Shown: positions 1 to 42,128, counted from the stretch's first letter. The stretch is DNA of 42,128 nucleotides from Acholeplasmatales bacterium (GCA_024697825.1 JAILEP010000129.1:1-42128), one strand, 5' to 3'. The notes: generated from the sequence alone by a model not told the origin. Numbers and translations are program-made.

Positions 1-21
1 AAGAATTATTAGGTATTCCAC
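1..21 (-). CDS. Possible start of a minus-strand gene running off the left edge
   Basis: On the minus strand a GTG codon at 21-19 opens seven codons (V/M-E-Y-L-I-I-L) that reach the window edge without a stop. An excellent ribosome site (AGGAGG, complement of 28-33) lies six bases before it. The hydrophobic start would suit a small membrane or secreted protein. Far too little is visible to name it, and the frame could close just outside the window. Confidence 0.25.
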
Positions 22-35
22 CTAATACCTCCTAA

Positions 36-71
36 CTACCCGTTGTTTCCTCCGAGTAGAAGTTTATTCAT
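36..71 (-). CDS. Possible 11-residue leader peptide
   Basis: A minus-strand ATG at 71-69 is preceded by GAGGAG eight bases upstream and opens a frame reading MNKLLLGGNNG before TAG at 38-36. It ends shortly before the ribosome site of the edge gene at 1-21, the usual layout of a translated leader. Size and composition give no function. It could equally be a chance ORF. Confidence 0.2.
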   Translation of the reverse strand: MNKLLLGGNNG

Positions 72-104
72 TCTGTTGTCTCCTCTTAAAATGTTCCATA
101 TAAA

Positions 105-190
105 TATGGCGATTTTATAATACCATTTTATATAATTAAAATTAATAATTTTGTAGATTTGTTGATTAATTATGGCGATTATTTTATAAT
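105..190 (+). repeat. Two copies of a TATGGCGATT..TTATAAT motif
   Basis: TATGGCGATTTTATAAT (105-121) and TATGGCGATTATTTTATAAT (171-190) share TATGGCGATT followed by TTATAAT and are 66 bases apart. The second copy carries the -10 box of the promoter of the downstream gene. Because that gene starts with an HTH DNA-binding domain, the repeats are candidate autoregulatory operators. This is inference. Confidence 0.5.
162..190 (+). promoter_or_regulatory. Promoter of the XRE-acetyltransferase gene
   Basis: TTGATT at 162-167, a 17-base spacer and a perfect TATAAT at 185-190. The ribosome site GAGGTGA (199-205) and ATG 213 follow, leaving a short 5' leader of about 16 bases. The -10 lies inside the repeated motif described at 105-190. 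Confidence 0.7.
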
Positions 191-212
191 CATATTATGA
201 GGTGACTTTGAA

Positions 213-1088
213 ATGGAAAATAAGTTTGGAGAAAAAGTAAAAGAAATAAGAAAAAAAGCAGGGTTAAATCAGGATGAATTTGCAAAAGAATTAGGATATA
301 CATCCAGATCTACTATTAATAAGATAGAAAAAGGCGTTAACGATATGAGTCACGATAAGCTCGAATTATTAATTAGAAAGTTTAATGTTGAAGTTAATGA
401 TTTATTCGATTCTTTAGCTACTTCATCAGGTGGTACAATTATAGATGAAAAAGGAATTAGAAATATAAAAGTACCAGATCCTGATTTTACATATCCTAAG
501 GCTGGTGTTTATAATATGAAAAATATAAAACCAACTATTACAAGAAAAAATATAATTGTTGGAGATTATTCATATTATAGTGGTAAAGATTTTGAATCTA
601 GAGTAACACATCACTATGATTTTTTAGGTGACAAATTAATAATTGGCAAGTTTTGTCAAATAGGTAATAATGTAGAATTTATTATGAATGGTGCTAACCA
701 TCAAATGAATGCAGCTACGACATTTCCTTTTTATGTGATGGATGGCTGGAAACAAGAAGTTCCTACATTTGATGATTTACCATTTAAAGGTGATACAGTA
801 GTAGGTAATGATTGCTGGATAGGTCAAAATGTAACTATACTACCAGGAGTTCATATTGGTAATGGTGTAATAATCGGTGCTAATTCAATTGTAACTAAGG
901 ATTTACCATCATATTCAATATGCGCCGGGAATCCATGTGTTGTTAAAAAAATGAGATTTAGTGATGAAATAATTAAAATACTAGAAGAATCAAAATGGTG
1001 GGATAAAAGTGTTGATGAAATACAAAAGATTATTCCTATAATCACTAAAGCAAGTCCTACAAAGGACGAATTAATTAAACTTTTATAA
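213..1088 (+). CDS. XRE-type HTH domain fused to a Vat-like (hexapeptide) acetyltransferase
   Basis: The 291-residue protein has two parts. Residues 4-66 form a Cro/C1-type HTH (QDEFAKELGYTSRSTINKIEKG). Residues about 88-275 are a left-handed beta-helix xenobiotic acetyltransferase very close to the streptogramin A acetyltransferases (Vat): the VGDYSYYSG, GDKLIIGKFCQIG, FIMNGANHQM and GNDCWIGQNVTILPGV blocks are all present. His163 in GANHQM is the expected general base. Vat enzymes move acetyl from acetyl-CoA to a drug hydroxyl. The family normally has about 210 residues and no HTH, so this is a fusion. Ribosome site GAGGTGA is 8 bases before ATG. The gene is monocistronic, with its own promoter and a strong terminator. 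The true substrate is unknown; the enzyme could modify a sugar or a drug. Confidence 0.88.
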   Translation: MENKFGEKVKEIRKKAGLNQDEFAKELGYTSRSTINKIEKGVNDMSHDKLELLIRKFNVEVNDLFDSLATSSGGTIIDEKGIRNIKVPDPDFTYPKAGVYNMKNIKPTITRKNIIVGDYSYYSGKDFESRVTHHYDFLGDKLIIGKFCQIGNNVEFIMNGANHQMNAATTFPFYVMDGWKQEVPTFDDLPFKGDTVVGNDCWIGQNVTILPGVHIGNGVIIGANSIVTKDLPSYSICAGNPCVVKKMRFSDEIIKILEESKWWDKSVDEIQKIIPIITKASPTKDELIKLL

Positions 1089-1186
1089 TTTTTTGATATA
1101 TTCGCACAAATTTAAAAATCGCACATTTTTTAGTGCAATCGTTAAATTGTAGTAAAATGTGCTTTACGTTCCAATAAGAAAAACCG

Positions 1187-1233
1187 AGACATTTTGTATG
1201 TGTCATTTCGCCACATATGGAATGTCTTTTTTT
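1187..1233 (+). terminator. Strong intrinsic terminator after the XRE-acetyltransferase gene
   Basis: Arms 1187-1202 and 1212-1227 pair over 16 positions (three G-U pairs) with a 9-base loop, followed by seven T. It lies about 100 bases past the stop. A second inverted repeat, GCACATTTT (1121-1129) with AAAATGTGC (1154-1162), lies between stop and terminator. Confidence 0.85.
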
Positions 1234-1442
1234 ATTTGTTTTTAGATATTTCCACCGAATTGGCTTCTAGATGTTCCTTAACACTTGAGGGGTGATTATA
1301 TTGAAATATAATATTACAAAAAAAGTGAAATATAAGGATGTGAAGTCAAAAAAAATAGTAAAGTGAAGCTGTTCAGCGCCAACACTGTGCAAATTAGGAA
1401 TTTAGACTTTAAATAAATTTTTTTCAATAGTATAAAAACTTA
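1234..1442. other. Gene-free stretch before guaB
   Basis: Together with the terminator region, 1089-1503 holds no convincing gene. Between the terminator and the guaB promoter there is a 21-codon TTG ORF (1301-1366) with a plausible GAGGGGTG site. Its TTG lies in the loop of a small hairpin (ATTATAT/ATATAAT), and it ends in TGA, which no annotated gene here uses. A short frame at 1363-1416 resembles a flavin oxidoreductase N-terminus and is listed separately. I saw no known purine riboswitch. Confidence 0.5.
1363..1416 (+). pseudogene. Possible remnant of a flavin oxidoreductase (OYE family) N-terminus
   Basis: A 17-codon frame starting at GTG 1363 reads MKLFSANTVQIRNLDFK and stops at TAA. 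This pattern (KLFSxxxI-x-NLxxKNR) is how old-yellow-enzyme-type NADH:flavin oxidoreductases begin, and the patch is GC-richer than its surroundings. The expected continuation (NRIVM..) is absent. Short matches can arise by chance, so this is only a suggestion. Confidence 0.2.
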
Positions 1443-1471
1443 TTGATTTTAGTAAACTCTAGTGATAAAAT
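1443..1471 (+). promoter_or_regulatory. guaB promoter
   Basis: TTGATT (1443-1448), 17-base spacer, TAAAAT (1466-1471). The ribosome site GGAGGT is at 1492-1497, seven bases before ATG 1504. Confidence 0.65.
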
Positions 1472-1503
1472 GGGTAAAATAGAAAATTTTTGGAGGTAGA
1501 AAC

Positions 1504-3006
1504 ATGGCTTTTTATTATGATGAACCATCACATACATTTAGTGAGTATTTATTGGTTCCAGGTTATTCTGATGAAAATAATATTCCAGCGAATGTCAGCT
1601 TAAAGACACCGCTTGTTAAGTTTAAAAAGGGTGAAACACCTAAGATTACAATGAACATCCCTTTAATTTCTGCAATTATGCAGTCTGTATCAAATGATAC
1701 AATGGCAGTAGCACTTGCAAAAGAGGGTGGCGTTTCATTCATTTATGGTTCACAGACTGTTGAAGCTCAGGCTGCAATGGTTAGAAAGGTAAAGAGTTAT
1801 AAGGCTGGTTTTGTAACTAGTGATTCAAATCTATCACCTGAGGATACATTAGCAGACGTTTTACAGTTAAAGGAAGAAACAGGTCATTCAACTGTTGCTG
1901 TAACAGAAGACGGTACTGCATCTGGTAAGCTTGTTGGTATCGTTTCATCTAGAGACTACCGTGTTACTAGAATGGAGCCAACATTAAAGGTTAAGGAATT
2001 CATGACTCCTTTAAAGAGCTTAATTACTGCACCAGAGGGAACATCTCTTAAGGAAGCAAACGACATTATCTTCGAGCATAAGCTAAACAGCTTACCTATC
2101 GTTGATAAGGCTGGTAAGCTAGTTGCTTTCGTATTCCGTAAGGATTATTCATCTCATAAGGAAAATCCTGATGAATTATTAGATGATCATAAGAGATATG
2201 TTGTTGGTGCTGGTATCAACACAAGAGATTATGAGACAAGAGTTCCTGCATTAGTTGAGGCTGGTGCTGATGTACTTTGTATCGATTCATCTGAGGGTTA
2301 TTCTGTATGGCAGAAGAGAACTATTGAATGGATTCGTTCTAAGTATGGCGATACTGTTAAGGTTGGTGCTGGTAACGTTGTAGACGCAGAAGGCTTCAGA
2401 TTCTTAGCAGAGGCTGGTGCTGACTTCATCAAGATTGGTATCGGTGGCGGTTCAATCTGTATTACAAGAGAAACTAAGGGTATTGGTCGTGGCCAGGCTA
2501 CAGCTGTAATTGATGTTGCTAAGGCAAGAGATGAATACTATAAGGAAACTGGTGTATATGTACCTATTTGTTCAGATGGTGGTATCGTTCATGATTACCA
2601 TATCACATTAGCTTTAGCTATGGGCTGTGATTTCTGTATGCTAGGTAGATACTTTGCTAGATTCGATGAGTCTCCAACTCAGAAGGTTTTAGTAAATGGT
2701 AACTATATGAAGGAATACTGGGGCGAAGGTTCTGCAAGAGCTCGTAACTGGCAGAGATATGACCTTGGTGGTTCTAAGAAGCTTTCATTCGTTGAAGGTG
2801 TTGATTCATATGTTCCATATGCAGGTCCATTACATGACACAGTATCTGTAACATTATCTAAGATTAAGCATACATTCTGTAACTGTGGTGCATTAGACAT
2901 TCAGGAATTACAGAAGAAGGCTAAATTAACATTAGTATCTAGTGTATCTATCGTTGAAGGTGGAGCACACGACGTAGTAGTTAAGGATACTAACGTAGCA
3001 AACTAG
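1504..3006 (+). CDS. guaB: IMP dehydrogenase, Tritrichomonas foetus-like type
   Basis: This 500-residue enzyme oxidises IMP to XMP with NAD+, the committed step to GMP. It has the (beta/alpha)8 core with two CBS domains inserted at about 112-220. The catalytic loop reads [19 protein letters not shown] with Cys319. Asp358, Arg382 and the Arg418-Tyr419 flap pair (RARNWQRY) fall at the same numbers as in the T. foetus enzyme. The C-terminus ([29 protein letters not shown]) also follows that protein closely. Ordinary Bacillus GuaB has GPGSICTTR instead. The gene has its own promoter and terminator. The name is secure at family level; the sub-type call is from memory of the T. foetus sequence. Confidence 0.95.
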
Positions 3007-3013
3007 AATTATT

Positions 3014-3042
3014 AAAGTCTCACTTTATGTGGGACTTTTTTT
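3014..3042 (+). terminator. Terminator after guaB
   Basis: AAAGTCTCAC and GTGGGACTTT pair (one G-U) around TTTAT, followed by a T run. It begins eight bases after the guaB stop. Confidence 0.85.
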
Positions 3043-3082
3043 GCAAAGTTTTGAATTTGAAACTTATTAATAAAATTTACAC

Positions 3083-3111
3083 TTTTCCAGTTCAAATTAT
3101 TATGATACAAT
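3083..3111 (+). promoter_or_regulatory. Promoter of the PurF-like gene (extended -10)
   Basis: TG-A-TACAAT at 3103-3111 is an extended -10; the -35 (TTTTCC, 3083-3088) is poor. The same TATGATA(T/C)AAT block occurs before other genes here. Confidence 0.5.
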
Positions 3112-3139
3112 TAATAATGTTTTGGAGGAAGACAAACAT

Positions 3140-4549
3140 ATGAGTGGATTTTTTGGGGTTGTTTCAAAAAAAGACTGTGTTTTTGATTTATTCTTTGGTG
3201 TAGATTACCATTCACATTTAGGTACTAGACGTGGTGGTATGGCTGTTTTTAATCCTGAGAAGGGTTTTGACAGATCTATCCATAATATTGAAAATTCACC
3301 TTTTAGAACTAAGTTCGAGGGTGATGTGCTTAAGATGCAGGGTACATCTGGTATTGCATGTATTTCAGATTATGAGCCACAGCCATTATTAATTAAGTCA
3401 CATCACGGTACTTTTGCGATTACTACAGTAAGTAAGATTAATAACGCAAAGGAATTGGAAGAGAAGTTATTTAAAGAAGGAAATTCACATTTCCTAGAGA
3501 TGTCAGGTGGAGATATTAATCCAACTGAGCTTGTCGCAGCTTTAATTAACCAAAAGGATAATCTAATTGAAGGTATCAAATATGCCTTAGATTCTATTGA
3601 TGGTTCATTAACTCTTTTATTATTAAATGAGAAGGGTTTATATGTAGCTCGTGATAAATATGGTAGAACACCAGCAGTAATTGGTCATAATGATGACGGA
3701 TACTGTGTGTCTTTTGAAGCATTCGCTTATTTAAATTTAGGATATACTGATTATAAGGAATTAGGACCTGGTGAGGTTGATATCATTACAGCTGAATCTG
3801 TAAAGACATTAGTCGCTCCTGGTGATAAGATGAGAATCTGTACATTCCTTTGGGTATATTATGGTTATCCATCTTCAAGCTATGAAGGCTTATCTGTTGA
3901 GAAGATGAGATGTAACTGTGGTAAATACATGGCTATGCGTGATACAGTTAAGGATGTTGACTGTGTTGCAGGTGTTCCTGATTCAGGTACAGCCCATGCA
4001 ATTGGTTATGCAAACCAGTCAGGTATTCCTTTTGCAAGACCATTCATTAAATATACACCTACTTGGCCAAGAAGCTTTATGCCAACTATTCAGACAAAGC
4101 GTAATCTAATTGCCAAGATGAAGCTTATTCCTGTTCATGATTTAATTGAAGGAAAGAGCTTATTATTAATTGATGACTCAATCGTTCGTGGTACTCAGAT
4201 GAGAGAAACTACTGAATTCTTATATAAGTCAGGTGCTAAGGCAGTTCATATTAGATCTGCATGTCCACCACTTGTATATGGCTGTAAGTATTTAAATTTC
4301 TCTAGATCTAATTCAGAAATGGAATTAATTACAAGAAGAGTAATTAATCGTTTAGAGACTAATGTTACTCCAGAGGTATTAAAGAAGTATACAGATCCAG
4401 ATTCTAAGGAATATGCAAACATGGTAGAGGAAATTCGTAAGGAATTACATTTCACTACTTTAGGATTCAATAGAATTGATGATTTAAAGAAGGCTTGTGA
4501 AATTGATGAAGACAAGCTTTGTACATACTGCTGGGACGGTAAGGAATAA
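3140..4549 (+). CDS. PurF-like amidophosphoribosyltransferase homologue lacking the catalytic Cys
   Basis: The 469-residue protein has the PurF two-domain layout: an N-terminal Ntn glutaminase fold (1 to about 225) and a C-terminal phosphoribosyltransferase domain with the PRPP loop LLLIDDSIVRGTQ. Cys in RICTFLWVYY and in the terminal CTYC match the iron-sulphur ligands of the Bacillus enzyme. However, the residue after Met is Ser (MSGFFG) where PurF has its nucleophile Cys. The usual HRGQEGAG and GNLTN motifs read TRRGGMAV and GTFAITT. Known chemistry predicts loss of glutamine hydrolysis; NH3-dependent phosphoribosylamine synthesis or another role is possible. ATG 3140 is chosen because GGAGG (3124-3128) lies 11 bases upstream. 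An in-frame TTG at 3122 would overlap that site. Confidence 0.8.
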   Translation: MSGFFGVVSKKDCVFDLFFGVDYHSHLGTRRGGMAVFNPEKGFDRSIHNIENSPFRTKFEGDVLKMQGTSGIACISDYEPQPLLIKSHHGTFAITTVSKINNAKELEEKLFKEGNSHFLEMSGGDINPTELVAALINQKDNLIEGIKYALDSIDGSLTLLLLNEKGLYVARDKYGRTPAVIGHNDDGYCVSFEAFAYLNLGYTDYKELGPGEVDIITAESVKTLVAPGDKMRICTFLWVYYGYPSSSYEGLSVEKMRCNCGKYMAMRDTVKDVDCVAGVPDSGTAHAIGYANQSGIPFARPFIKYTPTWPRSFMPTIQTKRNLIAKMKLIPVHDLIEGKSLLLIDDSIVRGTQMRETTEFLYKSGAKAVHIRSACPPLVYGCKYLNFSRSNSEMELITRRVINRLETNVTPEVLKKYTDPDSKEYANMVEEIRKELHFTTLGFNRIDDLKKACEIDEDKLCTYCWDGKE

Positions 4550-4556
4550 TAATGTT

Positions 4557-4592
4557 GCACGTGCATTAAATTGCACGTGCCTTATTATTTTT
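4557..4592 (+). terminator. Terminator-like hairpin after the PurF-like gene
   Basis: GCACGTGC (4557-4564) and GCACGTGC (4573-4580), each self-palindromic, pair around ATTAAATT. CTTATTATTTTT follows, and AATAAT/ATTATT can extend the stem. Confidence 0.7.
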
Positions 4593-4597
4593 GAATG

Positions 4598-4656
4598 AAA
4601 TTCGATTTTAAGTTAAAAAACAACGAAAATTCGTATAAAATTCGTTTAAGTTAAAA
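4598..4656 (+). repeat. AT-rich direct repeats with a central palindrome upstream of pyrG
   Basis: AAATTCG..TTTAAGTTAAAA occurs at about 4598-4617 and again at 4638-4656. Between them is the inverted repeat ACGAA-AA-TTCGT (4623-4634). The block ends exactly at the pyrG -35 box, so it may be an UP-type element or regulator site. No regulator can be named. Confidence 0.45.
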
Positions 4657-4685
4657 TTGTGCATATCTCGTATATGTAATATAAT
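4657..4685 (+). promoter_or_regulatory. pyrG promoter
   Basis: TTGTGC (4657-4662), 17-base spacer, TATAAT (4680-4685). The expected start, seven bases downstream, is G4692, the first G of GGGC. Confidence 0.8.
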
Positions 4686-4691
4686 AATAAA

Positions 4692-6373
<1,682 letters not shown>

Positions 6374-6422
6374 TATATATTTCATAATTATGTCATATTT
6401 TTATCAGTTTTCCTGTACTAAC

Positions 6423-6451
6423 TTGTAAAGAATTTAAAATTGAATTATAAT
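6423..6451 (+). promoter_or_regulatory. fba promoter
   Basis: TTGTAA (6423-6428), 17-base spacer, TATAAT (6446-6451). The ribosome site AGGAGGT (6473-6479) precedes ATG 6488. Confidence 0.75.
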
Positions 6452-6487
6452 TATATTAAGTTTAATGGATACAGGAGGTAATTAAAT

Positions 6488-7360
6488 ATGCCATTAGTAA
6501 ACGCAAAGGACATGGAGGCAAAGGCTTTAGCAGGTCATTATGCAGTCGGCGCCTTCAATATTAATAATCTAGAATGGACAAAGGCCATTTTACAGGTAGC
6601 ACAGGAATTAAATTCACCAGTTATGCTTGGAGTATCAGAAGGTGCTAACAAGTATATGACAGGCTATAAGGTAGTAGCAGATATGGTAAAGGCAATGATT
6701 GAAACAATGCACATTACTGTACCAGTTGCCCTACATTTAGACCATGGTACTTATGAAGGTGCCAAGGCAGCATTAAAGGCTGGATATTCATCAGTTATGT
6801 TTGATGGATCTCATTATCCACTAGAGGAAAACCTAGAAAAGACTAGAGAGATTGTTACACTTGCTCACTTTATGGGCGCAACAGTTGAGGCTGAGGTTGG
6901 TACTATCGGTGGCGAAGAGGACGGCGTTATTGGTCGTGGTGAGGTCGCAGATCCAGAGGAGTGCTTAGTTTTAAAGAATACAGGAATCGATATGCTTGCA
7001 GCAGGTATCGGTAATATCCATGGTAAATACCCTGCAAATTGGAAGGGTCTTGAATTCGATGCACTTGCTGCTATTAAGGCTAAGGTAGGAGAATTCCCAT
7101 TAGTATTACATGGTGGTACAGGTATTCCTGAGGACCAGATTAAGAAGGCTATTTCTCTTGGTGTAACTAAGATTAATGTTAATACTGAATGTCAGCTATA
7201 TTTCCAGGCTGCAACAAGAAAGTATATTGAAGAGGGTAAGGACTTAGAAGGTAAGGGCTTTGACCCACGTAAGCTACTTGCTCCTGGTACTGAGGGTATT
7301 AAGGAAATCGTTAGAATCAAGATGGAAATGTTTGGTTCAATCGGTCACGGCAACGATTAA
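6488..7360 (+). CDS. fba: Class II fructose-bisphosphate aldolase
   Basis: The 290-residue zinc-dependent aldolase cleaves fructose 1,6-bisphosphate to dihydroxyacetone phosphate and glyceraldehyde 3-phosphate. Asp85-His86 in LHLDHGTYEG (catalytic base and zinc ligand), EAEVGTIGGEEDG, GNIHGKYP, LHGGTGIP and the phosphate-binding NVNTE motif are intact. Length and sequence fit the Bacillus FbaA branch. A tagatose-bisphosphate activity cannot be excluded by sequence. The gene has a strong own promoter and a very good ribosome site, as expected for a central glycolytic enzyme. Confidence 0.95.
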   Translation: MPLVNAKDMEAKALAGHYAVGAFNINNLEWTKAILQVAQELNSPVMLGVSEGANKYMTGYKVVADMVKAMIETMHITVPVALHLDHGTYEGAKAALKAGYSSVMFDGSHYPLEENLEKTREIVTLAHFMGATVEAEVGTIGGEEDGVIGRGEVADPEECLVLKNTGIDMLAAGIGNIHGKYPANWKGLEFDALAAIKAKVGEFPLVLHGGTGIPEDQIKKAISLGVTKINVNTECQLYFQAATRKYIEEGKDLEGKGFDPRKLLAPGTEGIKEIVRIKMEMFGSIGHGND

Positions 7361-7377
7361 TAAAAAATAATTAATTT

Positions 7378-7402
7378 ATGGGGAACGTTTGGCGTTCCCC
7401 AT
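7378..7402 (+). terminator. Hairpin between fba and the isomerase gene
   Basis: ATGGGGAACG and CGTTCCCCAT form a perfect 10-base stem with loop TTTGG. Only ATT-rich sequence, not a proper T run, follows. The 3' arm overlaps the -35 of the next promoter, so the palindrome could also act as an operator. Confidence 0.55.
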
Positions 7403-7417
7403 TATTCATGTTATAAT
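7389..7417 (+). promoter_or_regulatory. Promoter of the RpiB-family gene
   Basis: TTGGCG (7389-7394), 17-base spacer, TATAAT (7412-7417) with an extended TGT. The -35 lies in the loop and 3' arm of the preceding hairpin. Confidence 0.6.
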
Positions 7418-7451
7418 AGATGCATATTTAGAAAAGGAGACATTATTTAAA

Positions 7452-8087
7452 ATGAGAATCGCATTAATTAACGAAAATTCACAGGCAGCAAAGAATGAAA
7501 TTATCTACAACACTTTAAGCAAGGTTGCAGCTAAGCATGGTCATGTTGTTGATAACTATGGTATGAAGGGTGCAGACGACAAGTCTTTAACTTATGTACA
7601 GAATGGTTTACTTGCTGCAGTATTATTAAATTCAGGTGCAGCTGACTTCGTAGTAACAGGCTGTGGTACAGGTGAGGGTGCTTTACTTGCCCTTAACGCA
7701 TTCCCAGGTGTATTATGTGGTTATGTTGTTGAACCATCTGATGCATATTTATTCACACAGATTAACGCCGGTAACGCAATTGCTCAGCCTTATGCAAAGG
7801 GCTTTGGCTGGGGTGCTGAATTAAACCTTGAAAATGTTTATGAGCAGCTATTTAAGGCTCCATTTGGTGGTGGTTATCCAAAGGAGAGAGTAGTACCTGA
7901 ACAGAGAAATAAGAAGATCCTAGATGGTGTTAAGGCTAAGACTACTAGACCTCTTATTGATATCCTTAAGGATTTAGATCAGGATTTCGTAAAGGAAACT
8001 CTTGACCGTGATACAGTTAAGGAATTATTCTTCGCTAATGCTATGGATGGCGAAATTAAGGATTACGTTAAGGCTTTATTAGCTTAA
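7452..8087 (+). CDS. RpiB/LacA/LacB-family sugar-phosphate isomerase
   Basis: The 211-residue protein matches the RpiB/LacAB fold. VVTGCGTGEGALLALNAFPGV aligns with the RpiB GSGxGxxIAANK loop and keeps the active-site Cys (Cys71). ANGA-like NAGNAIA and a C-terminal GGGYPKERV correspond to later RpiB motifs. The usual N-terminal DHAG motif is replaced by INENSQAAKNE, so substrate may differ from ribose 5-phosphate. Position after fba suggests sugar-phosphate metabolism. ATG 7452 is chosen because AAGGAG (7434-7439) precedes it and the promoter lies at 7389-7417; the open frame upstream overlaps that promoter. Confidence 0.85.
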   Translation: MRIALINENSQAAKNEIIYNTLSKVAAKHGHVVDNYGMKGADDKSLTYVQNGLLAAVLLNSGAADFVVTGCGTGEGALLALNAFPGVLCGYVVEPSDAYLFTQINAGNAIAQPYAKGFGWGAELNLENVYEQLFKAPFGGGYPKERVVPEQRNKKILDGVKAKTTRPLIDILKDLDQDFVKETLDRDTVKELFFANAMDGEIKDYVKALLA

Positions 8088-8098
8088 TAATACGATTT

Positions 8099-8125
8099 AG
8101 CGGGCTTAGGTCCGCTTTTTCTTTT
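8099..8125 (+). terminator. Terminator after the isomerase gene
   Basis: AGCGGGC and GTCCGCT pair (one G-U) around TTAG, followed by TTTTCTTTTC. Confidence 0.85.
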
Positions 8126-8140
8126 CTCTAGAAAAATTTA

Positions 8141-8149
8141 TGATATAAT
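8141..8149 (+). promoter_or_regulatory. Extended -10 promoter of the zinc-ribbon membrane gene cluster
   Basis: TGATATAAT at 8141-8149, embedded in the TTATGATATAAT block shared with other units; no good -35. It gives a leader of about 150 bases before the first intact gene. Confidence 0.55.
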
Positions 8150-8178
8150 TGTTCCTAGAGGGAGAGTGAAGTAGTATT

Positions 8179-8264
8179 ATAGGAGGATTTGAATATTAGG
8201 GCGATATAAGCCATGAAAATAATTATGGATCATAATCTTATAATGATGATTTCAGATTGAACTT
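8179..8264 (+). pseudogene. Possible decayed copy of the MGGF-type gene start
   Basis: ATAGGAGGATTT at 8179-8190 equals the first 12 bases of the gene at 8305 except for the start codon (ATA for ATG). The same frame continues with NNYGS and SYNDDF but contains stops at 8197 and further on. It sits in the leader of the cluster. It may be a dead duplicate; alternatively AGGAGG here is just a chance ribosome-site match. Confidence 0.22.
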
Positions 8265-8304
8265 ATAATTAAAATTGAAAAATATATTTTAAGGAGAGAT
8301 TTGT

Positions 8305-8967
8305 ATGGGAGGATTTCACGGAGGACATTCAAGTGGTGGAGGCGGAGGCTTCCACGGTGGTCATTCGAGCTCAGGTGGTGGATCAAGTAGAGGTTCATCA
8401 AACGGCGGAGGCAGCTATAATTATACTAAACCAGATAATAGCTATCAAAATAGCTCTGATGAGGAGAGTTATGAAGGTAGACCATTTACACCAGTAGCTG
8501 GAATTATATTTGGTTTACTATTATTTATAATTGCTACTGTTGCAATAGCGAATAATTCAGATGCTGAAGGGTATGTTATTCTAATAATAGCTTTAGTATT
8601 TTATCCATTAAGCCTTATTCTATTTATTTGGGCATTTAGGAAGCTATACAAAGATGGTGTTGCCGCTGAAGAGGCAAAAAAGAAGGCAGAGGCTGAGAAA
8701 AAAGCAGCAGAACAAAGAGCATCTAGAAAGCCTAGAGCAAGAAAGACTACAAAAACTAAATCTAATGTAGATGATGAAAAAACTATAGAGATTCTTCAGC
8801 AGGTAGAGGAAGCTTTAAAAAATGGTGACAATGTCACAATTGAACGTAAAACAACAACTACTAGAACAAAGCTAGTATCTTGTCCTAATTGTAATACAAT
8901 GGTCAACGTTAAGGCTAAATTCTGTCCTAGCTGTGGAGCACAAAATGCTTCATATGAGGATGATTAA
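8305..8967 (+). CDS. MGGFHGGH-headed membrane protein with coiled coil and C-terminal zinc ribbon
   Basis: This 220-residue protein is unrecognised. A Gly/Ser/His head, MGGFHGGHSSGGGGGFHGGH, fills residues 1-40. Two hydrophobic segments follow at about 66-83 and 89-111. A charged Ala/Lys/Glu helix runs from about 116 to 145 and an Arg/Lys/Thr stretch follows. A zinc ribbon (CPNC...CPSCG) lies at about 193-211. There is no signal peptide, so head and tail are probably both cytosolic with a two-pass hairpin membrane anchor. The repeated FHGGH could bind metal. It is the first intact member of a tandem family reaching 11525, with ATG 8971 only three bases past the stop. Function unknown; metal or envelope stress sensing is guesswork. 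Confidence 0.85.
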   Translation: MGGFHGGHSSGGGGGFHGGHSSSGGGSSRGSSNGGGSYNYTKPDNSYQNSSDEESYEGRPFTPVAGIIFGLLLFIIATVAIANNSDAEGYVILIIALVFYPLSLILFIWAFRKLYKDGVAAEEAKKKAEAEKKAAEQRASRKPRARKTTKTKSNVDDEKTIEILQQVEEALKNGDNVTIERKTTTTRTKLVSCPNCNTMVNVKAKFCPSCGAQNASYEDD

Positions 8968-8970
8968 AGA

Positions 8971-9348
8971 ATGGGCGGCTTTAGAGGTGGTCACGATAGT
9001 GGCAGTAGTAGTGGTGGCTTTAGAGGCGGTGCATCAAGTAGCCCACCTAGTACAAATAATGTAAGTCATAGCAGTAGTGGTAGTTCAAGAGGTGTTAGCG
9101 TAAGGCGCCATAAATCTGAAAAATCAAGCTGTAGTAATAATGTAACTCCTACGCCTGATGGATGTGTTATAGTAGGAGTGTTGATTATATTATTTGGTAT
9201 AGTATTCTTTATATTAGCGCTAACTAGTGGCGTTGATGAGGCGATATTATGCTTAATTCCTGTAATAATTGGAATAATTCTAATTATTCTTGGAATTGTT
9301 ACATCAAAAGAAGAAAATAAAAAGAAAAATAAAAGAGAGGTTATTTAA
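8971..9348 (+). CDS. MGGFRGGH-headed two-pass membrane protein without zinc ribbon
   Basis: This 125-residue member of the tandem family has a Gly/Ser-rich head (MGGFRGGHDSGSSSGGFRGG), then basic and Cys-containing linker sequence. Two hydrophobic segments at about 65-85 and 90-110 and a Lys-rich tail end the protein. The zinc ribbon found in its neighbours is absent. The head uses FRGG where neighbours have FHGG. It is separated from the previous stop by three bases and from the next ATG by one base, so the three genes are surely co-transcribed. No function can be assigned. Confidence 0.8.
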   Translation: MGGFRGGHDSGSSSGGFRGGASSSPPSTNNVSHSSSGSSRGVSVRRHKSEKSSCSNNVTPTPDGCVIVGVLIILFGIVFFILALTSGVDEAILCLIPVIIGIILIILGIVTSKEENKKKNKREVI

Positions 9349-9349
9349 T

Positions 9350-10162
9350 ATGGGAGGATTTCACGGAGGACATTCAAGTGGTGGAGGCGGAGGCTTCCAT
9401 GGAGGACATTCAGGAGGCAGCTTTCATAGCCATTCTGGAGGTTCTAGATATCATACAACAATAATTCATACAGGTGGCTATAGCTCATCATATAATCAAT
9501 ATGGACGTAAGAACAGCAAGAAGTCATTTATATCAAGCTTTTTAGGTGGCTTAATAGCGATTGTTGTTGGTATTATTTTATTTATCGCAATTGCAACACC
9601 TAAGACTACATATGCGACTATTACTAGAACAAATACAGTAGGTAGCCGTTACGATATGTATGAGGTATATGATTTTGAATATGAATATAATGGCAAGACA
9701 TATTATGGTTCTGGAGATGATGATTTAAATTCAGATGGCTCATATAATATTAATGTTGGTGAAACATATACACTTTATTTACATGTTTATAGTAATGCTA
9801 GCTATGAATTTGAAAATCAAACTAAGGGCGCTATTATTGTAAGTGCAATCTTTATTCTAATTGGTGGTTTCTTTGTAATCAATACAGTACATCTATATAA
9901 GAAGTATAGAAAGAGACTTGCAGAGGTTGGAGATGCTAATGGCGATGGCGTAGTCAATGAGGAAGATATTGAATATGCTGAAAAGAAGAATTCAGGTAAG
10001 GCTGATGGTGTTTATGATGGTTCACGTGCAGCTACAGCTGATAATACATATGATGAGATGCGAAAGGATCCTAGAAAGGTATGTCCTTATTGTGGATCAT
10101 TTGTTAATCCAACTGACTCATTCTGTCAGAATTGTGGCGGTAGAGTATCTGAGGAAAAGTAA
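9350..10162 (+). CDS. MGGFHGGH-headed DUF3592-like membrane protein with EF-hand-like loop and zinc ribbon
   Basis: The 270-residue protein starts with the same Gly/His head as the gene at 8305; the first 50 bases of the two genes are identical. A membrane segment (about 62-83), a DUF3592-like beta domain (about 85-157), a second membrane segment (162-182), and a loop DANGDGVVNEED (195-206) follow. The loop fits the dockerin/EF-hand calcium pattern. A zinc ribbon CPYCGS...CQNCGG closes the protein (245-263). ATG 9350 is preferred: AGAGAGG lies just upstream and the MGGFHGG head begins here as in the paralogue; an open frame upstream overlaps the previous gene. Confidence 0.85.
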   Translation: MGGFHGGHSSGGGGGFHGGHSGGSFHSHSGGSRYHTTIIHTGGYSSSYNQYGRKNSKKSFISSFLGGLIAIVVGIILFIAIATPKTTYATITRTNTVGSRYDMYEVYDFEYEYNGKTYYGSGDDDLNSDGSYNINVGETYTLYLHVYSNASYEFENQTKGAIIVSAIFILIGGFFVINTVHLYKKYRKRLAEVGDANGDGVVNEEDIEYAEKKNSGKADGVYDGSRAATADNTYDEMRKDPRKVCPYCGSFVNPTDSFCQNCGGRVSEEK

Positions 10163-10187
10163 AAGAGGAGTAATACCTCTTTTTTTA
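10161..10187 (+). terminator. Terminator inside the zinc-ribbon gene cluster
   Basis: AAAAGAGG and CCTCTTTT pair around AGTAATA, then a T run. It starts at the stop codon of the gene ending at 10162. No clear promoter is seen before the next gene, so partial read-through is likely. Confidence 0.75.
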
Positions 10188-10222
10188 CAAGAGTTATAGA
10201 AAATAATTGGGAGAAAAATAAA

Positions 10223-10813
10223 ATGAAAATAGAAATTAGTACAGGAAAACATAACGGCAAAAAGCAAGGCTTTGTTAAGACCATTTTAGCAGAATTATTT
10301 ATTTTATTATTTGGTGTAATATTTTTTGCAATTTCTGCAACACCAATTAAAACTACAGGTGTAGTTACTAGCTATTATGAATCAGGTAGAAATGGTTCAG
10401 CTTCAGATTATCATCATAATGTTAAATTTGAGTATGAGGTATTTGGTATTTCCTTTCTAGGAGAAACAGAGAATGTTCATAGAAGCTATACTGAAGGTGA
10501 AGAGGTAACTGTTTATTGTGGCTTAATTTTAGTAAATGGTTCAGTAAAGAATAATTCTGTTATTGGTACAGTAGTATTATTAGCTTGTACATTTGGTAGT
10601 ATTGCATTAATAATATTTACAGTTAAATCGCATATCCAAAATAAAAAACATCCAAATGATGATGTAGTAATAATGAATACCCCTGTTCAGAAGGAAAATG
10701 CACATGAAGCGACAATAGAAGGACCAACTAAGCGTTGTCCTTATTGTGATTCATTAATAAGCCTTGATGCTAAGCACTGCTCTAGCTGTGGTGCAGACCT
10801 AAGCCAGGATTAA
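10223..10813 (+). CDS. DUF3592-like two-pass membrane protein with C-terminal zinc ribbon
   Basis: The 196-residue protein is a family member without the Gly/His head; it begins with a basic segment. Membrane segment 1 (about 20-40) is followed by KTTGVVTSYYE and a beta-rich domain ending in VTVYCG, typical of DUF3592. Membrane segment 2 lies at about 112-134, and a zinc ribbon CPYCDS...CSSCGADLSQD at the C-terminus. It is a close paralogue of the following gene, sharing KTTG, RSYTEGE and the CPYC/CGADLSQ tail. Ribosome site GGGAGA precedes ATG. Function unknown. Confidence 0.8.
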   Translation: MKIEISTGKHNGKKQGFVKTILAELFILLFGVIFFAISATPIKTTGVVTSYYESGRNGSASDYHHNVKFEYEVFGISFLGETENVHRSYTEGEEVTVYCGLILVNGSVKNNSVIGTVVLLACTFGSIALIIFTVKSHIQNKKHPNDDVVIMNTPVQKENAHEATIEGPTKRCPYCDSLISLDAKHCSSCGADLSQD

Positions 10814-10830
10814 TTGGGGGGAAATTAAAT

Positions 10831-11463
10831 ATGTATGATGAATATGGCTTTGGTGCCAGTGTTAACGGAAAAAGAATAGGTCTTGTTAAAAGTATTCTTG
10901 TAGAATTATTAATATTAGTTATAGGCTTAATTATTTTTGTATTTGTGGCAACACCAGTTAAAACAACTGGTACTGTTCTTGGTTATTACCAATTAGAGCA
11001 GCGTGATGAGGATCATAGAATAATAACGTATTATGAGGTTGCTTATTCCTATACGATTAATGGTAAGGAATATAGAGGTACATCTAAAAATCCTCTTCGT
11101 TCCTATACTGAAGGTGAAAATATAACAGTATATACACGTATACTAGTTCCAAGCAATAGTACAATTTACAATGAAAGTGTTGTAGCGTTTATTATTTTAG
11201 GAGCATGTGGTGGATTTAGCTTAGTTTTAGTATGCTTAACTTTAGTATCATATGGTAAATATAGAAAAATGCTAAAGGAAAGGGAATATGTAGAAAGCGA
11301 CCCAGAAGCATTAGAAAGAAAAAGGCTTGAGGATTTAAGAGCAATGGCAGGCAATACAGAGCTTGCGACAAAGCAATGCCCTTACTGTAATACAATCATT
11401 GGATTATTAGATGATCATTGCCCTAGCTGTGGTGCAGACTTAAGCCAGAATGTTGAGGAATAA
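10831..11463 (+). CDS. DUF3592-like two-pass membrane protein with C-terminal zinc ribbon (paralogue)
   Basis: The 210-residue protein mirrors the gene before it: short basic N-terminus, membrane segment (about 20-40), KTTGTVLGYYQ followed by a beta domain with NGKEYRGTSKNPLRSYTEGE, second membrane segment (about 110-135) and zinc ribbon CPYCNT...CPSCGADLSQN. GGGGGG(A) 11 bases upstream serves as ribosome site. Tandem duplication with the 10223 gene is evident at protein level. Both zinc-ribbon Cys pairs are intact, so it is probably functional. Role unknown. Confidence 0.8.
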   Translation: MYDEYGFGASVNGKRIGLVKSILVELLILVIGLIIFVFVATPVKTTGTVLGYYQLEQRDEDHRIITYYEVAYSYTINGKEYRGTSKNPLRSYTEGENITVYTRILVPSNSTIYNESVVAFIILGACGGFSLVLVCLTLVSYGKYRKMLKEREYVESDPEALERKRLEDLRAMAGNTELATKQCPYCNTIIGLLDDHCPSCGADLSQNVEE

Positions 11464-11465
11464 TA

Positions 11466-11525
11466 ATGGGTGGATTTCACTGTAGTGCATCTAGTGCTGA
11501 GCAGAAGTCTTATTACATTGAATAG
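11466..11525 (+). pseudogene. 19-codon MGGFH remnant closing the paralogue cluster
   Basis: ATG 11466, two bases past the preceding stop, opens MGGFHCSASSAEQKSYYIE and then TAG. The start repeats the family head (MGGFH), but the protein ends at once. A terminator follows. It looks like the truncated 5' end of another family member; expression as a microprotein cannot be excluded. Confidence 0.5.
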
Positions 11526-11529
11526 CAAT

Positions 11530-11560
11530 AAAGGAGAGTCAGTCTCCTTTTTGTTTTTTT
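11530..11560 (+). terminator. Terminator of the zinc-ribbon gene cluster
   Basis: AAAGGAGA and TCTCCTTT pair perfectly around GTCAG, followed by TTGTTTTTTT. Confidence 0.9.
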
Positions 11561-11581
11561 ATAACTAATTTGTTTTTATAC

Positions 11582-11610
11582 TTGCAAATTTGACGGTTTC
11601 GTCATATAAT
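11582..11610 (+). promoter_or_regulatory. rpoBC promoter P1 with an internal palindrome
   Basis: TTGCAA (11582-11587), 17-base spacer, TATAAT (11605-11610). The spacer holds the inverted repeat TGACG-GTTT-CGTCA (11591-11604), which ends exactly at the -10. Its place suggests a repressor or activator site on the RNA polymerase operon. The regulator is unknown. Confidence 0.7.
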
Positions 11611-11652
11611 ACTAAAATGCGTATAGTGGCATTACGCCCTTTTTATGCTGAC

Positions 11653-11680
11653 TTGAATTTACCTATAATATTTATATTAT
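11653..11680 (+). promoter_or_regulatory. Possible second rpoBC promoter P2
   Basis: TTGAAT (11653-11658), 16-base spacer, TATTAT (11675-11680). It is weaker than P1 and in AT-rich sequence, so tentative. Confidence 0.35.
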
Positions 11681-11718
11681 AGTTAATTATATATTTGTGG
11701 TTATCCCAATAAAAGGTA

Positions 11719-11746
11719 GGGCACCCTTAAAGTCTTAAGACAGCCC
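11719..11746 (+). promoter_or_regulatory. Hairpin in the rpoB leader
   Basis: GGGC (11719) pairs with GCCC (11743), and inside it CTTAA pairs with TTAAG around AGTC. It lies about 50 bases before ATG in a leader of 110-180 bases. No U run follows, so it is not a terminator; it could bind a protein or stabilise the mRNA. Confidence 0.35.
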
Positions 11747-11795
11747 GAAAATATTGTGAAAGGGAAAATTGTATTAATTTACAAAAGGTGATTTT

Positions 11796-14700
11796 ATGGC
11801 AGATCAGGAATTCAACGGAAGTTTCAAGAGTGTAAATTATGGTAAGAAGTCTGTAAGACGTAGCTATTCAAAGGTTCGTACTGCAGTTGAACTTCCAGGC
11901 TTAATTGACATTCAGACAAAATCTTTCGACCAGTTCGTAGAATCAGGTTTACAGGAGGTATTTGACGATATATCTCCAATTGAGTCTTTTAATGGTGACT
12001 TAAAGCTTTATTTCACAGGCTATCATTTTGAAGACCCTAAGTTTGATGTAGTTGAATCAAAGCTTAGAAAGACAAATTATTGTCGTCCACTAAAGGTTAG
12101 CGTATTATTAGAGAACACTAAGACTGGCTCTATTAATGTTGACAATGACGTATTTATGGGTGACGTACCTTATATGACTCCAGTTGGTACATTCGTTATC
12201 AATGGTGCTGAGCGTGTTGTAATCAGTCAGATCATTAGATCTTCTGGTGTTTACTACACTACAGAAATCGATAAGAAGACAGGTGAGGTTAAGTTCGGTG
12301 GAACAGTTATGCCTACACGTGGTTCTTGGATTGAATATGAAACAAGCTCAAGAGGTGACGTTTGGTATGGTAAGCTAAACCGTAGTAAGAAGATTCCTCT
12401 TACAACTATCTTAAGAGCATTCGGTTTATCTTCAAATGAAGACATTATCAACCTATTCGGTGATGATGAACACTTCAAGAATACCTTTGAAAAGGATAAC
12501 ACAACAAATTCTGAAGACGCAGCAATCGAAATTTATGCTAAGCTACGTCAGGGTGAAAAGTCTCCAGTTGAAGGAGCTCGTGATTTAATTTACGAAAGCT
12601 TATTCAACCCTGCAAAGTATGACTTACAGAAGGTTGGTCGTTTTAAGTATAATCAGAAGCTAGACGTTTTAGCACGTGCTAAGAATCATGCACTTGCAAG
12701 AGACGTTATTGCTAACTGCGATGTAGAAGATCCAGAGACAGGCGAGATTCTTTACTCTAAGGGTGATGTAATCGCTAAGGCTGGTGAATTTATCGAGGGT
12801 GAAGTATACGATAGATTAGATAAGGCAAGAGCTGGTTACACAGAGGTTGTTAATATCGGTACTGAAATCCTTGAAAGACATAAGGATAAGCTAGTTCCAG
12901 AAGGCGAAGAATTACAGACTTTAAATGAAATTCTTTATATCACTGTTATCCATGGTGATCAGTCTAAGGAAGTTAAGGTTATCGGTAACCACCACGCTGA
13001 AGAGGCTGTATGGTTAACTATGTCAGATGTAGTTGCATCAGTAAGCTACTTCATTAACCTATATTACAATGTTGGTCATATCGATGATATCGACCACTTA
13101 GGTAATAGACGTTTAAGATTAATTGGCGAATTATTAAAGAACCAGTTCAGAATTGGTTTCGCTAAGCTATCTAAGAACATTATCGATAGAATGTCTACTA
13201 TCGAATTAGAGAAGGCTACTCCAAAGGCTTTAATCAATATTAAGCCATTAACTTCTTCATTAAAGGAGTTCTTCGGATCAAGCCAGTTATCTCAGTTCAT
13301 GGATCAGATTAACCCACTTGCAGAAATTACTCAGAAGAGAAGAATTTCAGCATTAGGTACTGGTGGTATCGCTAGAGACCGTGCCGGTGTAGAAGTACGT
13401 GATGTTCACGATTCACACTATGGTAGAATGTGCCCTATCGAGACTCCAGAAGGTCCATCAATCGGTCTAATCACATCACTTGCAACATATGCTAAGGTTG
13501 ACCAGTATGGATTCATTCAGACTCCATACTTCCCAGTTGAAACTGCAGAAGATGGTACTAAGTATGTATCAGGTGATGTAAATAATATTAAGTATTTAAC
13601 AGCAACTGAAGAGGAAGGTAAGATTATCGCAGCCGCTAATACACGTCTAGATAATGAGGGCCGCATCGTTGAAGACAGAGTAATCGGTCGTTTAAATGGT
13701 GAAACAAATATCTTCGCTAAGGAAGAAATCGAATACATGGACGTTTCTCCTCAGCAGATCGTATCAGTTGCCGCAGCCTGCGTTCCATTCCTAGAGCACG
13801 ATGATGCTACACGTGCGCTAATGGGTGCAAACATGCAGCGTCAGGCAGTACCTATCATCAATCCAGAAAGCCCAATCGTTGGTACTGGTATGGAATATAG
13901 AGCCGCTAAGGACTCTGGTTCTGCATTAGTAGCATTAGGCGATGGTATTGTTGAATATGCAGATGCAAAGAAGATTGTCATTAAGGAAGACAATGGTGAA
14001 GCTCGTGAATACAAGCTATACCAGTTCTTACGTTCAAACTCAGCTACTGCAATTATGCAGCGTCCAATCGTTAAGGCTGGTGAAAGAGTTGAGCGTGGCG
14101 ATGTTATCGCTGATGGTCAGTCTATGAAGAACGGTGAATTAGCATTAGGTAGAAATGTTCGTATCGCTTTCATGACATGGGAAGGATACAACTTCGAGGA
14201 TGCCGTTATTATGAGTGAAAAGATGGTATATAATGATGTTTATACTTCATTACATATCGATGAATTTGAAATTGAAGCTCGTGATACTAAGCTAGGTGCT
14301 GAAGAGTTCACTCGTGAAATTCCAAATGTTGGTGATGACAAGAAGAAGTACCTTGACGCTAATGGTATTATCATCCCAGGTTCTGAGGTTAAGGAAGGCG
14401 ATATCCTTGTAGGTAAGACAACACCTAAGGGACAGAGCGAGCCTACTCCAGAAGAAAAGCTATTATTAGCAATCTTCGGTGAAAAGAGCCGTGATGTTAA
14501 GGATTCATCTCTACGTGTTCCACACGGTGGAGGCGGTATCGTACAGTCTGTCACACATTATAAGAAGTCAAATGGTGATGATTTAAGCCCACTTGTTAAC
14601 GAAGTAGTTAGAATCTTCATCATTCAGAAGAGAAAGATCCAGGTCGGTGATAAGATGGCCGGTCGTCATGGTAACAAGGGTGTTATTTCTAACATTTTAC

Positions 14701-15617
14701 CAGTTGAGGATATGCCATTCTCAAGCGATGGTCAGCCAATTGATATCATGCTAAACCCACAGGGTGTACCTTCTCGTATGAACATTGGTCAGGTACTTGA
14801 ATTACATTTAGGTATGGCTGCAAGAACTATTACTAATAGAGACCGTGCTGCATTCGTAGCTGATTATTTAGCTAAGAATGGTAAGAAGCCATCTCAGGAA
14901 GAAATTGAAACAGCAGTACCAGAGTTAAAGGTAGCTACTCCAGTATTCGATGGTGCAACTATTGAGGATATTGAAAAGATTATGGCTGAGGCTGGTATGC
15001 CATCTGATGGTAAGATTACTCTTTACGATGGTCGTACAGGTGAGCCATTCGAAAATAAGATTAATGTAGGTATTATGTACTTCATTAAGTTATCACACAT
15101 GGTTGATGATAAGTTACATGCAAGAAACGTTGGTAAGTATACATTAGTTACTCAGCAGCCAATGGGTGGTAAGGCCCAGAAGGGTGGTCAGCGTTTCGGT
15201 GAAATGGAAGTTTGGGCACTTCAGGCATATGGTGCAGCTCATACTTTACGTGAAATGATGACAATTAAGTCAGATGACTTAGTAGCAAGAGATCGTACAT
15301 TCGATGCAATCGTTGATGGTAAGAGAATCCCTGATTCTTCAATTCCAGAGTCATTCCGAGTATTAACTCGTGAATTACAGGCATTAGGTATGCACGTTGA
15401 ATTAATTAACCAGGATGGTGAGAACGAGGTTAACCGTTCTATCGTTGATGGTCAGTTAAACAAGAACATCGTAAATAACAGAGTTTCTTATAACTTCGTT
15501 GATGTTCAGCCAACTGCAGTTAAGAATGTATCACTTGAATCTATTGAAAATGCAGATAGCTTTGATGCAGTTTTAGACTTCGAGGATGAAGATAATAATC
15601 CTGAGGAGGGCGAATAA
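11796..15617 (+). CDS. rpoB: RNA polymerase beta subunit
   Basis: This 1273-residue subunit forms one half of the polymerase cleft. The rifampicin region is intact ([16 protein letters not shown] from about residue 495; Ser518 in RRISALG, the position of E. coli Ser531), followed by [18 protein letters not shown]. The nucleotide-site region [12 protein letters not shown] and the C-terminal [25 protein letters not shown] block are conserved. It is longer than typical Bacillus RpoB (about 1190) and ends in an acidic tail. Ribosome site AAGGTGAT precedes ATG. rpoC follows after two bases. Here rpoBC has its own promoter and is not downstream of rplL. Confidence 0.98.
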
Positions 15618-15619
15618 TT

Positions 15620-18600
15620 ATGAGTAAGCAGTATAAATATATTAAGATTGGTTTAGCATCACCAGAAGAAATCCTTTCATGGAGCCATGGTGAGGTATTA
15701 AAGCATGAAACTATTAACTATCGTACTTTAAAGCCAGAACCAGATGGATTATTCTGTGAAAAGATTTTCGGTCCTTCTAAGGACTATCAGTGTGCTTGTG
15801 GTAAGTCAAAGAGATCTAACGATAAGGGTAAGATCTGTGACAAGTGTGGTGTAGAAATCACTGAATCTAAGGTACGTCGTGAGAGAATGGGTCATATTAA
15901 GCTTGCCTCTCCAGTAGTACATACTTGGTATTTAAGAAACTCTCCATCTCCACTAGCTACATTACTAGATTTAAAGACTAAGGAACTAGATGACATCGTT
16001 TATTTAGCTTCTTATATCGTAACAAACCCAGGTAACGGTGTTGTATACAACAACGTACCTTTAAAGAAGAAGCAGATTTTAACTGAGCAGGCTTACGCTG
16101 AATTAGTTGAAAAGTATGGTAGCACTAGATTTACAGCATTAACTGGTGCTGAAGCTATTAAGAAGCTTCTTCATGATATCGACCTTGAAAAGGAAGAGCA
16201 GATTTTAAGAAAGAAGCTAAAGACACCTTCTAAGCAGCGTCGTGATAAGGTTATCAAGCGTCTAGAAATTGTTGAAGACTTCTTACATTCTGATAACAAG
16301 CCAGAGTGGATGGTACTTGATGTACTTCCAGTAATCCCACCTGCAATTAGACCTATGGTTCAGCTTGAGGGTGGTAGATTTGCAACTACTGACTTAAATG
16401 ATTTATATAGAAGAATTTTAAACAGAAACAACCGTTTAAAGAAGCAGTATGAGCAGCATGCACCTCACTTAATTACTAAGAATGAGAAGAGAATGCTTCA
16501 GGAAGCTGTTGATGCCCTAATTGATTCATCAAAGAAGGGTAAGAAGGCTAACCTTGATAAGACTCATAAGCTAAAGAGCTTATCTGATATGTTAAAGGGT
16601 AAGCAGGGACGTTTCCGTCAGAACCTACTTGGTAAGCGTGTAGATTACTCAGGACGTTCAGTTATCGTTGTTGGTCCATCATTAAGAATGTACCAGTGTG
16701 GTGTTCCAAAGGAAATGGCTTTAACATTATTCAAGCCATTTGTATTAAGAGAATTAACTAGACAGGGTAATTCAATCGCTGTTGCCAACAAGATGTGTGA
16801 AAACCAGGAATCTAATGTATGGACAATTCTTGAGTCTGTAATTAGAGAGCACCCAGTATTATTAAACCGTGCCCCTACATTACATAGACTTGGTATCCAG
16901 GCATTCGAGCCAGTTCTAATTGAAGGTAAGGCAATTCGTCTACATCCATTAGTATGTACACCATTCAATGCCGACTTCGATGGTGACCAGATGGCTATTC
17001 ACGTACCTCTATCTTTAGAGGCACAGGCAGAAGCAAGACTATTAATGCTTGCATCTAACAATATCCTTAACCCTAAGGATGGTAAGCCAGTAGTAACACC
17101 TTCTCAGGATATGATCTTAGGTAACTACTACTTAACTATGGAAGTTAAGGGTGAGGAAAATGAAGGACATGTTTATAAGAACTACGATGAAGCTTATATG
17201 GCATATAAGAACAACATCATCACTTTACATACTCGTATCTTTGTTGATGTAACTTCTTTACCTGAAAGCAAGTTCGGTTCATATGATTCATTACCTTCAC
17301 AGTATATCTTTACAACACTTGGTAAGATGATTTTCAATAGAATCCTACCTGATGAGTTCCCTTACTTAAATGAAGCTACAGAAGAGAATTTAACTAAGGC
17401 TACTCCTAAGAAGTATTTCTTAAATAAGAATGATTTAGCTGGTTCAAGAGAGGCATTAATTGCTGCAGAGCCTGTTAAGGCATTTATTAAGAAGAATATC
17501 GCAAGAATCATTGCTGAAGTATTCAAGAGATTCAAGATCACTGAAACATCAAGAATGCTTGATAGAATCAAGGATTTAGGTTTCAAGTACTCTACTATCG
17601 CTGGTTTCACAATTTCTATGGCCGACGTTATCAAGTATGACGGTAAGGAAGAAAGAATTGCACAGGCTGATAAGAAGGTTGACCAGATCAACGACTTCTA
17701 TGATAAGGGTCTTGTAACTAACAGTGAGCGTAAGAAGCTTGTTGAAAAGCAGTGGGCAACTGCAAGAGATGATATCGAAGCAGGTGTATGGGAAGCATTC
17801 AAGAAGGCTAACAACCATATCTATATGATGGCTGACTCTGGTTCAAGAGGTAGTAAGTCTAACTTCGCACAGCTTGCCGGTATGAGAGGTTTGATGGCTA
17901 ATACAGCCGGTGAAACAATCGAAGTACCAGTTAAGGCAAACTTCCGTGAAGGTCTATCAGTAGCTGAATTCTTCATCAGTACACATGGTTCAAGAAAGGG
18001 TTCAACAGATACAGCCTTAAAGACAGCTGAATCTGGTTACTTAACTCGTCGTCTTGTCGATGTATCACAGAATGTAGTTATTTCTACAGAGGATTGTGGT
18101 ACTGAAAATGGCTTCAAGATTACAAAGATTGTTGATGAGAACACTATTATCAATGGTGCACCAAAGGTAGTTGTAACTCTAGAAGCAAGATGTATCGGTC
18201 GTTTCGCAGCTAAGGATGTAATCAATCCTGCAACTGGCGAAGTAATCGTTGCTAGAAATGAATTAATTACAGAGCCTATCGCAGCTGAAATTGGTAAGGC
18301 AGGTCTTGAGGAAGTTTATATCAGATCTAACTTAACATGTGAAGCAGCTACAGGTGTATGTATGAAGTGTTATGGTAGAAACTTAGCAACTAACATGGTT
18401 GTTGAAGTTGGTGAAGCTGTTGGTACAATTGCCGCTCAGTCAATTGGTGAGCCAGGTACACAGTTAACAATGAGAACATTCCACTCAGGTGGTGTTGCCT
18501 CAACTGCCGATATCACACAGGGTCTTCCAAGAGTTCAGGAGCTTTTCGAAGCTCGTAAGCCAAAAGGTAAGGCTACAATTTCTGAAATCGATGGTACAGT

Positions 18601-19414
18601 AGTATCTATCACTAATACTAAGGCTGGTAAGGCTATCCTTATCAAGAATGCTGAAGAAGAAAAGTCTTATACTGTTGACGCTACAGCAGAATTATTAGTT
18701 AAGGTAGATTCTCAGGTTAACCGTGGTGATAAGTTAATCCGTGGTTCAATCCATCCAAAGGAATTATTAAGAATCTTAAATACAGAAGCAGTACAGAAGT
18801 ACCTTGTTGAAGAAGTTCAGAAGGTATACCGTTCTCAGGAAGTAGAAATTTCTGATAAGCACATTGAAATTATCGTACGTCAGATGATGCGTAAGGTAAG
18901 AGTAGATTCTGAAGGAGATACTAACTTACTTCCAGGACATGATGTATCTGTTAAGCAGTATAACGAAGCTGTTAAGACAGCTATCAACAATCATGGTAAG
19001 CTTCCAGTTGCAAAGCAGTTATTATTAGGTATTACTAAGGCTGCCTTAGCATCTGACTCATTCTTATCAGCATCTTCATTCCAGGAGACTACAAGAATCT
19101 TAACTCAGGCTGCTATCCAGTCTAAGAGCGATTCATTATTAGGCTTAAAGGAAAATGTAATCATCGGTGGTTTAATCCCAGCTGGTACTGGTATCCTTGA
19201 AGAGGAATCATTCAACTGTGAGCATAGACCAGAGGATGAAGAGGATGATGACGATAGCAACATCTACGCTCAGGCTTTAGCAGGTGCTAGAGACAATGAC
19301 GATGATAATGATGAGGAGCATGAATCTTACTTAAAGCAGATCGGTGAATCTTCAGATGATGACGACCAGGATTTCCAGGTTGGCTATGAAGAAACTGATG
19401 TAAATGATTTATAA
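15620..19414 (+). CDS. rpoC: RNA polymerase beta' subunit
   Basis: This 1264-residue subunit carries the catalytic magnesium site NADFDGDQM (Asp452, Asp454, Asp456). The N-terminal zinc finger CACGK...CDKCGVE and the second zinc site [11 protein letters not shown] are present, as are the lid/rudder region [21 protein letters not shown] (split here only for length) and the trigger-loop region [16 protein letters not shown]. From about residue 1204 the protein ends in an approximately 60-residue tail very rich in Asp and Glu, which is longer than usual. It is translated right after rpoB and followed by a terminator. Confidence 0.98.
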
Positions 19415-19439
19415 GATTTAAACTAAATCACAAATATTA

Positions 19440-19468
19440 GGCAGGAACTTACGTTCTTGCCTTTTATT
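19440..19468 (+). terminator. rpoBC terminator
   Basis: GGCAGGAAC and GTTCTTGCC pair (one G-U) around TTAC, followed by TTTTATT. Confidence 0.85.
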
Positions 19469-19524
19469 ATGATTTAATGTAAAATTATATTAGTTATAGT
19501 TGTAACGCGTTTGGGGTGGTTTGT

Positions 19525-20691
19525 ATGCCAGAGTATGTAATTAACCAATATCGTGGTGTTTACAAAAGAGCTCTAGAGCTATATCAAGACGAAAAATTTA
19601 AGGAATGCTTCCCAATGTTTGAAACAGTAGTTAAGAACGATCCGGGAAACTATGATGCATATTATTATTTAGCAGACCTTTTATATAATGGCAAGGGCTG
19701 TGAGAAGGATACTAAATCAGCATTTCAGTATTTCATGACTTCCGCAACTAACAAAAATGTTGAGGCTGCATACATGGTTGGTATGTGCTATTTAACTGGC
19801 CAGGGTGCACGTCAGGATTCAACACAGGCTGTTGCGTGGTTCACTGAAGCCGCTAAGTATGCTCACCCACTAAGCCAGTATTATTTAGGACTTGCTTATC
19901 TTAAGGGTGAAGGTATCCAGCAGGATGTACCAAGAGCCACTCAGTGGTTAGTACATGCCTCTAAGGCTGGTATCGTTGATGCCCAAAGAGAGGCTGGTAA
20001 CTGCTATGAAATGCTTGGTAAGATGAAGGGTGCTGCCACTATGTACCTTGAGGGTGCTAGAAATGGTGATGCCGTTTGTATGGAAAAGATTGCAGATTGC
20101 TACGCTGATGGTGTAGGTACATTACAGTGTATTGGTTTAGCACTTCATTTCTATGAGCAGGCTGCAGATAATGGTAATGTCTTAGCTCAGGTTAAGCTTG
20201 GTAAGAGATATTTATTAGGTAATGGTGTTGAGCAGGATGTTAATAAAGCATTCAACTGGTTTACTAAGGCTGCAAATGCTGGTAACCCAGAGGCAGAAAA
20301 TGCACTTGCTAACTGTTACCATATGGGTGATGGTACAATTAAGAATGATACTTTAGCTATTAACTGGTGGAGTAAGGCAGCTGAGGCAGGAAATGTCGAT
20401 GCCATGACTCACCTAGCTGAAATATTAACAGACCCAACTGATGAATATATGGACCCAGATTTAGCACAGGCTAAGAACTGGTGGAGTAAGGCAGCCGAGC
20501 TTGGTGATGCTTACGCTATGTATCGTTTAGGTGACTGTCTAGAAAGAGGTATCGGTGTATCAGTAATTAATGTTGATGATGCATATAAGTGGTATAGACT
20601 TTCTGCACAGAAGGGTAATGAGGATGCTATCGAGGCTTGTAAGAGATTCTCTAAGGGCGCTGGTGGCAAGATGAAATTAAAGAAAGTATAA
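19525..20691 (+). CDS. Sel1-repeat (TPR-like) protein
   Basis: The 388-residue protein is a run of about eight or nine Sel1 repeats of about 36 residues, e.g. A-x-YYLGLAYLKGEGIQQDVPRATQWLVHAS and AQVKLGKRYLLGNGVEQDVNKAFNWFTKAA (each shown in parts). An N-terminal TPR-like pair (15-60) precedes them. There is no signal peptide or membrane segment, so it should be a cytosolic solenoid that binds other proteins. ATG 19525 is preferred, with GGGGTGG (19513-19519) as ribosome site; an in-frame GTG at 19516 overlaps that site. It stands between rpoC and the ribosomal operon as its own unit. Partner unknown. Confidence 0.85.
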   Translation: MPEYVINQYRGVYKRALELYQDEKFKECFPMFETVVKNDPGNYDAYYYLADLLYNGKGCEKDTKSAFQYFMTSATNKNVEAAYMVGMCYLTGQGARQDSTQAVAWFTEAAKYAHPLSQYYLGLAYLKGEGIQQDVPRATQWLVHASKAGIVDAQREAGNCYEMLGKMKGAATMYLEGARNGDAVCMEKIADCYADGVGTLQCIGLALHFYEQAADNGNVLAQVKLGKRYLLGNGVEQDVNKAFNWFTKAANAGNPEAENALANCYHMGDGTIKNDTLAINWWSKAAEAGNVDAMTHLAEILTDPTDEYMDPDLAQAKNWWSKAAELGDAYAMYRLGDCLERGIGVSVINVDDAYKWYRLSAQKGNEDAIEACKRFSKGAGGKMKLKKV

Positions 20692-20696
20692 TAAAC

Positions 20697-20744
20697 AAAG
20701 GAGTTCAAATGGGCTAATAGCCATGTTTTTGAACTCCTTTTCAA
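20697..20744 (+). terminator. Long terminator hairpin after the Sel1 gene
   Basis: AAAGGAGTTCAAA (20697-20709) pairs with TTTGAACTCCTTT (20728-20740); a smaller inner stem GGCT/AGCC extends it, and TTTTC follows. Confidence 0.85.
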
Positions 20745-20781
20745 TTTTATTCCATTAATAGGTTTAAAAAAATCAAATGCG

Positions 20782-20790
20782 TGGTATAAT
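20782..20790 (+). promoter_or_regulatory. Extended -10 promoter of the NTF2-like gene
   Basis: TGGTATAAT at 20782-20790; the -35 (TTTAAA, 20763-20768) is weak. Confidence 0.55.
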
Positions 20791-20831
20791 AGAATATACT
20801 AACAACGATATTAATAGAAAGGTGTGGTAAC

Positions 20832-21623
20832 ATGGATAACAAATGGGGTGCAGGTATTCCTAAGTATCGTTCACAGGATGTTTTATCTCTTCCTGAGCTA
20901 CAGGAATATGCTGTAAATGTAATGGTAGAAACAGAGAGCCGTAATCAGAAGTTCGTATGTTTCTCAAAGGATTATGATATAAGAACAGGTGTATCAGTAA
21001 CAGGAAAGGTTGATAATAGCTTATTCTATGTAATGGTTAGATCAGCAGTTCAGCCTGAGACAGTAGAAATGACTGATTTCGAAAGAAATGTTCTTATCGC
21101 AAAGAGCTTTGCCTATGGACAGGCATGCTATTTCGCAAGTGTTACAGTAGGATCTAAGGATCCTGAAAGATTCGCAAAGGGATTATTACTTTGGAATGAT
21201 GAATATAATATCAATTATTCTGGTATGAAGTATGTACCAAGAGATAATTATGACAAGAACCTAGTTTATATTTTAACAGCTCTTGAGCATATTGGTCAGG
21301 GTTATTATATTAAGGATTATTCTAATTTCGCTGATTATATCGCAGAAGATTGTGTATGGCATTCTAATAAGAGTACAATTACTTGTAAGGGTCCTGAGGA
21401 AATCAAGAACTATTATGCAAGTAAGCTTACAATTTTAAAGAAGCCAGGTGCTTATATTGATTATTATTTATGCTTAGCTGATGGTAAGCCAGCATTATAT
21501 ATTGATCAAAAGCTAGATTATAAGGAAAAGAAGAGACTTGTATTTGTTGAATTAAATGATGAAGGAATGATTTCTAAGATGACTCTTGATTCACCAGATA
21601 AATACAATATCGAATATAGATAA
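20832..21623 (+). CDS. Unknown protein with a C-terminal NTF2/SnoaL-like domain
   Basis: The 263-residue soluble protein is not recognised as a whole. Residues about 150-263 look like an NTF2-like cone fold: a first helix, then YIAEDCVWHSNKSTITCKGPEEIKNYY, then beta strands. Such folds serve as small-molecule enzymes or binding domains. Residues 1-145 show no motif I can name. A ribosome site AAAGGTGTGG precedes ATG. It has its own promoter and terminator and lies directly before the ribosomal-protein operon. Function unknown. Confidence 0.75.
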   Translation: MDNKWGAGIPKYRSQDVLSLPELQEYAVNVMVETESRNQKFVCFSKDYDIRTGVSVTGKVDNSLFYVMVRSAVQPETVEMTDFERNVLIAKSFAYGQACYFASVTVGSKDPERFAKGLLLWNDEYNINYSGMKYVPRDNYDKNLVYILTALEHIGQGYYIKDYSNFADYIAEDCVWHSNKSTITCKGPEEIKNYYASKLTILKKPGAYIDYYLCLADGKPALYIDQKLDYKEKKRLVFVELNDEGMISKMTLDSPDKYNIEYR

Positions 21624-21636
21624 TATATATAATATT

Positions 21637-21671
21637 GACTCTAGAAACAATCGATTTCTAGAGTCTTTTTT
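21637..21671 (+). terminator. Terminator after the NTF2-like gene
   Basis: GACTCTAGAAA and TTTCTAGAGTC form a perfect 11-base stem around CAATCGA, followed by TTTTTT. Confidence 0.92.
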
Positions 21672-21699
21672 CGTCAATAAAATTTATAAAAAATTATAT

Positions 21700-21728
21700 T
21701 TGACATACATATACACTTTTGTTATAAT
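21700..21728 (+). promoter_or_regulatory. Consensus promoter of the rplKAJL operon
   Basis: Perfect TTGACA (21700-21705), 17-base spacer, perfect TATAAT (21723-21728). It is the strongest promoter in the window, as expected for ribosomal proteins. Confidence 0.9.
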
Positions 21729-21757
21729 GTAAAAGCACGCGTACGTAAAGTATGCTA

Positions 21758-21798
21758 GATGGGAGGACTATCTATTTGGATAGTCTGTATACCACATC
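21758..21798 (+). promoter_or_regulatory. Candidate L1-binding RNA motif upstream of rplK
   Basis: In the leader, GATG..GG (58-63) pairs with CC(A)CATC (92-98). Then comes an asymmetric internal loop (AG against TGTATA), capped by a perfect stem GACTATC/GATAGTC. The TGGGAGGA..ATACCACAT pattern recurs before rplA. In many bacteria L1 represses its operon by binding an mRNA copy of its 23S rRNA site. The assignment here is inferred from position and shape. Confidence 0.55.
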
Positions 21799-21822
21799 AT
21801 TGAAAGTAAGGAGGAAAATATT

Positions 21823-22248
21823 ATGGCTAAGAAAGTCGTAAAGGTTGTTAAACTACAGATTGCAGCCGGCAAGGCAAATCCAGCTCCACCAGTTGGTCCA
21901 GCTCTAGGTCAGGCAGGTGTTAATATTCCAGGCTTCTGTTCTCAGTTCAATGACGCTACAAAAGATAAGATGGGATATACATTGCCAGTTGTTATCTCTG
22001 TGTATGAGGACCGTTCATTCACATTCATTGTGCATACACCACCAGCATCAGATTTATTATTAAAGGCTGCTGGTATTCAGAAGGGTTCTGAAAACTCAAA
22101 GAAGCACACTGTAGCAAAGATTTCTAGACAAAAAGCTAGAGAAATTGCAGAGATGAAGATGCCAGATCTTAATGCTAACGACATTGAAGCAGCTACAAAT
22201 ATCATTTGTGGTACTGCAAGAAACATGGGCATTGTAGTCGAAGACTAA
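21823..22248 (+). CDS. rplK: 50S ribosomal protein L11
   Basis: The 141-residue protein has the normal length. The N-terminal [26 protein letters not shown] (in two blocks around the PPVGPALGQ motif) and the C-terminal rRNA-binding domain ([31 protein letters not shown]) are fully conserved. It forms the GTPase-associated centre base on 23S rRNA. A strong AGGAGG ribosome site precedes ATG. It is first gene of the rplK-rplA-rplJ-rplL operon. Confidence 0.98.
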
Positions 22249-22256
22249 TTTTTTTC

Positions 22257-22275
22257 TAGGTTGTAATACAACCTA
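22257..22275 (+). other. Short hairpin between rplK and rplA
   Basis: TAGGTTGT and ACAACCTA pair perfectly around AAT. No T run follows, so it does not look like a terminator on this strand; an mRNA processing or stability element is possible. Confidence 0.4.
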
Positions 22276-22279
22276 AAAC

Positions 22280-22309
22280 TTGTGGGAGGAATACCCGCAT
22301 AACCACATT
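22280..22309 (+). promoter_or_regulatory. Second candidate L1-binding RNA motif, before rplA
   Basis: TGTGG and CCACA close a structure containing GAGGAATACCCGCATAA. The GTGGGAGGA and GCATAACCACAT ends echo the motif in the rplK leader (TGGGAGGA, GTATACCACAT). It lies just before the rplA ribosome site AGGAGG, where bound L1 would block translation. Inferred. Confidence 0.5.
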
Positions 22310-22323
22310 TTAGGAGGATAAAC

Positions 22324-23016
22324 ATGAAGAGAGGAAAGAAGTACGTTGAAGCTGCTAAGTTAGTTGATAAGACTAAGGCATACGCTGCAAGCGAAGCATT
22401 AGATTTAGCAATTAAGACTTCAACATCAAAGTTTGACGCATCAGTTGACGTTGTATTCCGCTTAAATATCGACCCACGTAAGGCTGAACAGAATATTCGT
22501 GGTGCTATCGTATTACCTAACGGTACAGGTAAGACTCAGAAGGTCTTAGTTATTTGCCGTGGTGCTAAGCAGGCTGAAGCAACTGAAGCAGGCGCTGATT
22601 ACGTTGGAGAAGCAGAAATTATCAATAAGATTCAGCAGGGCTGGTTTGATTTCGATGTTATCGTAGCTACACCAGATATGATGGGTCAGTTAGGTAGATT
22701 AGGTAGAATCCTAGGACCTAAGGGCTTAATGCCAAACCCTAAGACTGGTACAGTAACTATGGATGTTGCTAAGGCAGTTAAGGAAATCAAGGCAGGTAAG
22801 GTTGAATACCGTCCTGATAAGGTTGGTAACATTCAGTTACCTATCGGTAAGGTATCATTCGGTGCTGAAAAGCTTCAGGAGAACTTAAAGGCTGTTTATG
22901 ATGTAATTATGAAGGTTAAGCCTTCAACTATTAAGGGAGCATACATTAAGAATGTTTCTGTTGCATCTACAATGGGTCCTGGAGTTAAGGTTGATTCAGA
23001 AACAATCAGCAAGTAA
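22324..23016 (+). CDS. rplA: 50S ribosomal protein L1
   Basis: The 230-residue protein has family length. It has the conserved [51 protein letters not shown] (cited in parts) and [22 protein letters not shown] segments. It forms the L1 stalk of the large subunit and in many bacteria represses its own mRNA. AGGAGG lies directly upstream. Two RNA structures resembling an L1 site flank rplK, fitting autoregulation. Confidence 0.98.
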
Positions 23017-23028
23017 TTATTAAAAATT

Positions 23029-23090
23029 TGGCCTAAGACAGTAGGCGAGCGAAAGCTCTTAATTTCCTACCGAGGAATTGATTTGGATTT
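23029..23090 (+). promoter_or_regulatory. L10(L12)4-binding leader of rplJL
   Basis: The leader reads CCTAAGACA then stem GTAGG (23041-23045)/CCTAC (23066-23070) enclosing GAGC-GAAA-GCTC, then CGAGGAATTGA. This is the recognisable Firmicutes L10 leader, where the L10-L12 complex binds to turn down its own synthesis. CTACCGAGG (23067-23075) can pair with the loop of the terminator downstream. Confidence 0.85.
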
Positions 23091-23092
23091 AT

Positions 23093-23128
23093 AAAATCCT
23101 TCTTTGCCTTGGTAGAGAAGGATTTTTT
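23093..23128 (+). terminator. Attenuator terminator in the rplJ leader
   Basis: AAAATCCTTCT and AGAAGGATTTT form an 11-base stem, then TTTTTT. Its 12-base loop contains CCTTGGTAG (23107-23115), complementary over nine positions (one G-U) to CTACCGAGG in the L10 leader. This offers a switch between the two folds. Confidence 0.88.
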
Positions 23129-23153
23129 CATTTTACAAAATGGAGGTGTCAAA

Positions 23154-23651
23154 ATGAAGGAAAGCATTCAGAAGAAGGCAGAAGAGGTTGTTGTTGCAAC
23201 TGAAAGATTTAAGAATTCTGCTGCTGTAATCGCATTCAAGTATCAGGGTTTAACTGTAGCTAAGTTCCAGGAAGTACGTAGAGAAATGCGTGCTGCTGGT
23301 GTAGAAGTATCAGTTTTAAAGAACAATATTTCTAGAAGAGCTGCAACTGAAGCAGGATATGCAGATTTCACAGACGCTTTATCAGGTCCAGTTGCTTTAG
23401 CATTCGCTAAGGATGACGTTGTTGCACCTGCTAAGGTATTATTCTCTAAGCTAGGCGAAGAGAACAATAAGATTGAAGTTATTAAGGGTATTGTTGATGG
23501 AGACATTTATTCTTTTGATCAGTTAAAGGAATTATCAGTATTACCATCTTACGAGACATTATTAACTCAGTTAGCATTCGGTTTATTAGGTTCTGTAAAC
23601 CAGTTAGCTATTGGATTAAATTTAGTAGCTGAAAAGAAAGAACAGGAATAA
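23154..23651 (+). CDS. rplJ: 50S ribosomal protein L10
   Basis: The 165-residue protein has the standard N-terminal rRNA-binding domain (VIAFKYQGLTVAKFQEVRREMR, VSVLKNNISRRA) and the C-terminal helix that binds L7/L12 dimers. ATG 23154 is chosen, with GGAGGTG at 23142-23148; an open frame beginning further upstream overlaps the attenuator and cannot be coding. It is regulated by the L10 leader just before it and translated with rplL. Confidence 0.97.
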   Translation: MKESIQKKAEEVVVATERFKNSAAVIAFKYQGLTVAKFQEVRREMRAAGVEVSVLKNNISRRAATEAGYADFTDALSGPVALAFAKDDVVAPAKVLFSKLGEENNKIEVIKGIVDGDIYSFDQLKELSVLPSYETLLTQLAFGLLGSVNQLAIGLNLVAEKKEQE

Positions 23652-23696
23652 TTTTAAAAATTATAGTTTAGAAAGTCAAAATGGAGGAAAAATAAA

Positions 23697-24071
23697 ATGG
23701 CTAAGTTAACTAAGGAAGTATTTATTGAATCATTAAAGGAAATGACTATCCTTGAAATCAAGGAATTAGTTGATGCATTAAAGGAAGAATTTGGTGTTGA
23801 TCCATCTGCTGTAGCTGCTGCTCCAGCTGCTGGTGCTGCAGGCGCTGCTGCTGCTGAACAGACTGAGTTTGATGTAGTATTAACAAACGCAGGTGCTGCT
23901 AAGTTAGGTGTAATCAAGGTTGTTAAGGAAGTAACAGGCTTAGGCTTAAAGGAAGCTAAGGATCTTGTTGACAACGCTCCAAAGCCAGTTAAGGAAAAGG
24001 TTTCTAAGGCTGAAGCTGATGAATTAAAGGCTAAGTTAGAGGCTGCTGGTGCTACTGTTGAAGTTAAGTAA
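23697..24071 (+). CDS. rplL: 50S ribosomal protein L7/L12
   Basis: The 124-residue protein has an N-terminal dimerisation domain ([27 protein letters not shown], in part) and an Ala/Gly-rich hinge at about 39-56. The C-terminal domain carries [20 protein letters not shown], which contacts elongation factors. An excellent GGAGGAAAA ribosome site sits 45 bases after rplJ. A terminator follows. Confidence 0.98.
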
Positions 24072-24110
24072 TTAACTGAAATATAGAACTAGAAAAATAT
24101 TCAATAAAAT

Positions 24111-24143
24111 GCCGTTATGGATTTTACCATAGCGGCTTTTAAT
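24111..24143 (+). terminator. Terminator of the ribosomal-protein operon
   Basis: GCCGTTATGG and CCATAGCGGC pair (one G-U) around ATTTTA, followed by TTTTAATTT. Confidence 0.88.
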
Positions 24144-24149
24144 TTCTTA

Positions 24150-24158
24150 TGATATAAT
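24150..24158 (+). promoter_or_regulatory. Extended -10 promoter of ybxB/rsmC
   Basis: TGATATAAT in the recurring TTATGATATAAT block; no good -35. Ribosome site GAGGTGAA before ATG 24183. Confidence 0.55.
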
Positions 24159-24182
24159 AGCGTAGGTTAGAGGTGAATACAT

Positions 24183-24785
24183 ATGGCAGATCATTATTAT
24201 TCAAGAACCACTGATGTAATATCAGAGGAGAAGGATTACAAATTTAATTTTAAGGGTGAATCATTTGTATTTACTACCGATAATGGTGTTTTCTCTAAGG
24301 ATTATATCGATTATGGCTCATTCGCTATGCTTAATGCCTTTAAGCCAAACGATATTGATTTACCTATCCTAGATATGGGCTCAGGCTATGGTCCTATTGG
24401 TATTACAGTATCACGTCTTTATAAAAGACATGTAGTTATGTGTGAAATCAATGAAAGAGCCTATAATCTATCAATTAAGAATATTGAAAGAAATAACGCT
24501 GATTGTGAGCCTTATAATTCTAATCTATTTGAAAAGATAGAGGATAAGAAATTCTCATCAGTTATTACTAATCCACCAATTAGAGCAGGTAAGGCTACAG
24601 TCTTTGCAATCTATGATGGCGCTTATAAGCAATTAGTAAAGGGCGGAGAGCTTTGGGTAGTTATCCAGAAGAAGCAAGGCGCTCCAAGCTCAAAATCTCA
24701 TTTAGAGGAGCTTTTTGGTAATTGTGAGATAATTAACAGGGATAGAGGGTATTATATCCTAAAATCGCAAAAAATGACCGATTAA
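24183..24785 (+). CDS. rsmC: Class I SAM methyltransferase, RsmC/YbxB family (16S rRNA guanine-N2)
   Basis: The 200-residue methyltransferase has SAM motif I LDMGSGYGPIG at 62-72 and the N-P-P-I motif at 130-133, typical of nucleic-acid amino-group methylases. Start and length match the single-domain YbxB/RsmC proteins. In Bacillus, ybxB lies between rplL and rpoB; here it also follows rplL, supporting the call. The closest known activity is N2-methylation of a 16S rRNA guanine. It has its own promoter and terminator. Confidence 0.88.
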   Translation: MADHYYSRTTDVISEEKDYKFNFKGESFVFTTDNGVFSKDYIDYGSFAMLNAFKPNDIDLPILDMGSGYGPIGITVSRLYKRHVVMCEINERAYNLSIKNIERNNADCEPYNSNLFEKIEDKKFSSVITNPPIRAGKATVFAIYDGAYKQLVKGGELWVVIQKKQGAPSSKSHLEELFGNCEIINRDRGYYILKSQKMTD

Positions 24786-24794
24786 GGGCATAAT

Positions 24795-24825
24795 GGAGAT
24801 TCATATGAATCTCCTTTTCTTTTTA
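24795..24825 (+). terminator. Terminator after rsmC/ybxB
   Basis: Perfect 20-base palindrome GGAGATTCATATGAATCTCC followed by TTTTCTTTTT. The next gene converges from the other strand. Confidence 0.88.
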
Positions 24826-24854
24826 AAAAGAAAAAGACTAGCTTAACTAGTCTT
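24826..24854 (-). terminator. Minus-strand terminator overlapping the glycosyltransferase stop codon
   Basis: On the minus strand AAGACTAG/CTAGTCTT pair around five bases, then TTTTTC and more T. The TAG stop of the upstream minus-strand gene lies inside the first arm. Confidence 0.75.
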
Positions 24855-25803
24855 CATCATCTAAAACAATATTAGATTCCTCTTCGATATAGATAGGACG
24901 CTTCTGAGCGTGAGATCTAACATCATATAATAGTCTTATTACATAGAAGATACCGATAAATAATAATGTTAAACCAAAATCAATTCTTAGATTTGTCCAG
25001 TTCATAGCCTCTGTAAAGAAATTTACATCATTATAAATTGCATATCCAATACCATAGCCGATATCAAATAGAGTGATAAGTGCAAATATCCAAGCGAAAA
25101 TCTTAGGGATATATTCATAGAATCTAGAGAATTCTCTCATACCTAAGAAGGCATATTTTAATAGCTTTCTAAAATTCCACTTAGTTGTACCAGCGACTCT
25201 TTCCTTATATTCGAATTCAATCATCTTAGTCTTAAATCCAACATAATGGAAGATACCCTTAGTAAATCTTTCGTTATCCTTAATCTGTAGGAAGGCATTA
25301 ATAACCTTCTTATCCATTAAGCAGAAGTCTCTTGAGCCCTTAGCCATTCCCTTATCCTTTGTGACAAAGGCATAAACCTTATAGAAGCCTAGTGAGCACA
25401 TCTTACCAAATAGGCCCTGACCCTTTCTATCCTTTTGCTTGGTCATGATTAGGTTATAGCCCTCCTCATAATAGCCAAGCATTTCAGGTAAAAGCTCAGG
25501 TGGGTCCTGTAAATCTACATCCATAAATAAGGCGGCATCTGAATGAATTCTTTGTGCTGCCTCAAGGCCTGCATACATTGCGGCCTCCTTACCGAAATTA
25601 CGAGAGAAGCCTACATATAAAACTCTTGAATCCTTATTTCCAAGCTCTCTCATTATATCTAATGAATTATCCTTAGAGCCATCATTTACAAATATTATTT
25701 TATAATCATATTTATCATCAAAATATTTAATGATTTCATTATAAAATATTTCGATTGTTTCATGCTCATTATAGCATGGAACGATTACTGATATTTTTTT
25801 CAT
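24847..25803 (-). CDS. GT2 polyprenyl-phosphate glycosyltransferase (CsbB/GtrB-like)
   Basis: The 318-residue protein has a GT-A catalytic domain (1 to about 225): IVPCYNE, VNDGSKDNS (Asp41), MDVDLQDPPE (Asp95, Asp97) and RVAGTTKW. Two C-terminal membrane helices (about 233-256 and 272-292) and an acidic tail follow. CsbB/GtrB-type enzymes move a sugar from a nucleotide donor to undecaprenyl phosphate on the cytoplasmic face. It follows the YfhO gene with no gap, the pairing known from Bacillus/Listeria lipoteichoic-acid glycosylation. The sugar cannot be told. Confidence 0.9.
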   Translation of the reverse strand: MKKISVIVPCYNEHETIEIFYNEIIKYFDDKYDYKIIFVNDGSKDNSLDIMRELGNKDSRVLYVGFSRNFGKEAAMYAGLEAAQRIHSDAALFMDVDLQDPPELLPEMLGYYEEGYNLIMTKQKDRKGQGLFGKMCSLGFYKVYAFVTKDKGMAKGSRDFCLMDKKVINAFLQIKDNERFTKGIFHYVGFKTKMIEFEYKERVAGTTKWNFRKLLKYAFLGMREFSRFYEYIPKIFAWIFALITLFDIGYGIGYAIYNDVNFFTEAMNWTNLRIDFGLTLLFIGIFYVIRLLYDVRSHAQKRPIYIEEESNIVLDDED

Positions 25804-28800
25804 TTAAAATCCCCCTCTGATGGATTTTTCCTTTTTTCTAGTATAGAACATAACATAGGTTGTTACGGCTATAAAATATATCGCAAGACCAATAGGAGCG
25901 AATGTTAAGCCAGTATAATATCCAGCTGGTCTATACTGTAAGGTTAAATCAACTTCTGTGATATTCTCAGGTACTATTATACCAAGGAATGCATCATCAA
26001 TCACGATTAATTCGTAATTTGTTCCATTATTATCAACTATTTCCCAATCTTCGCTATAGGCATAGGCTGTTTTAATAACTCTAGCCTTAGACCCATCAGG
26101 CATTGTAACCTTAACCTTCATAGTATCTCCATCTAAAGAGAAGTACTTATTAGTATATTGTGATTGTTTATTTAAATAGTTGTCATATAAATCATAATTA
26201 AATCCAGAAATATAGCAGCTTCCTGTACCAGTAGATGATGCATTCTTCTGAACCCATAGCTCTGATATTTCAAGCTTATCACCATTTTCATCTACAATTC
26301 GATCTGAATATAGCTCATTATAGTGACCCTGATAGAAGCTTCTATTGACATTTCCGTATTCATCAGTTGTCTTAGTAACTAAATACATCCAACCATCAGA
26401 AAGAGTTCGATCTGAATAGCTAGATGGCCATACATTTAAGCAATCATATTCTAATAGCTTCTTTCCATCAGTTGATGTTAAATCATATACATAATATTCT
26501 GAATTATTCTCATCATATGTTGTACTAAATTTTACAAAATATGGATTAATACCATCAGTACCATTATATTTAACTACAGAATCTCTAACATCCGACTGTG
26601 CATCAATAAATGTAACACCAGCACTTTGTAGCTTATTATACGAATCAATAAGCTGCTTAGATTTAGTAGTTTCCTCATATGTATCAACCTCAGTGTTGAC
26701 ATAGCTTGCATAGCCATAGTTTAAAAGAGCGGCCTGCTTAATGAAATAATAATTATCATAATTAATACCTCTTGAGCCATAGCCAAAGCTAGTAGAATCA
26801 AAAATCTCATCATAAACAATGAATGGATTATTATCAGCTAGCTCATAATAATGAGTACCATTATCATCATCACCTAAATCATTATAATAATTAGTAGGTG
26901 GATTAATTAAATCATCTGAAATAATATATTTTGTATTAAAGATAGGAGCGGCTGTTAAATTATAGCCGTAATTAAATGTTTTATTCCAAGAAGTAGAATC
27001 ACCGGTATATTGATAGAAATCCACTAATAAATCATTTATTTGCGTATTGTAGAAGGATTGGAAATATCTACCGAAATTAACATTGCCAATCGCAATATCG
27101 GCATTACTCATTCCTCTACCATAGGAAGTATAAATATTAATTCTATAGCCATCTGATTCATTATAGCCCTTAGATTCTAGTGTATCCTTTTGGCTTGACA
27201 TAGTCTTAACAGCGAAATAATCCCAGTCTCCTGCATTATCAATATTTGCAAATATTAATATACCAGCATAGATTACCTCAGCGAAGATAGTAATAGGGAA
27301 TAAATATCTAATAATACGTCTATCCTTTTTAAATGACTGAAGAATAAAGGCTAAAATAAGAAGTATTACATAAATAGAATTAAAGATAATTGCAGTAATT
27401 AGAATAGGATAGAACACTTCATCATCTGAATGCATATGGATGAATATTTGTGGATCCTTAAGTACTACATAAGTTAGAAGAATAATTCCAAGGCCTAAAA
27501 TAGCCATAGGAATAAATTTAATGAAATTATATTTTTCTCCTACCTTAAAATTATTCTTATTCATCGCAATACATGATGCATATAAATTAATCATGTATGG
27601 AATAAAGAACCATCTTACATAAGGCTGACTATTTAAGCCTAAAATCATAGAGAATAATGGAACACATAGCATTACATTTAATAATACTACCCAGAATTTT
27701 AATCTGTTTTCCATTCTTCCTCTTAAGCAGAAGAAATATACTAAATAAATTAAACCACCTGATGTTATATATAAAGAGGCATGCTCTCTAACATAATCTC
27801 CGGCCTCATTTAGCATAAATCGATGAGGCTCATTAGGTAGGAATAAATTAATAAGCTGTGTGAAATAATGTCTTGATGTATTATTTAAATTTGATCTATA
27901 TCTTGATATATAAATGACATTATTGAAATACCATAATGATTCAGTAGATTCTGATGATTTTCTACTTGATTCATTTAATATATATAAGGCACTAGGCATT
28001 AGAATGAACGCAGTCATCATAACACCTATTAAAATCATTGCCATAAATTTTAGGAAGCTTATCCAAAATACCTTATTTCTAAAGATATTATTACCAAGCC
28101 TAAAGAATGAGAATTGATTTGATATATGATTCTTTATTACAAAATAAATACAGATAAATGCCAGTAGCATATAGGCTGTATAAAAATCATGTAATACAAC
28201 AAGCATTGTATATATTGGAACAAAGAAGTGCCAATATTTTTTCTTTTCTACTACAAAATCCACAAGTAACATACCAAGTGGTGCATAGAATACGATGCCT
28301 AAATAAATAGGGAAAACATAATATGCTTCAACTGTACCACCTATAAATAGGATTAAACCACCAATAAATGATACCTTATTTGACATGTGTCTTGATAGGA
28401 AATAATAAAATACTAAGGCACCACATGCAACACGCATATAATTAGTTATTGCATAGGCTGTATAATTAGGTAATAAATAGCTTAATAATAATCCAAGCCA
28501 CATAAATGGATCTAGTGGAATATAATAAGCTCCTGAAAACCAGGATACACCAATTAATAAATTCTTATCATAAACAGATAAATCACCTGATTTAATTTTT
28601 TCGAAGAACTGTGATACATAGGGATAATACTGTAAAATATCATCAGTATTCATATGTAAAATGCCATTGAAATAGGCAGGATACACAGTAATAATAATCA
28701 TTACAATGCTAAGAAACGCAAGAAGAAGGAGGAATGTATAAAGCTTACTAGACCAAATGGTTTTCCAAGCTTTAGCAAATCTTAATCCAAACCTTATTAT

Positions 28801-28839
28801 TGGGTTATTAGAATTGTAGTTTTCTTTATTCGCTTCCAT
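25804..28839 (-). CDS. YfhO-family polytopic membrane glycosyltransferase
   Basis: The 1011-residue membrane protein has roughly a dozen hydrophobic segments in residues 30-540. A large extracytoplasmic domain (about 545-960) rich in Tyr, Asp and Asn follows, and a last membrane helix sits near 970-995 before RKKEKS. This is the YfhO (GT-C-like) layout. In Bacillus and Listeria, YfhO takes the sugar from the lipid carrier made by CsbB and adds it to lipoteichoic acid outside the cell. The adjacent CsbB-like gene supports this role; the exact acceptor is inferred. Confidence 0.85.
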   Translation of the reverse strand: MEANKENYNSNNPIIRFGLRFAKAWKTIWSSKLYTFLLLLAFLSIVMIIITVYPAYFNGILHMNTDDILQYYPYVSQFFEKIKSGDLSVYDKNLLIGVSWFSGAYYIPLDPFMWLGLLLSYLLPNYTAYAITNYMRVACGALVFYYFLSRHMSNKVSFIGGLILFIGGTVEAYYVFPIYLGIVFYAPLGMLLVDFVVEKKKYWHFFVPIYTMLVVLHDFYTAYMLLAFICIYFVIKNHISNQFSFFRLGNNIFRNKVFWISFLKFMAMILIGVMMTAFILMPSALYILNESSRKSSESTESLWYFNNVIYISRYRSNLNNTSRHYFTQLINLFLPNEPHRFMLNEAGDYVREHASLYITSGGLIYLVYFFCLRGRMENRLKFWVVLLNVMLCVPLFSMILGLNSQPYVRWFFIPYMINLYASCIAMNKNNFKVGEKYNFIKFIPMAILGLGIILLTYVVLKDPQIFIHMHSDDEVFYPILITAIIFNSIYVILLILAFILQSFKKDRRIIRYLFPITIFAEVIYAGILIFANIDNAGDWDYFAVKTMSSQKDTLESKGYNESDGYRINIYTSYGRGMSNADIAIGNVNFGRYFQSFYNTQINDLLVDFYQYTGDSTSWNKTFNYGYNLTAAPIFNTKYIISDDLINPPTNYYNDLGDDDNGTHYYELADNNPFIVYDEIFDSTSFGYGSRGINYDNYYFIKQAALLNYGYASYVNTEVDTYEETTKSKQLIDSYNKLQSAGVTFIDAQSDVRDSVVKYNGTDGINPYFVKFSTTYDENNSEYYVYDLTSTDGKKLLEYDCLNVWPSSYSDRTLSDGWMYLVTKTTDEYGNVNRSFYQGHYNELYSDRIVDENGDKLEISELWVQKNASSTGTGSCYISGFNYDLYDNYLNKQSQYTNKYFSLDGDTMKVKVTMPDGSKARVIKTAYAYSEDWEIVDNNGTNYELIVIDDAFLGIIVPENITEVDLTLQYRPAGYYTGLTFAPIGLAIYFIAVTTYVMFYTRKKEKSIRGGF

Positions 28840-28859
28840 ATAAAAAACCTCGTAAAGTC

Positions 28860-28868
28860 ATTATATCA
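28860..28868 (-). promoter_or_regulatory. Extended -10 promoter of the yfhO-csbB unit
   Basis: On the minus strand TGATATAAT (complement of 28860-28868) within TTTATGATATAATG; no good -35. Ribosome site CGAGG and ATG 28839 follow. Confidence 0.55.
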
Positions 28869-28923
28869 TAAAACGTCCAATTATAATAGAATTATTATAA
28901 TCAGTTGCGATTTTGAAACGCTT

Positions 28924-28957
28924 GTCCCGTTTTTTTAAGAGATACGGGACTTTTTAT
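28924..28957 (+). terminator. Orphan plus-strand terminator in a divergent intergenic region
   Basis: GTCCCGT (28924-28930) and ACGGGAC (28944-28950) pair around 13 bases, then TTTTTATT. No plus-strand gene lies upstream: the yfhO gene reads the other way. It may end a short RNA started at weak TATAAT boxes at 28882-28901. Confidence 0.65.
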
Positions 28958-28985
28958 TGACTATTGTTTTTTAATTTGTTAGAAT
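28957..28985 (+). promoter_or_regulatory. Promoter of the RNase III-like gene
   Basis: TTGACT (28957-28962), 17-base spacer, TAGAAT (28980-28985). It fixes the translation start downstream at 29028. Confidence 0.7.
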
Positions 28986-29027
28986 AATATGAGATTTTTT
29001 ATAACTTATCATGGGGAGATGGTTACA

Positions 29028-30005
29028 ATGAAGAGGTCAGATATTGCAATAATTGAGGAAATAATTCAGTATAAGTTTAATAATCCAGCCCTTCTTAATC
29101 AGGCTTTCACATTTGATACAGAGGACTTAGATGATCCTGTTTCTAATGGTCTGTTAAGAATTATTGGTAAAAGAAGTATTAGTAGTTCTATTGTTAATAT
29201 TCTTATGGAGTACTACGGAGTACAGCCAAAGAACAGTATTGTTAGAGCTACAAAAAGTACGACTTTAATTTACGATTTAGTGGATAATTTAACATCTAAT
29301 GATATTTATAGAGTATCAATTAATGTTCTTGGATTAACTCAGTATATTGATGATGTAAAGGGCGCACCTGTTGATGCGGATAGAAAGCTATTCCACGCCA
29401 TTATTGGTGCAGTAACTGTGGATTGTAATTGGGATGTAAAAACAATCAATAAGGTTATTTCATTTATGATTGATGTAGATTACTGGTTAGATTATGGATT
29501 TGAGGGTATTGATTCACATCCAGTAGTATTAGTATTTAATTACGCTGTAGATGGTGGTCTTGAGCTTCCAGCCTATACTTATTCTAAGGTTAAGGATGAG
29601 TTCGGTAATGAATTCCAGAAATGCTCATTAAAGCTATCAAATATTAAGGGTGAATTCGTAGGCCAGGGTGATACTTTAAGTGAGGCAAGGCTTATGGCAG
29701 CGGATAAGTGCTATAAATTCCTACAGGAAAATCATTTAATTTCAAGCATTGCACTTGATGCTGGTGATTTTACAGTAGATACAGCCTTAGATACTTTAGA
29801 TAATTTAACACTTAAGGGTTATTTTACATTTGCAGAATATAATACTGTTGAGAAAGAAAACGAATATGAGGTTACCTGCATGATTGATGAGGTAGACCAA
29901 AAATTTACTGCAACAGATTCTAATAAGAAGAAGGCTCAGGCTAAGGCAGCCTATAAGATGGCGCTTTATGTTACTGGCAGAAATCCTTTAGAGGCAGATA
30001 ATTAG
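29028..30005 (+). CDS. Degenerate RNase III-like protein with two dsRNA-binding domains
   Basis: The 325-residue protein starts like RNase III (YKFNNPALLNQAFTF) and has the second signature as LFHAIIGAVTVD. Two double-stranded RNA-binding domains follow: about 165-237 (ending in GQGDTLSEARLMAADKCYKFL) and about 255-320 (ending in SNKKKAQAKAAYKMAL). The catalytic signature ERLEFLGDAVL reads NGLLRIIGKRSISSS, and the later acidic pair (D..E) reads K..H, so the metal-binding acids are missing. It is probably a non-cleaving RNA-binding protein. ATG 29028 follows GGGGAG (29013-29018); an upstream ATG at 28989 lies at the predicted transcription start. Confidence 0.75.
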   Translation: MKRSDIAIIEEIIQYKFNNPALLNQAFTFDTEDLDDPVSNGLLRIIGKRSISSSIVNILMEYYGVQPKNSIVRATKSTTLIYDLVDNLTSNDIYRVSINVLGLTQYIDDVKGAPVDADRKLFHAIIGAVTVDCNWDVKTINKVISFMIDVDYWLDYGFEGIDSHPVVLVFNYAVDGGLELPAYTYSKVKDEFGNEFQKCSLKLSNIKGEFVGQGDTLSEARLMAADKCYKFLQENHLISSIALDAGDFTVDTALDTLDNLTLKGYFTFAEYNTVEKENEYEVTCMIDEVDQKFTATDSNKKKAQAKAAYKMALYVTGRNPLEADN

Positions 30006-30031
30006 GAATTCGTTTAGCGAATTCCTTTTTT
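30005..30031 (+). terminator. Terminator after the RNase III-like gene
   Basis: GGAATTCG and CGAATTCC pair around TTTAG, then TTTTTT. The stem starts on the last base of the TAG stop. Confidence 0.9.
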
Positions 30032-30060
30032 GTAGGAAGGTAAGTTAAGGAGGCAATAAT

Positions 30061-31515
30061 ATGCCAAAAATGATTTTAGTTGGTGATTCAACTGTATGTA
30101 AATTTAATGATGTCAGCTATTATTATCCAAGATATGGCTATGGTACTATGATGGATAAATATTTCAATTTAGAGGTATTAAACCTAGCCTTATCTGGAAG
30201 AAGTGCTAAAAGCTTTTTAGAGGAGCCTAATTATAAAACATTATTAGATTCACTTAATGAAGGTGATTATTTAGTAATTGGTTTTGGACATAATGATCAA
30301 AAAAGCGATGATTCAGCTCGCTTTGCAAGTGCAGCCTTAGATATTAATACTAAGGGAAGCTTTAAATATATGCTTAATGAATATTATATTAAGCCAGCAC
30401 TAAAGGCAAAGGCTAATGTTATTGTATGCTCACCTGTTCCTCGTTTAGATTTAAATAATAAATATGAAGGAAAGAATATGCATCTAACACCTGATGGTGA
30501 TTATAGTATGGTTGCCCTAGAGCTTGGTAAGGAAGTAGACGTGACCGGTATTGATTTAACACGTCCATTTAGAGACTTTAGCCTAAAAATTGGTAAGGAC
30601 CAGCTATTATTACATGCAATTTCTAAGGGAAAGAGAGTAAATGGTGAGGTTGTTTATGATGAGCTAAGTGTTGATAAAACACATCTTTCATCATTTGGAG
30701 CCTTAGTTACTGCTTATTTATTTGCAAAAGAAATTAATAAATCTAATTCAACACTTAAGAATTATTTAAAATCAGATATTAAAGAGCCTACATTAGATGA
30801 ATTAAAGATTAATCCATATTTTGTATATAAGGATTATGTAACTCCGGATTTAGCAAATTATAATCCAAAAGCTAATTTTAAATGTGAAAAGCCTTATTAT
30901 GGTACAGCCTTTGGTACATTAGATAAGGATCCAAATAGCTATTTTGCATATCAAACAGGTGATAAATTCTATGTTGGTAATAGAGAATATTATGGTAAGA
31001 TTAATGCCTCAACTGATGGTATAGCATTTGCCTTCCGTCAAATCTCTAAAAAGGATAATTTTAAGATGAGCTGTCATGCAAGGGTTGCCTTTACTGAAGG
31101 TAAAAGACAGGCCGCATTTGGTATGATGCTAAGAAGTGATAGCTTTATTAATCAGGATTGTAATAATGAAAATATAACATCTAATTATATCGCACCTGGT
31201 ATTTTAACTACAGATAAGATTTCATATATCATTTTTGATAGAAAGAACCCTACAGATTTAGAAAAGGGTACTAATACATTAGATGAATTCTATAAGCTTA
31301 ATGATGAGGCTGATATAGTAATTGAAAGATTAGGACAGGTTGTCTTTACAACATTGTTCTTTAGAGGAAAAATTTATAAGAAGCAGTTTGTAGATTTTGA
31401 TTATTTATCAGTAGATCATGATTATGTTTACTGTGGTATGTTTGCAACAGGTGGAACATTCGTTGAATTTAGTAATGTTTCATTTGAAATTACAGGTAAG
31501 GCCAAGGAAGCTTAA
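30061..31515 (+). CDS. SGNH esterase, rhamnogalacturonan acetylesterase-like, with C-terminal beta module
   Basis: The 484-residue protein has an N-terminal SGNH hydrolase domain: Ser10 in VGDST, Gly46 in SGRSAKSF, Asn78 in GHND, and Asp205-x-x-His208 in DKTHLS, the order and spacing of rhamnogalacturonan acetylesterases (CE12-like). Residues about 270-480 form a beta-rich module resembling a DUF1349/laminin-type sandwich. There is no signal peptide, so deacetylation of imported pectin fragments in the cytosol is likely. A pectate lyase lies 6 kb downstream. AAGGAGG precedes ATG. It follows a terminator and no strong promoter is seen; it may depend on read-through. Confidence 0.82.
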   Translation: MPKMILVGDSTVCKFNDVSYYYPRYGYGTMMDKYFNLEVLNLALSGRSAKSFLEEPNYKTLLDSLNEGDYLVIGFGHNDQKSDDSARFASAALDINTKGSFKYMLNEYYIKPALKAKANVIVCSPVPRLDLNNKYEGKNMHLTPDGDYSMVALELGKEVDVTGIDLTRPFRDFSLKIGKDQLLLHAISKGKRVNGEVVYDELSVDKTHLSSFGALVTAYLFAKEINKSNSTLKNYLKSDIKEPTLDELKINPYFVYKDYVTPDLANYNPKANFKCEKPYYGTAFGTLDKDPNSYFAYQTGDKFYVGNREYYGKINASTDGIAFAFRQISKKDNFKMSCHARVAFTEGKRQAAFGMMLRSDSFINQDCNNENITSNYIAPGILTTDKISYIIFDRKNPTDLEKGTNTLDEFYKLNDEADIVIERLGQVVFTTLFFRGKIYKKQFVDFDYLSVDHDYVYCGMFATGGTFVEFSNVSFEITGKAKEA

Positions 31516-31520
31516 ATTAT

Positions 31521-31556
31521 AAAATCGTCAGTCAAAAGCTGACGATTTTGTTATTA
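31521..31556 (+). terminator. Terminator after the acetylesterase gene
   Basis: AAAATCGTCAG and CTGACGATTTT form an 11-base stem around TCAAAAG, then GTTATTATT. Confidence 0.85.
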
Positions 31557-31602
31557 TTCATAAATTAGATACAAATTTCATACCTTTGTCGTGCAATGGT
31601 TC

Positions 31603-31631
31603 TTGTAAAAACTAAATATATTTTGTAAAAT
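31603..31631 (+). promoter_or_regulatory. Promoter of the DUF3737-patB unit
   Basis: TTGTAA (31603-31608), 17-base spacer, TAAAAT (31626-31631); an overlapping TATAAT lies at 31631-31636. A leader of about 100 bases with no obvious structure follows. Confidence 0.6.
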
Positions 31632-31739
31632 ATAATTGTATCAAAAATAAAATTTGATTTTTAGCTTGGCTATAAATTATTATTAGTAATTTGGTAGTAG
31701 AGGCTATATAATAAATATAGATTAAGAGGAAGGGTTATT

Positions 31740-32582
31740 ATGGAAAAGATAATTGGTGGTTTATACGAGGGCGAAAGAGCCTTATATAATATTCATGGCT
31801 ATGAAATTGAGGATGCGACATTCGCTAATGGTGAATCTCCTCTTAAGGAATGTAGTGATTTAAAGCTTAATAATGTTATTTTTAAGTGGAAGTATCCACT
31901 TTGGTATTGTAAGAATGTATTAGTAGAAAATTCTACTTGGCTTGATACTGGTAGAAGTGGTATTTGGTATACAGATAATATTACAATTAGAAATTCATTA
32001 ATTGAGGCTCCTAAGCAGTTTAGAAGAGCATCTAATATTAAATTAGAGAATGTAATGATTCCAAATGCAGAGGAATTCCTATGGACTTGTGATGGTGTTG
32101 AATTAAATAACGTTCAGGCTAGAGGTAATTATTTTGGTATGAATAGTGCTAATATTAAGGCTTCTAATTTCACTCTTGCAGGAAATTATGCCTTTGATGG
32201 TGCTAAGAATATTGAAATATCTAATTCTAGATTAAATTCTAAGGATTCATTCTGGAATTGTGAGAATGTAGTAGTTAGAGATTCAGTTATCATTGGTGAA
32301 TATCTTGGCTGGAATAGTAAGAACCTTACATTTATCAATTGCACAATTGATAGTGAGCAGGGTATGTGCTATATTGATAATATCAAAATGATTAATTGTA
32401 AGCTTTTAAATACTAATTTAGCATTTGAAAGAGTCAACAATGTTGAAGCAGAAATAACAACAAAGATTGATTCAGTTAAGAATCCATATTCTGGTGTTAT
32501 TAAGGCTAAGGAAATTGGTGAAATCATTTTAGATGAGGATATTGTTGATAAGACTAAGACAAAGATTATTGTAGGTGAATAA
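31740..32582 (+). CDS. DUF3737 right-handed beta-helix protein
   Basis: The 280-residue protein consists of repeated short strands such as NVLVENSTWLD, NITIRNSLIEA, NIKLENVMIP and NVVVRDSVIIG, giving a parallel beta-helix. It matches the DUF3737 family, whose function is unknown. No signal peptide or membrane segment is seen, so it is cytosolic. Its stop codon abuts the ATG of the MalY/PatB-like gene, so the two are translationally coupled; I recall the same pairing in other Firmicutes. A role linked to amino-acid C-S lyase metabolism is only suggested by this linkage. Confidence 0.85.
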   Translation: MEKIIGGLYEGERALYNIHGYEIEDATFANGESPLKECSDLKLNNVIFKWKYPLWYCKNVLVENSTWLDTGRSGIWYTDNITIRNSLIEAPKQFRRASNIKLENVMIPNAEEFLWTCDGVELNNVQARGNYFGMNSANIKASNFTLAGNYAFDGAKNIEISNSRLNSKDSFWNCENVVVRDSVIIGEYLGWNSKNLTFINCTIDSEQGMCYIDNIKMINCKLLNTNLAFERVNNVEAEITTKIDSVKNPYSGVIKAKEIGEIILDEDIVDKTKTKIIVGE

Positions 32583-33746
32583 ATGTACGATTTTGATAAT
32601 ACTGCAAATAGAAGAAATACATATTCATTAAAGTGGGATGTTAAAGAAAATGAGCTTCCTATGTGGGTTGCGGACATGGACTTTAGGTGTGCCCCTGAAA
32701 TATTTGAGGCTATAAACGAAAGGCTTTCAATTGGAGCGCTTGGCTATTCAAATACTCCAAATAGCTATTTTGAAGCATACAAAGCGTTTTGGGAAAGAAG
32801 ACATAATGTTTCATATAATATAGAAGATATGGTATTTTCTACTGGAGTAGTACCATCATTATCATCTGCCGTTAGAGCCTTAACTAATATTGGAGATGGT
32901 GTAATTATTCTTACACCAGTCTATAATATTTTCTTTAATTCAATTAGAAATAATAAAAGAAATATTATCGAATGTCCTTTAATATATAATTCAAATGGTA
33001 CATATGATATTGATTTTGAAGCCTTTGAATTAGTGGCTCAGGATAAAAATAATACAATGCTAATATTTTGTAATCCTGGAAATCCAACTGGAAGAATTTG
33101 GACTAAGGATGAATTAATTAGAATTGGTGATATTTGTAAGAAGAATAATATTACAGTAGTAAGTGATGAAATTCACTGTGATATTATAAAGGAAGGAGAG
33201 GAATATATTCCTTTCTATTCAGTAAATGATGTATGTAAGGATATATCTCTTACATTAATTTCTGCAACTAAGTGCTTTAATATGGCAGGTATTCAAGCAT
33301 CTCTTGCCTTATCTAGTAATAAAGAAATATTAAGAAGATTTAATAGACAGCTAAATACTGATGAATGTGCAGAAGGTAATTTCATTTGCTACGGGGCAAC
33401 TATTGCAGCCTTAAATAAAGGCGAGGCGTGGCTTAATGAAATGAATAAATATGTTGATAATAATTTTAAGCTATTAGAGGAATTTTTAAAGGATTATCCT
33501 GAATTAGTATTAACTAAAAGAAGTGCTACCTATTTAGCTTGGTTAAATATTTCTAAGATTACTAATGAATCAGAGGAATTTACTAAATTCTTAAGAGATA
33601 AAACAGGCCTATTTATTACTGAGGGTGATGAATATGGTAAATCTGGTAAGGGCTTCGTTAGAATTAATTTAGCTACATCTAAGGCTAATATATTAGATGG
33701 CTTAAATAGATTTAAAATCGGTGTGAAATTATGGAAAAGCAGATAA
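32583..33746 (+). CDS. patB: MalY/PatB-family PLP-dependent C-S lyase (cystathionine beta-lyase type)
   Basis: The 387-residue fold-type I PLP enzyme has MWVADMDF near the N-terminus and GALGYSNTP. The aminotransferase motif CNPGNPTGR (Asn168 region), SDEIHCD (Asp195) and the PLP lysine Lys230 in SATKCFNMAG follow. These are MalY/PatB hallmarks. Such enzymes cleave cystathionine or cysteine to a thiol, pyruvate and ammonia. It starts on the base after the DUF3737 stop. Exact substrate unknown. Confidence 0.9.
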   Translation: MYDFDNTANRRNTYSLKWDVKENELPMWVADMDFRCAPEIFEAINERLSIGALGYSNTPNSYFEAYKAFWERRHNVSYNIEDMVFSTGVVPSLSSAVRALTNIGDGVIILTPVYNIFFNSIRNNKRNIIECPLIYNSNGTYDIDFEAFELVAQDKNNTMLIFCNPGNPTGRIWTKDELIRIGDICKKNNITVVSDEIHCDIIKEGEEYIPFYSVNDVCKDISLTLISATKCFNMAGIQASLALSSNKEILRRFNRQLNTDECAEGNFICYGATIAALNKGEAWLNEMNKYVDNNFKLLEEFLKDYPELVLTKRSATYLAWLNISKITNESEEFTKFLRDKTGLFITEGDEYGKSGKGFVRINLATSKANILDGLNRFKIGVKLWKSR

Positions 33747-33758
33747 AACTGCTTTTTT
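33735..33758 (+). terminator. Terminator overlapping the end of patB
   Basis: AAAAGCAG and CTGCTTTT pair around ATAAAA; the TAA stop lies in the loop, and TTCTTTTT follows. Confidence 0.85.
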
Positions 33759-33770
33759 CTTTTTATTTTG

Positions 33771-33779
33771 TGTTATAAT
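33771..33779 (+). promoter_or_regulatory. Extended -10 promoter of the LtaS-like gene
   Basis: TGTTATAAT; the -35 region is T-rich without a clear hexamer. AAGGAGGT precedes ATG 33810. Confidence 0.5.
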
Positions 33780-33809
33780 CAATGAGGCAGACTAAAAGGA
33801 GGTAGGAAT

Positions 33810-35777
33810 ATGAAGGGTATACTAATTAAAAGATATGCGTTATTTTTTCTTTTAATCGCAGTTTTCTTTTCATCAGAGTGCATCGTCGATGCTCGAGTAT
33901 TTGGTAGCTTTTATGTAGATTATTTCCTACTTGAATTTGTTTTATATTTCGTATTTCTTTCACCTATTTTAATATTTAAATCAGAAAAGGTAACAGTTAC
34001 CTACGCAAGTATTTTATTTGGTCTGTCTGTACTTATTATGGGTGCTAATTTAATATTAGATTATTCATCTAGTGATGTATTTTCTATTACCTATGTAGTA
34101 TTTATTGAAACAGTTACTAATGTATTCTCATTTAATTTTATTAATTTCTGGGATATATTATTAATTTTAGGATATATTACCTTCTATGTTTTATTTATGG
34201 TATTTGTTTATAGAAGAATTAATTATAAGAAGGAATATATAGCTAGTGCTCAGGCAATAGGTGCAGTTGTTGGATTATTTTTAATTTCCTTATCATTTTG
34301 TATAAGAGGAATAGAATATAACCGAATTGAAACATTAAATACCATTGAGGTTTTAGATGGTATGAATGGTAGACAAATAGTAACATATACATCTGAGAAT
34401 TTAAAAAGAAGTGCTTTAAAAAAATATGGACTATTAAATCTATATTTTGGTGAGATAGATGCGCTAGTTAATACTAATTTAGAGGCTGCAGAGACAATTA
34501 TTAATGATGATGAGAAGGCATCTGATAATAATTATTCAGGCTCAATTCAAGGCTATAATGTATTAGAGATAATGATTGAAACTGGTGTTCCATTTACTAT
34601 TTGTGAGAATTTAACACCTAATTTATATAAGATTACTACTGAAGGAATTAATATGCCACGTGCATATTCTAAGAATAAAACTAATGTATCTGAATATATT
34701 GGTATTGTTGGTTCAACACCATCACCAATTTCATCAGCTGGATATGATACATCTAACTATTCTCTTGCAGGAATGCTTAATGATTTAGGATATACTACAT
34801 CATATTTCCATAATAATTATGCATCATTCTATGGTAGACAAAATGTTGTTGAAAAGGCAGGATTTGAAAATACTACCTTCTTTACAGGTGATAAGTGGGG
34901 GGCAACTGGCTATTTTGATGGTAATTACCCACTTGATAGTGATTTCGTTACTGAAAATATTGAATCAATGATTCCAAATGATGGTAATCCGTTCTATACA
35001 TATTGGACTACCCTATCAACACATGGTCCATATAATACTGGTAAATATAATATGGAATATTTTAAGGGTACTAACTATTTAGATACTGGCTTAAGCTATT
35101 ATAATTATATGCTAACATGTGAAATGGATGGCTCTTGGGTTAATCCACTAATAGATTATACAGGTGAGGACGCAAGATCAGTTATAGCTCAGGTTAGAAA
35201 TTTCGAATGTGAAATGATGAATTTTGATATATCACTTGGATTATTATTAGATAGGCTAGAGGCTACTAATCAGCTAGATAATACTTTAATTATTATGTAT
35301 GGTGATCATGATATTTATTATGAATCAAATGGCTGTGCACCTTTAAAGAATTATATTTATAATACTGAGGATCCATATTATGCAGAGCAGTATAATACGA
35401 TTCTTGCAATGTATAATCCTACTTTAAATAATCTATATTATAATAATACTAATAAGCATACATTTGATTATTTTGTTAGTGCTTATGTAATTGTCCCAAC
35501 AGTATTAGATATATTAGGTATTGACTATGAAAAGGCTCATTATGTAGGTAATTCAATATTTAATACGACATCTGATTTTGATAATGTATTCTATTCACAT
35601 GAATTAGATATCTTATTTATAGATACTATTTGTACATTTGATTTAGAGACTATTGCATATCAAAAGGAAGATTATGATGAGGAATACATTAAGGAATTCT
35701 TATCCGCAGCTGCAGAAATGATAACTAAGATTAAGGCCTTTAATGTAATTTATTCAGAAGGGTTAGTTGTAGAATAA
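33810..35777 (+). CDS. LtaS-like lipoteichoic acid synthase family sulfatase
   Basis: The 655-residue protein has about five membrane helices in residues 8-166 and then an extracellular sulfatase-fold domain. The expected catalytic residues are present: Glu257 in IMIETG, Thr291 in NKTNVSEY (the glycerol-phosphate-accepting Thr), His405 in STHGPY, and Asp499-His500 in MYGDHD. LtaS polymerises glycerol phosphate from phosphatidylglycerol onto a glycolipid anchor. The sequence is diverged, so a different phosphoglycerol transfer (primase or modification) is possible. The following gene, a glycolipid synthase homologue, starts one base later, which fits lipoteichoic-acid synthesis. Confidence 0.85.
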   Translation: MKGILIKRYALFFLLIAVFFSSECIVDARVFGSFYVDYFLLEFVLYFVFLSPILIFKSEKVTVTYASILFGLSVLIMGANLILDYSSSDVFSITYVVFIETVTNVFSFNFINFWDILLILGYITFYVLFMVFVYRRINYKKEYIASAQAIGAVVGLFLISLSFCIRGIEYNRIETLNTIEVLDGMNGRQIVTYTSENLKRSALKKYGLLNLYFGEIDALVNTNLEAAETIINDDEKASDNNYSGSIQGYNVLEIMIETGVPFTICENLTPNLYKITTEGINMPRAYSKNKTNVSEYIGIVGSTPSPISSAGYDTSNYSLAGMLNDLGYTTSYFHNNYASFYGRQNVVEKAGFENTTFFTGDKWGATGYFDGNYPLDSDFVTENIESMIPNDGNPFYTYWTTLSTHGPYNTGKYNMEYFKGTNYLDTGLSYYNYMLTCEMDGSWVNPLIDYTGEDARSVIAQVRNFECEMMNFDISLGLLLDRLEATNQLDNTLIIMYGDHDIYYESNGCAPLKNYIYNTEDPYYAEQYNTILAMYNPTLNNLYYNNTNKHTFDYFVSAYVIVPTVLDILGIDYEKAHYVGNSIFNTTSDFDNVFYSHELDILFIDTICTFDLETIAYQKEDYDEEYIKEFLSAAAEMITKIKAFNVIYSEGLVVE

Positions 35778-35778
35778 A

Positions 35779-36780
35779 ATGAAAAATTTATTATATTTCG
35801 AAAATCAAAAAAAGTTAAGACAAAGTGGAATTGGTAGAGCTCTATCTCATCAGTCTAAGGCTTTAGAGCTTGCCGGTGTTGATTTTACATTAGATCCAAA
35901 TGATGAATATGACTTTGCCCATATTAATACATTATTCTTTGATTCATATCGTGTATTAAAGAAATGTAAGAAGAAGGGGATGAAGGTTATTGTTCATGGT
36001 CATTCTACATTTGAGGATTTTAGAAATTCATTTAGATTATGGAGATTGATCGCTCCTATCTATAATCATTTAATTCATAGAATGTATAAAAAGGCTGATG
36101 CAATTATTACACCTACTAATTATTCAAAGGGATTAATTGAAAATTATAAGGGTGTAAATTGTCCTGTCTATGCTCTATCTAATGGCATTATGCTTGAGGA
36201 TTATGCTAGAAGTGAAGAAAAGATTAATAAATTCTATGAGCATTTTAATTTAAGTAAGGATCAAAAGATTGTTATATCTGTTGGCTTATTATTTGAAAGA
36301 AAGGGAATCGAGGATTTCTTTGAGGTCGCAAGACGTATGCCTGATGTAACATTCATTTGGTTTGGAAATCTTGCTAAATGGATGACTCCACTAAAGATTT
36401 TAAGAGCTATTAAGAAAAGACCTTCAAATGTAATTATGCCTGGCTATATTGCAGGGGATATTATTAAGGGTGCCTTTAGCGCAGCTGATTGCTTCCTATT
36501 TTTATCTAAGGAGGAAACAGAGGGCATTGTAGTGCTTGAGGCTTTAGCATCTCATACACCTTTAGTTATTAGAGATATTCCTGTTTACGCAGATTGGATC
36601 GAGGATAAGAAGCATTGCCTTAAGGGAAAGACTATGGATGATTTTGTTAATAATGTTAATTATGTATTAAATAATGATATGACAGAAATGACAAATGAGG
36701 GCTATAAGATAGCAGAAGAAAGAACCTTAGATAAGGTTGGTAATTCCTTAAAGGAAATATACGAAAAAACAGTTAAATAA
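35779..36780 (+). CDS. GT4 glycosyltransferase, LafB/diglycosyl-diacylglycerol synthase-like
   Basis: The 333-residue GT-B enzyme opens with KNLLYFENQKKLRQSGIGRA and HQSKALELAGV, very like streptococcal LafB/CpoA, which adds the second sugar to the glycolipid anchor. It has the GT4 C-terminal pattern SVGLLFERKG...FLSKEETEGIVVLEALA with the E-x7-E type nucleotide-sugar site. No membrane helix; basic stretches could bind the membrane surface. It is co-transcribed with the LtaS-like gene (one-base gap). The acceptor is inferred from similarity and context. Confidence 0.82.
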   Translation: MKNLLYFENQKKLRQSGIGRALSHQSKALELAGVDFTLDPNDEYDFAHINTLFFDSYRVLKKCKKKGMKVIVHGHSTFEDFRNSFRLWRLIAPIYNHLIHRMYKKADAIITPTNYSKGLIENYKGVNCPVYALSNGIMLEDYARSEEKINKFYEHFNLSKDQKIVISVGLLFERKGIEDFFEVARRMPDVTFIWFGNLAKWMTPLKILRAIKKRPSNVIMPGYIAGDIIKGAFSAADCFLFLSKEETEGIVVLEALASHTPLVIRDIPVYADWIEDKKHCLKGKTMDDFVNNVNYVLNNDMTEMTNEGYKIAEERTLDKVGNSLKEIYEKTVK

Positions 36781-36785
36781 GAAAA

Positions 36786-36809
36786 GGGACTCAACCGAGT
36801 CCCATTTTT
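36786..36809. terminator. Bidirectional terminator between convergent genes
   Basis: GGGACTC and GAGTCCC pair around AACC. ATTTTT follows on the plus strand, and on the minus strand the stem is followed by TTTTC, so it can serve both convergent genes. Confidence 0.88.
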
Positions 36810-37593
36810 ACATATTGTGTCTTTTCATATATGCTTCATAAATAAGTATTGATGATGCAATACCAACATTTAGGCTATTTTGGCTTCCCTCCATTGGAAT
36901 GAAGACCTTTAGTGACTTATGATTATACCAATCAGGGTTGATACCAAAGCGTTCATTACCTGTAACAATGGCGATTTTACCATTATAATCATATTCCTTA
37001 TAATTCTTACCTAGCTCAGGCTCTCCTAGATATATATCATATCCATTATCTAATAAATATTTAATAGTATCTTGGTATGATGCACACACAGTTGGAATTA
37101 TAAGATTAGTACCTCTTGATGAAGAGGTTATTTTTTCGTTATTTAGCTTTGATATAGGATCAACTAGAATTACACCATCTGCCGCAGCAGCATCAAGTGT
37201 ACGGTAAATTGTACCAATATTACCTGGAATTTCTAAATGATCTAATACCATTATGAATTCCTTATCCTTAAAATCATCAAATGTATAATTGTTTAATTCA
37301 ATCGCTCCAATGATACCGGCATGATTTTCCTTTAATCTAATTGCCTCATATGATGATTTAGATATTTCATATACCATATCAGCTGCTTCAATTAGATTAT
37401 TCAATAATTCCTTTGTCTCATCCTTATATTCTAGCTCGAAGCAGTAGAATAATAATTTTATTTTTAAATTGTTTTTATAAGCTAGCTTTAATATTTCTGT
37501 ATCATCTGTAACAGTAATATTTGGGTAATGATTTGTCTTAATCATTTCCTTCATTAGCTTAAATGAGTCATGTGACTTTGAGATTCTTTCCAT
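36808..37593 (-). CDS. SpoU/TrmH-family RNA 2'-O-methyltransferase
   Basis: The 261-residue SPOUT enzyme has all three SpoU motifs in its C-terminal half: PGNIGTIYRT (near 124-133), IVTGNERFGI and IPMEGSQNSLNVGIASSILIYE (cited by its core SLNVGIAS). An N-terminal substrate-binding domain of about 110 residues precedes them. It should methylate a ribose in rRNA or tRNA using SAM via a knotted dimer; the target base is not deducible. ATG 37593 is chosen because the GCGGTGAT site just upstream fits it; an in-frame GTG at 37602 overlaps that site. Confidence 0.9.
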   Translation of the reverse strand: MERISKSHDSFKLMKEMIKTNHYPNITVTDDTEILKLAYKNNLKIKLLFYCFELEYKDETKELLNNLIEAADMVYEISKSSYEAIRLKENHAGIIGAIELNNYTFDDFKDKEFIMVLDHLEIPGNIGTIYRTLDAAAADGVILVDPISKLNNEKITSSSRGTNLIIPTVCASYQDTIKYLLDNGYDIYLGEPELGKNYKEYDYNGKIAIVTGNERFGINPDWYNHKSLKVFIPMEGSQNSLNVGIASSILIYEAYMKRHNM

Positions 37594-37609
37594 ATGTATC
37601 ACCGCTCTT

Positions 37610-37618
37610 ATTATACCA
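37610..37618 (-). promoter_or_regulatory. Extended -10 promoter of the SpoU methyltransferase gene
   Basis: On the minus strand TGGTATAAT (complement of 37610-37618); -35 weak. Confidence 0.5.
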
Positions 37619-37738
37619 TAATACGCACTTTTTTATATATTATAACAATTGAAATATGCACTTTTATTGGGAATTTTAACAAAAAAATTAATTATTTTTA
37701 CAAATTAAAAAAAGTTGTAAAAATGTTGCATGAAAGCC

Positions 37739-37767
37739 TTTACATCTATAATCTTTTTTGTTAATAT
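37739..37767 (+). promoter_or_regulatory. Promoter of the pectate lyase gene
   Basis: TTTACA (37739-37744), 17-base spacer, TAATAT (37762-37767). A closer TATAAT at 37747-37752 with TTGCAT is spaced only 15 and is less likely. Confidence 0.5.
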
Positions 37768-37776
37768 TAGGGCAGT

Positions 37777-37790
37777 TTAAAACGTTTTCA
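37777..37790 (+). promoter_or_regulatory. cre-like (CcpA/LacI-type) operator
   Basis: TTAAAACGTTTTCA is a near-palindrome centred on CG and fits the cre consensus TGWNANCGNTNWCA at all but the second base. It lies just after the -10, where binding would block transcription. Carbon catabolite repression of a pectinase gene would be expected. Another LacI-family regulator could bind instead. Confidence 0.6.
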
Positions 37791-37825
37791 CAAACGTAAA
37801 AGGTAAACTACGAGGAGAAGAAAAT

Positions 37826-40540
37826 ATGAAATTAAAGGGTTTAGCAGTAACAGCATTAGCAGCAATGACAATGGTAATGGCAAGCTGTGGAGCAAAGGCT
37901 ACAAGCAGTGCGGGAAACACTACTTCAAAGTCTGGTTCTTCAGAATTGGTTTCAGTAGGTACTAGTAGTGTGGGAGCTTCTAGTAATAACGGAGAGGGCG
38001 CACCTACTGAATCAAGTAAAGCAGCATCAAGCGCTGTAACATCATCTGCCGCAGCAGTATCATCAAGTGCAGCAGTATCAAGCAGTGCCGCAGCAGCATC
38101 AAGTGCAGCCAAAAGCTCATCTGCCGCAGCAGCATCAAGCGCAGCCAAAAGCTCATCTGCCGCAGCATCTAGTATAGTGTCATCTTCAGCAGCAAAGAGC
38201 TCAAGTGCCGCAGCATCAAGTGCAGTAGCATCAAGTGCCGCTGCATCAAGCGCAGCAGCATCTTCAAGTGTTGCAAGCTCAAGTAAGGCTTCAAGCAGTG
38301 CCGCATCAAGCAGTGCCGCAGCTTCATCAAGCTCAAGTGCAGTTCCAGCTGTAATTGATAATACAGAGGCTACATTAGTACTTAATGCAGTAGGTGGAGA
38401 TCAGGAATCTTTATATGCAGAATTCGCAGCAGTAACAGATGCAGATTCATATAATGCATATTATAAGAAGGATGGCGCAACTACTTGGACTAAGATTGAT
38501 GATCCATTAATTAGATTATATAAGAAGAATGGCGATTATTATTACCGTGTAGACGCAGTAGGTCTATCTGCTGGTGTTTATTCATTAAAGATTAACCCAG
38601 TATTCAATGGTACTGAGGATGAATCTAAGGGTAATTCAGCTTCATCTATTACAACAATTGCTTATGATAGATCAGGCTTTGCGTTCTCTACAAATTCACC
38701 TTTAAAGGGTGCAGCACCTGGTGCATATAATCTTGATGGTACATTAAAGGATGGCGCACAGGTTATTTATGTTACTGAAAGCAATAAGACTACAGTAACT
38801 GCAACAGTAGCAGGTACTGAATATACAGGCGTTGCCGCAATTACAGCAGCAATTAAAGCAAAGAAGACTACAACACCTTATGCAATTAGATTTATTGGTA
38901 AGGTTACATCAAGTGGTTTAATTTGTGACGATTTATCTAAGTGGTACGCAGTTGGTGTTAAGGAAGCAACTAACCTAACAATTGAGGGTATCGGTGATGA
39001 CGCAACATTACATGGAGTTGGTGTTGGCTTCAATAAGTGTACATCAGTAGAATGTAGAAACCTTGGTTTAATGAACTGGGGTGGTGGAGGCGATGGCGAT
39101 GGTATCGCTATGCAGGGAACTGTTAACGCATGGATCCACGATAATGATGTATTCTATGGTGATGCTGGTAGCGATGGCGACCAGGCTAAGGGCGATGGCT
39201 CTATGGACTTAAAGGATGATTCACAGTATGTAACTGTATCATATATGCATTTCTGGGATTCAGGTAAGATGTCTCTATGTGGTATGAAGAGTGAATCAGG
39301 TCCAAATTATATTACATATCATCATAACTGGTTTGACCATTCTGATTCAAGACATCCAAGAATTAGAACAATGTCAGTTCATGTTTATAATAATTACTTT
39401 GATGGTAATTCAAAATATGGTGTAGGTGTAACAACTGGTGCAGACGCATTTGTTGAAAACAACTACTTTAGAAATTGTAAGGACCCAATGCTATCAAGTG
39501 GTACTGGTACAGATGCCCTAGGTGATGGTACATTCAGTGGTGAATCTGCTGGTACAATCAAGGCATTCAATAATACAATTATTTGGGAAGGCTCAATGGC
39601 TGGTTATTCAAATAATTTAATTTATGCAAATGCAGCTCAGGGTACTAATGCAGCAAATGCATCTTCATATGATGCAGTATTAGTTTCTTCAAGAACAGAA
39701 ACTGTAGATTCTTCATATGCAGCAGGTGGTGCAACTTATAATAATTTTGATACAACTGTAGATTTAGGTGTAGCAGTAGCTACAATCCAAACTCCAGAGG
39801 ATTCAAAGAATACAGTTCAGGCTTATGCAGGTAGAATTAATGGTGGCGACTTCCAGTGGACATTTGATAATTCTACAGATGATACATCATATGCATTAAA
39901 TACAAATTTAAAGACTGCAATTAATAATTATTCATCTAATTTAATTTCAGTTCAGGGTATTGGTACTCAGTCATCTGGTTCAGATTCTGGTTCTGGTGAT
40001 AGTGGTTCAACTACTACAACTGTAACTTATACAGAAGTAATCGCATTAATTGATGCATTACCTTCAACTATTACAGCATCTGATAAGACTGCAATTGCAG
40101 CAGCAAGAACAGCTTATGATTCTCTATCTACAGATGATAAGGCTTTAGTTACAAATTATTCTAAGCTTACAGCAGCAGAGGCAGCTTTAGCAGCATTACC
40201 TCAGGAATCTGAAATATTAACATTTAATACAGGCAAAGCTGGAGATAATGATTTCTTCACAGTAAGTGGTAATTTAAAGAGTGATGTAGCATCAAAGACA
40301 TACGATGGTGTAACTTACACAACTGCTTTAAAGATGGAATCAGCTACATCTATTACATTTACAACAACAGCATCAACAACAATTACAATTATTACTGATA
40401 CTGCATCAAAGAAAATCAAGATTGATGATACTAAGTATACAACTGACGCTAATGGTGTATATACAATGACATTAGCTGCAGGACCACATACAATCATTAA
40501 GGGTGATTCAATGAATGTGTATGCAATTATTATTGAATAA
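37826..40540 (+). CDS. Surface lipoprotein pectate lyase (PL1-type, multidomain)
   Basis: The 904-residue protein is a lipoprotein (MASC lipobox, Cys21). A Ser/Ala linker follows at about 30-172. A beta-sandwich of FN3 type lies at about 178-276 and a PL1 beta-helix lyase at about 310-600. Lyase motifs are WIHDNDVF (Trp436), DGSMDLKDDSQYVTVSY (Asp457, Asp461), DHSDSRHPRIR with candidate catalytic Arg509, and VYNNYF. Two further modules close it: a helical segment (about 735-795, IALIDALP...DKALV) and a C-terminal beta domain (about 797-904). It should cleave polygalacturonate by beta-elimination at the cell surface. AGGAGA precedes ATG. A cre-like operator overlaps the start of transcription. 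Confidence 0.92.
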   Translation: MKLKGLAVTALAAMTMVMASCGAKATSSAGNTTSKSGSSELVSVGTSSVGASSNNGEGAPTESSKAASSAVTSSAAAVSSSAAVSSSAAAASSAAKSSSAAAASSAAKSSSAAASSIVSSSAAKSSSAAASSAVASSAAASSAAASSSVASSSKASSSAASSSAAASSSSSAVPAVIDNTEATLVLNAVGGDQESLYAEFAAVTDADSYNAYYKKDGATTWTKIDDPLIRLYKKNGDYYYRVDAVGLSAGVYSLKINPVFNGTEDESKGNSASSITTIAYDRSGFAFSTNSPLKGAAPGAYNLDGTLKDGAQVIYVTESNKTTVTATVAGTEYTGVAAITAAIKAKKTTTPYAIRFIGKVTSSGLICDDLSKWYAVGVKEATNLTIEGIGDDATLHGVGVGFNKCTSVECRNLGLMNWGGGGDGDGIAMQGTVNAWIHDNDVFYGDAGSDGDQAKGDGSMDLKDDSQYVTVSYMHFWDSGKMSLCGMKSESGPNYITYHHNWFDHSDSRHPRIRTMSVHVYNNYFDGNSKYGVGVTTGADAFVENNYFRNCKDPMLSSGTGTDALGDGTFSGESAGTIKAFNNTIIWEGSMAGYSNNLIYANAAQGTNAANASSYDAVLVSSRTETVDSSYAAGGATYNNFDTTVDLGVAVATIQTPEDSKNTVQAYAGRINGGDFQWTFDNSTDDTSYALNTNLKTAINNYSSNLISVQGIGTQSSGSDSGSGDSGSTTTTVTYTEVIALIDALPSTITASDKTAIAAARTAYDSLSTDDKALVTNYSKLTAAEAALAALPQESEILTFNTGKAGDNDFFTVSGNLKSDVASKTYDGVTYTTALKMESATSITFTTTASTTITIITDTASKKIKIDDTKYTTDANGVYTMTLAAGPHTIIKGDSMNVYAIIIE
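38087..38158 (+). repeat. 36-base tandem repeat in the Ser/Ala linker
   Basis: 38087-38122 and 38123-38158 are identical but for one base (T38103 against C38139) and encode the 12-residue unit AAASSAAKSSSA. Shorter AGTGCCGCAGC units surround them. Such in-frame repeats can change linker length by slippage without shifting frame. Confidence 0.85.
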
Positions 40541-40582
40541 TAGTAATTTCAGAATATAATACCTAACTCTTTTCAAAAGGAG

Positions 40583-40615
40583 TCAGTCACAAGGGAAGTG
40601 GCTGATTTCTTTTTT
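40583..40615 (+). terminator. Terminator after the pectate lyase gene
   Basis: TCAGTCAC and GTGGCTGA pair (one G-U) around AAGGGAA, then TTTCTTTTTTTT. A smaller hairpin ACTCTTTT/AAAGGAGT directly precedes it. Confidence 0.85.
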
Positions 40616-40623
40616 TTACCTCA

Positions 40624-40652
40624 TTTATCTTTTAATAAAAGTGGTGTATAAT
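40624..40652 (+). promoter_or_regulatory. Promoter of the ABC transporter operon
   Basis: TTTATC (40624-40629), 17-base spacer, TATAAT (40647-40652). GAGGAG (40670-40675) is the ribosome site for ATG 40686. Confidence 0.55.
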
Positions 40653-40685
40653 AGACTATAAAGTTTTTTGAGGAGATTAGATTAT

Positions 40686-41624
40686 ATGAAAAAATTAGGT
40701 TTATTAGCATTAGCTGGTGTTACAGCACTTGGACTTGCGTCATGTGGTTCAGAGGAGGATTATGAATTATCTATTGTTTGTCCACAGGGAGCTCCAGCAA
40801 TTTCTGTTGCGAGTCTAGCTGTTGATAATACAGACGCTTATTCATTTATTGATGCGTCAACAATTGCAGAGCAGTTTACTGCAAATACTGCAGATGTTTT
40901 AATTGCACCTGTAAGTGCAGGTGCTAAGCTTTATAAGGCTGGAAAGTCTACATATAAGCTTGCATCAGTTGTAACATGGGGTAATATTTATTTTGCAACA
41001 CAAAGAACAGATATTACTTCAATTGATGATTTAGCAGGTAAAACTGTTACATTATTTGGTGAAACAACAATTAATGCATCTGTTGCTAAATATGTATTAG
41101 CAGAGAAGAATATAACTGTTGAATATGCAGAAAGCTTATCAAGTGCTGCATTAACTCAGCAGCTATTAATTAGTGATTCGAGCGCTATTGTCTTAACTGC
41201 AGAGCCTGCACTTACTGCAGCAACAGTAAAGCTTTCAAGTGAAAGTAAGACTGTTACTTCATTCTCAGTTTCTGAGCTATTCGCAGATGTAAATGGTGGT
41301 TCTGAATATACACAGGCTGGTGTATTTGTTAATAATGAAACAATTAATAAGCATAAGGATGAGCTTGATGACTATTTAGAAAAGGTTTCTGAATCTTGTG
41401 CTTTAGTTACAACTAATGCAGAAGAGGTTGCAGATGATATTATCGAGCTTGGTAATACAGGATTACCTGCAGCTAAGGCAGTTGTACTTAAGGCTTTACC
41501 TAAGTGTAATATTAAGTATGTTTCTGCTAAGAATGCTAAATCTTCAGTTGAGGCAACAGCTTCAATTGATTTAACACAATTTGGAGGTGCAGTACCTCAG
41601 GATGATTTCTACTACGGATTATAA
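40686..41624 (+). CDS. Substrate-binding lipoprotein of an ABC importer (NMT1/SsuA-like)
   Basis: The 312-residue lipoprotein has a LASC lipobox (Cys20) and a periplasmic-binding fold: VCPQGAPAISVASLAV, TADVLIAPVSAGAKLYKAG, then SIDDLAGKTVTLFGETTINAS. This arrangement is seen in SsuA/TauA/NMT1-type binding proteins for sulfonates, thiamine precursors or similar small molecules. It is read with the permease gene that begins inside its 3' end. The real start is ATG 40686; a TTG at 40668 overlaps the ribosome site. The ligand cannot be told. Confidence 0.87.
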   Translation: MKKLGLLALAGVTALGLASCGSEEDYELSIVCPQGAPAISVASLAVDNTDAYSFIDASTIAEQFTANTADVLIAPVSAGAKLYKAGKSTYKLASVVTWGNIYFATQRTDITSIDDLAGKTVTLFGETTINASVAKYVLAEKNITVEYAESLSSAALTQQLLISDSSAIVLTAEPALTAATVKLSSESKTVTSFSVSELFADVNGGSEYTQAGVFVNNETINKHKDELDDYLEKVSESCALVTTNAEEVADDIIELGNTGLPAAKAVVLKALPKCNIKYVSAKNAKSSVEATASIDLTQFGGAVPQDDFYYGL

Positions 41625-42128
41625 GACGAGGATCAAAAATTTAATCTTATTCGTTGCAGGATTATTAATTGCGGCACTAATTATTACAATTATTGGAATT
41701 ATAAAGAATAATTCAATTATTTTTCCATCTCTAATTGATATTTTTGGTGAATTCTTTAGACTGCTTGGAACAGGATCTACCTATAAATTTATTGGTATAA
41801 CATTAGTTGATTTTATAATTGTTATGCTATTATCAACAATTATAGGTATGACACTTGGAACTCTTTCAGGTATGAATAGTATTTGTAAGGGATTAGTAAG
41901 ACCATTTTTAATTATTTTTAGAAGTATGCCTATGATTGTTTTAATTGTAATCATAATGCTTACAGTACCTACAAATAATTATAGGTATGTTCCTATAATC
42001 GCAACTACAATTGCGCTTGTACCTATAACTGCAGAAGCGATAGCTGAGGGTATGGCTAGAGTTGATAAGACCTATATTGATGTTTACAAGATGAATTCTA
42101 ATATGAGTCCACGTGTAGTATTTAAGGT
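41602..42128 (+). CDS. ABC importer permease (SsuC/TauC/ThiX-like), 3' part outside window
   Basis: ATG 41602 lies 23 bases inside the end of the binding-protein gene in another frame and opens a frame still open at the window edge (175 codons). It reads MISTTDYKTRIKNLILF, then hydrophobic helices, FPSLIDIFGEFFRLL (the PS-P-x-VW region of SsuC-like permeases) and the cytoplasmic coupling loop EAIAEGMARVDKTYIDVYKMN. GGAGGT at 41583-41588 may serve as ribosome site; overlap suggests translational coupling. An ATPase gene is expected nearby. Confidence 0.85.
   Translation, partial: MISTTDYKTRIKNLILFVAGLLIAALIITIIGIIKNNSIIFPSLIDIFGEFFRLLGTGSTYKFIGITLVDFIIVMLLSTIIGMTLGTLSGMNSICKGLVRPFLIIFRSMPMIVLIVIIMLTVPTNNYRYVPIIATTIALVPITAEAIAEGMARVDKTYIDVYKMNSNMSPRVVFK

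Follow-up and report, generated by a model that had tools for sequence, protein, structure and literature searches.

A tandem family of modular two-pass membrane proteins with Gly/His heads, DUF3592-like domains and zinc ribbons in an Acholeplasmatales bacterium

Membrane proteins that combine zinc ribbons with low-complexity segments have been described in Bacillus, in the ydjFGHL and PspA-type systems (PMC11237479). A different arrangement, with a small beta domain between two transmembrane helices, is found in the two-pass proteins of the DUF3592 family (PF12158), including those of giant viruses and phages. The locus analyzed here, in a 42,128-nucleotide stretch of DNA from an Acholeplasmatales bacterium (GCA_024697825.1, JAILEP010000129.1; hereafter, the window), encodes a tandem protein family that resembles both. 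With the ydjFGHL and PspA-type systems it shares the zinc ribbon and low-complexity combination in membrane proteins, but its extracytoplasmic domain is different, and no PspA, band-7 or TPM neighbor was recognized among the window ORFs or in the congener neighborhoods that were read. With the DUF3592 proteins it shares the two helices and the small beta domain, to which it adds a Gly/His head, an EF loop and a zinc ribbon, all predicted to be cytoplasmic. The DxNxDGxxxxxD loop is also common to dockerins and EF-hand proteins; the family, however, has one loop per unit, probably on the cytoplasmic side, and no cohesin was seen. The beta subunits of BK channels likewise have both ends inside and a beta-rich outer loop but show no sequence relation to the family, and the structural alignments with them (best Z 7.4, rmsd 4.8, 80 aligned; also 6.8) are in the range of unrelated common arrangements.

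Searches of Pfam, NCBIfam, PADLOC, PHROGs, structures and the literature bear out the sequence-only reading of this DNA, which could match the array to no described system. The hits in the four databases were rejected as involving the ribbon, a hydrophobic stretch or low complexity only; thus, gene 2 scores above the cut-off of the chlamydial cysteine-rich protein model CRPA, a match that runs along the two hydrophobic helices only and was dismissed. In the papers searched, DUF3592 is mentioned once, in an unrelated context. What is new is a lineage-specific architecture put together from domains already known; it does not amount to a new class of system. The most economical model, to which we assign a probability of roughly 0.3, is that these fast-evolving, genus-restricted two-pass proteins, expanded locally, form a submembrane metal-dependent scaffold held together by their heads and metal-binding tails; three other explanations, weighed below, are each nearly as likely.

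Modules and layout of the array

Read from sequence, the tandem family consists of five intact ORFs (8305–11463), as had been proposed, and one vestigial head (11466–11525; Table 1). Also as proposed, heads are seen on genes 1–3 and at 11466, two hydrophobic helices are present in 5/5 genes, and the CxxC-x(10)-CxxC pattern occurs in genes 1, 3, 4 and 5, gene 2 being without it. The C4 zinc ribbon models (PF13240/PF13248) are passed by genes 1 and 4; in genes 3 and 5, the Cys4 pattern scores below the cut-off. The DUF3592-like domain attributed to genes 3–5 reaches 27.3 bits in gene 5, against a Pfam gathering score of 25.3, and falls below the cut-off in gene 4 (14.6 bits) and gene 3 (no Pfam hit), both of which sequence comparison shows to be homologs of gene 5. 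With its full set of modules, gene 3 represents the canonical form, of which genes 1, 2, 4 and 5 are module-reduced relatives.

Two relics had been claimed as well, of which one stands. The downstream relic is a credible vestigial head because, within the window, ATGGGNGGNTTYCAY is limited to the heads of genes 1 and 3 (8305 and 9350) and the ORF at 11466, and is found in 0/60 shuffled windows. The upstream relic, near 8179, finds no support, its best match to the cluster scoring 24 against a shuffle mean of 26 (p 0.82); the ATAGGAGGATTT string at this position looks like a ribosome-binding-site-like string in a 5′ leader. Three features had been overlooked, namely the EF-hand/dockerin-type loop in gene 3 (residues 195–207, PS00018 pattern), the hairpin at 10161–10183 and the single-copy relatives in congeners.

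The modules missing from genes 1, 2, 4 and 5 and the vestigial head left at 11466 could indicate a decaying array of duplicates under weak selection, with gene 3 alone functional. We consider this improbable given that all five reading frames are intact, with no internal stops, and that genes 4 and 5 retain their ribbons and helices despite differing from each other at about 61% of residues.

Terminator-like hairpins are located 3′ of rpiB, of gene 3 and of the vestigial head, and their positions suggest that genes 1–3 and genes 4–5 may form two transcription units. Promoter-like sites do not exceed their frequency in shuffles.

Table 1. Coordinates of the features of the array in the window
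Feature	Coordinates	Strand	Modules and evidence
Terminator of upstream rpiB-like gene	8099..8116	+	Left boundary of putative inserted cassette; rpoB right after rpiB in G024, G003 and G006
Gene 1	8305..8967	+	Gly/His head, two-helix hairpin, Lys/Arg/Ala-rich linker, zinc ribbon; without DUF3592
Gene 1 head	8305..8367	+	60/63 nt as in gene 3 head; identity begins at ATG-1
Gene 1 zinc ribbon CPNC-x10-CPSC	8881..8934	+	Motif/profile
Gene 2	8971..9348	+	Head (GGFRGGH variant) and two-helix hairpin only; without ribbon
Gene 3, canonical member	9350..10162	+	Head, TM, DUF3592-like, TM, EF loop, zinc ribbon
Gene 3 head, conserved first 22 residues	9350..9415	+	Two GGFHGGHS repeats
Gene 3 transmembrane helix 1	9539..9595	+	
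Gene 3 DUF3592-like beta domain, predicted extracytoplasmic	9596..9832	+	Conserved YExYDFEY...GxGDDDL
Gene 3 transmembrane helix 2	9833..9889	+	
Gene 3 EF-hand/dockerin-type loop DANGDGVVNEEDI	9932..9970	+	PROSITE PS00018 pattern
Gene 3 zinc ribbon CPYC-x10-CQNC	10082..10135	+	
Intrinsic-terminator-like hairpin	10161..10183	+ (one scan: - strand)	Boundary of genes 1–3 and genes 4–5; fold z -3.9
Gene 4, headless	10223..10813	+	TM, DUF3592-like, TM, zinc ribbon
Gene 4 zinc ribbon	10736..10789	+	Zn_ribbon_3 above cut-off
Gene 5, headless	10831..11463	+	TM, DUF3592 (above Pfam cut-off), TM, zinc ribbon
Gene 5 zinc ribbon	11377..11430	+	
Vestigial head MGGFHCSASSAEQKSYYIE	11466..11525	+	19-codon ORF starting MGGFH, right behind gene 5
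Terminator closing cassette	11530..11550	+	Terminator-like hairpin

The sequences flanking the helices toward the N- and C-termini are basic, and that of the outer loop is acidic; by the positive-inside rule, we infer that both ends of the canonical protein are cytoplasmic and that the DUF3592-like domain is outside. The AlphaFold2 model of gene 3 (pLDDT 82.5) comprises a helix, four strands, a second helix, a helical linker and small strands. The two-pass DUF3592 module is supported by the gene 5 model (pLDDT 79.7), which matches viral models including DUF3592-annotated giant-virus proteins (E down to about 1e-6). None of the matches of the two models to solved structures informs function: for gene 3, Foldseek against the PDB gave no match with E ≤ 0.001, and the structural matches to OB-like domains, at Z 5–6, are uninformative.

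The PS00018 loop is present in gene 3 and in ten sequences of nine relatives (0.05–0.25% in shuffles); all other ORFs tested lack it, save longer readings of the same genes. In a comparison of the family profile with solved structures, dockerin chains are the best sequence matches, at the position of the EF loop (best E 0.0013); the fused G022a relative passes the Pfam Dockerin_1 cut-off, and weak Dockerin_1 scores are found in 2/8 members. A type I dockerin needs two paired calcium repeats, and gene 3 has one loop. The pattern search found no EF loop in genes 1, 2, 4 and 5 or in G033a, which means that not all members can depend on calcium. Although the sequences change rapidly, most members retain the four cysteines and the EF loop. 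Ribbons of the C4 type and EF loops generally suggest binding of zinc and calcium, here in the cytoplasm, and, with these two putative metal-binding motifs, the idea of a metal-responsive or membrane-scaffold system put forward for the array is compatible with the data. A single EF loop on the predicted cytoplasmic side is unusual for dockerin-like loops, which counts against the scaffold model.

Elsewhere in the window, the 5′ leader of rpoB (11600–11790) shows conservation across four congeners, in ATATATTTGTGGTNATCC and AAAGTC..GACAG. It has compensatory changes in 7/27 predicted pairs and no match to Rfam at the gathering score, and is a candidate cis-regulatory RNA. An L10 leader RNA (RF00557, 85 bits; 23014–23137) lies 5′ of an rplJ-like gene, rpoB being located, in this genome, ~10 kb from, and upstream of, the rplKAJL genes. 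The translation of 37826–40540 reads as a large and apparently secreted protein in which a very long linker, rich in Ser and Ala, precedes a pectate-lyase-like region.

Conservation of the head and divergence of the body

In three pairs of congeners, residues 1–22 of the head are identical at 19/21, 19/22 and 20/22 positions (86–91%), compared with 26–47% for the helices, 44–60% for the outer part and 43–53% for the protein minus the head. Another aligner setting gives head identities of 77 to 91% in six pairs, i.e., the conservation is strong, not absolute. Among ten members, the third bases of the Gly codons within the first nine head codons differ in 0.54 of comparisons, against 0.52 expected at saturation, so that constraint acts on the protein. 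By these measures, the head is under selection, and no other part of the protein is as well conserved; the suspicion that it is low-complexity noise fails, conservation among relatives peaking precisely there.

Outside this family, the motif GGFxGGHxxG scarcely occurs in the class: a search of 395 class genomes found it elsewhere only in one unrelated Gly/His-headed membrane protein (L065) and in one match in G300. L065 (1465–2478), from a distant class member (G376), is a 338-aa membrane protein with a similar Gly/Ser/His head before the first helix and an unrelated body. The congener G026 encodes a two-helix protein (L048, 844–1830) whose Gly/His head is of another kind (MPHAGGGSNSGGFHSGSS) and whose outer domain is large.

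In the eight core members, His8 and His20 of the head are invariant, and the Gly and Phe positions equally so. At position 5, some members have Gly, Arg or Tyr in place of His, a variation that makes a strict metal site less convincing. The head could instead be a sticky GGF-type low-complexity segment, in which the spacing of Gly, Phe and His drives clustering or the binding of one partner without metal, the ribbon and the EF loop being structural. The invariance of Gly and Phe alongside His, the variable His5 and the occurrence of such a head before a membrane helix in the otherwise unrelated L065 all fit this explanation, but it leaves aside the invariance of His8 and His20 and the retention of the Cys4 and EF residues in most members, and we hold it to be rather doubtful.

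The body is, as far as the sequence comparisons go, evolving much faster than the neighboring genes. Between G008 and G009, the neighbors are 86–100% identical (dS 0.29–0.79) and the core gene 48% (dN 0.46, dS 1.38); between G003 and G025, the respective values are 73–95% (dS 0.46–1.10) and 55% (dN 0.39, dS 0.91). Over both pairs, the dN of the core gene is thus 0.39–0.46 vs 0.003–0.18 in the neighbors, values that are to be read with the caveat that alignment error at such divergence inflates both dN and dS. In G003/G025, dN is elevated at an ordinary dS; in G008/G009, dS is elevated as well, so that allele replacement is possible there.

Distribution, genomic sites and origin of the array

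The core gene, either as such or in a divergent or fused form, is present in 9/27 genomes of the genus (the window's own and eight congeners) and was not found in the other 18, which makes its role dispensable. The sister genus genome G033 also carries the family, bringing the genomes with a headed member to ten in all. Scanning some 85,000 species genomes recovered eight loci only, all on congener or sister-genus contigs already known, and the class and phylum genome samples contain no additional full-length relative. The contigs of the relatives are labeled as Acholeplasmatales or Bacillales MAGs, one of them from goat reticulum. A viral origin was rejected, no relative having been found among viral contigs.

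The sites differ among genomes. Going by gene names read from translations, the family is encoded beside rpiB (G000, G008, G009; a single adjoining core gene in the latter two), between pyk and nadA (G003, G025), before rpsB (G017), by ispG (G013), by a malic-enzyme-like gene (G022) and by a mutS2-like gene (G033), and a survey of these neighborhoods found no partner gene conserved across them. In the window, the cassette is preceded by the rpiB terminator and followed by the rpoB leader; given that in G024, G003 and G006 rpiB is directly followed by rpoB, the cassette looks like an insertion between the two genes.

Module shuffling and tandem expansion, inferred originally from the array itself, recur in congeners: G022 and G033 have tandem pairs of a headless and a headed member, and G022a is a fused double unit. 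Gene 3 is closest to the G017 member (49% identity minus the head), and the tree places genes 4 and 5 together (support 100/98) and joins a headless gene of G033 to them less firmly, so that at least two old lineages are combined in the array. The weakly supported tree gives no clear single origin of the headless members. Genes 1 and 3 share 60/63 nt from one base before the ATG, the identity ending after about 21 codons, and their bodies beyond the head are unrelated apart from the zinc ribbon, which suggests that only the head was copied, and recently, between the two genes.

The patchy presence in the genus, the location at no fewer than six different genomic sites, the tandem arrays, the copying of a head between genes 1 and 3 and the divergence of the body relative to its neighbors (48–55% vs 73–100% identity, with raised dN) would all fit a diversifying protein of conflict or of the cell surface, acting in immunity, toward phages or in competition between strains, whose gene spreads, relocates and multiplies by duplication, the array serving as a reservoir of variants. 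However, the outer domain is not the fastest part, the helices being more variable, there is no hit to a defense family, no toxin or phage genes were recognized alongside, and none of the relatives is in a viral contig; hence we rate this explanation as improbable, too.

Proposed role and cell-wall setting

Under the scaffold model, the two membrane helices would pin the protein to the membrane, and the outer DUF3592 domain would touch or sense the surface of a probably wall-less cell. The unstructured GGFxGGH head and the metal-binding tail might then hold copies of the protein, or a partner, together in a metal-dependent manner (zinc, perhaps calcium). The expansion would supply different subunits, i.e., a head without the outer domain (genes 1 and 2) and the outer domain without a head (genes 4 and 5), and such differing paralogs could assemble as in a hetero-oligomer.

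Within the genus, mraY is present in 5/27 genomes (G007, G014, G016, G020, G021). The window's genome lacks mraY, so this gut bacterium is probably wall-less, mraY being the sole marker behind this reading; the pattern suggests that the cell wall is being lost within one genus. Tenericutes have been described as wall-less, and the loss of peptidoglycan synthesis has been proposed in gut lineages (PMC7301438). The family is present in 0/5 mraY-positive vs 9/22 other species (Fisher p 0.14, not significant, with species that are not independent), so that a link between its presence and mraY is suggestive only.

As a long shot, we propose that the GGFxGGH head might be the interaction code of a modular metal-gated membrane lattice that arose in wall-less members of the genus, with the tandem genes supplying its different subunits, which would partly replace wall-based surface organization. 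In this family, the part of lowest complexity is the most conserved, against the usual expectation of noise, and the genus offers a setting in which to see which membrane proteins appear once the wall goes.
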